Shown here: positions 1 through 64,000 of the stretch, piece after piece
How the letters are laid out: every line of letters begins with the position of its first letter
Numbering within the stretch: the first letter of the stretch is position 1
NCBI GenBank assembly: GCA_950295325.1
Contig: OX485803.1
Span: 39,137,554 to 39,201,553, forward strand
Source: Polytrichum commune
Taxonomy: Eukaryota; Streptophyta; Polytrichopsida; Polytrichales; Polytrichaceae
Direction: 5' to 3'
DNA length: 64,000 nucleotides
The notes under the pieces: generated by a model
The model's database searches: none
What the model was told of the DNA's origin: nothing
The model's input: the letters and a program-made list of their open reading frames with translations, nothing else
Position numbers and translations under genes: made by a program

Positions 1-2082
1 CATGAGAGGATGAGGAAGACCTGGCAGTTTTGTTGTTGCCAGAAATGTTGCGAGTGTAGACTTCAAACCAGAGTATTACGGTCTTTAAGATCTTTAACAT
101 CATTGATCAATGTTTCATCTCGATGTCAACTATTAACATCGAGAGATGAGAGGCACGCATTTTCTTATGATTTGCGTGAAAAGTGTGCCAGGTACTTATA
201 AATTAATGAGAATATGTTTAATGGCTATGCAACCAGTATGATAAGGCACAGAGATTTATGGCTTATAAACCAACACTTGTCCGGTTGCCACTGTAAGTGA
301 CCTCTTAGTGGTGTAATGTATGTAAATGGTACCATCGTGGTTGGACTATGAATGTGCTGCGTCTGCAGGCTGGTAAGATGTGATTCTAGAGCCTCTTTTG
401 AAACTGCTGTGTACTCTTTGATGATAGATGAGGATATCGGCGGCTTTGGAAAATTTATCCTGAGATGTACAATGAGGTCGGCTTTACTTTTTAACTGCAC
501 TGACATCTATTATTTTATGATTTATTGTGTTGTAGGGGTTCTGGTGTTTTTTACTCTTTATAGCAGTTGTTGTGCCTTCCTGTTTCTCATACTTGTCTTT
601 CTTGACTTTGTCTCATATTTAGTACATTGTAATATACTAAAAAATAATTGGGAAGGAGATGAAGACAGGAGAATAATCTCCACTTCGGCATGCGATTTTT
701 TACTCTTCAAATTTGTTATCTAGATTCTGGTATGCCAGGCACACATTGCCTAGAGCAAGTTTCCAATCTTGTCAGACTGTTCAAGGCAACTTTTCTGTTG
801 TGCTTCTTCCAGCAGGTGGTTGTTTCACTCATGATTCAGAAAGGGTTGAATGCATGGAAGTCAAACCGTCAAATGCGAAGGTTTCTCAGGACGACTTCCA
901 GAGGTTTAACATCTTTGGAGATATGAATGAAGTGATGATGGTTAAATTTAGGTAATTGTTTTGCAAGGTTGGCATCAAACAGCATTGCCCATTTTGATGA
1001 TTGATCAGGTTCGAGTTGCAGCAATCAGTCTGCCCCAATGTTACTAGTGTGCAGGTGATGTGCTTGGACCAGCGTGTGGCTGGGGAGTGGCTAGTTTCCT
1101 GGATCAACAAGGGGTTGTGCTCTGCTTCTCAGTTGGTCGAGACTGAAGTAGGTTAGTCTGATTTCCGTGTGATATTGTTTGTAAATATCCTCAAATTTCT
1201 TGGGATTCAGAATTGATGGGCAATATGGTCCCAAGCTATCAGAATGACTACATTCTAAAAATTCTAAGATTACATTTTTTGGGCAGGTCCTTTAGTTTCT
1301 GACCTCCTGTTGATCTTCCTCTCCCTCAACTTCCATGACATTGGAGTGAGTTCTGCTTTTCTTCAAGTATTAATGTCAGGCATCATTTTGATACTTTTGA
1401 AGGAGATACAGTGGGGTCACATGCGCAAAGTGTGGCGTTGGGTGCTCATGTGGGTGTTTTAGGAGAAGTTTGTGATCAAGTGTAGTTTTTAGAGGCTCTT
1501 GAGAGTCGCTTCCAAAAGAGTGGTTGACATGTAGGTCATGACATGACAGCAAATGCCTAAATTTATCATGAATTGGATTCGTTGTCACTGAGGCATGGCT
1601 AAGAGAACTCTGAAGTTTGCATAACGACAGTTTCTAACAGGTTGATTGATGATGGTCACATCTGTGCTCATACATCATCTTTCCCGCCTCTCATTGCTAT
1701 CCCTTGGAAGCACTTTACTTGATGAAAGCCATCATTGGCGAAGTGGTCAAATCAAAGACTCCTGAAGCTTGATTTCTGGGTTTGGTGACAACTGCGTTCG
1801 ATAGAGTTTTTCCTCGGACGGCCATGGTGGCGTACACTTTTGCTACAACTGTGAAGATGTTTTACCTTGCATTTGTCTTTGACGAAGAGCCAGGGCATCA
1901 GGTGTTTTTCTAATCAAGAAACCCCAACAGCAGACTCAATTATTGAGTTTGGTCTTGTTCAGATGACGCTGCTATGTACCCAAGACTCTCCACATGTATT
2001 CAGGTTGCCCACATATTCGACATCTTGGAGGGATAGAGTGTTGTAGCGGGGATCTCTTGATCTCTATCTTTCTCTGTCCTTG
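1..2082. other. Anonymous intergenic DNA
   Basis: No convincing gene. All frames are broken by stops at short spacing, the longest open stretches are under about 125 codons, and none shows a domain I recognise. Base composition is more balanced here than in the AT-rich DNA that follows. An unrecognised exon of a host gene extending in from the left cannot be excluded. Confidence 0.4.
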
Positions 2083-2097
2083 GAGCGTCCCCACCAG
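2083..2097 (+). repeat. Isolated Harbinger-like terminal repeat
   Basis: The 15 bases GAGCGTCCCCACCAG match exactly the left terminal repeat of the PIF/Harbinger element at 32.4 kb (bases 32402-32416). After these 15 bases the two sequences diverge. No matching inverted end is visible within several kb, so this is either the scar of a deleted or truncated relative, or chance. Confidence 0.4.
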
Positions 2098-2195
2098 ACC
2101 CCCCTGACGTCATCCAATAAATATTGTATAATATCGGTGTTTGCGAGGTTGCCATATGTGGATTCAAGAACCAAAAAAAAAATTCCAAAAATGAC

Positions 2196-2465
2196 ATATG
2201 TTCAAGAGAGATTGGATAGCATGCTCAAAACATGATATCCATTCTTAAATGCAATGTTCAGCATAATTGAGAGAAATCTGTCTAACCATTTAACGAGTCC
2301 CAAGAGTTTCCACTTTGATAATGAACGAAATATTCATGCGAGCTCCAAAAATCATGCAGACAGTGGCTATGGCCTCGATTGGAACTGCTAACCATCTTGC
2401 ACTAATCTCGTGTTGTTTCCATATCTCAGGAGAAGTGGGCTGCTAGTCGGAAATGCTGTCTATTT
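2196..2465 (+). repeat. Diverged dispersed repeat, copy 1
   Basis: About 260 bp that align in direct orientation with 3915-4165. Shared blocks include the stretches beginning at agagattggat, gcctcgatttgga (or gattggaa) and agaagtgggctg. The reading frame giving SGYGLD is kept in both copies, so the repeat may come from a coding sequence, but stops interrupt it and I do not recognise the protein. Confidence 0.5.
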
Positions 2466-2762
2466 CATGGATGGAGACATGATCCTCTGGTCCTCTTCTT
2501 CACCTAATCAATCGTGCGCATGTTAAAACGAGGCGATGGCAACCTCTGTTGATTTGTGGCAGACTTCTTCCTCCTCCACCACTGCTGCCACCTGACTCAG
2601 TGTCCGGGCAGAATTTTGAGCCTAATCGGCCGAGATCTTGGTAGTGTTCCACTTCCAACCAGTTGCATGTTGTGATTCTTCCGGTAATTCTCTGATAACT
2701 TGAGGTGTATTCCATATATTCCTCTAGAATGCTCGGTTAAATTTTTCCTCAAGTCTTGAACC

Positions 2763-3255
2763 TCAACCAGTTCGTTTGTAACTAAGTGGTGGGGTTCTCT
2801 TGAATACTTTTGCGTGCAACTGACTGACCGGGCTCGTTGAGAAGGAGAGCCTGGGGAAAATAATAATGTTGATGGTGATGCAAGTTAGGTGTGTGATTTG
2901 ACTTGACGTCTGAACCGAATCTGCGGCTGGGGCAAATAAAGAAAGAAAGAAAAAGAAAAAACTAACTAAATAAAAAAAGAGTAAGAGGGGGGGAGGTTGA
3001 CGTGAGACGTGCCTACTTGCAAAGCTACACTTCAACTTGGGGAAGCTTTTTTCACTTTTGCTCTTTCCTCCTCTTGACCGATTGAGGTGATGGGGAATTG
3101 TTGGAGGAAGCGACATGATTGATGGAGGGAAGGGAATGATCCATTCTCCTCCTCGCCTGTGTGTTGGTTGGGTCATGACAAGTGACAAGTGATAAGACAC
3201 TCACTCCCCACTTGGACACACGCCCGACCGACCCACCCACCCACCCACCCACCTT
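2763..3255. repeat. Low-complexity and microsatellite tract
   Basis: A purine-rich run around 2936-3000 (AAAG-type repeats, then GGGGGGG) is followed by a CCCA tetranucleotide array at about 3230-3255. The minus-strand open frames over it are compositionally biased and are not treated as genes. Such tracts can sit in promoters or 5' leaders, but no gene follows. Confidence 0.55.
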
Positions 3256-3914
3256 CCTTCATTTATTTCAATTCCGGTGGAAGGAGGTGCCTTTGGAAAA
3301 TGCCGATTGAATAAGGGTTTACTTGTGGCACCGTTAATTACTTGAAGAAAGAAGAAGAGTGATCACACATGTCACGAAACTAAAATGGACATGGATTTTA
3401 CTAATTCAAATTCTTTTCATGGACTCCTCCACCGACAATGTATAATTGATGTAGCCGATGGAAAATCCTTGGCTATGTTGTGATCTTCATGAGCAAATTA
3501 TGTACACTAATATGTGCAATTGGGTTGTCCCACCTGAAGTTATAGACATTCCACACTATTTTGAGTGCTTATGGCCATGATAACAAAATATAATTTGTTT
3601 TTGAAAATTGTGGTTGCTATATGGATGAGTGAATAAAGTTGCCCAAAGGCAACTAAACTGCACATTGATCAGTGTAGCTTAGTAGTTGATGTTACAATTG
3701 GTATTTCCCCTCGACGTCAGGGGGACATTGAAATATTTACCAAATTTTGGGCTTTGTATTGCCACCAAAAAGATGGTGCGCCTAGTTGCTTTATATTTTA
3801 GTTTGATTATAAGATGAGAACTAAGATAATGCGCCTAGTTCGATTAATGATCTTAATTGGACGCTTATCCCACACCTATATGTGAGTGATACGTGGTTGG
3901 GCATGGTTCCAAAA
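3256..3914. other. Intergenic DNA with weak repeat similarity
   Basis: No gene seen. The part at about 3515-3690 resembles 32098-32310 (both keep a block like gcattccacactatttgga), so it is probably another old dispersed repeat. Confidence 0.35.
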
Positions 3915-4165
3915 ACATGTGTTTAAAAAGAGATTGGATTGCATGTTCAAAATATGATAACTATTCTAGACCCAATGACCAACATAATTGGGAGGACTTA
4001 TATGACCATCTAATGAGCACAAAAATTTGCAGTTTGGTAATGAATAAGATATTCATACGAGCTCTGGAAATTATGAGGAAATTAGTAGCGGCTACGGCCT
4101 CGATTTGGATTTTGTCACCATCTCGTGTGTTTCATATCCTAGAAGAAGTGGGCTAGTTGCAACCA
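3915..4165 (+). repeat. Diverged dispersed repeat, copy 2
   Basis: Second copy of the repeat at 2196-2465, in direct orientation. An 87-codon open frame (3893-4156) runs through it, but the corresponding frame of the other copy is broken and the protein has no recognised domain. Confidence 0.5.
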
Positions 4166-4230
4166 TTTCAGACCCATGTACCTTATCAGTTTCACTCTAA
4201 GTAGGTTAGTCTCACGAAAGTGGGCAAGAA

Positions 4231-4448
4231 CTACACTTTTTTTTAGTCTAATTAGTGTGGGTTACCATTTGGAGTTATGCATTGCTATAACGTTTTAGTA
4301 AGAGTATCATTTCTTGCCCACATAACACATGTAGTTTGTATGCATACCGAAGAATATGATACAACTTAGTTGGTAAAATGTTGGTAAAACGTTATAGCAA
4401 CACGTGACTCCCAATGGTAACCCACACTAATAGGACAATTTGGTGTAG
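4231..4448. mobile_element. MITE of the CTACAC family (foldback)
   Basis: The two halves are inverted copies for about 60 bp. Each reads CTACAC inwards, then a variable T-rich stretch, then ATTAGTGTGGGTTACCATT and on to TTGCTATAACGTTTTA. The same termini and core recur at 27661-27886. The ends CTACAC and GTGTAG would fit a TA target duplication (C-TA-CAC / GTG-TA-G), as in Tc1/mariner-type MITEs, but that assignment is inference. It has no coding capacity. Confidence 0.75.
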
Positions 4449-4549
4449 ACCGGAACATAACATTAGTCAACAAATACTACAGGATGGATGGGGCCGGGAA
4501 TGGGATGGGTATTCTAAACTGTACCCTGCTCATTCTCTCTTACCAGCAA

Positions 4550-5555
4550 ATTCAACCTATTGAACTCGGGTAAAGCACTCTCACTAATGTTATTAGGATG
4601 GAATGACAGATAGTAGTTGAATAATGTTATAAACACTTAGGGCCACTTCACATGAGACTGAGAGCCCGTGACCATTACACTTCAAGCACTCTCATTAGAG
4701 GAAAAGGTGGAGCCGGTATGCTTGAGGGACCAATGGAGTATGTGAATGCAAGATGGATGTAAAGTCGACACAGATTCCTACATGGCATCAAATGGATCAT
4801 GTTTCATGGTCACTTGGATTATTTTCAAAAACCACCTCTTGGAGATAGGCCTAACAAAAAACCAGGAGACCATGGCACTTTGAATGCTCACAACCATTGG
4901 TTTATTCTATTTTATCATGTGTGAGGACCTGCATGAATAAAAATTCCTTGAAATAACATTTGGTTGAGGGTTTGGTCACATATGACTTCACGCTACTTTT
5001 GAGGATCCGTGACCACACTACATGATTTTGGAGGTGTGTTGGGACGGCCTTTGGACACTTTCTTTAGCGCTCTCACAATTTCATGGTCACGGCTCGTGGC
5101 TCGTGTGTGAAGTGGCCCTTATACAAACCCTCTAGATATGCCAAGAGTCAGAGTGCGACCCACTGACCCGCCCGTGCATGCATACCACATGACATATTGT
5201 TTACATTTTTGCTCTTATTATCTTACTTTTGAGTATTTTAATTCAATTTTCAACTTGTACTTGTGTGTTGTGTTGCTTTTTATCTTTAGTTAAAGTTTAA
5301 TGCATGTCATTTTAATAGTCTTGTACCTAGTAAAGGATGTGCACCTTAATATTGGATTAGTTAGTAGGTTTGTCTAGATTCTAGAAAAGTAAGAGTTTGA
5401 GACGGGCTTAAAGTGGTTGGTAATAATTATTTATAGTAGAAACCTTTATAGTTTGTTTACATAACATTATTCAGCTACTATCAACCGTTCCATTCTAATG
5501 ATGTCGGTGTTTTGTTTCACCCGAGTTTTCAACATGAATTAATCAATGCAATGCT
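4550..5555. repeat. Older inverted-repeat element split by a Tourist MITE
   Basis: The segment 4560-4637 is an imperfect inverted copy of 5440-5555; both contain ATAACATTATTCA, an ACTATC block, TTCCATyCTAAT and ACCCGAGTT. The Tourist-like MITE at 4640-5118 interrupts the left half. A further diverged copy of the right half lies at about 23590-23720. The outer ends are not defined. Confidence 0.45.
4640..5118. mobile_element. Tourist-like MITE, copy A
   Basis: Starts GGGCCACTTCACA and ends TGTGAAGTGGCCC, inverted repeats that extend inwards (AGAGCCCGTGACCAT against the ATGGTCACGGCTCG end). It is flanked on both sides by TTA (4637-4639 and 5119-5121), the target duplication typical of PIF/Harbinger-derived Tourist MITEs. 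About 479 bp, non-coding. Further copies lie at 12175, 18525 and 26254. Confidence 0.85.
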
Positions 5556-7209
5556 CCATTGTGAGAATCAATATATTATAATTCCAAATAGAATTTGGCT
5601 TATTCCGACTCCACCCAATGTTGAATAATGTTGTGTATAAGTTTTAAGCCTAAGTTTTTAGAATAAATGCACATATCTCTAGATCCATATAAGAATGACA
5701 TACGGATCTAGTTAGTTGAGAAGAATGTGTAGGAACTTGCATAACAATCTTCAACTAGAGGGTAGATTTTGGTGGGGTAAGCACTTAGCCTCATATGCTT
5801 ACATCAAATGAATTTATATTTCAATATTGGTTAAAGTCCACACTGATTTCAAAAATGAAGAGGGCATGTGATTACTATAAACATTAAACTCAACAGTTCA
5901 CACATCCAAAAACAATGACTATCAATGTGAATATTCAACAATGAACAATGAACTGTCATTTTCAAGCTAGGATCATGTTGTGAATAAACAATGGGGACTA
6001 TTAATGTTATCTACTTCTATATCATACACTATATCAAAAAGAAAATAAAGTCCATTTACGTTGGAAACTACCATAAGTAACAAGCTCATAATGACCTCCT
6101 CAAAAGAGCATTAAACCGGTACACATTGCTCTGATGCTCCTTGTTTAGTAAAGGTAGCCCTACCTTTGAGTTTTCTTAGGGTTTCTTTGATTTATTTGAG
6201 TAGTTACTTTCGCTACTTATAATTAATTATGTTGGTTTCTAGGACAAACTTAATGTCAAGTGGCGGTAAAGGTCCTAAGTTAGGCTAGAATAGAAAGTAA
6301 TTGTAGTTTGAAAAAGTACTATGAAATTTGCATTACCTTTTCAACACCTTTTTGAAGCAATTGTTTTTACTTACTTTCCCATTCATTTCATCTTGCTTTG
6401 TAACTTTTTCTCATCTTCTCAAAATACTATTGCGGGTACTCAATGGGTACACTGCTAGCATTGCTACTTAATGTTGTGATTCCACATGATTTCTTCTTTG
6501 GTTTGTTGGGAAAAAAACCAATTAGGAATATATGGGGTTGATGCTTACTTGGGCCTAATCTCTACCCCAATTTTCATTTTATTTATTTGGATTGTCAAAG
6601 TCAAGCACAACATCTAATTCATAGTAAGGCCGAGATCAAGAGAAATTGCCACTAATTATGGATTATTGTCACAAGATTAAGACATGAGCCACAATACAAA
6701 TTTGCTAAAAACAATTAAGGTTTGTATGCTCAAAACCAACGCTCAACCTAAACCTAACACTATGCACGACAATCGTACACTTAGGACCTCCATCACATAA
6801 TTGCAATAGAGAGTGTGAATTCTAGGCTTGGTGTTGATTTGGGGGATCTTTACCTTACACATTACATTAGTCTTCAAACCTTCTAACATATTCGTAATGT
6901 ATCTCAATAGACATGTCATTATCCTTGGTGTTTCTAGATGCATATCATTGAGAAATCTTTCTTTTCGAATATATTTTAGCCTTCTTTAGGTTTTCTATCA
7001 TTCTAAAACACAATTATTTCATCATAACATTACTTAGCGATGTGGGCCATTGGAATATAATAATCAGATTTTGAGAGCTCAATCAAAATTTGAGTCTCAC
7101 TACACATCTTTCCGAGCATCCAACTGCTCCATTATGAAGGCCCACTGAACAAGGACTAATAGTTCAACAATGTTATGACTACGAGCATAAGAATCCTAAA
7201 CAATGTCAT
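5122..7209. other. AT-rich intergenic DNA
   Basis: No gene, RNA or clear repeat boundary seen apart from the 5440-5555 arm described separately. Open frames are short and dense with stops. The sequence holds many scattered short A/T runs, and nothing in it supports a promoter call. Confidence 0.4.
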
Positions 7210-7990
7210 CTCGGGGAGTTCATTGCAATAATATTAGAAAACAACGTGCGGGAAAATATAGGGTAATTTATATTCACAAAAGGAAAAAACTTAGAATTTT
7301 CTTAGAAGTAATATAGGTGAGTATGTATGATAAAATTTGTATTATAAATAATATAGGCTTGATACAAATAACGCATATTTTTAAAATATTTGTAAAAATA
7401 AACCGTAGGATTTAAGGATCCTAGGTTTTTTTTGAAATAGGGTGTTCTTTGTGTTCAGAGGCAGGAAGATTTTGGATGAAAAACTAGGAGTTTTGGTTGG
7501 TATTGTGTCTATCTGCTTCAAGCATGATGTTGTAGTATTAACTCTATATCCTTCTACATTATTGCATGGACCCTATTTTTCTTGCTTTGTTGTTGGTGTT
7601 TAAATTGTTTTTTTTTTACACTCAATACCATTGTGTTTAATTGTGCGTGTAACTTGATTGAGGAACATGGGCTGATTTTGTTGTTTGAAACTATTTATGA
7701 ACACTCTTAATGTAAAACCTTGTTGTGCCTTGGATTTTGGTGACTTAGTACTTTGAATGCTCTTAAACCCTTTGAAGCAAAATCAAATAATTATAATGAA
7801 CATACCTAGCTTAAAATTAGAGCTTCATCAAATTTAAAAGTAATTATAGGGTCATTTTAAAAACAAGAAATTAGCAAATTATATAATAATATGGTACAAA
7901 AAATTAAGGATGGATAATTAAATACCCCTTGAATAAATACCCTTGTCACGCACGTGTATACATATATACATGTCTAGTGAACTCCCCGAG
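7210..7990. mobile_element. Non-autonomous DNA transposon, CTCGGGG family, copy 1
   Basis: Starts CTCGGGGAGTTCA and ends as its inverse, GTGAACTCCCCGAG. It is bordered by an exact 8-bp direct duplication AATGTCAT (7202-7209 and 7991-7998). The subterminal ACAACGTGCGG...ATAGGGT is shared with the copies at 26610 and 44725. About 781 bp, AT-rich inside, no open frame of note. An 8-bp duplication is usual for hAT elements, but the termini are not classic hAT, so the superfamily is left open. Confidence 0.85.
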
Positions 7991-8230
7991 AATGTCATGC
8001 ATCAGTAAAAGAAATATGCAAATCTATCACAACAGTAGATTTGTAGCTTTTTCCAATCACGTAAGACAATATCCTAGTGACGGGGGTTTATTGTCTAGGT
8101 TCCATATGCTTGTAGTGTTTACACAACCTATGTTGCTAGAGCACTTGCGAAATCTACTCTCCATCATTGATAACTTGGAATCACTTACCCATTCAGGTCC
8201 ACTAAACACGATATTCAATATCGCTTAATA

Positions 8231-8392
8231 TTTGGAACCACGCAGTGCTATATCTATAAATACTATAACACGTATTCTACCAACAAATGTCAAATTGGTT
8301 GTTTGAACATTATAGAACATCAACAACTTTTACTTGGTTACAAAATACATCATTTGGTAAAAACAAAAATCTAAATAGTAAGTGACACTAGA
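8231..8392 (-). mobile_element. Decayed MITE related to the 27950 element
   Basis: The stretch with accaacaaatg, ttggttgtttg and acattatagaacatcaa matches the reverse complement of the MITE interior at 27950-28173 and ends in the same AAGTGACACTAG end. The opposite terminus is degraded. Confidence 0.55.
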
Positions 8393-9647
8393 TTCTTTCT
8401 TTTTCTCAATTAAACTATCGAGGCAAGACCCTTTATGGCTACATGGCAAAAGAGTTAATGCTATATATGGGAATGTTCTCTATAAAGCTTAGTTTGCACA
8501 TCCGTTCCTCTTCCCAAAAATCTCATCTGCAAGTTGATACCTAACTTCTAAGCTTATGTATTTCTGAAACTTCAATGTGTCAGTGTTTGTGATTGACATT
8601 GTAAAGTCAAATGCCACTCACTTTTTCACTAACATGGGAGAGCTAGAGGAGGTCTCCTTGCTGTGTCAGTTGGGCACTAATTCAATTGTTTCAAAAACTA
8701 CTTTATTTTATTTCTAGACATTTTGAACATGCAGGTTCTATTTTCAAATATAAAGTAAATGCGTGGCACGTAAGGCAGGGTGCTAAACCTGTCACTTTAA
8801 GCACTCCAATATTAATATTATTAGTATTAGATTGAAAATAAAATAACTTATCTCTTGCTAGCAGTTGAAAGGGGATTCCAACGCACCAAAGTATGTCTTA
8901 TTTTAGACTCGTATGTAAAAGTTATGAAAGTTTAAAGTTTCATTGGTAGATTACCCAGATCCAACACAGGACATGATGTTCACATGATGGGTGAGTGTTC
9001 TCATGATCAATATGTATTTATTGATTGTGCAAGATTTCAAGGTGTTGGTTTTGAGTTGGGGTATCGGTTTTAGCGCCCTCTATCTACCTTAGATGCCGAA
9101 CTGGATTGATGATGTGGTATGGTATGAAAATGACACCCGATTTGTAAAACTATCTTTGCATCAAGATTCGAGACGATTGCAATAGAAAACCAGTTATGAA
9201 ATATTCACCTATTAAGGTGCTTATGTGGGCCATGAACGTATATATTTAGCTATGCAGCCACTCCTCATACTAGGATTTGGAATACACAATCACTACCAAC
9301 ATCATAACATCGCTCAGCATGAAGCTCTTGCACCGTGGAGTCGAGAATAATACAGGCCTAATACCCCTTCTATGTTTAAGAGGAATGTCTTACAAAATGA
9401 ACAAGTACTCAGCCTGAGTAGTGTTCATTTTGACTATGTGAACCAACAACTCTATGATTTTGAATTAGGTTTGTTATGTATTTCAAGGGTTTTTTTTAAA
9501 AATATATATATTCTTAGAGCCATTGGTCGGGGGACCACGTGAGGCGGGGTACATGTTCATCAAGTCACCGAAGGCACCAACCTCATTGGCTGAGAATCAA
9601 AAAGAAAAAAGAAAAAAAAGGAGGTATTGGTGGCAAGAAAGCACACC
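8393..9647. other. Intergenic DNA
   Basis: No gene recognised. All frames are short. A small open frame at 9523-9738 (+) has no domain and overlaps the foldback element that follows, so it is not called. Confidence 0.35.
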
Positions 9648-9794
9648 CATAACATTATTCATATCCATAACATTGTTTTGTCGGACTATAAATATTCCCA
9701 AGAATATTTTCCATATTCAATATGAATGTGGGGAATAATCCAGGGATCATTTTCAATCCCACAAAACATTGCTATGGATCTCAATAATGTTATG
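9648..9794. mobile_element. Small foldback MITE
   Basis: A 147-bp imperfect palindrome. CATAACATTATTCATATCC at the left pairs with the inverse of ggatctcaataatgttatg at the right, and an ACATTGTTTTGT block pairs with acaaaacattg. Non-coding. The target duplication is not resolved. Confidence 0.6.
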
Positions 9795-10029
9795 CTAGAA
9801 GGCAAGGTTCAAGGCTAAAAACTTAATCCTATGGCATGCCCTCCCTCTTTGAAAGGGAGCACATACCATAAGCTTAGCAATGTTATGATATGAGTCCTAG
9901 GCAATCGATTTGCATCATTGAAATAATTATGCAAATTTATCATCGTGGTGGGTTTACGTTTTTTAACGTGACACGGACCAATTCCCCATGAGACATGTGT
10001 ATATAGTGGATTAGAGAGAGATTATTAGC

Positions 10030-10340
10030 AAATCCAAATTGTGCATGTAGTCATTGAGAGTGTGCAGTGTTGCAAGTTCAAGGAGAGGGTCCTTGAATGT
10101 GTGTGAAAAGTTCCTAAGACTATCTTGTTCATTGTCAAAGTGAGGATTCTTTTTCCACTTAATGATCATATACGACCTGTCAATTTTGTTGACCAATGAA
10201 CCTAGAATGGTTAACAAATTTTGAGAAAGTAGTCCAATCTCTTCTAAACACATGTCTTTTTGGTGATAGTTTTCATATCCATGCCTAACCACACACCACT
10301 CAAATGAATGTGTATGTTTAGGATGAGCACTTGAACTAGG
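10030..10340 (+). repeat. Dispersed repeat D, copy 1
   Basis: Resembles 14475-14800, a fragment around 19330-19384 with 20053-20090, and 40600-40750. Common blocks are gcaaatccaaat, cttgttcattgtcaaagtga, ttaacaaattttgag and tttagatcca/ttcatatccatgc. A 117-codon minus-strand frame (10011-10364) runs through this copy but is not kept in the others, so it is not called as a gene. Confidence 0.55.
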
Positions 10341-10364
10341 GCCACTTACCTTGGGTTTTTCCAA

Positions 10365-11096
10365 GCAACCACTAACCTTGTTGAAGCTATAAATCTTGTG
10401 TTGAACAAGGTGCTACCCACATAAAGCTTTGTCTAGATACATTATTCATGATCGGTTGGTTGGAGATTCTTGTGCCCTAGTGTATGAAGGGAAATGGAAA
10501 CGGAAACGAGTGATGTAATTTGGCAATCTAAATTGGATGACAAACACATTCATGTCGGATTGTTGGTTCCAAACCAAATTTCTATTGATTGAGAATTAGA
10601 AACCACAACACATGTGCTTATAAACACAATAATGGTATTATAGTTAGGAAGTAGATACCATGTGGTCCTTTATATACTTTCAAATGTAATGAGCTTTGAA
10701 CTATAAACTTTTTAAGAAAGAGAAAAATATGGAATCGTATATAGTTACCCTTTATTATGATCTGTACCATATTAGAGGTAAGAACATATGGACAAGCTAC
10801 TAGAATTGTTGCACACAAGTAAGTCTTGTCCAATCTACTTCCACATATTTTCATTGTATTCTTTTGGTTTATGTAAGACCCTTCATTGAATAGCCTTCTA
10901 CGTAGATTAACAAAATGGAACTTGGAAACAACATAAAATATGATATGGAAGTCATTTGTGGAAGCCAATTTCATCCATTCGTGAAATTGACATCCACTCA
11001 ATTGAACATATCCATTCACGATTAAGTGTTGGGCCTAAAAATGCTAATTAAAACAAAGAGCTTTGCTCCAAGACATAGGCAACAACATGTCAAGTT
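10365..11096. other. Intergenic DNA with one long minus-strand frame
   Basis: An open frame of 133 codons lies on the minus strand at 10618-11019. I recognise no motif in it. It is AT-rich and hydrophobic, as expected of translated non-coding DNA, and is therefore not called as a gene. Confidence 0.3.
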
Positions 11097-11321
11097 ATGT
11101 GTGCTTATTGTGGGCACTCAATAAGTTCAAAGTTTGGCCATTGGATCAATGAGGTCAAGTGCCATTTCTGCAAACATCTTCAGATGAGGAAGTATGTTGA
11201 TGAGAAATGTGCGTTCAAAGTTGGTGTGCTCATGCGATGTCCTATTCCATGTTTCACACAAAGGTTGTGTTTTTTTAAGGGGGGGGGAGGATATTCCGAA
11301 GTTGTCAAGTGCTTGAATTGA
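11097..11321 (+). CDS. Short open frame with two CxxC pairs, doubtful
   Basis: A 74-codon frame that begins with CAYCGHS and, 17 residues further, KCHFCKH, so two CxxC pairs about 20 residues apart. This spacing could form a small zinc knuckle of the kind found at the N-termini of plant hAT or other transposases. After about residue 55 the frame enters a G-rich slippage-prone run (11278-11287) and its end is meaningless. I cannot assign a family, and it may be a chance frame or a fragment. Confidence 0.2.
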   Translation: MCAYCGHSISSKFGHWINEVKCHFCKHLQMRKYVDEKCAFKVGVLMRCPIPCFTQRLCFFKGGGGYSEVVKCLN

Positions 11322-11324
11322 CAT

Positions 11325-12171
11325 TTTTGTGTGCCTCCTCGGGTGTCTAACAATGCATAAGAAAATAGTACACCAAATTTAAACATAAATGTGTTACGTT
11401 TTTATATTTGCCTTTGAGACGCATATGGAAGTGGTCCAAAGGCGGTTGCAAAAGAAGACTCCACTCCTTCAATCAATAGTGGTTCCAAAGTGATTCCACT
11501 CCTTCAACTATTGGCATCAATGAATAAAAGTGCCTTGATCCGCTTTAAGGTTGCGTAACTATACCTATATTGGCACGATCACTTCTCATATGCACAAAAA
11601 TCAAGTTGCCAATTGATGTGTGCTCAAAGTCCAATTAAAACCCCAACGTAGCTAGCCACATGAGACAAGTGACCAAATAAAGTAAGCAAACTCTCTTAGC
11701 GAACCTACCTCACAAGAATCTTCATATGGAAGGCCCGCTATTGATTTGATGCACATGAACCATGTCGTTACAATGCATGCGTATCGAGCATGGTTGTTGT
11801 GGCTAGTGGCAACCCACCATTGCACACTAAAACCGATTGCCCACACTTCATTTTTTAGTGTGGACTAGTGGGTTGTCACTCCATTATACACATAATTTTT
11901 GGTGGTGGGGCTCAACTTATACATCATCGGCCCACAACATGAACGTCGGACTTCACAAGTGACACACATTATTTTCTAGTAACAACTTATCTTAATATCG
12001 TCGTCTTTATTGTTATAGGTCATATGATGTATCATGAATGTAGATCAATGTGGGTCGGTAACCTTGCAGGGTAAGTAAACTTGTGTTCAATGAAGGAGAA
12101 ATTACGATATGTGGCCAAACAAAAATAAACAAAAATGCGATGAGTGGCACAAACAACATCACATGTGGCAC
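11325..12171. other. Intergenic DNA
   Basis: Nothing recognised. A short direct echo of tgtgggc/gtgggttg words occurs but defines no repeat unit. Confidence 0.35.
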
Positions 12172-12174
12172 TAA

Positions 12175-12678
12175 GGGCCACTTCACACACGAGCCAAGAG
12201 CCGTGACCATGAGATTGTGAGAGCCCAAAAGAAAGTGTCCAAAGGCCGTCGCAAGAAACCTCCAAGATCATGTAGTGTGGTAACAAATCCTCAAGTGTAG
12301 TGTGATGATGTATGTGACCGGACCCTCAATCAAATGCTATTTCAATGAATTTTCATTCATGCCGGGCCTCACACATGATAAAATAGAATAAATCAACAAC
12401 TGTGAATGTTCAAAGTGCCATGGTCTCCTGGTTTTGTTGTTAGGCCTACCTCCAAGAGGTGGTTTTTGACAATAGTCCAAGTGACCATGAAACACGATCC
12501 ATTCGATGCCATGTGAAAAGAAATCCATGTAGACTTTACATCCATCTTGCATTCACATACTCCGTTGGTCCCTCAAGCGTAGTGTGAAGCGAACTTGGAC
12601 CGGCTCCGCCTTTTCCACCAATGAGAATGGTTGACATGAAATAGTCACGGGCTCTCAGTCTTGTGTGTGAAGCGGCCC
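12175..12678. mobile_element. Tourist-like MITE, copy B
   Basis: Begins GGGCCACTTCACACACGAG and ends as the inverse, TGTGTGTGAAGCGGCCC. Subterminal AAGAGCCGTGACCAT pairs with the inverse at the right. Flanked by TAA (12172-12174) and TAC (12679-12681), so the TAA target duplication has one mismatch. It lies in inverted orientation relative to copy A. Non-coding, 504 bp. Confidence 0.8.
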
Positions 12679-12681
12679 TAC

Positions 12682-14474
12682 ACAAATAAGAAAGTCCAAT
12701 AACTAGAACACGAAGATAGAATCAATGTGTGATGAGATCACAACACATCAAATTTTCCATTTATTTTTTGGGAAAATGCGGGAACGTTCATTGCGAAAGA
12801 AACCAACACGTCTATTATTTTGAGGAGTTTGAACAGTCCCACGCACACAACAAGTGTCGCTTGAGAACGGGGCAATCAAAAAGGACTCTTCTTCTTCTTC
12901 TTCTTCTTCCCTCCAATTTTTTCAAAACCCTTTGTGACCCCGGGTCACCAATTCAAAGGGGCTCTTGTCGTGTTGTGTATAATAACAACGAGGTGAGAAA
13001 TTTGAGGTGGTGACAAGGTGATGAGACCGAAGGGGCAAGAAGAGGACAAGGGAAAAGAAGATTCAAGGTGTTGGAGTCCCCCCCTTCGATACCAATTCAC
13101 CCACTCCTCCGGAGCCCAAAGCCGTACATAGAAGAAGGCCTAGCTTATAGGTAATAGTAATGTCCATACATGTCTACAAAACCAACCGTCATAAATATCT
13201 TGTCTAGTAATATTTAGCTCCTTCCCCACACATGTTTCCCACATCCAACAAATGTACGTGTGGGGTACATTTGAGGGTGGGCCCCGCCCGGCTCCCGTAG
13301 AAGGAAATGGCCCGAAAAGTGTGGCAACAAGGGGAAGGGACTTAAAGGCCTTGGCAGAGGGTGAGGGTATGGAGTGAAGCCATTTTTGGGGGTGCCCTTG
13401 CTTTCCTCCTTTTAACATACTTATTTAATACTCTCAATTATATGACATCCCTCGCGTTTGTCTCCATGGGATTATGACGCCTTGCTATTTGGAAGGGCTC
13501 CTCGGAATCAAGCGAAGGAAGCTAGCTCTATATCTATCCCCGATCATCATCACTCGCTCTTTGCTTTGTTGCGCCTTTAAGTTATTTTTGTTGTTGTTGT
13601 TTGAGGTGCTTGATCACTTTGGAGGACATTTAGGTGGTCAAAGTGAAGAACTCCAAACAAAATGATACGGCTATTGGGAGCTCGTATTGGGTGGTCGTAT
13701 ATCATCTTCATTCCATTCCCTCACAAGCATATTCTGCCCCTTTTGTGAGGAGCCTTTTCACTCAACCTTTTTATGGACGAGGAGGGTGTGGGTGTGGGGG
13801 GCGGAATGAATTTAAATGTTGGGTAGTTTGGTTGCACCGTGTCTTTTAAGGCACGGGGATCAATGACAACACGGGGCCTTTGTGAGAGAAAAGGCTTCCC
13901 CCCCCCCCAAGGACTTTTCTAGGTTGAAAGTATGCGCTCTTATTGAGGGGCACTCCTCCCCTCCCCAAATACATTTTGGCCGTTCGATTGGATCGAGAAT
14001 CGTCTCGTTTTGTGGGTTTCAACATCCACGTTGAGATGCATAAGTTGTTATAAGTGGTCAAAGTGAACATGTCTTCTGGTGTCCGTTCTTAACAACAAGT
14101 CGTTTCATGTACTACTCAAATATGAGTGTTGGACGAAGAAGAGTGACCACATAAGGTCCATATATCTTATGACTTCATGCAAGAGTGGATGCCAAAGCCC
14201 ATCAACAAATAAACAAAGGGGAAAAGACTTGTCCTTGCGTAAATAAATGTCCTTGATATCAAAGTTCTTGAACTCAAATGCATTCAAGTCCTCATGGATT
14301 TTTATTTTTTTATTTTTATTTTTTGTTCATGAGAATTTTTTTAACATACCCAAAACTCTCAATTGTTGAAAGTGTATGCTTAGGTATAGGTGATTCCAAG
14401 ACATGTGGTTCTCAAATAGTCTTCTTTCCCCCTAATATTTTGTTTCTCGGAGGATATTAAACATGAAATTAGTA
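12682..14474. other. Intergenic DNA with microsatellites and C-runs
   Basis: Holds a CTT array at about 12889-12911, an 11-base C-run at 13898-13908 and relatively GC-rich stretches around 13040-14060. Open frames are below 95 codons and none has a recognised domain. The GC-rich part could be the remains of a gene, but no splice-linked coding signal was found. Confidence 0.35.
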
Positions 14475-14800
14475 GGAGAAGATGAGCAAATCCAAATCAT
14501 GTACTAATATTCCCCTCACAATTTTCAAACATCTATAAGAAACGACTTATTTCATTGTATAAGTGAAGATTCTCTTTCTTCTTAACCGATCTTATAACCC
14601 CCCCCCCCCGACCACCTTCCCCCAACGATGTTACACAACCATTATATTGATTATTGAACTTTAAACAATTAACTAATTTTGAGCAAATAGTTTCAACCTC
14701 TTTTAAGCACAACCTTTTGCGGTCTTAATTCTTAGATCCGCACATACTTAAATTAACCACATAAGTTTCAATTAACGTCGGTAACCAAATCATACCCAAT
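14475..14800 (+). repeat. Dispersed repeat D, copy 2
   Basis: Aligns with 10030-10340: gagcaaatccaaatcatg, attgtataagtgaagattct, actaattttgagcaaatag and ttttaagcacaac. A C-run of about 12 at 14598-14609 interrupts it. Confidence 0.5.
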
Positions 14801-14826
14801 TATTAACCTTAAGTTCAACTTATCGC

Positions 14827-14975
14827 CCACCCACACTTACTGGTGCAGGCCACTAGTGAACGGTTCCTACCAACAATGGTTACATCCAGTGACTCTCACT
14901 GGCTAAACCAACTCTAAAAGTGGCCCGTGCTGGTAGGCACCGTTCACTGGTGACCCGCACCAGTAAGTGTGGGTG
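14827..14975. mobile_element. Foldback MITE (149 bp)
   Basis: Nearly perfect inverted arms: CCACCCACACTTACTGGTGC at the left is matched by the inverse at the right, continuing to GTGAACGGTxCCTACCA. The loop is about 55 bp. Non-coding; the target duplication is not clear. Confidence 0.7.
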
Positions 14976-15754
14976 GACTATTCCTTTGCGGTTTGCCTTC
15001 AGTTTGGGGGGATGGGCACATAACATGCTCTTGACTAGGGGTTTAGAGTGAAGGCAAATGGTGGGGCCTTCAACTCACTATTTTCCATCCCAATGACAAT
15101 CCATTAGGATATCATCCGCCTTCGGCACCGCCGAATCTTCTCACGCATCCGTGCTTGGTTTGTCGGCTATAGTGTTCGTATATAAGCTAAGTTAACAAGT
15201 TATAGATATATATAGATATATATATATATATGCCCGGGGCTTGCCTTTTTTCCCCCTCATCCTCAAATTGTGATGAAATGACGTAGCTTATCTTGGCTCC
15301 CTCCGTCCATCCGTCCCCCCTCCTCGCCACTCCCAATGTGGCCTCCACTCAAAAGTGACGGTGGCAGGAAAAGTACGTCCCAAGACATGCCGACCACCCT
15401 CACCATCCACTTGACTCGACTTCTTAAAAGCCACCAAAATACCATTTTACGACTCGTAAACGCTAGTTTAATAGAAAGAAGCCCTAAATATCTTCTTCAA
15501 CTATGTTATGTTGTGTTGTGTTGTGTTGTGTTGATGAGACCCTCTCCTTCCTACTACTACTACTCCTCCTCCTCCTCTAGCTAGCCTAGCTACCTTGTTA
15601 CTTTGTTGGGAAAAAAACGGTTCCCTTCTAACACACTTCACACGCTACGTGGCCACCTTGTCAGCCCACCCGCAGAGTTGTACGTTAATAAGGCGAGCCG
15701 ACTCATGTGGAACATGGAAATATCTCATGGCCACTCGGAATACACATGAGAGGC
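14976..15754. other. Intergenic DNA with simple repeats
   Basis: Contains a TA-rich array at 15203-15231 (tatagatata units), a GTTGT pentanucleotide array at about 15506-15533, and CTA and CCT arrays at about 15554-15577. No gene recognised; the 82- and 88-codon frames crossing it are simple-repeat driven. Confidence 0.45.
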
Positions 15755-15757
15755 TAA

Positions 15758-16151
15758 GGGCCGGTTTACACTACGGTGGAGAAGGCCTCCGGTCGGTCAA
15801 GAATGCTTGGCCAAGACATGGTTATATGAGGCAAATGGTGGATGTGCCGGAGAAGAATTAAAGGCAATAAAATATTGTTATTGAGTTGGGCTTCTCCGGA
15901 GGAGGAGTTTCTTGTCCGGCCTCTTCAGGCCGGACAAGAAACTCCTCCTCCGGAGAAGCCCAACTCCAAAAAGTGATGCCATGTAGGCGGCCATGTCATT
16001 TTATCATCCATAAGAAAAGTTCACCATCATTGTTTTCTTCACCTAGTGTAAACACCCACCGGTCAAGAGTTGCATTTTCGACCAATCACAATTGAGAAAC
16101 GCCCTTTTTTTCATGACCGGTGGACTTCTCCACCGTAGTGTAAACCGGCGC
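15758..16151. mobile_element. GGGCCGG-ended MITE with TAA duplication
   Basis: Terminal inverted repeats of about 27 bp: GGGCCGGTTTACACTACGG at the left, its inverse with one or two changes at the right. The flanks are exactly TAA (15755-15757 and 16152-16154), as for PIF/Harbinger derivatives. Its centre carries the 84-bp perfect hairpin listed next. No coding capacity. Confidence 0.88.
15883..15966. repeat. 84-bp perfect hairpin
   Basis: Left arm 15883-15922 and right arm 15927-15966 are perfectly complementary over 40 bp, with a 4-base loop (CTTC). The arms are GC-rich (they include CTCCGGAGGAGGAG and GTCCGGCC), unlike the surrounding AT-rich interior. It lies in the middle of the MITE at 15758-16151. 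A transcript through it would form a very stable duplex. It may be a recent hairpin-end or gap-repair product, or a nested palindromic element. Confidence 0.9.
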
Positions 16152-16154
16152 TAA

Positions 16155-18521
16155 GATTACCCTTGGGTCAAGTATAATGCTATGAACCCCCGAGTTCAGT
16201 CTTAGTAACAATGAGTTTCGGAGTTTCGGAAATGCAAATGACGCTATGCAGCACCAAGGTGATGATGTATGTGTCCCTCGTGTTGTGAGTTTTGGAAGAA
16301 TCATTCTTCACTTATGTTGGGTCAGTACTCGCTTTTCGAGTGTTGTTCACTATGCAAGGGTGAACATACATACGTGTGAGCGTATGTTGTCGAAATAGGA
16401 TGGTTGTTTAGTTTTGATTAGTTTGCGAGCATGAGGTGTGGCATCGGTGACACACGTTAACGCTAACGGTACAAAATACTACAAGGCTTCATTCAAGGAG
16501 TGCTACTGACATGGTATATAGGTTTTTTTTATTTTCTTTCTGTTTGTTCTTTTTGGTAAGAGACCAAGTGATGTAGGCTCAGTAATGTTACGCATGATCG
16601 ACTTTGTACTGACAAATTCTACGGGTTTAGGTATGAGATAAAATGTAAAGGTCCTACCTTCGCATCGAGCTTGAGATTAATCTACCTTAATCTACCTTCC
16701 AAGACCTTTACAATTTCAAAGGAGAGTACATGAAATCAAAGTTCCAAAGCATCTTTATTTTCATTATACTTATTCACCTCCACATCTAATATTGGCCTCC
16801 TTTAGCATTATCCCTTAAATATTAAAGACAAAGGTATAAAGGGTTCCCCCCCCTCCTCCGGGCGCCCCTCCGCCAGAATGTGATAGTAGTCTATGGGTGA
16901 AAAGGTTTTCATGGTGTCAACATTTCTAGCTATTCATAGAGGTGAACAAAGATTACATTTAGTCTAACAAAAAGTAAAAACAAAAACCCAACAACGAAAT
17001 ACCACCCTCCATTCCTTCCAACTTCATAAAGTTATTGGGTCTAACCTTGTCCTGATATGCAATACATTTATCAAGGCTTTCGTAAGTTCTCAAGGAGATG
17101 ACAATCATGATCATTGGAGGGGGAAAACGAACAAGTCATTATGCACTTGTGGCCGACAATCATGTAATATCATACAATAAAGTTTCTTATATTTTATTAT
17201 CCTTGATTATTTCATCACTACTAGCACACCATCGCTAATTAAATACATCCAAAGATATTCTAAATCACGGCAACGACACATGGAAGTCATCCCATGATGC
17301 CCTAGCCCCAACCCCTCCAAAAATCACGGAAATAGGTCCACTTGCATTATTGTTGTGTATCACAAATTTTCCCAATAGGAAAGTAACCTCCCCCCCCCCC
17401 CCTTTCCAATGCTTTGGATTTAGAGCATCAGTTATAATATTGTTTGGAGTGGTCAATAATCCCTATCACTCTTTTGTAGAAAAATGTTGATCTTATTTTA
17501 CTTTACATTTTTGGTTCAAGTCAACTTTAACTCCTTATATTCTTAAAATCATGCTTGTATGAATGAATTGAATTTAGATCATTCCTTCGCTTTTGGTGGG
17601 CAAGGGCGGCGTTGGTCCAAGCGTATTCTTTCGTAACACCCAAGGCGCCACATAGAATACATCGAAGCAAAGATTTTTACTTGGTCAAAGGAGATAGGTG
17701 ATTCCCTATAAAGGAGTTGATATCCTCTCCTTTATATGTTGCACACTCGAAGAAGGGGAAGAGCTTGAAGGAAGAGGATAAAAACTCATCCCCTTTAGTG
17801 TGGGCTTTTAGTATTGTTCTAAGCTTTTGTTACCAATTTCATGTCCTTATTTAATGTGGTTCACATTGTAGTTTAACAACACAATATTTCACCCAAAAAA
17901 GACAAAAACAATGCAGTGTGCAAAATGACACATGTCACAACATAACACATACTTAAACTCGACTTGGGGGGTCAAAGGTCTTATTATGACATGGAGTAAC
18001 TTAGTGATCATGTGGAAGGTTAGGCCCTAGATGGGTATTACTTCTTTAATTCCCCTCGGTTTGCACTGGTTCTCCCAAGGGTGGTTGTCTTTTGGTTATA
18101 TTCTTGCAATTAGTTTTTCCAATTTGTGCCAAGGTAACACAAACTTAAACTTATGGTACATCATTTAAGAATGCGGATTCAGCCCATTTGTTTTTTCACT
18201 TTGAGGGTGGTGTGAAAACGGTGTTACAAAGAGTCTCAAGATTTACACAAAGAAAGGGCTAATTTTACACACCTTTGCTCACTTCACCACTAATGGCACC
18301 ACGTACACATGCCATAAGTCCCACACGTTTGCAACGACAATTAGTTTAGCAAGACACTTTATTTCACCAACAATACTTCGATCAAAGTAATCCACCGTAA
18401 TATATCCATGGCGCTTGCCGTAACTACCCACACAAAAGAGATAAATATTATCCTTTGTTCGATTTCACCTTTAAATTGGTGGTATGAGTTTAGATGTGTT
18501 TGTGATAGAATGTGTGGGGCC
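16155..18521. other. Intergenic DNA
   Basis: No gene found in about 2.4 kb. Contains C-runs at about 16846-16860 and 17389-17402. Small open frames (60-70 codons) show no domains. Confidence 0.4.
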
Positions 18522-18524
18522 TAA

Positions 18525-19010
18525 AGCCACTTTACACACAGACCAAGAGTCACGACCACGAAAATCCAAGGGCCCTTGAAAATCATCCAAAGGCCGTAAT
18601 GCAGGAAATAGGTACCAATTGTCAAACGATAGGCTCTCAAGCTTAATTCAAAGTAAAAGTGGACCACGTCGAGGGTCACAACACGTGTTCAAGTTTGGAT
18701 CCATGTCGGACCCCCCCTCCATGGCAAAAACAATATGTGTACAAGCCATCATCCTAATTCATTCCAACAACCTCTAGTTTTGCGTTAGACCCACCTCAAT
18801 TTGATAAGCCCGATGCAATATCTTCAAAACGATATAATATTATGCACTTGCTACCACGTAGTTTCCATCCATTTGAGTCTCTTTGGTCCCTTAGACTCCT
18901 CATGATGTAGTCTAAAGTGAACTTGGACTGTCTCCAGCTTCTCGACCAATCACATAATTTGCATATCACGGGTCAAGGGCCCTCAAGCTCTAGTGTAGTA
19001 AAAGTGGCCC
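18525..19010. mobile_element. Tourist-like MITE, copy D (diverged)
   Basis: Left end AGCCACTTTACACACAGACC and right end inverse AAAGTGGCCC are diverged versions of the copy A/B termini, and subterminal AAGAGTCACGACCA is kept. Flanks are TAA (18522-18524) and TTA (19011-19013). 486 bp; older than the other copies by divergence. Confidence 0.7.
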
Positions 19011-19013
19011 TTA

Positions 19014-19384
19014 CACAAGGACCACGACCAAATATGCAGGGGCACGGAGCTCAAGTACTCACAAGAGCAAGCCTAGCTAAGGAGCAGGCAAAATGAAGCC
19101 CGGGATTCATGAAATCCGAGATAGGAATCCCATAGCACCCTAAGTTTGAGGGCATGGCAGGAGACGCGCAGACATTCCTTCAGCCCAAAGTCCCACTGCC
19201 AGCCGCATCATAGCTTAGCTTACATTAGATACAAAGGCAAGGCGAGGTAAGCGGGTCTTTAACGGACACTAATTCTCCCTCTTGGCACCCACCTATCGTG
19301 GAAACATGCGATTAGTGCGGCATGATTAGCCATTCGCCTCATAATTTACGGAGTTCTCATGAATATCTTGTTCGTTATCAAAGT
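19014..19384. other. Intergenic DNA ending in a piece of repeat D
   Basis: No gene. The last about 50 bp (cttgttcgttatcaaagtga) match dispersed repeat D, which continues at 20053 after the nested elements, so the outer element inserted into a repeat D copy. Confidence 0.45.
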
Positions 19385-20052
19385 GAATAAGGTAGAGGGG
19401 CCCTTTCCCGCTCGAATTTCAGATTGGCATGTTCATTGGGGAGTTATTAAGGGGGAATCAATCTTGGAAGATGTGCAAAGTACATTGGAATAATTAATTT
19501 TGGATTAATATTGAATTAGTTATGAATTTTGGAAGGAGAACTCATAGGGGTACCCAAAACCACTCACCCCAAAAAGGATAACATTACCCAACCCAATACT
19601 CTTAACTCCGGCGCGGAGTTCAATGCGGCTCCGGGGAGGTTCGGATGCCAGCTCCGGTGGGTTCGGGTGGGTTGGGGCAAAAATTGCCCCCTATTTTTTT
19701 GATTGGGTGGGGCCTTACTTGATCTCATAAGGGGCCTCCTAGAGTAATTTGGGGCCGTAGAACCCAAATTTAGCAAAAAAAACCAAAAAAGTCATCAAGG
19801 GGCCAAAACGGGGAGGGCCAAAAAAATGGACCCACCGGAGCTGGCATCCGAACCTCCCCGGAGCCGCATCGGAGCCGCATCGAACTCCGCGCCGGAGTTA
19901 AGAGTATTGGGTTGGGTAATGTTAGGGCCCCAAAAATGTACACCATGATTACATAGAAATTTGAGGTTGGAAGCTATAATGTACCTCTTGTTTGGATAGG
20001 TCTAGTGAGCGGTTTAAGGACCCGAGCGGGAAAGGGCCCCTCTACCTTATTC
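19385..20052. mobile_element. Outer element of a nested pair, 30-bp perfect inverted ends
   Basis: The 30 bp at 19385-19414 (through GGTAGAGGGGCCCTTTCCCG) are perfectly inverted at 20023-20052. Without the inner element the unit would be about 300 bp. It sits inside a copy of repeat D, and no clear target duplication is visible. It may be TA- or TTA-targeting. Non-coding. Confidence 0.8.
19576..19927. mobile_element. Inner Mutator-like MITE with about 95-bp inverted arms
   Basis: The arms start TAACATTACCCAACCC and read through a GC-rich block (CTCCGGCGCGGAG, GGTTCGGATGCCAGCTCC). The right arm carries a 12-bp tandem duplication (CGATGCGGCTCC, twice) that the left lacks. Exact 9-bp direct repeats CCCCAAAAA lie at 19567-19575 and 19928-19936. 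Long arms plus a 9-bp duplication point to Mutator-like elements, although the three outermost bases differ between the ends. Confidence 0.75.
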
Positions 20053-20690
20053 TCTTCTTTACTGAGCGGTCATGTAAGGGTGAGTTCCCATGCAAGCCGC
20101 TTGTCCACTAGATTCTAGAAAGCAGTGGGTCAGAGGTGTTCGCGTGTACTGAAGCGCAAGCCGCCATCCAATGACGTTCTGGTGGTCCGCTCGAATGTGG
20201 AGGGCCATGGGACATGTGCCACCGGACATATGTGAGTCCACTAAATAATCTTTAACCTACAAGTGCCGGTCATCGGAGGTTTTGAAAGACCGGTTTTAGG
20301 AGGAGGAGGAGGAGGAGGAGAAAGGTTAGTAGGTGGGCCCGGATTTGAGAAGATGGGAGTAGCTACACTAAATATGATGTTGAGTGTCACAAATTGTAAT
20401 TGTCTTGCTCGATACTCGTTGTAAACCGTGGTTTAATGTCACCAAAGACATCCTTAGAAGCAACATCCGGTGCTTTTCAAATCCGTGAGAGTTTGTTGCC
20501 ACTCAAGTCTACCAGTCTTTAGTAAGGAATCCCCCACACAACTTGGTGTGTTTTCTTCACCGGCCAATTGAAGAGCATTAAAAACCATATCGTTCTATTG
20601 ACGTCAAATAATCCATGGAAGACCATTCCCCAAGACGAACCAAATACGATTGAAAGATTTCAATGATTTGTGAAGAGGTTGATCAAAGAG
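20053..20690. other. Intergenic DNA
   Basis: No gene. An AGG array lies at about 20300-20322. At 20364-20390 there is a solitary CTACACTAAATATGATG/GAGTGTCAC terminus of the CTACAC family, whose partner end is not clear. Confidence 0.4.
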
Positions 20691-20699
20691 GTGTATAGA

Positions 20700-21185
20700 A
20701 ATTGTCAAATCAAGCACTTTGATTTATGGTTAACTATTTTCGAGCATTTTGAACTCAAAATTGCTTTAATATGTATATTGTTGGAAAGTCTTGAAATTTC
20801 ATTTCTTTTGGTGGTAGTTTTGTGCAGTTCCGAGTTGTATTGGCATAGTTATAAGCATTTGAAGGCACGTTAAGTTTATGCATTTCATTTCTAGATAGTA
20901 ATCTACTTTTGCATATTTTGAGGTGAGTTTTGATCCAATTTTCTTCACTATTGAAAAGTTATTGGGAATTGCACAACTTTTGGTATGAGTTGTATTGATA
21001 GAATCATGTCCATTTGAAGGTTAATTGAGTTTTAAAAGTTGATTTCAAGGTAATGATCTACTTTTACACATTTTGAGGTCGATTCTCATCCAATCCTTTC
21101 AATATACTTAATGTTGGAAAGCTACTATAACAATGCATCATTTGGTGGAGATTTTGCTCAATTTTGATAGAGGTATGAAATTTAT
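20700..21185 (+). repeat. Three diverged tandem units of about 150-190 bp
   Basis: Blocks recur in the same order: (ga)tctacttttgcatattttgaggt, a stretch with ttggaaagt, tttggtgg(t/a)gatttt(g)tgc, and a (t/g)ttgtattgatag type end. Units begin near 20710, 20895 and 21050. Divergence is high and the boundaries are approximate. They lie directly upstream of the CENP-B-type fragment. Confidence 0.5.
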
Positions 21186-21246
21186 GGGTGATGTAAAAAT
21201 GGTACTTTAGTGATTTTATTGTGCGGTTGGAGTTGTGAATGACAAG

Positions 21247-21545
21247 GTGGAACTACTGGGAAGAGAAAGAGGATAAGTCCGACATTAGATGATAAGAGAG
21301 AGAGAGTTGGTGCAACTTTATCGATCAAATCCTAGTTTGACTCAACAAATGATAGCAATTGACTTCAACAAGAGGCATAAGGGGAAGGAAGTTCGGAGAA
21401 ACATCATCGGTCACATTCACAAGAACTCTACAAAAAAAAATTGGAGGTTGGTGACAACCACGAAGAGCTTAAGAGAGAGAAAGGGCCAAAGTATCAGGCC
21501 TTGAGGATGATTTGATTGCATAGTTCAAAAATACCTTTATTTCAT
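21247..21545 (+). pseudogene. N-terminal DNA-binding fragment of a pogo/CENP-B-type transposase
   Basis: The frame reads basic residues (TGKRKRISPTLDDKRE), then ELVQLYRSNPSLTQQMIAID and a short helix with NIIGHIHKNS. This is the helix-turn-helix layout of pogo/Tigger and CENP-B N-termini (family knowledge: basic start, nP..tQ..la..F, ..ti..il). After RKG the match goes on in another frame as KYQALEDDLIA-stop-FKN, corresponding to the start of the second CENP-B-type helix-turn-helix, so there is one frameshift near 21505 and a TAG where tryptophan is usual. The DDE domain is absent downstream. A dead, truncated copy. Confidence 0.55.
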
Positions 21546-21549
21546 ATAA

Positions 21550-22511
21550 ATGTGAATGTCATGACTATACATCTTCATTTTTTTTTAATGTTGCTTAAGG
21601 TCAAACTCTGAATTGTCATTATAGTTTAGTAGATTTGTGGAAGAGATGAATTAGGTTCAAAATTCATGATATAATTTTGCATGTTTGTAAAGACATTCAA
21701 AAGAATATTTATTTTGTACATGTGGCAAAATATCTAATGTGTGTTTTCATGAAGTACCTCATTACTATAACACAGAGGTCCGATTTGTCATACTATTTAA
21801 AATGTGATACTTCCACAACACGACGGTTTTCTAGTTTCCCAAACACGTCATATTAAAGAGGTAGGATTGTAGTCACAAATGGAATGGTCTTCGACTGCCA
21901 ATTATGTAAGGTAGATGAGGCTAATGTGACACCTCCAACTTTGTGGAATCATCCAACCGATGTATTCAAGCATTAGAAGTTTGAGCAAGTTAGCAACTGC
22001 GAATTAGGACCAAAAATTTAAAATCGCTAAAAACGGAGTTGAGGAAGTTGTTGATCTAGTCTCCATAATAAAAGATTCTTTAATTCCCAATGCGGTGTCG
22101 TAGGAGGAACTTTTTAATAGTTCAATTTTATATAAGTGGACAACATCACTAGCAGATTCTACATGGGTCACTTGCCAATGAATACCAAGTTTGATGCCAA
22201 TATTGGATGTGTTGTGTCTTTAAAGTGGTCACATGTAAGATAAAAAGTTGCCGAATTATTTTTTCATTATAGAATGCCCACAATACAAGTTGGTTGGCAC
22301 CTCACATCCACATGTTGCCTCCTAATTTGCCCACCTCGGGCACAAAATCAAGGGTGTCATAGCTTGGTGGATATCACTCCTAATTATGGAGATGGTGGGT
22401 GCAGTTTGACTTTTGCAAAGGTGACTAACCCAAATATTATCAAGGCAGCGTTTATTGAAACTCAACTAGACTAGAGATGAGATTGCACAAGCAAGAACAC
22501 ATACACAAAGG
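21550..22511. other. Intergenic DNA
   Basis: No gene or repeat boundary recognised. The catalytic part expected after the CENP-B-type fragment is not found here. Confidence 0.35.
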
Positions 22512-22730
22512 CATATGAACAATGCTTGGAGTGAGATGGTCATCCTCACCCCTTGCCTTGCCCTTTAGTGCTCATTTTCAACTTGGTTCTCACAAACAAT
22601 ATGGGATAACTCTTCTCCCACCACGGACTAGCCTTGTAGGCTTATTACAACCTCATTCTTTCTAGTATTACATTTCTATGACTACGAGCAATCTAGTGCT
22701 CCACCTTCAACATTGTTAAATCACCATATC
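22512..22730 (+). repeat. Dispersed repeat E, copy 1
   Basis: About 215 bp matching 52098-52310 in inverted orientation at roughly 85 per cent by eye. Shared blocks are aacaatgcttggagtgagatgg, ccttgccctttagtgctc, caatatgggataact and caagc/caatctaatgctccacc. Open frames over both copies are broken; I do not recognise a protein. Confidence 0.7.
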
Positions 22731-22884
22731 TTATTCAACTACCACATTAAAATGATTGTACCGCCAATTAGGAGTCAAAAATAGGTGTATGATTAAGGAA
22801 GCTAACCAAATTAGCCTCATCTACCTTAGGTTACAATGGTCCCAAGTTTGGGATCCAAACCGCTCTAGGAAAGAAGTGGCATTC

Positions 22885-22947
22885 AATATGGTCAATTTGG
22901 TATAAGGAAATTCACTCTGCCATTCCTTATACCAAATTGACCATATT
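22885..22947. repeat. 25-bp perfect hairpin
   Basis: Left arm 22885-22909 pairs perfectly with right arm 22923-22947 across a 13-base loop. The arms read AATATGGTCAATTTGGTATA and on. It does not overlap a recognised element and lies just upstream of the CTACAC-family copy at 22976. Confidence 0.85.
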
Positions 22948-22975
22948 CACTAAGCAATTTACTCTTTCCGTCCTT

Positions 22976-23335
22976 GACACTACACCCTTTATGGTATTTA
23001 GTGTCATGTACACTATTTGTGAAGGGCCTAAACTAGATGCCTAGAGGTCTCAAAGTGGCACGTTCTCTAATTGCCAAGATGATTCCATTTATCAACATAA
23101 GTAATTTTTTAAGTGAAAAAACATCTACATATGACATTTAGAGCAACACATTGAGATACTTCAGATGATAGTCGTGCACTTTAGTATGCAAGGGGAAGAT
23201 ATTTTGAGCATACTAATGGCAAGTGTCATTTGTGTATACTTTAGTTAACTTGTACGATGTAACCTAGCATATGCCTCAAAATTGGGTAAGTGACACTATT
23301 ATGCAATGAGACCTCATATATCACAACTGGTGTTG
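22976..23335. mobile_element. CTACAC-family element, long variant
   Basis: The left end CTACACCCTTTATGGTATTT continues to AGTGTCATGTACAC, and the interior aligns with 31731-31998 (GAAGGGCCTAAACTAGATG, then GTAACCTAGCATATGCCTCA, then AAGTGACACTATT). The right terminus is degraded (aactggtgttgt). Non-coding. Confidence 0.6.
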
Positions 23336-24459
23336 TGAGTTTATTGAGCACAAGTTTTGGGAATGTGTTCAAGCTAAGCATGAGTGCGGATGGTCCTTCC
23401 ACATCATATGTGAGTTCAATGGGGGTGGTGGTGAGCAACTTTGACTGGAAACAAGCTTTCTTTGGTAAAAGCTTTAGGAATTATATTTTTCCAAGTAGCA
23501 TGACATTTGGCATCCTCTTCCCTCACATCACTTCATGGTCGATCTAGATTGAGAGAAACAACATATTTTTTCAACTATATATCCTTGCACACTACTAAAC
23601 ATAACAATGTTCAATCACTATCAACCATTCCATTCCATTAATATTAGTGCATTGCTTCACCTAAGTTTTTCAACATGAATATGCCAGTGCAACAAACTGC
23701 TGATGTTATGAATTTTAACTACATTCTTCAGGGCAAATTGATCATGGTTGGTAAGACGTATGGGTTCGGACCTCAAGTACACATGGTTGGTAACTTTCCA
23801 ATGGGGGGTGGGGTTGGTTGTATGTTACTTGGTCTCTTGGTTTTCTAATGTGGGGTGTGGCATGCTTGAGGGACCCGCCTCTGCTCAAAGTGGGGGTCTT
23901 TTCTTGATTTTATCCATGCTTGACGTTGACTTGTTGGCCTCCATCTAAGAAGAAGAAGAAGAAGAAGAGGATTCCATGTCTCTTCAGGCACCACATAGGC
24001 CCTCCCTATTGTTCTTAACTAATTGTATTTAGAATGGTTGATATAGTTTGATCACATAGTCTAGTCTCATTTTGACACGTGTCTTACTACATTTTGACAC
24101 ATGCCCATTCTTAACTACAACATTGCCAAACACCACTCACACATATGTGTCCCAATAACAAGGTTGACCACATGATTCCCACTTACCTTATATATATACA
24201 TGGAAATTTCTTTCTATACACTTGGCGACACGTGTAGAAATGTTTTATGAGAGACATGGCTTTTCCTCATGTAAGGCACTAGTGCAAATAGAGGCTCTTT
24301 AATTAAGACACTTGGTCACCTTGTCAAATGAGCATGGTCCTTCTAATTGGGTGTTGGAGCTATTGTATCGGTTTAGGCAAGTTGTTATTTATTGCCATAT
24401 ATTGTTGTAAGTTGATTATTGTGTTCACTCATTTTATGGCTAGGGGTGGTGTTTCGCGT
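23336..24459. other. Intergenic DNA with a repeat fragment
   Basis: The part at 23590-23720 resembles the arms at 4560-4637 and 5460-5555. A GAA array lies at about 23947-23970. No gene recognised; open frames of 66-85 codons have no domains. Confidence 0.4.
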
Positions 24460-24467
24460 CCGAGGCC

Positions 24468-24860
24468 CAGTGTCCAAGATTGAAGCCCTCGTATGAGTTT
24501 CATTTTGAAGGGCTCTCAAATTTCAACCCTTCAGTGGAAGGGCCGGTTCAAATCCAAGACGTCAATCCAAAGAATATAAGAATGAAATACAAAACTTGTA
24601 TTAAACTTGTGTATGAATTATACGGTACATGTTTTTAGTACAATGTGAAGAACTAAGAATCAACCATGTAACTCCACTTCTTGTAGTGACAATACCCTAC
24701 TCTTGTTAGTTCTTATGGCGGGCAGATTGTATTGAGGACTTCAAGTGATGTCTTCACTTTCAATTTGGGGTTGCGTTTTGAAGGGCTATTTTGAGAGAGG
24801 TATATTTTGAAGGGCCAAATCGCGTTTGAAGGGCATTGAAGACTTCAATCTTGAACACCG
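24468..24860. mobile_element. hAT-type MITE (393 bp)
   Basis: Starts CAGTGTCCAAGATTGAAG and ends as the inverse of CGGTGTTCAAGATTGAAG. Flanked by an 8-bp direct repeat with one mismatch: CCGAGGCC (24460-24467) and TCGAGGCC (24861-24868). CAGTG-type ends with 8-bp duplications are the hAT signature. Several GAAGGGC words repeat inside. Non-coding. Confidence 0.75.
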
Positions 24861-24868
24861 TCGAGGCC

Positions 24869-25218
24869 CCCCCGCCTCCCCTCGGTGAGGGCCCGCTTGT
24901 TTGTATTTATTTATTTATTTATTTATAAATTACACATTTGACGTTGGCTTTGTTGGCCTTCTGTCTCATAAATTAAAAAATAAAATTAATTAATTATGGC
25001 CAGGTCCAACTCTGGCTTTTTGTAAGCCTTCCCTTTCTGACATATCCGCATGTGTTGCTCCACTACCTATACATCAATGTTGCTATCGCCTTTTTACCCA
25101 ACATTGTGTCCATCTTCCAGATTATACTACTGTAGTGTACCATGGTGGCAGGAGGTTTCCTTTACCCTCTATATACAGATCCCATATTTGCCTAGTGTAT
25201 AAAGATTTGGTCATGCAA
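24869..25218. other. Intergenic DNA
   Basis: Contains an ATTT array at about 24904-24926. No gene recognised. Confidence 0.4.
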
Positions 25219-25602
25219 CTACACTAAATATGTTATTTAGTGTCATATGGTATTTTATGTCACTATGTAACTTTTCGGTTGACGATTCTCATGAATAAGT
25301 TTAGAAATACTATCATGGATGATGGATGAGTTAATCCATTGGCCAAACCCCTACCTTCTCTTGTGAGCAACTTGTGATGAAATATTGTCATGGATGATTG
25401 AAATTTGGATGAAACATCACTTGGCAAGTGTCAGTAATTACAACACAACAAATCGTTAATCCCCCCACCATATTTTTTTTAAAAGGAATGATAAATAATG
25501 TTGGGTTAACATTTAGTGTTGGTGACACTATACTGCGGCTTAGTATTAGTATTGAGCAAGACTATTAGAATTGGTGACATTAAATATCATATTTAGTGTA
25601 AC
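25219..25602. mobile_element. CTACAC-family MITE (about 384 bp)
   Basis: The left end CTACACTAAATATGTTATTT continues to AGTGTCATA. The right end is the inverse, GGTGACATTAAATATCATAT followed by TTAGTGTAA. Each terminus is itself near-palindromic (ACACTAAATAT/ATATTTAGTGT). The ends fit a TA target. Non-coding. Confidence 0.75.
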
Positions 25603-25798
25603 TTGCTTTACTCTTCATGAAAATCACTGTACAATTGGGTACAAGTGCCCTTCCAAGGCTAAATATAAACCACCCGGACTTACCTCAAACCATCCATGAC
25701 TCACCCACCTAGACTTACCTCAAGTAATTGGACCATAGGCAACTAAGTTTCATCATTATCCAATGTTTAAACTAACACATGTCCGAGTGAACATGCAT

Positions 25799-26042
25799 AA
25801 ATAATTAAATAAATAACCAATGTCGGACAATCTGACGTGATTTTGAGTCCATTGGCTTTACCGTGCTCAAGAATCCTCTTAGTACATGATGGGGTTTACT
25901 GCCTACCTTGTGGTGGATGGGCTATTGGCTTCCTACTTATTTAGCTAGTTTTTCCCAGCAAGTAGAGAGAAGATTTCACAACGGAAATCGAACTGCCAAC
26001 CACTCCACTATCACCTGGAAGTTTAAGGTCATCTCGGACCCA
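25799..26042 (-). mobile_element. tRNA-derived SINE, copy 1
   Basis: Exact 13-bp target-site duplication AGTGAACATGCAT at 25786-25798 and 26043-26055. Read on the minus strand, the element starts near a GATAGTGGAGTGGTTGG box, has an internal promoter B-box-like AGTTCGATTTCC, and ends in a T/A-rich tail (TTATTTATTTAATTATTT). The layout and the segment CCAxxAGCCCATCCACxACAAG resemble plant Au-type SINEs as I remember them. Compared with copy 2 this copy lacks about 28 bp between the two promoter boxes. An 88-codon + frame crossing it is fortuitous. Confidence 0.82.
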
Positions 26043-26253
26043 AGTGAACATGCATGTTGTTCTTACACAATTGATATTGCTAATGTCAAATCCCATAATG
26101 CAATGATGCTATAAACATGACATCCATAACCTACATCTATTTATTTTCTTCAAGTAATTTGTGGTAATTGATCCACTGAAGCCTTCTCAATTATGTGCCC
26201 CTATGAGTTTCCGTCAGGTGGTCTTGAGCTCCTTCCACAATCATTGCCTCTTA

Positions 26254-27046
26254 GGGCCACTTCACACATGAGACTAAGAGCCCGTGACCATTACACTTCA
26301 AGCACTCTCATTAGTGGAAAAGGCGGAGCCAGTCCAAGTTCGCTTCACACTACGCGTGAGGGACCAATGTGGTATGTAAATGCAAGATGGATGCAAAGTC
26401 TACATGGATTCCTACATGGCATCAAATGAATCATGTTTCATGGTCACTTGGATTATTTTCAAAAACCACTTCTTGGAGGTAGGCCTAACACAAAACTGGG
26501 AGACCATGACATTCTGAATGCTTACAACCCTTTGTTTATTCTCATTTACCATGTGTGAGGACCCGCATGAATAGAAAGTCAATGAAATAGCATTTGGTTG
26601 AGGGCCCGGCTCGGGGTTCACTGGCGAAAATCGTAGAACAACGTGTGATAAAAAAATAGGGTCCAATATATTCATTGTAGATAAATTTTGTAAAAAATGT
26701 ACATGTAAAATAGGGGATTTTAAAATAGTGAAACATGTTTACATGTAAAATACCATCACATATAATAATTTTCAGGGTTTTTACATGTAAAATACCATCA
26801 CCTTATGATCTTTTGTGCAAGGTAAATAACCCCCCCAATAAATAGGTCCCGAACGCATGTGTATGCAAAATATAAGAGGGAGTGAACCCCCCGAGGGGCC
26901 CGGTCATATATAGCTTCACACTGCACTTGAAGATCCGTGACCACACTACATGATTTTGGAGGTGTGTCGGGACAGCCTTTGGGCACTTTCTTTTGGGCTC
27001 TCACAATTTCATGGTCATGGCTCTTGGCTCGTGTGTGAAGTAGGCC
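26254..27046. mobile_element. Tourist-like MITE, copy C, with an insertion
   Basis: Left end GGGCCACTTCACACATGAG; right end inverse with GTAGGCC. Flanked by TTA on both sides (26251-26253 and 27047-27049). The interior aligns with copy A throughout, except for a 286-bp insertion at 26610-26895. Removing the insertion leaves about 500 bp, the normal family length. Confidence 0.87.
26610..26895. mobile_element. CTCGGGG-family element, copy 2 (inside Tourist copy C)
   Basis: Starts CTCGGGGTTCACT, ends AGTGAACCCCCCGAG. Exact 8-bp duplication GGGCCCGG at 26602-26609 and 26896-26903. Copy A of the host MITE gives the empty site (gagggtttggtcacatatg), confirming a clean insertion. Inside, TTTACATGTAAAATACCATCA repeats two to three times in part. 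Non-coding. Confidence 0.9.
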
Positions 27047-27049
27047 TTA

Positions 27050-27660
27050 GAACGCTCCTCTCCACTTCGGACTCTTCCAAACTTATCATAGACTATTTTT
27101 TCTCATCCACTATATGCTTGCTCATAGCCTCTTTTTGTATGACCACACTCCATGGCAAATTTACCACCTTCATGAACAAAAAATTACTTGCGTGGATGTC
27201 TTTTAGTCAGATCTTCTTATGAATTCATTGCCCCCCCCCCCCAACCTCAATAAATAGTCTAAATGTCTTACTTGATGCGGAAGTATGCACCCTTCGACTA
27301 AGGATGGCTCCCTCACACCCATTTGTGCAAGCCAAAAACCCGATTGGGTCCCTTGTCACACTACAAACGCCATTCCTTTCCTTTGGAAACCCATGATCTT
27401 TTCATCACTATTTTCATTGTTTACATGTGAGGCACCACTACTATGGAGCTCAACATACGCACTCTATACAAATTGGCCTTCAATGTGTTCCCTCCCCATT
27501 CACCAAACATTCGACCACGCTCCCCTTTCACGGTGATTCCGGAAACATTGGTAATATGCCCACTAGACCACACTACTCCCTTTGATCTATGTGTGATTTC
27601 CATGTGTCCACATAGAGTTGTATGACTTGGATCTCCTAAAAGGGGGTGATGACAACCTCA
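27050..27660. other. Intergenic DNA
   Basis: No gene recognised. A C-run of about 13 lies at 27231-27242. Frames of 60-90 codons on both strands have no domain. Confidence 0.35.
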
Positions 27661-27886
27661 CTACATTTTTTTGTCTCGTTAGTGTGGGTTACCATTCGGA
27701 GTTACGCGTTGCTATAAATTTTCACCAACATTATCGTTTTTTACCAACTGATTTATTTATCATATTCTTTAGCATACATACTAACAACTCATGCTATTTG
27801 GGTAAATACATGATACTCTTAGTAAAATGTTATAGCAATGCATAACCCCGAATGGTAACCCACACCAATTAGATAAAGTTGTGTAG
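27661..27886. mobile_element. MITE of the CTACAC family (foldback), copy 2
   Basis: Same layout as 4231-4448: CTACAT/GTGTAG ends, T-rich spacer, then GTTAGTGTGGGTTACCATT and TTGCTATAA in inverted pairs. 226 bp. The two copies share ends and arms but differ in the loop. Confidence 0.78.
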
Positions 27887-27949
27887 TTCATATGCCACTA
27901 TAAATTTCTTGATTTTTGTGTCAAAACCACTTGTCTAGGGGTGGAAAAG

Positions 27950-28173
27950 CTACACCAAATATGATATTCAGTGTCACGCATTGCTTGGGTTCATATACTG
28001 CTATATATTTTTATTACTGATGTAATTTTTTGATCAAGTAAAGTTTTTGATGTTCTATAATGTCCAAACAACCAATATACCATTTGTTGGTAAAAAAAAC
28101 ACATATACATTACATTGTTATAGCATTCGTAATTCCAAATAGTAAGTGACACTAACTATCATATTTAGTGTAG
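27950..28173. mobile_element. CTACAC-family MITE (224 bp)
   Basis: Left CTACACCAAATATGATATTC, right inverse CTACACTAAATATGATAGTT, both going on to AGTGTCAC. The interior has GTTTTTGATGTTCTATAATG and CCAACAA-type blocks shared with the decayed copy at 8231-8392. Non-coding. Confidence 0.78.
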
Positions 28174-28492
28174 TTCCGTCTCTTTTGTCCCGTATAGCTC
28201 TAACATAACATGCCTGTCACCCTCATATTGCTGGGCACAATTCTCCCAAACCATATTCATCGTTGTCAAATTGCCTTCATAGCCCACACTTCACATTCTC
28301 ACTTATTGTGAATGCTGGAATTTTTATATATAAGTTGCCTAACTTACCTCATCGTCCTCGATGTTGATGTTAAATTCCTTAAATTTTTTTTATATATAAA
28401 TGGATGCTATCCTCTTCACCTATATATGCTCATTATACGGGTCCGAGCTCCTCCCTCCACCACCTCTCTTGCCGTCCATTCATCTTTACTAG
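28174..28492. other. Intergenic DNA
   Basis: No feature recognised; a 65-codon + frame is AT-rich and without domains. Confidence 0.35.
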
Positions 28493-28503
28493 ATTCCCAC
28501 AAT

Positions 28504-28768
28504 AATTAACTAATTAATTAAATAACATCGGGCAATCCGACGTGAATTTAAGCATGTTGGCCCTACCTTGCTCAAGAGTCCTCTTGGTGTAGGGTGTGGT
28601 TTACTGCCTATCTTGTAGTGGGTGGGCTCTTGGCTTCCTACCTACCTAGCTAGTTTTTCCTGTCAAGCAGAGAGGAGATTTCATAGCGGGAATCAAACCG
28701 CCAACCACTTCATTTAGAAATGGGAAGCTCTCCACTATCACCTGGTAGTTTAGGATCATCTCGGACAA
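28504..28768 (-). mobile_element. tRNA-derived SINE, copy 2
   Basis: Exact 11-bp target duplication ATTCCCACAAT at 28493-28503 and 28769-28779. Read on the minus strand it has GATAGTGGAGAGCTTCCCA (A-box region), about 25 bp later GGCGGTTTGATTCCC (B box; the canonical form is GGTTCGAnTCC), a body shared with copy 1 (AAACTAGCTA..TAGGAAGCCAA), and a tail of TTATTTAATTAATTAG. The preserved A-to-B spacing makes this the better promoter copy. No coding capacity; such elements move with LINE enzymes. Confidence 0.85.
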
Positions 28769-28966
28769 ATTCCCACAATTTCCTCCTCACATGAGCATTC
28801 AAAGACATAAATTCAATGCAAAATCCCAGAGCCTCCATCCACATAAATCCCTTCGCCATGGATCCTTCCGGCTTAACCTTGTTTTGGTCATAGCCCTTTG
28901 ATATGCCGAGGTGCCTTCCTAGGGGACAACACTCATCGGGCCGCACATCGTAAATTTATCTATTGA

Positions 28967-29491
28967 GGGCCGGTTTATGCCATGGACCATGACACTATCC
29001 CAAGGCCTTGTAAAATCTGTGATTGTACGGTGAACTTGTCCCGGGACCACTTCGGTTTACACCGAGGAAGAAATGTCAAAGAGACCATGGAGTTCAAGGT
29101 CCCCAAAAGACATATGTTGAGGCCTACATTTATCCATTGACATAGTCTAATGGGTTTTGCGGTGGGAGAGGTAAAAGAGGTGCTCTGGTAGAAAAAGGCG
29201 TCCTTGGCAATAAAAAATATTGTTACAATTATTTTTAATGAAATTTCTTTTGGAGAAGAGAAGATGAAGATAAGAGAAGGCAAAAGAATGGTCAAACTCG
29301 ATCTTCTTCTCTCTTTTTTCTTTCCAAACTGCCCTTTTTGGACACATATTTGAAAATGAGCACATTCACTTTTTGATGTATGGTCATTCCTCTTGGTCCA
29401 CATTTGGTTTACACCTAGTGAGAAGCCTAGAAGCTTTGCAAAAAGGCCATCTTCCACGGTCCCACTTCATGGTCCATGGTGTCAACCGCCC
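28967..29491. mobile_element. GGGCCGGTTTA-ended MITE, copy 1 (525 bp)
   Basis: Left GGGCCGGTTTATGCCATGG, right inverse of GGGCGGTTGACACCATGG. Subterminal ACCATGA pairs are kept. TAA lies at the right (29492-29494) and TGA at the left, so the target duplication is probably a mutated TAA. A 160-codon minus frame inside is not kept in copy 2 (30510-31050) and is not a gene. Confidence 0.75.
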
Positions 29492-29494
29492 TAA

Positions 29495-30506
29495 GTGCAT
29501 GACTATATGCTCCATGTTATAAATAAGGATGTTGGCAAAACATGCCTCAAGTTTGCCTAAAGTCTCCACTACTTAGAGTTGTAAGCTCAAAGTTGTCTAT
29601 GACTTTGGCACATATTCTTGCAAAACACTTCCCGGATCTAATAGTTGTTGGTTCTTTAGGCAGAAGGTAGAAGATGCTTCACACACACATACGGCTAGAA
29701 TTTGTTACATCACCATCCAAGGTAAGGTAAATCATGTAATTGTAGACCATTTTGTTTGTCTTTCTCTACTTGGTCGGCTAAACTAGACCCATAGCTAGTG
29801 GGTGTCCTAATTTTCTTACTATCAAGTCCCCCCCCCCCTCCCCCCCAAAAAATCCGTGCTCAAGCTTACGAAGTCACATAAGGCGCACTTGGCTTTAAAC
29901 AAATTCCCATTCTCAAATGTAAATCATGCATTACCCGAACCTCCCACAAATCACGCATGCTCTCTCTCTCTCTCTCTAAACTATCCTTCTCTTTCATTAT
30001 AACTCTAAATCACAAGTCATGCACGATTTTCTACATGCATTATATCCAAATATGGTGGACCGCCGGCAATCCATGTAACAACAACAACAAACATAAAAAA
30101 ATCAGTATGCACCGCTTTCCCATAAACCCTACTCTAATCATCAAACACTTTTATACTTCGGGCAAGAATTTATTTTATCAAGAGACCAATGCGTGCCTTC
30201 CAATTTGGTAACAAAAACAATGAATGGCACATGATTTACACTGGGAAGCCGTCATTGGGCCTATTAGGTCCACCATTAACTTATGTTTCCAATATTCTTC
30301 TCTCGACAGGGTCCACCTTAAACGGTATGGAATCGCATAGCATTCCTTCAGTGCTTCTCATATCTCAATGAGATTGCCACGTCAGCCCTAATTGGATGAT
30401 CCAACGGCAACCACGTTTGGTGTTGCCTGCCATACACAACCTCCCTTCATGACTTTGGCGATCGATTTGGTATTCCGGACCCACATATTGGGCATGTTGC
30501 ATGTCC
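29495..30506. other. Intergenic DNA
   Basis: C-runs around 29828-29846 and a CT array at 29959-29978. No gene recognised; open frames are below 85 codons and without domains. Confidence 0.35.
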
Positions 30507-30509
30507 TAA

Positions 30510-31050
30510 ATGCCCTTTCCACACACATTCTGGTCCAGCTTCCATGGTTTGATCTCTTAAAAAACCAATGTACAAAGTCTTTGGGTTCCTCTCTGATTGT
30601 GAACTGTATGTGAATCAAGAAGAATGACCATGCACTCAAAAAGTGAATGTGCTCATTTTTTTGATATATGCCCAAAGAAGGCGGTTTTGAAAAAATAAAG
30701 TAAAATAAAGTTTGACCTATTTTCTTATCTTCTCTTGTGGTCATCTTCTCTTCCCCCCCCCCCCCCAAAAAAAAATTTCAAAAAATTATTATGACAACAT
30801 TTCTCTGCCATGGGCCCTTGTCTTTTTCTACAAGAGCACCTCTTTTGCCTCTCCCAGTGCAAAACCCGTTGGACCATGTCAGTGGATAATGTAGGCCTTA
30901 AAATATGTATTTTGGGGACCTCAAACTTCGTGGTCACTCTGACATTTTTCCTTGGTGTAAACTAAAGTGGTCCCGGGACGAGTTGGACAACCAATCACAA
31001 ATTTTACAAGACCTTGGGACGACTTCATGGCCCATGGTGTAAACAACCCC
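30510..31050. mobile_element. GGGCCGGTTTA-ended MITE, copy 2 (inverted)
   Basis: The reverse complement aligns with 28967-29491 over most of its length: GTTTACACCATGGxCCATGA, CCCAAGGTCTTGTAAAAT, CAAAAGAGGTGCTCT, GAGCACATTCACTTTTTGA. The right end is clean with TAA at 31051-31053; the left terminus is diverged (ATGCCCTTTCC) with TAA at 30507-30509. It contains a C-run of about 14 near 30753-30766. Confidence 0.7.
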
Positions 31051-31053
31051 TAA

Positions 31054-31366
31054 GTAAAAAGACTCTTCCCATGCTGCATCAAAACACATGCCCCTGGGGC
31101 TCCAACACTCAAACAACTCCCCCATCCATTATGTATTCAAACCAATACCATGTTATAGGTTGATGGTTTAATCATCTCAATTGAATCCCACTAGAGTAAT
31201 TTCAGGGTTTGGAAGCTAATTACGATGTTGAAACAACTTTCAATACTAATATATTATGGGACCGACATTGGCAAAGGCCCACTTTCCCCACTCACACCAA
31301 GGCCATTTTATTTCCATGTAACTTCCTATAGTTAATGAAATGTTTCAACCATAATCAATGTGAAAC
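31054..31366. other. Intergenic DNA
   Basis: Nothing recognised. Confidence 0.3.
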
Positions 31367-31730
31367 TGGGCTATATTTGTCCAACTCCGGTATAAATAAT
31401 GTTGCAGTATTCATTTGAACCTCAAAGACTTGAATCTTCAAATGTTGATGTGGCCCATTTCAAGGCTACCTAACATCATGCGAATGGGTCAAGGCTTTGA
31501 CTATCATTGGACTTTGGTTAATGAAGCTTGAGACTCATGGAAATCTTTAGGAAATTGGGCTACATTTGTCCAACTTCAACCGTAGTCTACATAATGCTAT
31601 TCATTTGAATATCAAATGTTGATGTGGATTCCGAGACTATTGTTATATGGAAGGGTCAAGGCTTAACCATCATTGGACTTTGGTAGATGAAGCTTGATAT
31701 TCATGGGAATCAAGCCATTTTGTAAGGTGT
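31367..31730 (+). repeat. Tandem duplication, unit about 189 bp
   Basis: Two units begin GGGCTAtATTTGTCCAACT (31368) and GGGCTACATTTGTCCAACT (about 31557). Both then give CATTTGAA, AAATGTTGATGTGG, GGGTCAAGGCTT and ATCATTGGACTTTGGT with AATGAAGCTTGA or GATGAAGCTTGA. No coding frame. Confidence 0.7.
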
Positions 31731-31998
31731 ACATAGTTTTATCATATTTGGTGTCACGTACACTACTTGCAAAGGGCCTAACTAGATGTCTTGTAGACCT
31801 TGAGTAACATAGGCATACACCTTAAGACCATTATCGAACATACTCATGCCAAGATATTAATCAACACACTTGAATGTCAAGCGTCATGAGGTGACACTAA
31901 TGGTGAAGTTTGGATCGTTAGTGTAACCTAGCATACGCCTCAAAAAAGAGTAAGTGACACTATTCTGCATGTGACACTAAATATCATAAATGGTGTAG
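31731..31998. mobile_element. CTACAC-family element, long variant, copy 2
   Basis: The left end is degraded (ATAGTTTTATCATATTTGGT); the right end is clean (inverse of CTACACCATTTATGATATTT). The interior aligns with 22976-23335. Non-coding. Confidence 0.65.
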
Positions 31999-32620
31999 TC
32001 CTGTTAAGAATATGCTACAAATGACACCTGGAAAACACAATGATATTGTATTACTTTTCCAAGATTGATAGGCTTGGGAAACTACTCTACATTGATATAG
32101 TTGTGCAATTAGGTTGCCGCAACACTAATTTATTGGCATTCCACACTATTTGGATTATTTACTACCACATCATAATTATTTCATTTATTTTTGAGTAGCT
32201 ATATGCATGAAAGGTATAACTTATTGTGATCCGGTTTTGACTCAATGTAATTTGCATGGGTAAATAGGCAGGCAACCTATTCGCAAAGGCGACCTATTTG
32301 CACACACCAGTGTATAAATTTGAAAGCCATCTCCATGACCATTAAGATGATTACAATACTCTCAGTTCAAGGAAGTAGAGTGCAAAAACGCATAGCCCTT
32401 AGAGCGTCCCCACCAGGCTGGGTACATGGCAGGTGAACGCCACTCCGGGTATATCGATGCCGGGGCCGCCAAGTCCCAACGTCCACCAGTCACCGCTATC
32501 TGGTAAAAGGGTCCCGGGGCGGGCATTTCAGAGGAGTTCATTGGGTATTTTCGCCTCAGGTACCGAGCTTCCCACGCCAACGCCATCACCCATATTTCCT
32601 TTCTTTGGATTTATTCTACT

Positions 32621-33915
32621 ATGTCAGCAAGGGGAGAAGATGTGGCTGCAACGGGTGGGAAGACAAAGAAGGGCAGGTGCTTCTGCTCGGAGGAGGAAGA
32701 ACAGTGTTGCAGGAGCTTCATGCACACTTCCACAGACTCTAGGAGAGGGAGAGGGCAGAAGAATGCGGCCTTTTGGACATATGTTGCTCTACACTATGCA
32801 AGGCACAAACCAGAGGGAGGAGTAGATTGTCCTGCTAGGTCTTTGGAGACAAAGTGGAGTGATTTAAAGGCTGTTGTGGCCAAGTTCACTGGTTGCTATT
32901 GGACAATCAAAGATCTTGATGAGAGTGGGAAAACAAAGGATGATATTGTATTGGATGCTATGAACTTGTACAAACAAAAATGTGGGAAGGCATTTGTTCT
33001 TAAACATTGCTGGTTGTTGTTAAAAATTATCCTCGTTTTGCAACAATCTTCACGGGCAAGCGTAAGGCTGGAGGGTACAATGTGCATGCTCCAAACCAGT
33101 TGCCAATTGATCGTCATGATGTTGTCTCCCCTAATGGTGATGTTCTCCCCACCGAATCAGCACCTGCACAGATTCGGCCCCAAAGTGCTAAGTATTCCAA
33201 GGTTGAGCACCTAAACACTGAGGTGAAAGAGCAAGTTTTGTGTGCTAATGCAAAAACAACCATTGATTTTGTTGTTGTTACATTGAAGAAAGCTGAGCAA
33301 ATCGCTCAGCAAAACACATTTAGTTTGTTTACACTCGAGGATAAACTCATTACTTGTGACCTCGCTCGGCAGTGGCTCCGCCTCCGCAGGACCCAAGAAC
33401 TTGCGAAGCTAAAGGCCGAGGTTGTTGCCGATGCTGCCGCCGAGGTTGCTGCCTCCAACGTGCTTGCTCCTCCCCCGGTTGGAGTCTGCTCCTCCCCTAG
33501 CAACATGACTCCTTCGTGTGATCAGCAGACGCCTCCTTCGATCTCACTTGCACTTGCACTTGCACTTGCACCTGCACCAAAACAACACCAATGGTTAGGG
33601 TTTGCAGATTTGAACGCTGATGTTGTTGATGTTGTCGATGACGATGATTGTGTCGAGTTAGACTGCGATGATGAATCAATTGACATCTTTGGGGATTGTC
33701 GATATGATGTGGTGCCGTTGAGGGACATGAGGAGGGCAACTGATCTCAATTGCTTTGGGAATGACTTCGCCCAAACAACTTTGGATCGGGAGGAAGACAC
33801 CACAATCATCCTCAATTCAGAAGTGAGTGACTTCCAAATTAACCCTCCCCCCTCACAATGTCGACGCCTCTCTATAGATCCTCATGATATGCATTATGCT
33901 CATGTCCAGTTTTAG
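32621..33915 (+). pseudogene. Harbinger ORF1: Myb/SANT-like DNA-binding protein, frameshifted
   Basis: In PIF/Harbinger elements the ORF1 protein binds the element ends and helps bring the transposase into the nucleus (family knowledge). Residues 15-95 fit the trihelix/Myb-like fold common to plant ORF1s: an acidic CSEEEEQCC start, FWTYVALHYAR (51-61), KWSDLKAVVAKFTGCYW (78-94). The frame then shifts at an A5 run (33022-33026), where one added base would continue HCWLLLK into NYPRF, the conserved start of the region shared with NAM-associated C-terminal domains. The second frame (to 33915) holds a coiled-coil-prone QLAKLKAE-type segment, a (LA)n run from a CTTGCA hexanucleotide repeat (33547-33572), and an acidic tail. 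Start ATG 32621 is chosen because the sequence before it is compositionally non-coding. The single lesion could be decay or a homopolymer assembly error. Confidence 0.8.
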
Positions 33916-34545
33916 AATTCTGGAATTCGCGAAGATTATGCAAATAGGCATACATTCTCTCAACAACCTCACATCCCCTCTCCTCACAATTCACACACTT
34001 CAATCGCCTTGGTTGCAGGGTGCGAGGGCGTAGGAATCAAACTTGTCAGCAGCTTGATCTCTTAAGTATGTAACTCAATTGCTTCAATTGCAACATGTTT
34101 TTTTGTCCACATTGGATTCCACATATTGTTGTGTGTTGTGTGTTGCATGTGATATGTCCATTATGGTTGTGCAATGTGTCTCATTCTGCCTAAACCCAAA
34201 CACAACCTCATTATGGTTCAAACCCAAACACAACATGATTCTGCCTAAACCCAAACATAATTTGCTTGCAGCTAAACACTCACAACATGCTACAGCTAAA
34301 CAATTGCAGCTACAGCTAAACAATCACAACCTGCTTGCAGCTAAACACTCACATAAACACTCATAATCTGCTGCAGCTAAACACTCATAAACCTGCCTAA
34401 ACCCTGTCCAAACCCTGCCTGGTATGATGTTAAGATGGCTGCAGTCTGATCTGATGTTAAGGTGGCCACAGTTTGCTGCATGATGATTGAACATGATTCC
34501 ACACCATATCAGATTATCTACAACTACACACCCTTCAATCATATT
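33916..34545. repeat. Spacer with AAACACTCA/CAGCTAAACA tandem repeats
   Basis: Downstream of ORF1, degenerate short tandem repeats occupy about 34188-34400: AACCCAAACACAACnT units, then CAGCTAAACACTCAnAA units. No gene. The two element genes converge here, so it holds both 3' ends. Confidence 0.65.
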
Positions 34546-34689
34546 AATAATGTGATTAACAATGTGATTAACAATTTGATTAACAATTTGTTTAACAATG
34601 TGTTTGACAATGTGTTTAAATTTATGTCTAACAATGTGTTTAACTTTGTGATTATCAATACGTTTAATAATATGTTTAACAATGTATTT
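34546..34689 (+). repeat. 12-bp minisatellite, 12 units
   Basis: Twelve consecutive 12-bp units of the form AACAATGTGTTT (with G/T, A/T and occasional other changes) run from 34546 to 34689. They translate in all frames as INNV/FNNV repeats, which explains the 98-, 119- and 131-codon open frames here; none is a gene. Confidence 0.85.
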
Positions 34690-34970
34690 GGTAAACCCCC
34701 AAACAATTTGATTGCACACAGTGATTGTAATCCAAAAGCAAGCACAATACTCCTATGACTTGCAAACCCTCTCGCAATGCATTTATTGGTTAACCATATA
34801 GTGTGCAATAATGAGAAGTGCACAATCTCAAACATCATATATGTATGTTTTATAATAATCCTAATACAATATGTGACCACAAAATCCCTATAAAACAACC
34901 GATTGCTAATGTAAGGAACTAAAAAATAATATGTGGGTGCAAAAGGAACTAAAAAAAATTCAAAAAAATT

Positions 34971-36250
34971 CTATTGATAATGAGAACCTTTTTCATTCCA
35001 CAAATGTTGAACCAAATCATCACACAAAGAGTAGTAAGTTTCCGAGTCTTGCAGGTTTGATGTGCTAACTTGAAGGTCGTTGAAAGTGAAGCCCCGCCTC
35101 AATGTAGAGTGAGATGAGTTTGCAGCATGTAGGACCGGAAGATCTTCATCAGCCTCATCCTCAATGATCATATTATGCATAATGATACATGCGTACATGA
35201 CATCAGCCATATCGGATGTGCTCCATAATCTGCAAGGATGTGCAATCATAGACCACCTTGATTGCAATACACCGAAACATCTTTCCACATCTTTTTGGGC
35301 GGATTCCTGGGAAGCAGAGAAGTTGCTTTCTTTTTGGTCTTCTGGATCTTGTAGACTTTGCACGAAACAACTCCATTTAGGATAAATCCCGTCAGCAAGC
35401 AAATAGTATTTATCATATCAATTTCCATTAACCCAAAAACCCACTCCATTCGCATGGCCAGTAAGTAGATTCCATACGAGAGGGCTCCTATCGAGAACAT
35501 TCATATCATTATTCCTACCAGGAATGCCAAAGAATGCATGCCAAATCCACAACCTATAATCACACACAGCCTCCAAGATGATGGACCTATTTTTGTTCTT
35601 ATCTTGATATGAGCACTGCAAAGCAACATGACATAGTTTCCATTTCCAATGCATGCAGTCAATACTACCAAACATACCAGGCCACCCCCTATCTTGGTTC
35701 ACAGTCATTTGGCTCACAATGTCATTATGAGTGGGTTGACGTAAGTATTCATGTTCAAAACACCTACAAACCTCCCTGCACCAACGCAACATGGATTCTT
35801 GAGCAGTGTCAGGTGCCATCCGACAACATTCTTCTTGCGCCTTGGCAGGTGTACCAATCGAGAGCATGCTGTTGTTTTTTGCAAGGAGGACAAACCAATA
35901 GCACCCGCACAATTTGTTTTCTGCTCAAAGTAATTGTCACTTGAACACACAACATCTTGCAGTCGCAAAAATAGACACTTACGCATCCTATAAACCTCGC
36001 GAAAGGAGGCTGCATCAAACATGGGTGTTGTGGAGAAGTAATCATTGTAAAGCAATTATGCATGAAACAATGCAAGTCTATCTTTGTTTGGTTGTCTACC
36101 TGGTCGACTACCACCTCTTTGAATAGGCTCATCATCCGATGAGTCTAAATGATTCATGTACACTAATTGGTTCATCATGTATTCTTCTTCCTCATCATCT
36201 TCTAGGTTGTCCCTGATACTCTGGTTATAAGCCCTCCACTGCTCAGACAT
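34971..36250 (-). pseudogene. Harbinger transposase (DDE_Tnp_4 type), degenerate
   Basis: Cut-and-paste transposase of the PIF/Harbinger superfamily. In order from 36250: acidic leader (EQWRAYNQ..EDDEEEEYMM), DYFSTTPMFDAASFREVYRM helix region, YFEQK..AIGLSSLQK, EHEYLRQPT, GSIDCMHWKWK (first catalytic Asp, 35658-35660), LEAVCDYRLWIWHAFFG, GRNNDMNVLDRSP (second Asp, 35505-35507), LADGIYPKW, and KDVERCFGVLQSRW (catalytic Glu, 35283-35285), then a C-terminus ending HYQ-stop at 34971. All three catalytic residues remain. Lesions: in-frame TAA at 36056-36058, a deletion of about 10 bp with frameshift near 35870, and in-frame TGA at 35418-35420. Start ATG 36250 is chosen (MSEQW); an upstream in-frame ATG exists at 36286. 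Convergent with ORF1. Confidence 0.93.
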
Positions 36251-36289
36251 TCTAACAAGTTGCACAATGGCCCAAACAACGTACAAAAT

Positions 36290-36780
36290 TCAAACATAGG
36301 GAAGGAAAAAAACACTAAAAGACCTTAAACGTTTGAGAATGGAAATAGAACTCAATGACGGACAATGGAGATGGGTAGGGCAACCTTATACACGATAAAT
36401 CAAACCCCAAACAATAATTGAGGAATAATGATGACTCCATATTAGAGCTTTGATAGCACCAAATTATTCAAATAACAGGTGGTCGTGCCATTCATGCGCA
36501 CGGTCCGCTAGAGACAATTATACTAAATCCATTGGTATCAATAAACGAAGGGTGTGACATTGACAAGAACATGTCAAGGTCAAGAGCACGAAAAGTTTGT
36601 GGATTTTGTGGAATTATCTTAACTAATTGGTCAAAGAACCCAATAATTCCAACATAAACAAACCATGCATGCACCGACAATTGAGTAGTATGTGGATAGG
36701 TATATGAATAATAGGGATATAAGAACAACCATCCGCTAAACACAAACCCCCACATGAATTGGATTTGCTAATTATCTCGT
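36290..36780. other. 5' flank of the transposase gene inside the element
   Basis: About 500 bp between the transposase start and the GC-rich right end. No protein domain. It probably holds the transposase promoter, but no specific motif can be named. Confidence 0.4.
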
Positions 36781-37062
36781 ATTAGTGTAGTGTTTTATTT
36801 CATTCCCGGGTGGGGCAATAAAATTCATGCAGTGAAACCGGGCAGAAAATATATTCACGGGCAGGGAATCGAGCAAGGCATCGGACATGGCATCTTATCA
36901 CGGGCATGGCTTCGGGGCTTGCTTATTCCGGGCGGGGGTCGGCCTCGGACCAGGTTTGCAAGTTGCTCAGTACCAGGGCTAGTAGGCCTCAGAGGATGTG
37001 CCGGGGCTGCCACCGAGGCCATTATGCCCGGGGCCGTGCCCGGGCTAGTGGGGATGCTCTAA

Positions 37063-37690
37063 GGTGGTATTGTGGTACTAAGTGCTTTTCCAACACAATA
37101 TCTTTATTAAAAAAATATTAATGATTAAGTCAAATTGTTAATAGAAATAAATATCTATAATATAAATCTAGGCTTTGTTGGCCATGAATGACGATGTGTA
37201 GTAATATATCGAGATTGTAGTATGAATCCCCTCACAATGTTTCCTCCTAGATAGTAATGATTGTTTTTTCATGTTCGCTATACATATAGATATATAATAG
37301 ACAAACGTTGGCTCTAGAACAAAGCGAGCATAATTGAAGAGCCTCTTTGAAATCGGGCTACTTCCCCATTTCAAAGGTGGGTTCTATATGTGGTATCCAA
37401 ACAATGGTTGCCACATGTCATGGAATGTATGTTAAAGGCCATGATCATGTGGATTTGATCACCTTGGGGCTGAGTGAGTTGGTTGTGGGTGTCTTGATGT
37501 AATGTTTGTCAAGGTGTAGGTTCAAAATCATGATAGATCCCTTAGGAAGCTAGTGTTGCAAGAAAGTTATATCCATTAACTGAGTCTAAATGGTGGCATC
37601 CATCAACTATTTTCACACTTTACGGGTTCCGTTGGGGGTTATGGGGGCAAATGTGAAGGGTGAGTTTTTGTTTCAAGTTGTCGTTTGTTG
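37063..37690. other. Intergenic DNA to the LINE 3' end
   Basis: AT-rich to about 37400; after that the + strand becomes G/T-rich like the LINE that follows, so the LINE 3' untranslated region may reach about 37430. No gene. Confidence 0.4.
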
Positions 37691-37695
37691 AGGAT

Positions 37696-40402
37696 CAATG
37701 CGGACAATGATATAATGGTGGTTGTGTGTAGGTGATTTTGGAGGCATTGATCATGGTGTGGGGTGGGAGTTTGAGTTGAGCAATGAGAATGTTGGAACTA
37801 TCTTTACGGATTACACCTCTTTGCCCTACAATGATGATGATGAGTGGTTGGACTCTCCACCCATGTGTGGCGATGGCAGTCATGAGGGGGTCTACTTGTC
37901 ATGTTTGCGTTGGACGGCTATCTTTGGAAATTTCTCATGCCAGTGTGTAAATTCAATGAATTGTAGGGAGAAGGTGTTGGAGGGGTGTGAGGGGGCGGGG
38001 CATATGTAGGGAAGTCATTGACCAAGAGCATGTTGGGGTATAGGTCATGTAGGCATTGACAATGTGTGTGTGTGGGGGGGGGAAGTGCATTGGTTGGGCA
38101 CTGTATTTGGACAGGAAGTCTAAGGTGGGGTTGCTATTTATGAGGCATTTCCATCTTGCAAGATGGTGAGTGAGAAGCATTTCTTTGATGTTGAACAATG
38201 TTTTGTTGTGTCTATCTATTTGGGGTCCATTGATGACTGGGTATCTGCATGTGGCCAGAAGGTAAGGCCATGTGTCCATGTTGTGAGGGCCTCTACTGCA
38301 TAGTGTACAATACATGGAGGGGAATTTTGTTGGCCAAAGGAGGTGTTTATGGAAATTGCCCATATATGGACCATTGAGAAACCATAAGGTCTGTGAGACC
38401 TCAATAAGGGTGATGAATAGAGTTTTCCATAGAGTATTGGATAGACTAGGGTCGAGGTGCTCATTGTCCAATGATTTTTGGATGGAAGGGTGTTTTGGTA
38501 GTATCCAACCATGGTGGATACTTTAGATTTGTTAACCAAATCGTTTGTGTATATGCTATAGAGAGGTGAGTGTTTTAGGGGGGGGGGGGGGGGGAAGGGG
38601 GAGGGGAGGGGGTTCAATAGGGAAGTGTGGGAGTGGCGGGGGTAAGGGGAGAGGCTGTTTGTGTTCGAATTTGTCAAGGAATCCACTTTTTTTTTCAACT
38701 TCTTCATGAAGGTCAGTTTGCTAAGGGGTGTAGGGAGGGGGAAGGAGTTGGGTAGGTGTTTGGAGGATGGGGGAAAATAGAGGTTTGTGAGGGAATGTGT
38801 GTCCAATAGTGGATACATATGACCGACATTGCTCTTGGTTCAAGATTGTGTATGTACTTGGGGAAAGGGGCGTCAACATGGTATTGAAGGGTGTAGTGTG
38901 GGAAATGTGCAAGGATTTGGATGTCAGAGTGGGGTGTGTTGATTGGGTTGAATTGTTCTTTCCAATTGGTGTATGGGATGAATAGTATTGTGATAACTTC
39001 CAAGTGGTGCACGGCTACTAGTTGTGCCTATTTGATAGCTTTTGGGGCTTCTCGTATGGGGGGAATTGCCACCCATTTGCTTGCCATTTGTGAGTCATTT
39101 GTGCCTATTGACTTAAAGATGCAGTCTCTAAGGTGGGGGCTTCGGAAGGATGAGAGTGAGGTTGAGCATGTAAGTGGGAGATGCCGAATATGGTCATGAT
39201 GAGGTATAGTATTTAAGGAGTTACCGTGGAGTTTGAGAGAGCGTATTCAAGTTTTGTTTGTGAATTGGAGGGTTTGGGGAGGACATATTGTAGGTATCTT
39301 TTGATTAGCCAAATGATTTCCGCGTTGAAGTTTTGTTTGAGGGGTTGTAGTTCAGAGTTTGTGGTTGTGGTGTGGTATTGTTGTTGTAACTAGAGTAGTC
39401 AAGTATGGGATGGAGCCAAGTTTGGCGCCAAAGGGTGTATGGAATATGTGCCATGAATTGGGAGAGGTGGAGGGGGGCCATGGTTAGGGTGAGCTTCTTC
39501 AATATTCGTGTGGGACGTTCATCTTGGGGAGGATCTAGTTAATGTCTTTGGGTTGTGGAAATGATATGTTTCTTTGGTGTGCAATGGTGAGGGTGTTGTT
39601 GAGGTGAGTTGTGTAGTAGTATTTGATGAGGGTTTTGTGGATTTCATGGTTGCTTTCTGTGGGGTCCCCAAATAGGTTGTCATTTGGTTCTATGGTATTT
39701 TTTGAATTTGGTACCCTTGCCGTTTCATTTTGTAGTAGGTTTATGGGTGGGTGATGCCATAGTCATCAATGGAGTTGTTATAGGTGGTGTAGAGGATTCC
39801 GCCAATTTGTAGTCCATGTTCCGGTGGGTTATTATTGATGGTATTGGCATGGCGGGTTTGGATGAGTGAGGGTATGATTGTGGCTAAGGGAATTTCCCTG
39901 GGTGTGTATATGAAAGATATTTTGGTGTGTGGTGTATGGGGGGTGTTGGGACAGGGAGCATGTTCCTCTATGTGGGTGGTTTGTTTGGTAGCAGAATATG
40001 ATGGAAATGATATGTAAGGCTTCTTTTATGGGTATTGTGAGGGTTTTGTGATGTATTTTGAAATTCTAGAAAGAGAGGAGTGACTTGGCCTAAGCCTTGA
40101 GTAAGATGAGAGAGATGTGTGATATAAAGTTTGTTGAAAGTTTTGAGGATTATGGTTTTGCATGTGGATTCTGCAAGGTCAAGTTGGTTTTGATGTGGGC
40201 TTGTACCCAAAGGAGGTGGAGTAGTCCATACCGTGTTTGGGTGGGGATCTAGGATTAGTGGGAGAAGGGTGAAGTTGGATGGGAGGTGTTTCCAGGATGT
40301 GACTTGAGATGTCCACGAGTTGTAGGATTTGTAGACTTCTTGTGAGAGGGAAGTGAGAAGATGTGGGATGGGTGAGGAATGGTAGGGTGGCGAGATGTTC
40401 AC
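37696..40402 (-). pseudogene. R2-type non-LTR retrotransposon, 3' half, dead
   Basis: The C-terminal end of an R2-like LINE polyprotein is readable across shifted frames. LPxxLWKTLFITLIEVSQTLW is followed by the zinc motif CTLCSRG..DTWPYLLATC (38309-38240; Tyr stands where His is usual), then IDRHNKTL (to 38202). The restriction-like endonuclease follows: LYPNMLLV where LRPDILYI is usual (catalytic Asp replaced by Asn), then QFIEFTHWHEKF, and GWRVQPLIIIIVGQRG near 37850. This order (zinc finger, RHN, RPD, IEFT, GW.V.PL) is that of R2-type elements in lower plants as I remember them. Upstream to about 40402, long C-rich frames (Pro/Thr/His-rich) probably carry the eroded reverse transcriptase; I could not find an intact YxDD box. 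The coding strand is strongly C-rich, giving the G-runs on +. Confidence 0.75.
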
Positions 40403-40599
40403 ACTATAAAATACAAGTGCGATTTGTGAACTTAAAATTTAGTTAATCCACAAACGTGGATGGAGAAGCTATGTTCAATTACAAAGATTTTGGAGCATGT
40501 CTTCAATTGACATGAATTTCTAAAAGTGATGACCACAGTGCCACACCTTGGCCACACATACCTCCCCCTCCCCTAAATTTTAATTTTAATTTTGTTGTT

Positions 40600-40750
40600 G
40601 TTGATATTACTCTAGATTGGTTAACAAATTTTGAGTCCGTAGTCTAGTCTTTTAAATACATTGCCTTTTGGTGTGAGGTTTTAGATCCACACCAAATCAC
40701 GCATCATTTATAAGTATCATATACAAGTGTCCATTTAAGATAAGTAAATG
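40600..40750 (+). repeat. Dispersed repeat D, copy 4 (partial)
   Basis: Shares TTAACAAATTTTGAG, GTAGTCTAGTCTTTTAA and TTTTAGATCCACACC with the copies at 10030 and 14475. Confidence 0.5.
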
Positions 40751-43700
40751 ACTTTGGTGCATCCACCTTCATGGAGCGTGATTGTCATGAGAAAGTGAGC
40801 CGTTGATTCCTCAAATTGTCATCCATCAACTTCTAGTGACCAACTTATGTGGTCACTAGTCTTATGTGGCTAGCTAGTTTTGGGTTTCCATTGAAGTTTA
40901 AGCACATATGAATTGGTCAAATCCTATTTTGTGATTTTAAGGGAGCCTCAAATAGGCATGCATGAGTGCAATTCTAATCACATGAAAACAATGAAATCGG
41001 TCCCCTTACACCACCACTTTGCAAATCATGAAATATGCACTTTAATTGCAACAATTGTTGACATGCTCCCCAGTTAAGAAATGCTAGCAAAATGAGTTGT
41101 TCAACTCCATGGTTCAATGGTCATATTGGTATGTGGAGTTGGAAGTACTCACAATAAGCATACTTATCATGAAAGAAGTGCCACTCATTTAATACATTAC
41201 GGAAAGATTTAATGATGATCTTGAACACCAATCCCTATGGCATTTGAGGGTCTTAGGGTCATTTTGACCATAATGTTAACTATTGACAAACAAGTACTGA
41301 ATCAAACTACATACATGTGAGGGTTTTATTTCTAAATTGGAGTTTATGTGTCTCTTCTAGAGGTGGTCAAAGTTTATGGATTGGATGATAAGCGTTCCTC
41401 TTCATGAACACGAATGTCATTTTTAGATCTTTGCTTTGGGATGTTGCTTTAAATGCTAAATTTGTTGATTTGACATGGAAAACACCAACATGATGAAAGT
41501 TTGCCTCCTTGCACAAGTTTTTATGCAATATGGGATATGGCGCATAGATGTCTTGTGGGTTGTTGCATGCCACCAAGGTGATTGTTGTTTAATCTTATAA
41601 TACATAGTTAAAGAATTTTTGTGAGTTATTACGTTATTGGGAGTATATTCGAGACATAATGTAAGTGATAAGTCCTTCAGACATAAGACATACAATATTG
41701 ATACTCGAGGAGGTATACGAATTCTCGCACTATACTTTGGATGATAAAAGTGGTGTGATAATCTCAACTGCAATGCTCAAACATCTACTTAAGTTCAATT
41801 GATCACCATGATTTGTAAATGGGGTTACTAGACAACCAATGCTTACATGCATATAGAGCACATCAAACCCACCACCTTATCTTAAACTTGTGCTCCATTT
41901 CCACTTACTTTAATTCTACTTCAAAATGCATAAGGTATGCCATATTAGGGGCACTTCCAACTCCACATGCAATCTTGGACGTTGGCTCAACTCGGGAGTT
42001 ATTTCATCTAATCAGCAACTATGATCCACGAAGATTGTTGTTTTATAGTTCAACATTAGAATTCACATAGAATAGCTATAAAAAGTTCAAGTAAAGACTA
42101 TTTAAAAAGAATTGACCACTTTCACCTCTGTAATTGTGTGAACTATTGAACCCAATATCATATCTTTGGTATCAACACGTAGCCGAATCTCATCGTAACA
42201 CATGTCTTATTTCCATGCTCAATTTAAACCACGAAACAACATAGGTGTCCATTTAAGAAAAGAGCGACAGCATAAGACCAACACACCCCTTACCTAGCTA
42301 GCACACATCACATGCACTTGAGTGCCCAACAATGAACTTGATCTCCATGGTGTGACATTGAAGCAACCTTGGGGCACGGCGTCCGATGAAGACGGGTCTC
42401 TTTCTTTCATGTAAATGCATTTGGGGTTAAGTCGGGCACTTTTGTGTGAATGATTAGCGAAGTAGTGATGTCCCCATGTGCACAACACGGGCCGTAAGAG
42501 AGTACGTGGGCGGCCACGGGTGTGTGCGGGACCATACAATACATTCCAAGCAAAGTGGATGTGCAATCATGCGGGGTGTCCCTAGATACCTTTTCCCAAT
42601 CACCCATCAAATGGCATCCCGTACCGACTTGAATACCCGGGTTTGGTTTCCTTACACTTACCGAGGGGGTAATAGTAAAACTCGATCTTTTACACTAGGT
42701 TAGTTGTCGTGCCATCCCAATTTCAGTTCGTAAGATTAATTTAGAATCTTTGACATCAGTCTAGGAGTTAATTCAGTTTAAAAAATGATAAACTTTTGGG
42801 AGCTATAATAGTGATTAGTGTTTTTACCCTCCCCCTTAGTAGGTGTTGTGAACACTCACGATATTTACTCACTTACCTACCGACTGGCCTTGTGTGTATG
42901 GAGTATTATGGAATCAAATTAAACGTAAATGGATGGGACGGAAGCTGCCGAAGAATCCTTCTTTGCAAATGATGGTGATTGGCCACTTAGGTTTCACTTA
43001 GCATTGACGTGGTGGGGAGCTTGCCAACATCAATTGAAACTATTCCCTTCGCACTCTTCACAAAGAGTTTTTTTTGGGTAAGTACCTTAGCTTTGCTCCA
43101 TGTTTACATGTGTAGATCTCATTTGAGTATTTCAACTTAAAGCATTGAGTTGGTTGTGCACGGCACTCTCTCTTTGTTGGTAAACAATTGCATTTCATCC
43201 GTAATGGTTGGTCATCCATCTATTGGAACACACATCATTGTCATCCATAGGTAGATGAACTTGTTATTGACAATGACCTAATGGACGCTATTGCAAGGTA
43301 CGTAAACAAAGTACTATGAAATTTCTCACCCCTATGGTGACTTAGGAGCCTTTCCATCCAATTGGATGGAGTTCATTGTCTAATTGGGTACACTATCCAT
43401 TTGCATGCAAGGGGTATGGGGCACTATAATGTATGGGCATCATATGGGAATGTTTCGTCATATTATAAGTTATTTTGGAAGTATATAGATTTTTGTTTCT
43501 TTTATCGTGAAATACCATGTGTTGTTTATAATCTTTGTCATCACATTGTTGGCTTGGGTACCTATATGAAAACTCATGTATTGTAATGACCTAGTAAAAT
43601 AATTAAAATATAGTATTCACTTCCAATGAATCTTAGGGATCCTTTATTTGTTTGCAAGTGGTTTGTAATTTGCAATCAAAGTGATCTCTCTTAGCACCAT

Positions 43701-44716
43701 TATGATCATGAAAACCCAGTTGCCATAATCCACTCTTACTAAGGACCAACACCAAACCTATGACCACTCAAATGAAGGGGCAAAGGGACCTTTAGTTTAG
43801 AGCAAAGTGACCTTTAGTTTAGAACATGAATCGAGGACCTCCAAGGTATGGGGGGGATAAAGACATGAGTCAAAATTGAGGGTTTAGTTTATTATTGAGG
43901 GATAAGTATTATACTCAAAATGTAAAAGAACATCAAGAAAGTTCATAGTTCCCATTCATGCAATGAATTGTTTCATTAAAAAGTTGAAGTTAGAAATATA
44001 CATCTTCTAATTTAGCATATGCTTAATGTATATCCCTAAACACCGCCAATAGTGAAGTCTTGGAAATTCTCACTTTTAGAGTGCTAGTAGGAGTATTACA
44101 CATTCTTAAGGAGATACTTCTAGGACTCTTACATAATAACTTAATGTTGTATATTTCATTTGGCATGATTATGCTCTAAATTCAAAGTGATCAATGTTGT
44201 TCAACACTCTAAGAATACATAGTTCTACATTTCATACTCAAATCATTTTCATTTCAATATCATGTTTAGTATGTGTAATCTTGTTGGTTCAGGTGAATAC
44301 ATTTCATTGATACTTTGTCATTGTTGTGTGTTTAGTTCTTTAATTGCTTGTTCTATTTATAGATGGGGTTAGACCCAACATACTTATTTCTCCTTGGATT
44401 TAAAAGTATTGTAGCTCGTTGGAAAAACAAGGGCCCCGAGATCTACAATTGATCAACGGTTACCCAAAATTGCATCAAAGTGCAATTATTTAAAATTCAA
44501 GGGTCTCAAAAACTCCTAGGATTTAGGGTGGTTGCATGGGTTGGTGTCTCACTGTTGGCATGCATGGGGTTTGTAAGAAGTCTATTATAAGGACAATTGG
44601 ATTTGCCGTTGGCCTAGGTGTACAACTGTGAGTTATTGAGGAGAGGACATGTTGAACCTAGCATGGGTGTATTTGCTTGCATGTGCTAGTATAGTGGCAT
44701 GCTTTGAAGTTTGCCC
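40751..44716. other. Long anonymous intergenic stretch
   Basis: About 4 kb without a recognisable gene, RNA or element boundary. The longest frames (83-105 codons at 41456-41773 minus and 41819-42070 plus, 90 codons at 42294-42566 minus) have no domains and normal intergenic composition. A slightly GC-richer patch at 42340-42660 also shows nothing I recognise. Confidence 0.4.
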
Positions 44717-44724
44717 GCTCACGT

Positions 44725-45061
44725 CTCAGGGGGGCAATGTGTTAAAAAGTTAAGGATATAGGTGTGAACAACCACTATTTTATAGGGGGGTATTACTTTC
44801 AATTTTTTTTTCACATGCTATCATCATGTAAATTTCTACTTTGGGTTAATAGAAAAATGGCTTGCATCACTTATAATTCCAAATTACTTATTATTCCATA
44901 CCCTATAGTACTTTAAAGATGTCTAGTGCCATTTTTGATACCCTATATTACTCTTAAGTCCATTTATAAAATTTTGCCCCCATGTTTTTAAAATACCCTA
45001 TCATTTGTTTGCACGTATGTTGCTACTCCAACCAATGACTACCCCCCCCCCCCCCCCCGAG
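44725..45061. mobile_element. CTCGGGG-family element, copy 3
   Basis: Exact 8-bp duplication GCTCACGT at 44717-44724 and 45062-45069. The left end is CTCAGGGGGGC. The right end is the inverse, a C-run of 17 (45042-45058) followed by GAG. Subterminal blocks (AACATACGTGC, GATAGGGTATTTT read from the right) match the copies at 7210 and 26610. The terminal G/C count is variable among copies (4, 6 and 17). Non-coding. Confidence 0.87.
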
Positions 45062-45449
45062 GCTCACGTATGCTCATTGCCCACTATGTAATGCACACCA
45101 TCAAATTGCTAGGGTTTCAAAATGGACGCCCATGTTGCATAATCGTTGTCTCTCTCTCTTCCAATCTTGCACTTTTGGTATGATCTCACTTCTGCTTTAA
45201 ATCTTGCAGGATAACTATTAATGACTCTTTACGGTTGCACTCAAGTGCTTTCCTAAGTTAAGGCTTTGATTCATTTTGTTGTGTTGGATGTAATTAGCAA
45301 TGTCAAATTTGATTAATATGGATGGATGGGAGTGCTTCAGGTGGTAAGGTTGAGAGGGAAACAACTTCATACGTTAGGCCTCTCTTTGCTATGGTGCTCA
45401 AGTTTTATTTTATTTTATTATAATTTATAAAAAAATTATCATGTCTACC

Positions 45450-46090
45450 CAACTTCCATGACTCGATTTGCAAAAAAATATGGTCTCCATAATGGTGGTA
45501 TTGGCCCCAAGCAATTGCGGCTTGGAACACATTGCATTGAGGCGGAAGTAGAGCGTTGGTTTGCCTTGTGTGAATCAAAATGGCTACGAGTATTGTTATT
45601 TAGATGATGAGGATCAAGGAGGTTGAGTTGAACTAGATGATTTGCCATCGAAAAACAAGTGTGCCAATTACATGACTTATCAACAAAGCCGAAGCTCGTG
45701 GAATTACATGCGAGAGGTTGCCTCGTAGCCAAAAGACAGAGGTAGACTTTTGCAACTATTGATAGCGTCAACTATACTTACTCTATAATATCGTGAGGTT
45801 GTCGAAGGGAACGTAGCGGAGGGGTGGGAATACCTCTGTGTCTTTGAGATAGACATGCCTAAACAAGAAGGGCTTGTGAGAAGCTTCCTGCAACAAAAGG
45901 CGGACTTGGCATTGGAGGTCATGAAGGTGCAATCGCAACTAGAGGGCCAAAGGCAGTTGGTTGCAACCGCGAAACCCAATTGCCAAAGTTGAAGGCAAAG
46001 TTGGATGTAGAAAATGTCACGTTCTTGGCATTGCAAACCCAAGTTTATGTTTTTGAAGGCAATGTCGGAGCATGGGTGGGTCATTTCGTG
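45450..46090 (+). pseudogene. Coding-like fragment with coiled-coil character, frames broken
   Basis: Stretches on + read like protein: MTRFAKKYGLHNGGIGPKQL and on (from 45460), then after stops EVVEGNVAEGWEYLCVFEID, then MPKQEGLVRSFLQQKADLAL followed by EVMKVQSQLEGQ, and in another frame KLKAKLDVENVTFLALQTQV. The last part has heptad-like leucine spacing. There are at least three stops and two frameshifts. I do not recognise the family; it could be a dead transposon accessory gene. The 108- and 136-codon minus-strand frames here are shadows. Confidence 0.3.
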
Positions 46091-46099
46091 TAATTTACA

Positions 46100-47163
46100 A
46101 ACAAAAGGTGGCATAATATAGGGAAGATTAAATTCATTTATTTTTAATTTTATAAAGGAATTGCAAATAATGAAAGGATCATTTCAAATAAATTAACCTC
46201 ATTATAAATAAAGTAAATGGGTATGGAATGTGGGCCATTTTTTTTATAGTAGAACTAATATAAGGGTTGGAGTTTAGGATCCTAGGGTTTATGCTTAGTA
46301 TGATATGTTTGTATGCATGCACTAAACTAACTAGTGCCAATAGAGTTGGAATTGCTACTAACATTTTGTCTGGAGTAGATGAGGGTTCACGGTGGGTGAG
46401 AGGGTGCAAGCCATGAAGCAGCGTAATGGGCATATGTTTGGGGTACTAAGGTAGCCGGTTGACCTCTTGGTCTGAGTCAAAGAATCTACGAGGCAAAAAT
46501 CTCATAATCCCTTTATTGAAGTGATGTTGGAATAGTACACGAAACATTTGGGCTGTAACAAATTCAAATATGATCACACTAATAACAAATAAATTGATGT
46601 GGATTGCATTATTGTACTAAGACCACAAGCTTCGATGCTAGCAACAAAGTATACATACTAGATAGGATTAATGTGGAGGAATTGGAAAAAAATTATGACC
46701 AAGAGAAATGTATAGGGTTCATATATGAGGTTTGTGCTTGTGTGTAGACTCCTACAAAGCAATTGTTGTGTTTTTAAGCACATAATCAATCTATTTTTTT
46801 GGTGAAAACACCTATACTTTTGTAATGCATATGATGTATGATATTTTATTTGTTGATATGGTTGTGTATAACACGCAAGTGTGATGTGGTTGTGTTTTGT
46901 TTGAAGCCCCTTTGAAGTTCATGACTGTAGGAGTTGTGTTTGCAATAGTATGTATGGACATGGATTACTTTATTACTATTTATAAGGAATATATACTATA
47001 ATAAGTTACATCGGCATGGGAAATATAAGTAATGGTAGGGTGCAAACAAAGAGGTTGTTTTAAAGAATGAAGTAATACTAGGGAACCTTTAAATCATGTC
47101 TTGGAAGTAAATAACCCTTAAACAAATACCCATCCGTCACACATATAGAGTGACACATCCCTA
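46100..47163. mobile_element. Possible decayed CTCGGGG-family element, copy 4
   Basis: The right side (TAACCCTTAAACAAATACCC, then ATCCGTCACACAT) matches the right subterminal part of copy 1 at about 7920-7960. The left side (gcataatatagggaagatta) and the GGATCCTAGGGTTT block also have counterparts in copy 1. The terminal CTCGGGG and a target duplication are not visible, so the limits are rough. Confidence 0.35.
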
Positions 47164-48736
47164 TAGAGTGACACACATGTGTGTTGGAGCACAACTTGCA
47201 GCCATGAAGAGTGTCGAATGGAAGCTTGACTCACAGTGAGGGATGATGGATGCATTTGAGGAAATGCTAAGTGAAGGAGAGAGGAATTTTGGTGCTTATG
47301 GTGTGAAGATGTCCAAGGCAAAGGTTTTGTGGGAATTGGCTATGGAGAAGTAGTCAATGCGATGTCACAAAAAGACTTTGTTGAAGCAACGTGAATAATA
47401 CAAGTGCGCAATCGGCATCCAAGATTTGAGCCTTCTCCACCTAATTTTACTTTGTTTGCTTTTCAAGAAAACATTAATTTTGTTATTCCGCTTTGCCCCT
47501 TTACTCCAACGAGTTGGGAGCCAACCTAGGAGTTGAAATTGGCATCTTCTAAGTGTGCCCATCAATCTTGGTGTGCCTTGATGCACTTCTCTAGTTCTCT
47601 GAAATGCTTTGCAAATAATTGTGCAAAGGAGCAACATCCAAAATGATGGGCAAAACCTAGAATCAAGAAACTTGTAGTGGATGAGCAGGGTGCAGTTCCA
47701 ACATCTTGGGATGTGCACAAAGATGCCAATAAGCAAGCATCATAGGGTTTGTTTTTCTATTTTATCTTTTTTCCTATTCTGTTCTAAGCTATTGTACTGC
47801 TATTAGAAGTCTATGGATTGGTTGTTGGTTTTGAATTGGTTGTGACTATAATTGACTAGGGACTTGATGTTAGTGGAATGTGGATTCATGTTGGTAACTT
47901 GGTACTCTTGTGATTTGCAGGGGGGAAAGGTTTTAAGTCATTGTTTCTCACTATAGTTCTATGTTCATATTATTTCCTTGGGGGCCTCAAACATTGGATA
48001 TGTGGTGGATTGTAGTATCTTGTTGTCATTGATTCTTGCTGAAAATCATATGAGTTAATTCAACACCCTTGTAAGCTGATATCTCTCAAACACAATCCAT
48101 AGGTAGTTGCGAGAACACATTGAAGTCCATACAATTTATTAGTATTTCAATAGAACATAAGTGTCATGACTTCTCCCTAGAGTCTATTTGAAATCCCTAA
48201 TTTGTTTCAGTTCAATGATCGGGGAGAACCGACAGTTAGTTACAAATGAACCAGTTGAGTTTGAGAAATCACCGGTTGAAGATCAAGATTGCAAGAAAAT
48301 TACCGATCATTTTAGAGGAATTTATAGAATATACCCCAATTTAATAAAGGAAAACCGGAGGATGTCAACATGTAACCGGTTGGACTTGCAAACACTAGGA
48401 TCTCAACCAATTATGCCCAGAAATCTCCCCAATCACTGGTTCAGTTTTCCATAGTTTCCTGTTTTAGTTGACTAAACTCCATATTATACTCTACTAATTT
48501 CCTACTGTAGTCAACATGGTGACTGAAGCCACTTTCCCATGCTTGAGATTAAGTGCTGTGATGTTGGCCTTCCTTGTAGATCCAATTTCTAGGTCGATTT
48601 CTTACGGTCTTGTGTAGCATTAGGGAGATGCATACCCCATCCGCTCAAATACATTGAGCCCATCAGTAGACGAGAAGGCATTCTCCTTCTTGAAGCCCCG
48701 AGAAGAAGCATGGGAACAAATTTCTCAAATCCAAGA
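47164..48736. other. Intergenic DNA with weak coding-like patches
   Basis: Around 47480-47745 the + strand reads FTPTSWEPT-stop-ELKLAS and then KKLVVDEQGAVPTSWDVHKD, protein-like but short and stop-broken. A frame at 48188-48454 (88 codons) follows a CAG-type acceptor-like sequence and repeats an ACCGGTT word several times. Neither is recognised; both are left uncalled. Confidence 0.3.
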
Positions 48737-49044
48737 CCAACAGCTAGGAACCCCGGAGAAATCTCGCAAAGGAGTGTGGCCAATCTGCAGATGCCAAGCG
48801 CGAGAAATCTCGTCACCTTTCCCCTGAGGTGAACCAAGCGGTGATTGAAGAATTTGCCGATGCTGTGGACAAAGATCACTACACAGGAACCACAAACCAA
48901 GCAACTGAGGGAAACCCACTTCATGAAGTGATTGCTACCTCTCCGCTAAAGAGGCGCAAGAAGGATGCCAAGAAAGCCTCCGAAGTACCAGTCGCTAAAC
49001 GAGTTTCTACAGCAACGGAACACTTGAGCCGGCAAGAATACTGA
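48737..49044 (+). pseudogene. Lysine-rich coding-like fragment
   Basis: From about 48770 the frame reads ECGQSADAKREKSRHLSPEV, then NQAVIEEFADAVDKDHYTGT, then a basic PLKRRKKDAKKA segment resembling a nuclear localisation signal, and stops at 49044. Composition is protein-like and GC-richer than the flanks. An in-frame TAG lies just upstream (about 48751), and no start is evident. It may be an isolated exon or a transposon remnant; function unknown. Confidence 0.3.
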
Positions 49045-49781
49045 CCTCGGTGGTGAGAAGAGGTCTTCTTAAATTGAGGTGCCAATGCAAGTAACTTATC
49101 ATAGATTCTATACCAGGGTGTTTTGTTCAGGCTCAATGGCTCAAGTTACAGTTGTGAGTAGAAGTGAGAGCTGCCGACCGCGAGGTAAGAGATTTCGGTG
49201 CAAAAATTCGAGACACAACATGCTGTTGGTGTCCTTCACAAGTTGTGTGTTCAGTGTGCCTGACAATCTGCAATCAACTCCTATTTTCAGTAAGCCGCAT
49301 TGAAGTATGTCATTTTCATTGCAAGGGATGAGATGCTTTAAAGCACGGTAATGGAAGACTGAAAGCTCGGATGAAATTGGATCTGATATGTGTGTGCTTC
49401 TCTCTTGTCAGTGACATTTGGATCCTAAAAAAGCATTGCATCATCTCATTGTATCTTGACAAAGTGTACAGATAACATAAGTATTGGATGGTTATATAGA
49501 AAGATGCATACTTTGCTGATTTGAACATCCATGTCCACATGACTGGGAGGTTGCGTTGGTTTATGTGGCAAGAGTCCTGTCACAAGAAAATTACTAGGGT
49601 GAATTGTTGAGGTTCAATGGCTCAAGTTATAGTTCTATTATGACCTTTCTTTGTGGTTGCTTAGTCATGGCCCACATAACACCGTGGCTAAGTTGAGTAA
49701 TGTTATGTGGGCAATGGGCATAAGGCATATTTCTAAGGTTTTCTTTTTCTTCTAGTGCGCACAGGTTCCTGAAGTTAGCAA
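49045..49781. other. Intergenic DNA
   Basis: No gene recognised; frames on both strands are 74 codons or less without domains. The phrase caatggctcaagtta occurs twice (49134 and 49616). Confidence 0.35.
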
Positions 49782-49790
49782 CTAAAGTTC

Positions 49791-50145
49791 ACCCTGGACA
49801 AAATCACATCTTCATTTGGCTGGGCCTCACCCCTCCCACGCCTCCTTCATTGCCCGGTCTTCTTGCCAGCACCTGTGTGGGAACTCTTCCCCGTTGGGAA
49901 CCAATGTGACAATACCCGGTCACTTAAGTCATTAAGCTCCTTTGGCATGTGAAGGAACTCCATCAATTAACTTGGGAATAATGAAAATGATGTCAACTTG
50001 AATATTTTAATTTTGACCGGATATTATCACATTGATTCCCAACGGCGAAGAGTTGTCATGCATGTGCGGGCAAGAAGACCGGGCAGTGAAGGAGGTGTGG
50101 GAAGAGGGGGGTCCAACTGAATGAAGATGTGATCTAGCCCGGGGC
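49791..50145. mobile_element. Mutator-like MITE with about 135-bp inverted arms
   Basis: Exact 9-bp direct repeats CTAAAGTTC flank the unit (49782-49790 and 50146-50154). The arms align for about 135 bp: ATCACATCTTCATT, CTCCTTCA(T/C)TGCCCGGTCTT, CTTCxCCGTTGGGAA(C/T)CAAT, GTGA(C/T)AATA(C/T)CCGG. Long terminal inverted repeats with a 9-bp duplication are the hallmark of Mutator-like elements. No open frame. Confidence 0.85.
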
Positions 50146-50154
50146 CTAAAGTTC

Positions 50155-50926
50155 CACTTTTTTTTTAAGCAATGGGTACATTTTATATGATATGTATAGC
50201 TTGTGGACTTTTTTTTGTTTGTGCTTAGCTCTCATGTGTAGTGGGTTGAATTCAAACATGCCTGCTCTAGTTTGGACAATGAAGGTCATTTAAATAAAAT
50301 AAAATAAAATAACTAGACAATCACCTTTCAGGCTTGTAATAGATGTTTGTTGAAGTGGATGGGTCCCCTAGATAACCCATTAAAGATAAGTTTTCATCAC
50401 TATTTGAGAATGTAGTATTAGGGAGCCTCAAAACAAAAAAATAATTAATTTTTTTTTTCCCCACTTTGATCATCAAGTTGACAATAGGTTGACATTAGCC
50501 TCTATCTCACATTCTGCCACTGTAGGGAATTAATAAAACATGGCCTTGATCATGTCTTCTATTGACACTATGTAGCCCATAGCCCCAAGGCCTAGGAATG
50601 GGCAACCTGCAACAAATGCATCTTGTCTTCCTAAGTGGAATATTGCATCTATCTCCCACCTAGCAACAAAGATATGTTGCACAAAGAAAGAAAGTTGGGG
50701 TTTTAAGTATACAATCAGCTCATCACTTCTTGTTTCCTTATGAACATGGTGCAATTTTTTTTTTTTTTTCTCCTTTCCTCACCGTTCTTTGTTTTGATAT
50801 TTTGCAAAGCATAGTGTTTCCGCTTGACCTTGCAGGGCAAGGTACCTTGCTCCTCTACTGGGCCAAATACAAAGTTATCAATTCCACATTGATCATATTC
50901 CCTGTAGACACATCTTCTATCATGCG
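50155..50926. other. Intergenic DNA
   Basis: A 74-codon minus-strand frame (50530-50754) reads smoothly (FVARWEIDAIFHLGRQDAFV) and may be a fragment of a coding repeat, but I do not recognise it. T-runs at 50441-50460 and 50755-50770. Confidence 0.35.
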
Positions 50927-51336
50927 CACGGGTAGATCACTCCATTGTCAAGTTGAACACCACGTGCGACCAAAAAAAATCTTCTTTTGGTAAGTTGCAC
51001 CACCAAAATGGGTCAAAATTTTATCAAATTTTTTTCATGAGTAGATATACACAGTACCTATGACATAGTCAAAAGTGGTAACTAAATTTGATGATTTGTT
51101 TTTTTCATAAAACATACCATTTCTAACTAGAACGACACATACTTGAACTAAAAAAATTACTAAAAAAATTAAAGATGACTAAAAATTTCAAAAAAGTATA
51201 CAAAAGATACTATCAATGGTTATGTATATGTAGAAAAAATATCATAAATTTTAAAATTATATATGGCATGTAATATAGGGGTAGCAAACTTTGTCCGCAC
51301 GTGGTGTCAACTTGACAATGAAGTGACCTCCCCGTG
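50927..51336 (+). mobile_element. 410-bp MITE, left member of an inverted pair
   Basis: The element has its own inverted ends of about 44 bp: CACGGGTAGATCACTCCATT at the left and the inverse of CACGGGGAGGTCACTTCATT at the right, both going on to GTCAAGTTGA(A)CACCACGTGCG. The AT-rich interior is non-coding. The same unit lies inverted at 51485-51893 at about 95 per cent identity by eye. No target duplication found for either member. Confidence 0.85.
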
Positions 51337-51484
51337 TAATGGATCTGAATCGGAAGGATGTGGTCAACCACATGATTGGTGGTGGGGTTTACACAAAACA
51401 TCTTGCTTGGTTCCTCTGGGGTTTACACAAAGCATCTTGCTTGGTTCCTCATGGAATCTAGGGTATTTATGCTTCCCTCATTTT
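51337..51484 (+). repeat. Spacer between the paired MITEs with a 33-bp direct duplication
   Basis: GGGTTTACACAAAACATCTTG...GGTTCCTC is followed at once by GGGTTTACACAAAGCATCTTG...GGTTCCTC, two tandem units of about 33 bp at about 51385-51451. The rest is unremarkable. Confidence 0.75.
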
Positions 51485-51893
51485 CACGGGGAGGTCACTT
51501 CATTGTCAAGTTGACACCACGTGCGGACAAAGTTTGCTACCCCTATATTACATGCCATATATAATTTTAAAATTTATAATATTTTTTCTACATATACATA
51601 ACCATTGATAGTATCTTTTGTATATTTTTTTGAAATTTTTCGTCATCTTTGTTCTTTTTAGTAATTGTTTTAGTTCAATTCTCTGTCATTCTAGTTAGAA
51701 ATGGTATGTTTTATGGAAAAAACAAATCATCAAATTTAGTTACCACTTTTAACTATGTCATAGGCACTGTGTATATCTACTCATGAAAACAATTTGATAA
51801 AATTTTGACCCATTTTGGTGGTGCAACTTACCAAAAGAAGATTTTTTTTGGTCGCACGTGGTGTTCAACTTGACAATGGAGTGATCTCCCCGT
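51485..51893 (-). mobile_element. 410-bp MITE, right member of an inverted pair
   Basis: Reverse complement of 50927-51336 with few changes. The pair forms a palindrome about 967 bp long with a 148-bp centre, capable of folding as a very long hairpin. Confidence 0.85.
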
Positions 51894-52097
51894 AATCCAT
51901 TATGATTTCTAATGCCCGCCAAGCTATTACAACAACCTTCCAAGACTCAAAGACAATGTCCAACTGAACCTTGTGCACCAACAAGACCCAAGTGAACTCC
52001 TTTGCAGCATCCATTGCATGTTTTCGTTTAGTGTCTGCAACAAGGTTCCTTGGTTGCACCTACAACAATCCCCCCAACTCTCTTTGCGAAATAGAGA
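51894..52097. other. Intergenic DNA
   Basis: Minus-strand frame (51865-52059) of 64 codons reads AAKEFTWVLLVHKVQLDIVF, protein-like but unrecognised. Together with 50530-50754 on the same strand it might be one older coding repeat split by the MITE pair. Confidence 0.25.
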
Positions 52098-52310
52098 TCA
52101 ATCCAATGTTGAAGGTGGAGCATTAGATTGCTTGTAGTCATAGAAATGCAATGCTAGAAGGAATAAGGTTATAGTAAACCTACAAGGCTGATCCGTAGTG
52201 GGAGAGAAGTTATCCCATATTGTTTGTGTGGACCAAGGAGGAAAAGAGCAATAAAGGGCAAGGCATGGGGTGTAGGAGACCATCTCACTCCAAGCATTGT
52301 TTATATCCAT
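52098..52310 (-). repeat. Dispersed repeat E, copy 2 (inverted)
   Basis: Reverse complement of the repeat at 22512-22730; blocks AACAATGCTTGGAGTGAGAT and CAATATGGGATAACT are exact or nearly so. Confidence 0.7.
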
Positions 52311-53709
52311 TCTTTAAAACAGTAATGGGGGGCATTCACGGTTGGGTAACTACTTTTGGGTGTCTAACGGTTAAAGGACTATTTTGAATAACTTCACATA
52401 CTTGGTGTGCTTAGATTTGTATTGTGAAGCATATTTTGGATCATACCTACATTTCATACTCCGTATTGAGTACACCGACAAAGTTAATTTACAAGGAATA
52501 GGGTTATCTAAGATATCATTTTGATTCCTTAAAGGACATTCATGGGTGTTGTTACATTTGTTCACCTTAGGATCAAGGAATGAAAAGGACACCAAAAATT
52601 AATCGAAATGATCCCAATTTTTTTCCTCACAATCATCGTTCAAGTGTGTACCAATAAAACCAAAAATGTATTCCATACCAATTATATAACTTTACATGTG
52701 GCACCAAACATGGCCAAAAATACATAAATCATGGCTACATGAGAAAAGAACGTTTAGTATTACAATTGGACATAAAAAATTATATGTATGGACACATGAC
52801 ACTTATACCAAGGTACTAAGATGTAAAACAGGAAATAATTGACCTCCAATGCACACCTAAATAGCAAAAAATGCCATTGATGTGGCCAAATTGTCATTTT
52901 TTATATTGGATTCATGTTGCTATGAAAATCCCGTCACCTTCCCGTTGACGCTTAACCGAGAAGATCTCGGCCGTTGGTTCTTCCCGAGATCTGTTCAAAC
53001 GATTCCCAAAGATCTCATCTTGGCCGCTTGTTTGGGCGCCATGGAACAGTGGCCACCCACATCAACCTAAACCTTAAAACACATTTTCTTCGTCTGTCAC
53101 TTCGAAATCATGGAGCTGCTGCGGTGGGTGTACTCTAATATTCTATGTCTGTACATTATGTGTTGTGTATTGAGTCAAATCCATGATCTTTTGAGTATTA
53201 TGAATCATGAGATGAGGTTTTCATACACCACCTTAAACTCTTCCTCATAGAATTTTGGGGAATGACAAGGGTCAGTTTGAGAGTCTTTTAATGAGAAAAT
53301 GGATCTGTGGAGCAGTACTTAGGTTGCACAAGAATACAATATGCCAATTTTTGAACTGCAAATGTGTTCCTGTAGCAAACTTCCCAACTACAAAGTGAGT
53401 GCCCAAAATTACTTTGTCAGATGTTTAGGGTACACAATAGGTTTAAGCAACTCCTATCATATCTTGAGGTGAAGAATTATACCACATGCTTTCAAGTAAC
53501 ATATCATTACTTTCATGTTTTGTGTTTTTGGTATGGAATGGTAGGTGTCTTGAAATTTCAGTGAGGTCCTAGGATATTATTGATGCGTCACCATAACAAT
53601 TTCGTTGTCTGTGATGCAAGTGACGAAACCACATATGTTTGGGCTAACCGTAAACACGATTGTTTGGTATAGGTAAGATCTTGAGTTCAACATCATTGTC
53701 GAGGATACG
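52311..53709. other. Intergenic DNA upstream of the DDE-type gene
   Basis: A 62-codon + frame ending at 53070 contains NREDLGRWFFPRSVQTIPKD, protein-like and GC-richer than its surroundings, but unrecognised. The last kilobase before 53710 would hold the promoter of the DDE-type gene or the left end of its transposon. No inverted terminus could be identified. Confidence 0.35.
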
Positions 53710-56700
53710 ATGGCAAACAAACGAAACCGCCAGGTCCTAGGTCAACATAGTAGGAAGTTATTGGGCGCAATTGCAGCTAAGAGGATCCAGAATACACAAG
53801 CTAAGCGTAAAATTAATGCACAACATAGGAAGCACCAACAAAACTTGAGATTGCAATCTGAAAATGCGGACCATGTTTTTCACATACGTCTAGCTCAGAA
53901 TGTCCTGGAACCCCCATAGAAGGTCCATCATCCTCAACAAAAACTGCATCCCGATTCGGTAAAAGTTGGGTTGTATCTTTGTTACAAGCAACCAACACAA
54001 GAGGGTTGGACTTTCAAAAATTGGTAGTTGAAAGCATCTTGGGTAGTACGGTTCTGCAACATTTCATGCCAGAATATGTACTGAAACGCAAGAAGTTGTT
54101 AGGGTGTGAGGTTGTGAGGTTGTTTGTAATAGTATTGCATCTGCCTAGGACCACTTAAAATTTGGGAAGGGTAAGGATAAATATGTGGCAAGAAATGTGG
54201 TTGAGGTTGCAGTAGTGTCCACAACCTCTGGGTCCAACATGCTGGGTGCTGGAAAATGCATTGGACTCAATAAAACAACACTTTTGAGAGCTAGTCATCG
54301 TAGGCAACTACTTGATGCTGAGGAGGAATACGAATGTTGGGCAAAGGGCGATAGAAAGCCTAGAAAAGACTCCATTCCAGAAGATGTCAAAGATTTAGTT
54401 GGGAAGTGGTATCTTGAAGAGACAAGAACGAGTCCAAACATGGATAATGTAGTTCGGCACCTTATTGGTCGTCATCAATGGGAGCACTATGCTACACATT
54501 TGCTCCAAGAATCAGAGGTAAGAGTCATTTTCTTCTTAATTTTTGTTACATTTTCCAAAGTTCATGCTTAAAGTTGATTATACTCAGTTTCTCATGTATT
54601 ACTGGTAGTTCAAAGTACATGCTCCGTTCCTCACAAATCCTTCATGGGATGAGTACATAGGTCATAGTACTTGTTTGGAAGTTTGTATGTATTGGTTTCA
54701 TAGTCATTTTTATAGGCTACATTGTTCACTTTTGGTAAGGACTTTTGCCAAACTCGTAGCTTCCTTACAATCCCCAAGTAACCTCTGATATTCAATGGAT
54801 TTCCAGGGAAATCTTAAGGAACTTTATCATTTTCATGACGCTTCCTTGGGAATCTAAAGTACTCTGTAATTTTCATTTCACTTCCTCGAGATTCTTAAGG
54901 AACTCTCAAATTTCCTTGAAGATTCCTTGGGAATGTAAAGTACTTTCTAATTTTCATTACACTTCTTGGAGATTCTCAAGGAACTCTCAAATTTCCTTGA
55001 AGATTCCTTGGGGATTTAAAGTACTTTCTAATTTTCATCACACTTCCTGGAGATTCTCAAGGAACTCTCAAATTTCCTTGAAGCTTCCTTGGGAATGTAA
55101 AGTACTTTCTTATCTTCATTACATTCCTTGGAGATTGTTAAGGAACTTTCAAGTTTCCTTCAAGCTTCCTTGGGAATTCAAGGTAACTCTTTGATATTCA
55201 TGAGACTTCCTGGAGATTTGTTAGGAACTCCCAAATTTCCAAAAGTTTCCTTGCGAACCTTCAGTATTTCTTTAATATTGATGTACCGTCACGTAAATTA
55301 TTATATTATTGTACATTCATTGGATCCCAAATGCAAAATATCCTTATTCCTTGATCTCCATCTACTCCTTCAAGACACAGAATGAGGCACATCATGATTT
55401 TTCCTCATTTTATTACACTCCACAATACTTATGTATATTATTTTCATAGCAGTACCTAACATGACTCTCACCTGCATGTGTACTAATGTGTACGATGTTT
55501 TGCATGCAAGCATAGGTGGATTTCTACACTAGATTTAAAGTTGCACATCCAACACTGGATATTGGATTCATTTCCTTTCACAAGCTGAAGCCTTATTTTG
55601 TGAGGAAGTCAAAAGATTTCAACACATGTTGTTGTAAATATCATCAAGAGATGATAGAAATCAAGGTGGGCTTCAATAACTTGAGGGCCCCAATAGTACA
55701 TCAACAAGGTTTGAATTCTCCTTGTGCTTGTTGTTGTGAATCCACTTGTGGGAATCCAATCAACGGAGCATGTCAAGGGCAAGGAATATCATGTCAAGCT
55801 ACTTACCATACCTACAAATCTTGTTCAGATTTATGGGAAAAGTTTTTATGTCCCAAAGTCAGGGGACACGAATGGTTCAATTTAAAATGTTTGACAAGTA
55901 GTTGTGTCAAATGTGGTGTTCAACTACTCCTAGCTTGCAGCAAGGAATTGGATTATGAAGACACTACTTTAGTAGCTTGGAGAAGATTTGAGAAAACTCT
56001 TGCAAGGGAAAACTAAGAAGGGAGAGGATAAGTTTGTCACTAGGCTAGAGAGAAAAATGTCGAGCCCTAGAGAGTTCGTGATTTATGCAACTCCCAAAAT
56101 TCAAAAATTTATCATGCATAATTTTCTGGCACAATGGCAGGATAGACAATTCAGGATTAGTAAGGAAAATTTAAAGAGGATGAGATCATGTCCCTTATAG
56201 ATTTCTCTGAGAATTCCTCCTTCAAGACACAAAATGAGGTGCAAGAGCAACATTGGTATAATTTCCAGCTTTCGATTTTAGTGCACATTAGATATAGGGT
56301 GAACCCAAAGTATGACCCTAGTGATAGTAAGAGCCTAAGGTTAAACACTGATTATCACTATTACATAAGTGATGATCGCAAACACGACAACCTGTTTGTC
56401 CAACATTGTCTCAATCTACATTGGCAATATTTAACATCACTAGGGTTCTATCCAAAACGCCATATAGTCTGGAGCGATGGTTGTGCAAGCCAATTTAAAG
56501 GTACAAGGCCTTGGTTTTTTGTGTCACGTTATCCCAGTTTGACATCATGTGATCAATTGCCACTTGGTTGCGCAATGCAATGGAACTATTGGGGGTCCGG
56601 TCATGGAAAGGGACCTCATGACGGGGCAGGTACTTGCCTTAAGCAAGCATTGTGAAAGGAGCAACTAAAGCCGTATGGAGCACGTTTGCAAAATGCATTT

Positions 56701-57494
56701 GATGTTGTTGACTTCCTCAAAAACTCCATGAATAAGGACCATGCAGCATATGTTGGTGCTCGAAGGGAGGTGAAACGAAACTTCCATGAGATCAAAGAGA
56801 ACATGGTTGATCGTCAACATGGATTCAATTGCTGAACAGTAAAATGGTCACATAGTTTGCACTCAGTGCGCTCCATGAGTCTATCCAACAATGTCTTGTT
56901 GGAAACCAGAGCATTGGCATGCTTTTGTGATGGATCTGTTGACCCTAAACCTGGATTATTTTGTGTATCTACATCACATGTGCCTCCTTGGAAGTTAGTG
57001 ACATTGCAACCATGTGCAGCTGATGATGCTGAATGTGATGTAGAACTACACACTAATGTTTGGGGCAATCCAGGAGATAGTAATGAGTTTGCGTCCATAT
57101 TGGATGTTGGAGACAACTTTACTGTCAAGGTTGACTCCGCTGATGGAGAAGGAGCATCATTCTACATAGTCCAGTGTTTCAAAAGACTGCATGTTGTCAA
57201 CAAAGCTGAAGGACCAGATCCATACGGTATAAAAGTGGACCAAGGTGATGAGGTAGTGCTCGGTGTGTACTATAAGCAGTCTGGACAAAGTCCTACATCG
57301 TTTGTTCTACAATCAGACGTGGGTCCATGTTTTATTTACACCCATTGGGTAATTGCGTCAAAGTTCCCCATGGTGCAAGCTCATCACACACAAAAAAAAG
57401 GGACAAAGTTGTGTATGCACTCCCACAAACTGCACTACATGAGATAGAAGCAGCTTTGGAGGAGTGTGGAGGATCCGATGACGATGAATGTTGA
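53710..57494 (+). pseudogene. DDE/RNase H-like transposase-type gene, intron-containing, degraded
   Basis: In order: basic N-terminus MANKRNRQVLGQHSRKLLGA; a helix-turn-helix-like block (AGKCIGLNKTTLLRASHRRQ) then CWAKGDRKPRKDSIPEDVKD and TRTSPNMDNVVRHLIGRHQW; donor gag|gtaaga at 54518; intron to 55515 (ag|gtg). The second exon has DFYTRFKVAHPTLDIGFISF, Cys clusters (NTCCCKYHQE, CACCCESTCG), then LIDFSENSSF (Asp 56200), QNEVQEQHW, VWSDGCASQFKG (Asp 56476), GSGHGKGPHDGAGT (Asp about 56620), HSVRSMS, and a C-terminal domain with VGDNFTV, DQGDEVVLGVYY and a tail SDDDEC-stop at 57494. Related proteins are widespread in animals and plants as transposon-like genes; I cannot name the superfamily. 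Lesions: frameshifts at a C5 run near 53910 and at A-rich runs near 56005, 56165 and 57392-57399; stops TAG 54146, TGA 56653 and TGA 56833. The downstream ORF from 56857 is the same frame continued. Confidence 0.72.
54760..55260 (+). repeat. 81-bp tandem repeat inside the intron
   Basis: About five to six units of 81 bp. Each contains CTTGGGAATxTAAAGTACTT, a TCTAATTTTCATxACACTT block, TGGAGATTCTCAAGGAACTC and AAATTTCCTTGAAG. Outer units are more diverged than the middle three. Being a multiple of three, the array stays open in one + frame (119 codons, 27-residue period), but it lies between a good donor and acceptor and is intronic. Confidence 0.85.
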
Positions 57495-58558
57495 CCCAAG
57501 TAAGTACTTCCACTAAAGAACATATTTTCTCATTCACATTTTAATATTTTATCTATTCTTTCAATTATGTTCAGTGTTCAAATGTTTAGGGTATAATGGT
57601 GAAAAAATTGTCAATAAGAAATTGTGTGATCTAGAAGAGTTGCATTATAACCACATGCATCAGCTTCTTATCTAAAGGTTTTGTATTCACCATTCATCAA
57701 AAACCAAGGATTATGTACTAGGTCATTGGTTTAGTATATGAGCAATCCCAAGAGGTACTAGTATTTAAGGCATGTATTTCATCATTCTCAAATCTAGGGA
57801 GTTGTTGTGGTTTTATATGAGGGCGTGCCTTATATGCCAAGTAGTTGTTGAATTGATTGTCTGCTAAGGTTGTTGATATGTACAGTGGTATGGTTGCATG
57901 GTAGGGAACACAATTACAAGGGCTAGGAGGACTCAACTCATGGAGACTTCCAGCCTCAAGCAGTCATCTACTGTAACCTGAACCAAAACCAATCTTGCAC
58001 TCCCTTGAGTGAAATCCCGGATGGTGTCTTCATGTGGCCAAGTTGCATGCATATGCTCTTAGAGCATGTTTAAAGCGTTTTTGGTACAATTTTATAGCCT
58101 TATCATATACTATGTGTGACAATGCGTGCTCACTATTGAATGAAAAAGACACCATGACAAGGGTCTTACCATTTTATGTGTAACGAGCATGGGATTTGCT
58201 ATGTAGACCATTTAGTTTCAAATGTGTAACCATGCTTCTCTATGCCTCACATGTCTCGGATGATAGCGTGTGCAATTGTTTTTCATATCCTTTGCTTTGA
58301 ATTTGGAGGTTGGAATTGACAAAAAGATTAGCCCATTCATATTTCTTAGACCTCATATCATTCCACTTTTCCATCATGTGTAGCCCCTCAACCCTTGTCC
58401 CCTTCTTATGTATGTTCACAGAAAGCTAGAATGGACAACAAAATTGGAGCACTTAGTCCAAGTGACAAGCCAAGCTTTTGAAGCATTTGATTGACGTAGC
58501 ATGTGACAAAATTGACCTAGCATGTGATTGAGCAGAATTTGGACTATGACAAATTGGA
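57495..58558. other. 3' flank of the DDE-type gene
   Basis: No gene. The phrase AAATTGGAGCACTTAGTCCA occurs first at 58441-58460 and again inside the hairpin that follows, so it is a local repeat. Confidence 0.4.
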
Positions 58559-58668
58559 GCACTTAGTCCAAACTTGCATATGACAAAATTGGAGCAATTA
58601 CCACAAACTTTGAGTGTGAACTAGACTAAGTGCTCCAATTTTGTCATATGCAAGTTTGGACTAAGTGC
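58559..58668. repeat. 38-bp perfect hairpin between convergent genes
   Basis: Left arm 58559-58596 and right arm 58631-58668 are perfectly complementary over 38 bp, with a 34-base loop. The arms start GCACTTAGTCCAAACTTGCA. The position, about 1 kb past the stop of the + gene and 1.3 kb short of the end of the - locus, would place it in the 3' region of either transcript. Confidence 0.9.
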
Positions 58669-59987
58669 TTCATAAAATTCAAAGTCTTATAACATTCAAA
58701 GTATGGCTTAGAGCACTTAGAGTTTTATGAGTGCAAGTCTGAGTGACACAAATAAGTATATACTTTTCTCATTTGCTTATACAACATACACATTGAAATG
58801 GACAGAGTTCCATAACATACAGTTGTTGAGGTGTATACTACTTTGTCATCCTAGAGTGACACAAACACTAGGAGTGGGCTGAAAGATAGTTTCAAGGGGG
58901 AACATGCATAACTTACAACAATATTTCTGAATCAAGGCTCTTCCCAAAAATTACTTCCATACAATGTAGCATTACAGTTCTCCATCACAGTCTAGGCTCA
59001 ATACCAAGAAGTGGAGCATTGCAACTGAAGATTGGAACACAGTATCAAAATTGTTTTGTCTACAATTTCTCTAGGAACTATAACTATTCATATAGTAGAT
59101 GGTAGAGAATGAACTTCATTTTAGAAGAACTCCAAAAACATTCTTGTACATGCAAACAACAAATGTGTCAGGAGTGACCCACCGTATTAAACAACTTCAG
59201 TATGATGCAACATGAACCCTTATAACATATTATCATGCTTGTTTTGTCTGCATGTAAATCCTTTGTCAATTGCAAACAATGTAAATATGAAAACTTTGTG
59301 CATCATCTACCTAAATCTAGGAATAAACTTACCTTCAGGGTTGATAGTGTTTTAGTTGTAGAGGACTTACCTTTAGGGTTCATAGTGTTTTAGTTTCATA
59401 GGTGGAAACCCCCATCCTCAAATTGCGTCTTGTCCTTGATGCTGGTCCAGATGAGGATGCATGACCTGTTGTAGGAGTGGATGCCACATCACTCAACAAT
59501 GAAACTCATTTGTTGTTGATGAAGGTTGTGCAAGTGCACCTCTATCTGCATAATCACAACAAATGAGTATAAATGGTAGTGTTGGTGCAGTTGCTAGCAA
59601 AAATTTGTGCACATTTGCTAGCAAAATAGCAAAATAGCACAAACATGACTTGAATTGACCCAAAAAAAAAATGTGAACCTAAAAATGAAGACTACTCTAT
59701 ATGTTCAACATGGTGTTGTTGATTGGGTTGGCAAACATCTGCAACATCACAACTTATGAGTACAACTGGAAAGTAGGAAGAAAACACTACAATCAAATAA
59801 GAATAGCATGTATATGTTAAATCATGTGGGTGAGTGTTAGGTGTTTACCATGCTACCTTGGCACAATACTATGTTGCAGATCAGAAGATGATGACTATTA
59901 AGTCATCCCAACAAATCCCCAATCTTGCAACTAAAACTTATGAAGTCCTCAATTCTGCAAAAATTGAGTGTTTTTATTGGCACCAAT
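58669..59987. other. Spacer between convergent loci
   Basis: AT-rich with no recognised gene. The phrase acttacctt(c/t)agggttxatagtgttttagtt is directly duplicated at about 59329-59356 and 59369-59396. Could hold additional 3' exons of the - locus, which I cannot resolve. Confidence 0.35.
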
Positions 59988-61828
59988 TTAAACATCCAGT
60001 CTTTTTTGTATGGAATCAATGTTCTTTTGAAGAGTACCACCTTCTCCAACAAGGGAAACTAATTCATCAAGAGCATGTTTTACTTCCAATGCACAAAAAA
60101 TGTGAAAGTCTGCATCAGCCTCAGGACCACAAGCAGTTTGTTGCGCACGTGCCACTTCAAGGCGATCCTTGCACTGCAAGGTTTGGTATCCAATCTGGCT
60201 AAGATTACTTTGAACAAGCTTAATCTCTGCCCTTAGCCCAATGACAAACGCATCTCTATCACTCAACAACCTCATCAGGAGTTCTATTTTCTTTGCAAGT
60301 GCTTCTTTCTTCATATTGCAAACATGATCTTCATTTACAAATGAGGGATTGGGAGATTTCATAGGAGCATCACTCACTCTCTCACAAGTTGGAAACTTAG
60401 GAGAGGTAATAGGAGATTTACCCTTTCCCTTTATGTTTGTTGTGACAAGTGAAGTAGTAGGAGAGCTAATTGTCACAAAATCTGAATGTGGACGTTTATG
60501 TGCTTTATAGCCAAAGACTTGAACCACAACTGCAAATAAGGCCCAATTGATTGTACTACCTCTCCTCTCAGCGATGACTCCAAGTGCAATGGAGAGGCCA
60601 ACTTCTTTGGCTTGTGGCCATTCTCTTTGGTAAACCAAGGGCCACAAGGTAAGGATCCTCTCCTGCAGTTCCTTGGGATCTTTGTCCATGAAATGGTAAC
60701 CACCGTGACCTTGCCTAATTCCCCACAGACTATCACATTCTCGAATCAAGCCATCTCGCCCCTCAAAATCAACCTTCCTAGGATTCAAACCCACAATAGG
60801 AAGACCCACATGGTCCCTGAACCACTCAAATGAACCCCAATTACTCTCAACCATCCTGGAATACAAAGTGTAGATATGGAAGTGAAGGGGAGGAAGCTGA
60901 GGAAGAGTGGGAGGGGGCTGACAAAATGGAAAAGACCTGGTAGAGAAAGAAACTTTACATAGTAGGTTGGGTTGGAATAGTTTCTCACATAGAACTAGCA
61001 ATTATTTCATGCAACTTGCACATTATGTCCACATTAGTCGTTAATACATAGATGTACGATGAACTCGACTACTCCTAATGAGATGGTCGTTTGAACTTGA
61101 TTAAGGCAAGGGGAAGTTCTCCTAAACTCAAATGATATTCATAAATTGAAATGATACCAAGGGGGGTTTGCAAGGAAATGTACCTTGTGCAATTGAGGCC
61201 ATTTAAAGGCAATGATGATTAGGAAATTCACCATCAGGTGCATTATTGAACACTAGTAAAACATGTGGAATGAGGATCAAAGTAGACATACAAAGATTAG
61301 TTGGGGAATTAACACATGCAATGATGAGAGTCCAAGTGCAATGCTCTTGAATTCAAAAAATGGCTTTCCATTTTGAACAAATAACCAAATGGAAAAACAA
61401 TGTTTTGTTGATCTACATTGACTAAATTCCTCAATATACTAGAGCCTATGAAACCAAGAAAGAGAACTTGAAAGCTCTAAGACAATTTCATCATTTTTTG
61501 GCCTTTTCTGGGAGCAAGAGGCCCTCGTAGCCTGGTTTGAACTCTTGGAAAGGGGGCAGGTTGTGTTGGACTTTTTTTTCCTTTTTTTCACCTCCCTTGT
61601 TATGTCTTCTTGTGTGCCTTGACTTTCATTATGAAGAGCAAGACCATCAACTGTATTATCTACAGTTGTAGTCAGTTGATGCTCCGACTCCAGATTATTG
61701 ACCTGGGTTTCACGATCTTTCTCTAAACTTGCAACCCAGGTCAGTAATCCTGCATCATCATCATCACTATCAGTAAGATAATTGTTACCTAGGATTGGAT
61801 CATCCCCTGCAATTTCTACACATTGCAA
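59988..61828 (-). pseudogene. Unrecognised coiled-coil gene, two exon-like blocks
   Basis: The upstream block (61828-61439) may start as an exon after the acceptor ttgcag; it reads GDDPILGNNYLTDSDDDDAG, an acidic and then a basic segment with KKRKKK (nuclear-signal-like). The second block follows a good polypyrimidine tract and acceptor (ttccag|GATGG, exon from 60855): VESNWGSFEWFRDHVGLPIV, ECDSLWGIRQGHGGYHFMDK, then LSIALGVIAERRGSTINWAL, Ser/Pro-rich linker, and a heptad-rich C-terminus (KIELLMRLLSDRDAFVIGLR) to the stop at 59988. The pattern of an ..ExRRxxxxNW.. region plus coiled coil is one I recall from repeated gene families in mosses and ferns, function unknown. No catalytic motif. The second block is open for over 280 codons, so part may still be expressed. 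It may continue the transcript from 61832-64000. Typed as pseudogene because no clean donor joins the blocks. Confidence 0.45.
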
Positions 61829-61831
61829 CCC

Positions 61832-64000
61832 TCATTTTTTATTCTTTCTGGTCATCTGGTTGGAATTGTTGCAGATGATGAAGGAATTAAATGTTGCCGA
61901 CAGAGATAGGACCAAGGGATGTACAGGAGGGGAGTTAGGTTGTAGAAGGTGCCACCCTTTAATTGTGGTTGAACATGTTGGGCACCTTGTTAGTCCTTGA
62001 ACACATGCGAAACAAAAATCAGCATTTCCACAATCCTGCAGCCATCCACACATCATGTTAATGGCGTAAACAATTGAAATAGAAACTACAAAGGTCATTG
62101 ATGAAGCAACTCCTTTGAACTAACACAAAAAGGGATCGTACCTGAAGGCAAACTTTGGCTGGATTTATTGCACATATCTTGCAAGGTTGAAGTATTTTTT
62201 TTGCAATGTTGGGACTGGTCGCACTATTGGGTGAATCATCATGTGATAGATGAGGTGAATCATCAGGGGAATCTTGTTGTGACTCCTCAGGTATTTGGTG
62301 AGGTGTGGGGAGTCCAGGTATATGAGCAGTAGCCAATGAATGTGGTGATGCAGTCGAAGGTGAGCTGGATGGAGCATAGCACGATGCCCCATGTTCCACA
62401 ATAGTTCCTGAATCTGCAAAAACAACAAGTACTTGGAAATCAATTTTTTATTTATTGATTTTATGGTTCAAAGGATTTTTTCCTGAAATTTTTATGCAAG
62501 GTAAAAGTAGTAAGTCAGGAATGTTAAAAGTACTTTGGCATGCAAAAGGAAGGCAACATGTCACTCAAGGAAAGTTCAGGAATTTGTGAACTAGTTTTGG
62601 TATGATTTAGGACCTTTGAAGTACTTTAATATTGAGAGGAGGAAAAAAAAGTAAAGTACTTACAAGGCAAGTAATCTATGAAAATAAGAAATAAATAGCC
62701 GGAAGTACCAAGTATTCATAAAGGACTTTGTGCCGATGGCAAAGGGTTTAGGAAGTTCCTGAAGATTGAAAAGGACTCCCATACATCCTTAGGCTTTACT
62801 TTCGCCTAAACCCTAAACCCACAGAATTCACCCATGACTTCCAAGGAATTCATTGAACTCCAAACACATTCCATGCATGTCAAGAATGGGTTTTTTGTTC
62901 TTGCATGAAGCATACAAAGAAAGGACTTTGTCTTGAATATACTCTAAAGCATGCAGAAGATATAAGGAGAAGGGAATGAAAACAAGTAGTACTAGGAATG
63001 TTTGCAAAGTTATTTAGGTCATTTATTTCACTAAACAAGAAATGAACACATAAAATAATGCAAGTTAGAGTAAGTGTGCTCACCAGATTGAGGAGATATG
63101 TTGTTTAAGGCAAGAATTGTAGGCTTCCGCCCATGTTCTCCATAAGGTCTTATTCCCCATGTTGTGAGGCATTTGATGTCAATATCTTCTCCACGATCAG
63201 GAACTAAACATGCTAGCGAATTTCTAGCATGTTATGTAAAAACACCGTGGATGGTAGGTGTGGCCACAACTAGCTGCCAAATGCTCATGACATTCATACC
63301 ACAAATTGCAAACACGACAAGGGTTGAGTATGGAAATACTCTCTTTTGGGGAGTCTGGATGTGAGGGAAGGGGTTGTGGATAGAGGATTGCACCTCCACC
63401 CTTCTCCATTCTCAAAATTCGTTGTTGGAAAGCAGGTTGCAAGGACTCCAAGGACTTCATGATGACCAAAATAGATTTGTATTCCTTCCCGTCTAAGCCC
63501 TCGCCTTCATGTAGGGCATCACACTCCTCTCTGGTAACCCTAAGCTTCTCTACTGCATACCTCTCAGTCATCCTTTCACATGCTTTCTGGCATTCTAATT
63601 CCTTAAGGGTTTCAGAAGCCAACCTCAGCGCATCTTTCTTTTGAGCAATTTCAGAATCAAAGTGCCCAATATCAGATCCACTGTATCCAATGTCTAAACA
63701 AGCGGATTTTTTTCACTAAAAGGTCTTTAAGCACGGTCTCTAAGTTCTCAACAACCACCTTGGCTGCAGTAACTTTAACATCATATTTCTCAAACTCAGA
63801 CAGGGTTGCATTGTAAATGGCTTCATGCTAGGATAACAAAAGTTGAATCCTTTGAGCCCCAATAGTTTTTTTTCTCTCCTTCTAATTTGAGGACCTCTGC
63901 CTTCTATTTTAGACTTGCACACAATTGTTCTTTACGAACCAATGTGGCTTTCATGCCCTCAATGTCCAGTACAGACCAATTAGGAGGTGTTATAACCTTC
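61832..64000 (-). pseudogene. Coiled-coil, zinc-cluster and RING-finger gene, 5' end outside the window
   Basis: Read from 64000 down: NWSVLDIEGMKATLVRKEQL opens a long coiled-coil region broken by stops (two TAG where CAG would fit) and by a frameshift at an A-run near 63870. Then comes an open stretch from 63622 (SETLKELECQKACERMTERY). A Cys/His cluster follows, CRVCNLWYECHEHLAASCGH..YHPRC (about 63315-63238), with a frameshift after it near 63225. Splice sites fit donor tctg|gtgagc at 63083, acceptor tgcag at 62414, donor cttcag|gtacga at 62141 and acceptor ctgcag at 62036. They join a Ser/Pro/Asp-rich linker and PCKIC..NPAKVCLQ to DCGNADFCFACVQGLTRCPTC, a C-terminal RING-HC finger in which the usual His (CGH) is Asn. 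RING fingers usually mark ubiquitin ligases. Whether this one works is doubtful given the lesions and the missing His. Confidence 0.55.
62414..63083 (-). other. Predicted intron of the RING gene
   Basis: Bounded by gtgagc and tgcag on the minus strand. It contains scattered words (AAGTACTT, AGTTCCTGAAG, CAAGGAA) that also occur in the 81-bp intron repeat at 54760-55260, suggesting that the introns of the two loci were built from related sequence. Confidence 0.5.

Follow-up and report, generated by a model that had tools for sequence, protein, structure and literature searches.

The window, a 64,000-nt stretch of Polytrichum commune DNA, very probably carries a decayed copy of a multi-gene DNA transposon of the cut-and-paste type, in which the transposase gene faces a convergent WFRD/RING partner, its putative helper. 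The TIR-bounded element spans 12.75 kb, from window position 52328 to C1:39202631, which lies 1,078 bp beyond the right window edge. It contains four genes, the transposase on the + strand and three, ORF1, ORF2 and ORF3, on the facing - strand. The first-pass annotation had proposed a two-gene convergent transposon at 53710..64000; a single convergent element is indeed present, with a different number of genes and with both boundaries outside that interval. In this genome the probable transposase gene is usually found beside a facing RING-finger-like partner gene, which suggests that the element carries its own helper.

Structure of the element in the window

The features of the element, in window coordinates, are the following.

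52324..52327, left copy of the target-site duplication AATG; its right counterpart comes after C1:39202631, past the window edge
52328..52360, + strand, TIR on the transposase side, GGGGGCATTCACGGTTGGG...; homology to the C2:61.6M copy begins exactly at 52328
53677..54571, + strand, decayed N-terminal exon region of the transposase; 30% identity to the N-terminal frame of the young copy at 53940-54547, E 1e-18
54776..55283, + strand, tandem array of ~81 bp in the transposase intron, from the window self-comparison
55471..57494, + strand, transposase core exon with three Asp motifs (DFSEN, SDGCASQFK, HGKGPHDG); 42% identity, at 55471-57408, to an open frame of 651 aa in the young copy, E 5e-158
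58438..58672, foldback or hairpin between the convergent genes, present in two other subfamily copies too
59988..60848, - strand, ORF3, WFRD domain and coiled-coil-like tail; 44% to young ORF3 at 60845-60522, E 4e-22
61439..61831, - strand, acidic region that may be the C-terminus of ORF2; the similarity is not significant (E 3.4, 50% over 20 residues)
61877..62447, - strand, ORF2, a C3HC4-type RING gene that an intron probably interrupts; 33% to young ORF2 at 62041-61877, E 0.006
63224..63712, - strand, C-terminal part of ORF1 with a RING-like finger (CRVCNLWYECHEHLAASCGHTYHPRC); 34% to the young ORF1 C-terminus at 63397-63239, E 3e-4
63713..64000, - strand, probable continuation of ORF1 past the window; 36% to young ORF1, E 9e-22 (via locus L040)

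The partner of the left TIR ends at C1:39202631 (window-equivalent 65078). The TIRs are ~33 bp long, start with 5'-GGG, and are accompanied by the 4-bp target duplication AATG. The order of the genes is identical in the window element and the young copy.

The motifs DFSEN, SDGCASQFKG and HGKGPHDG, from which the + strand gene had been recognized, lie within a single open stretch (56164-56655). The core exon, the end of which at 57494 was taken from the reading frame, is disrupted by in-frame stops and frame changes. Both sides of the element look decayed, as had been noted before, and the window copy itself looks dead. The facing locus is represented by - strand open reading frames at 59988-61001, 61439-61831, 61832-62119, 62058-62447 and 63224-63712. 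It had been described as one RING/coiled-coil locus; RING-like fingers are present, and they are of two different kinds and belong to a set of three genes, not to one protein. An independent ORF1 relic is also located within the window.

The hairpin between the genes, initially reported as perfect, has 46-nt arms (58555-58600 and 58627-58672) with 96% complementarity. It is shared by the copies at C2:61.6M (L034/L004) and C6:7.78M (L010); for the loci of the young copy no match to it was listed. No repeat common to the introns of both genes was found in the window self-comparison at E < 0.5.

Termini and gene pairing in other copies

The inverted termini and target duplications that the first-pass annotation proposed to look for were found. 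GGG ends and matching 4-bp duplications are present in all ten copies with both ends read, which belong to three sequence groups; in the two third-group copies the end was shifted by 2-4 bases to GGG before the duplication was read. The TIRs of the copies are ~29-35 bp long and have the form GGG...CCC. An eleventh copy, at C1:37.7M, has one TIR end only in the stretches examined. The similarity of the C4 copy to the C3 copy breaks off exactly at the TIRs. A shorter form of the element, 8.6-9.2 kb, consists of the transposase and ORF1. The young copies are ~98-99% identical, suggesting recent activity.

We identified 75 merged transposase loci, 53 with frames of 350 aa or more and 22 with shorter frames, and considered a locus paired if a relative of ORF1 or ORF3 was found within 40 kb. 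The partner had been predicted to lie beside other copies of the transposase gene in the same convergent order, and it does so in most of them: 47 of the 53 long-frame loci are paired, 45 of them convergently. Overall, 52 of the 75 loci are paired; 1000 random placements gave 1.2 on average and never more than 5. Within the subfamily of the window copy, four of the five other loci (91-94%) have the partner. Several observations count against strict pairing: six of the 53 long-frame loci have no partner within 40 kb, two of the 47 partners are not convergent, and only 5 of the 22 shorter-frame loci are paired. Contrary to universal pairing, the 9 kb downstream of the RING copy at C2:65.56M (L033) contain no transposase, and 25 of the 81 merged RING/WFRD loci lack one within 40 kb.

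The partner is kept with the transposase in at least four sequence groups. ORF2 (RING) and ORF3 (WFRD) are present in the two larger groups. In the third group, ORF1 has the WFRD domain and the RING-like end and is convergent too; in the fourth group (L059), the ORF1 C-terminus is likewise convergent.

Transposase and its relation to known superfamilies

The three Asp residues of the transposase are invariant between the sequence groups; in the young copy they are spaced by 91 and 47. In the Pfam search no family scored above its cut-off; the best match (E 0.036) was not a RING. In particular, neither the MULE transposase domain nor a nuclease of the DDE_Tnp_4 type was found in the transposase frames (DDE_Tnp_4 did recognize an unrelated ORF, in L033), and no RING finger scored above the Pfam cut-off within the transposase protein, the RING-like fingers being located in separate ORFs. 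The comparison with PDB sequences gave no significant match. An AlphaFold model built from an 11-row alignment had a mean pLDDT of 36.5, too poor to reveal an RNase H fold. Relatives were not found by tblastn in viral contigs and prokaryote genomes, where a pattern pre-filter lowers the sensitivity, so that absence is not implied.

Tentatively, the elements could form a distinct eukaryotic cut-and-paste superfamily, independent of the Chapaev/RAG line, whose mobility would depend on the obligatory convergent WFRD/coiled-coil/RING partner as a ubiquitin-ligase-like subunit. PIF/Harbinger elements also have a two-gene layout, with a 3-bp duplication; their DDE_Tnp_4 nuclease is recognized by Pfam, whereas the Polytrichum transposase is not. 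In MuDR the second ORF is mudrB. MuDR/MULE elements (Mutyl MutB, Ghost) resemble the Polytrichum element in combining a transposase with a second, often antisense ORF, and the Ghost MULE was described in 2019 as having a small RING ORF (PMC6446971); however, the MULE duplications listed in that paper are 8-11 bp long, compared with 4 bp here, and the Polytrichum transposase has no Pfam MULE-domain match. The Chapaev/Transib/RAG1-RAG2 line shares with the Polytrichum element a transposon-encoded RING and, as far as the RAG form is concerned, also the possession of a second gene. In the account of PMC4411706 this RING is inside the transposase protein, while in Polytrichum the fingers are encoded by separate ORFs.

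We noticed no description of a transposase paired with a RING/WFRD gene among the publications listed in literature searches, and the motif words had no match. In this family of several groups, most long-frame copies keep RING-like partners with a transposase that matches no Pfam profile. The question why transposons carry ubiquitin-ligase-like proteins becomes testable outside the immune recombinase. For annotators, the combination of GGG TIRs, a 4-bp duplication and a convergent WFRD-RING gene is diagnostic, and flags genes that might otherwise be mistaken for host proteins of unknown function.

Sola elements occur in plants and encode a D-D-D transposase; we know of no RING/WFRD partner in them. 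The Polytrichum element shares the triad and the 4-bp duplication with Sola, and it is conceivable, on odds short of even, that it is an undescribed Sola branch that gained its partner. The 4-bp length agrees with that given for Sola2 elements, but the AT-rich AWWT preference stated for Sola2 targets (PMC3627910) is not kept here: in the ten duplications 27 of 40 letters are A or T, and CAGC, TCCG and GGAA are among them.

Partner genes and their possible role

ORF1 consists of the WFRD domain, a coiled-coil-like middle part and the RING-like end; coiled coils in the - strand genes were judged by eye. The WFRD domain of ORF1 in the window element lies at window-equivalent 64117-64524, past the window edge. 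Third-group ORF1 matched the RNF165 RING in PDB (E 2e-4), and young ORF1 matched zf-RING_2 below the Pfam cut-off (E 0.04). For ORF2, the match to zf-C3HC4_3 at window positions 61832-62119 is weak (E 0.0021, 18.3 bits, cut-off 27), the first half of the finger having been assigned by eye; that of young ORF2 (E 4e-5, 23.8 bits) is also below the cut-off. Further copies of ORF3 were found at 79-92%.

The dN/dS values in the tested pairs point to purifying selection. In one third-group pair, dN/dS is 0.17 for the transposase core and 0.31 for ORF1. For ORF3, calculated over part of the ORF3 pairs, the values are 0.23-0.30 between the window and L006, L005 and L008; those for the two closest copies, 0.85 and 0.49-0.56, count against this reading, as do the 0.23-0.59 of transposase pieces compared with C2:61.6M.

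The transposase probably makes its cuts at the GGG ends, staggered by 4 bp, and the WFRD/coiled-coil protein may bind the ends or the transposase and multimerise. The RING finger could be a structural zinc platform or, alternatively, an E3 ubiquitin ligase through which either a host factor or the complex of transposase and DNA is controlled. The element would then require its partner as a helper and not just carry it along as a passenger.

Another, rather unlikely, role is that of an anti-silencing or host-control protein, comparable to the VANC protein of VANDAL elements, which would ubiquitinate host silencing factors and keep the element expressed while being dispensable for cut-and-paste. 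The two different RING-like fingers of the large elements, the low dN/dS of ORF1 and ORF3 in more distant pairs, and the separate, convergent position of the partner gene would fit such a protein. However, the location of ORF1 near the transposase in most groups fits a direct part of the transposition machinery as well.

Host genes do get captured by transposons, and a DDE gene is found within 40 kb for 56 of the 81 merged RING/WFRD loci and for none of the other 25, as might be expected if some copies had taken up the RING locus as a passenger. This origin is highly improbable given the pairing of the long-frame loci across divergent groups and the low dN/dS in more distant pairs; with 81 loci, the partner is a multicopy gene, not the single-copy host gene that it might have been. 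Finally, despite the independent ORF1 relic, a chance juxtaposition of two unrelated elements in the window can be excluded, because both loci are enclosed by one TIR pair and one target duplication; the same layout recurs in other copies.

Ends and gene content of the element

The searched genome comprises 408 Mb in 64 contigs, with about 406 Mb in seven of them, and all counts from genome searches are lower bounds. On re-reading the sequence, the forward-strand transposase-like gene (motifs DFSEN, SDGCASQFKG and HGKGPHDG) and the reverse-strand locus facing it were found where the first-pass annotation had placed them. Pfam gives a weak RING match at window 61832-62119 and no match above the cut-off for the forward-strand gene.

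Homology with the copy at C2:61.6M starts at window 52328, which is the left end of the element. The partner inverted repeat ends at C1:39202631, 1,078 bp past the window edge, and AATG forms the target duplication on both flanks. Both facing genes lie between this one pair of terminal repeats and are therefore parts of one element. The convergent pair had been proposed as a two-gene transposon; the pairing stands, and the gene count is too low, as the element matches ORF1, ORF2, ORF3 and the transposase of the young copy at C4:24.4M, in the same gene order. What the present analysis adds is where the element ends, its target duplication, the number of its genes and the pairing across the genome.

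Matches of the window element to the young copy (positions beyond 64000 taken from the overlapping locus L040)
64524-64117, ORF1 N-terminus
63397-63239, ORF1 RING-like end
62041-61877, ORF2 RING
60845-60522, ORF3
53940-54547 and 55471-57408, transposase

Reading frames of the young copy
ORF1, + strand, 552-aa frame
ORF2 (RING), two overlapping frames
ORF3, + strand, 573-aa frame
Transposase, - strand, convergent to ORF1-ORF3, 651- and 246-aa frames, perhaps also a 153-aa frame

ORF1 and ORF3 have a common N-terminal domain (young ORF1 against young ORF3, E 5e-12; also aligned), which we label WFRD after its commonest motif. The ORF1 C-terminus has a weak RING-H2 likeness (zf-RING_2, E 0.04 in the young copy), and third-group ORF1 matches the RNF165 RING in PDB at E 2e-4. 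Coiled coils in the partner proteins were called by eye. The third group carries a transposase and ORF1 in 8,588 bp (C6:10.56M) and 9,173 bp (C7:11.95M), the latter with an additional 247-aa acidic frame. In the fourth group (C3:6.76M) the C-terminal part of ORF1 lies opposite a transposase.

A foldback at window 58438-58672, which lies between the convergent genes in the window's own subfamily, is perhaps a two-way transcript end; no match to it was reported in the young-copy loci. The C2:61.6M copy has about 3 kb more than the window between the convergent genes (L034:2232-5233). Base skew at window 38001-40000 is extreme (GC +0.53, AT -0.21) and very unlike that of the remainder of the window. 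The window also contains fragments of another, independent ORF1-type gene (45467-47652), closest to third-group ORF1.

Pieces of the second ORF1-type gene
45467-45714, + strand, N-domain pieces
47482-47652, + strand, RING-like end

Copies and genome-wide pairing

The ORF3 query (59988-61001, - strand) retrieved additional matches at 79-92%, plus a distant set reaching 44% at most; within that set some members are almost identical. Three flanks were retrieved initially, and two of them contain a facing gene: at C2:61.6M it is related to the window transposase core at 90-94%, and at C4:24.4M it is distantly related and its core frame is open over 651 aa. The third, beside the C2:65.56M copy (locus L033), had no facing gene of the window element's family over the 9 kb fetched; a Harbinger-type nuclease frame (L033:6640-7335; DDE_Tnp_4, E 1.7e-16) lies downstream of this RING-gene copy.

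When the C4 copy is compared with its 99% identical C3 counterpart, homology ends precisely at inverted repeats of 35 bp, so that the element measures 13,848 bp. In all ten copies for which both ends were available, one script read termini of the form GGG...CCC and 4-bp duplications that agree on the two sides (AATG, GGAA, CAGC, TTGG, ATAC, TTAT, TCCG, AATT, ATAG, ATAT), a partly post hoc reading for two third-group copies, whose similarity-called ends were shifted 2-4 bases to GGG beforehand. An eleventh copy (C1:37.7M) has a single end in the stretches fetched. Since copies about 98-99% identical in the compared stretches carry differing duplications, their sequences point to recent movement.

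The 90 matches of the transposase core query form 75 loci when those within 3 kb are joined; ORF1 and ORF3 queries, merged within 10 kb, gave 81 accessory loci. An accessory locus lies within 40 kb of 52 of the 75 transposase loci, convergently in 50, compared with 1.2 on average, and never more than 5, when the 75 were placed at random 1000 times. Of the 53 loci whose open frames reach 350 aa or more (our own cut), 47 are paired within 40 kb (45 convergent) and 44 within 15 kb (42 convergent). Five of the 22 shorter-frame loci, which include the window's own, are paired, all convergently. Within the window's subfamily, four of five other loci (91-94%) are paired; C3:17.6M is not. Counting against the pairing, six long-frame loci have no partner within 40 kb, two of the 47 partners are not convergent, and 25 of the 81 accessory loci lack a transposase at up to 40 kb.

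Several arrangements were seen in passing. About 78 kb separates two oppositely oriented copies, at C1:24066468 and C1:24144435, in which the transposase and its partner are equally spaced (9744 bp); they are perhaps an inverted duplication. Same-strand transposase loci at C2:62976287 and C2:62981118, about 4.4 kb apart and respectively 59% and 49% identical to the window gene, may reflect nested or adjacent insertion. The transposase locus at C7:27470158 is unpaired at the 40-kb limit; some 60 kb away, on the opposite strand, are accessory-only loci of the same family (C7:27530163-27553927), and later insertions have perhaps split a single element.

Putative catalytic core and selection

Three Asp residues are invariant between loci L035 and L001, and remain so with the window as a third row; their spacing in L035 is 91 and 47 residues. 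The AlphaFold model of the transposase is too poor for use (mean pLDDT 36.5); the order of strands that it predicts near these residues is compatible with an RNase H core, which is at most a hint. Sola transposases are of the D-D-D type.

By the Nei-Gojobori method, dN/dS for the third-group pair is 0.17 in the transposase core, 0.48 in its N-terminal frame and 0.31 in ORF1. For ORF3, the window gives 0.23, 0.25 and 0.30 against loci L006, L005 and L008, and higher values against its two closest copies (0.85 for C2:61.6M; 0.49-0.56 for C7:0.46M). Three transposase pieces of the window compared with C2:61.6M give 0.23, 0.56 and 0.59. These values and the higher ORF3 ratios are expected if the copies decayed after insertion.

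Possible role of the partner and relation to known superfamilies

From the pairing and the dN/dS values we infer that the partner contributes to how the element moves or survives; it may act at its termini, on the transposase itself, or by countering host silencing. Kapitonov and Koonin 2015 (PMC4411706) describe RING fingers for RAG1 and for two Chapaev subgroups, and state that RING and Chapa are absent from all other known transposable elements. In PMC6446971, a RING ORF is reported for the MULE Ghost and an antisense second ORF for some MULEs. We noticed no description of a transposase paired with a RING/WFRD partner in the literature searched, which does not imply that it is unpublished. 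There is a fair chance that the family is a superfamily of its own, known superfamilies being compared by published description; the named ones are enumerated in the Repbase paper (PMC4455052). Sola2 elements share the 4-bp duplication length; however, their duplications are described as AT-rich in PMC3627910, whereas CAGC, TCCG and GGAA are among the ten found here.
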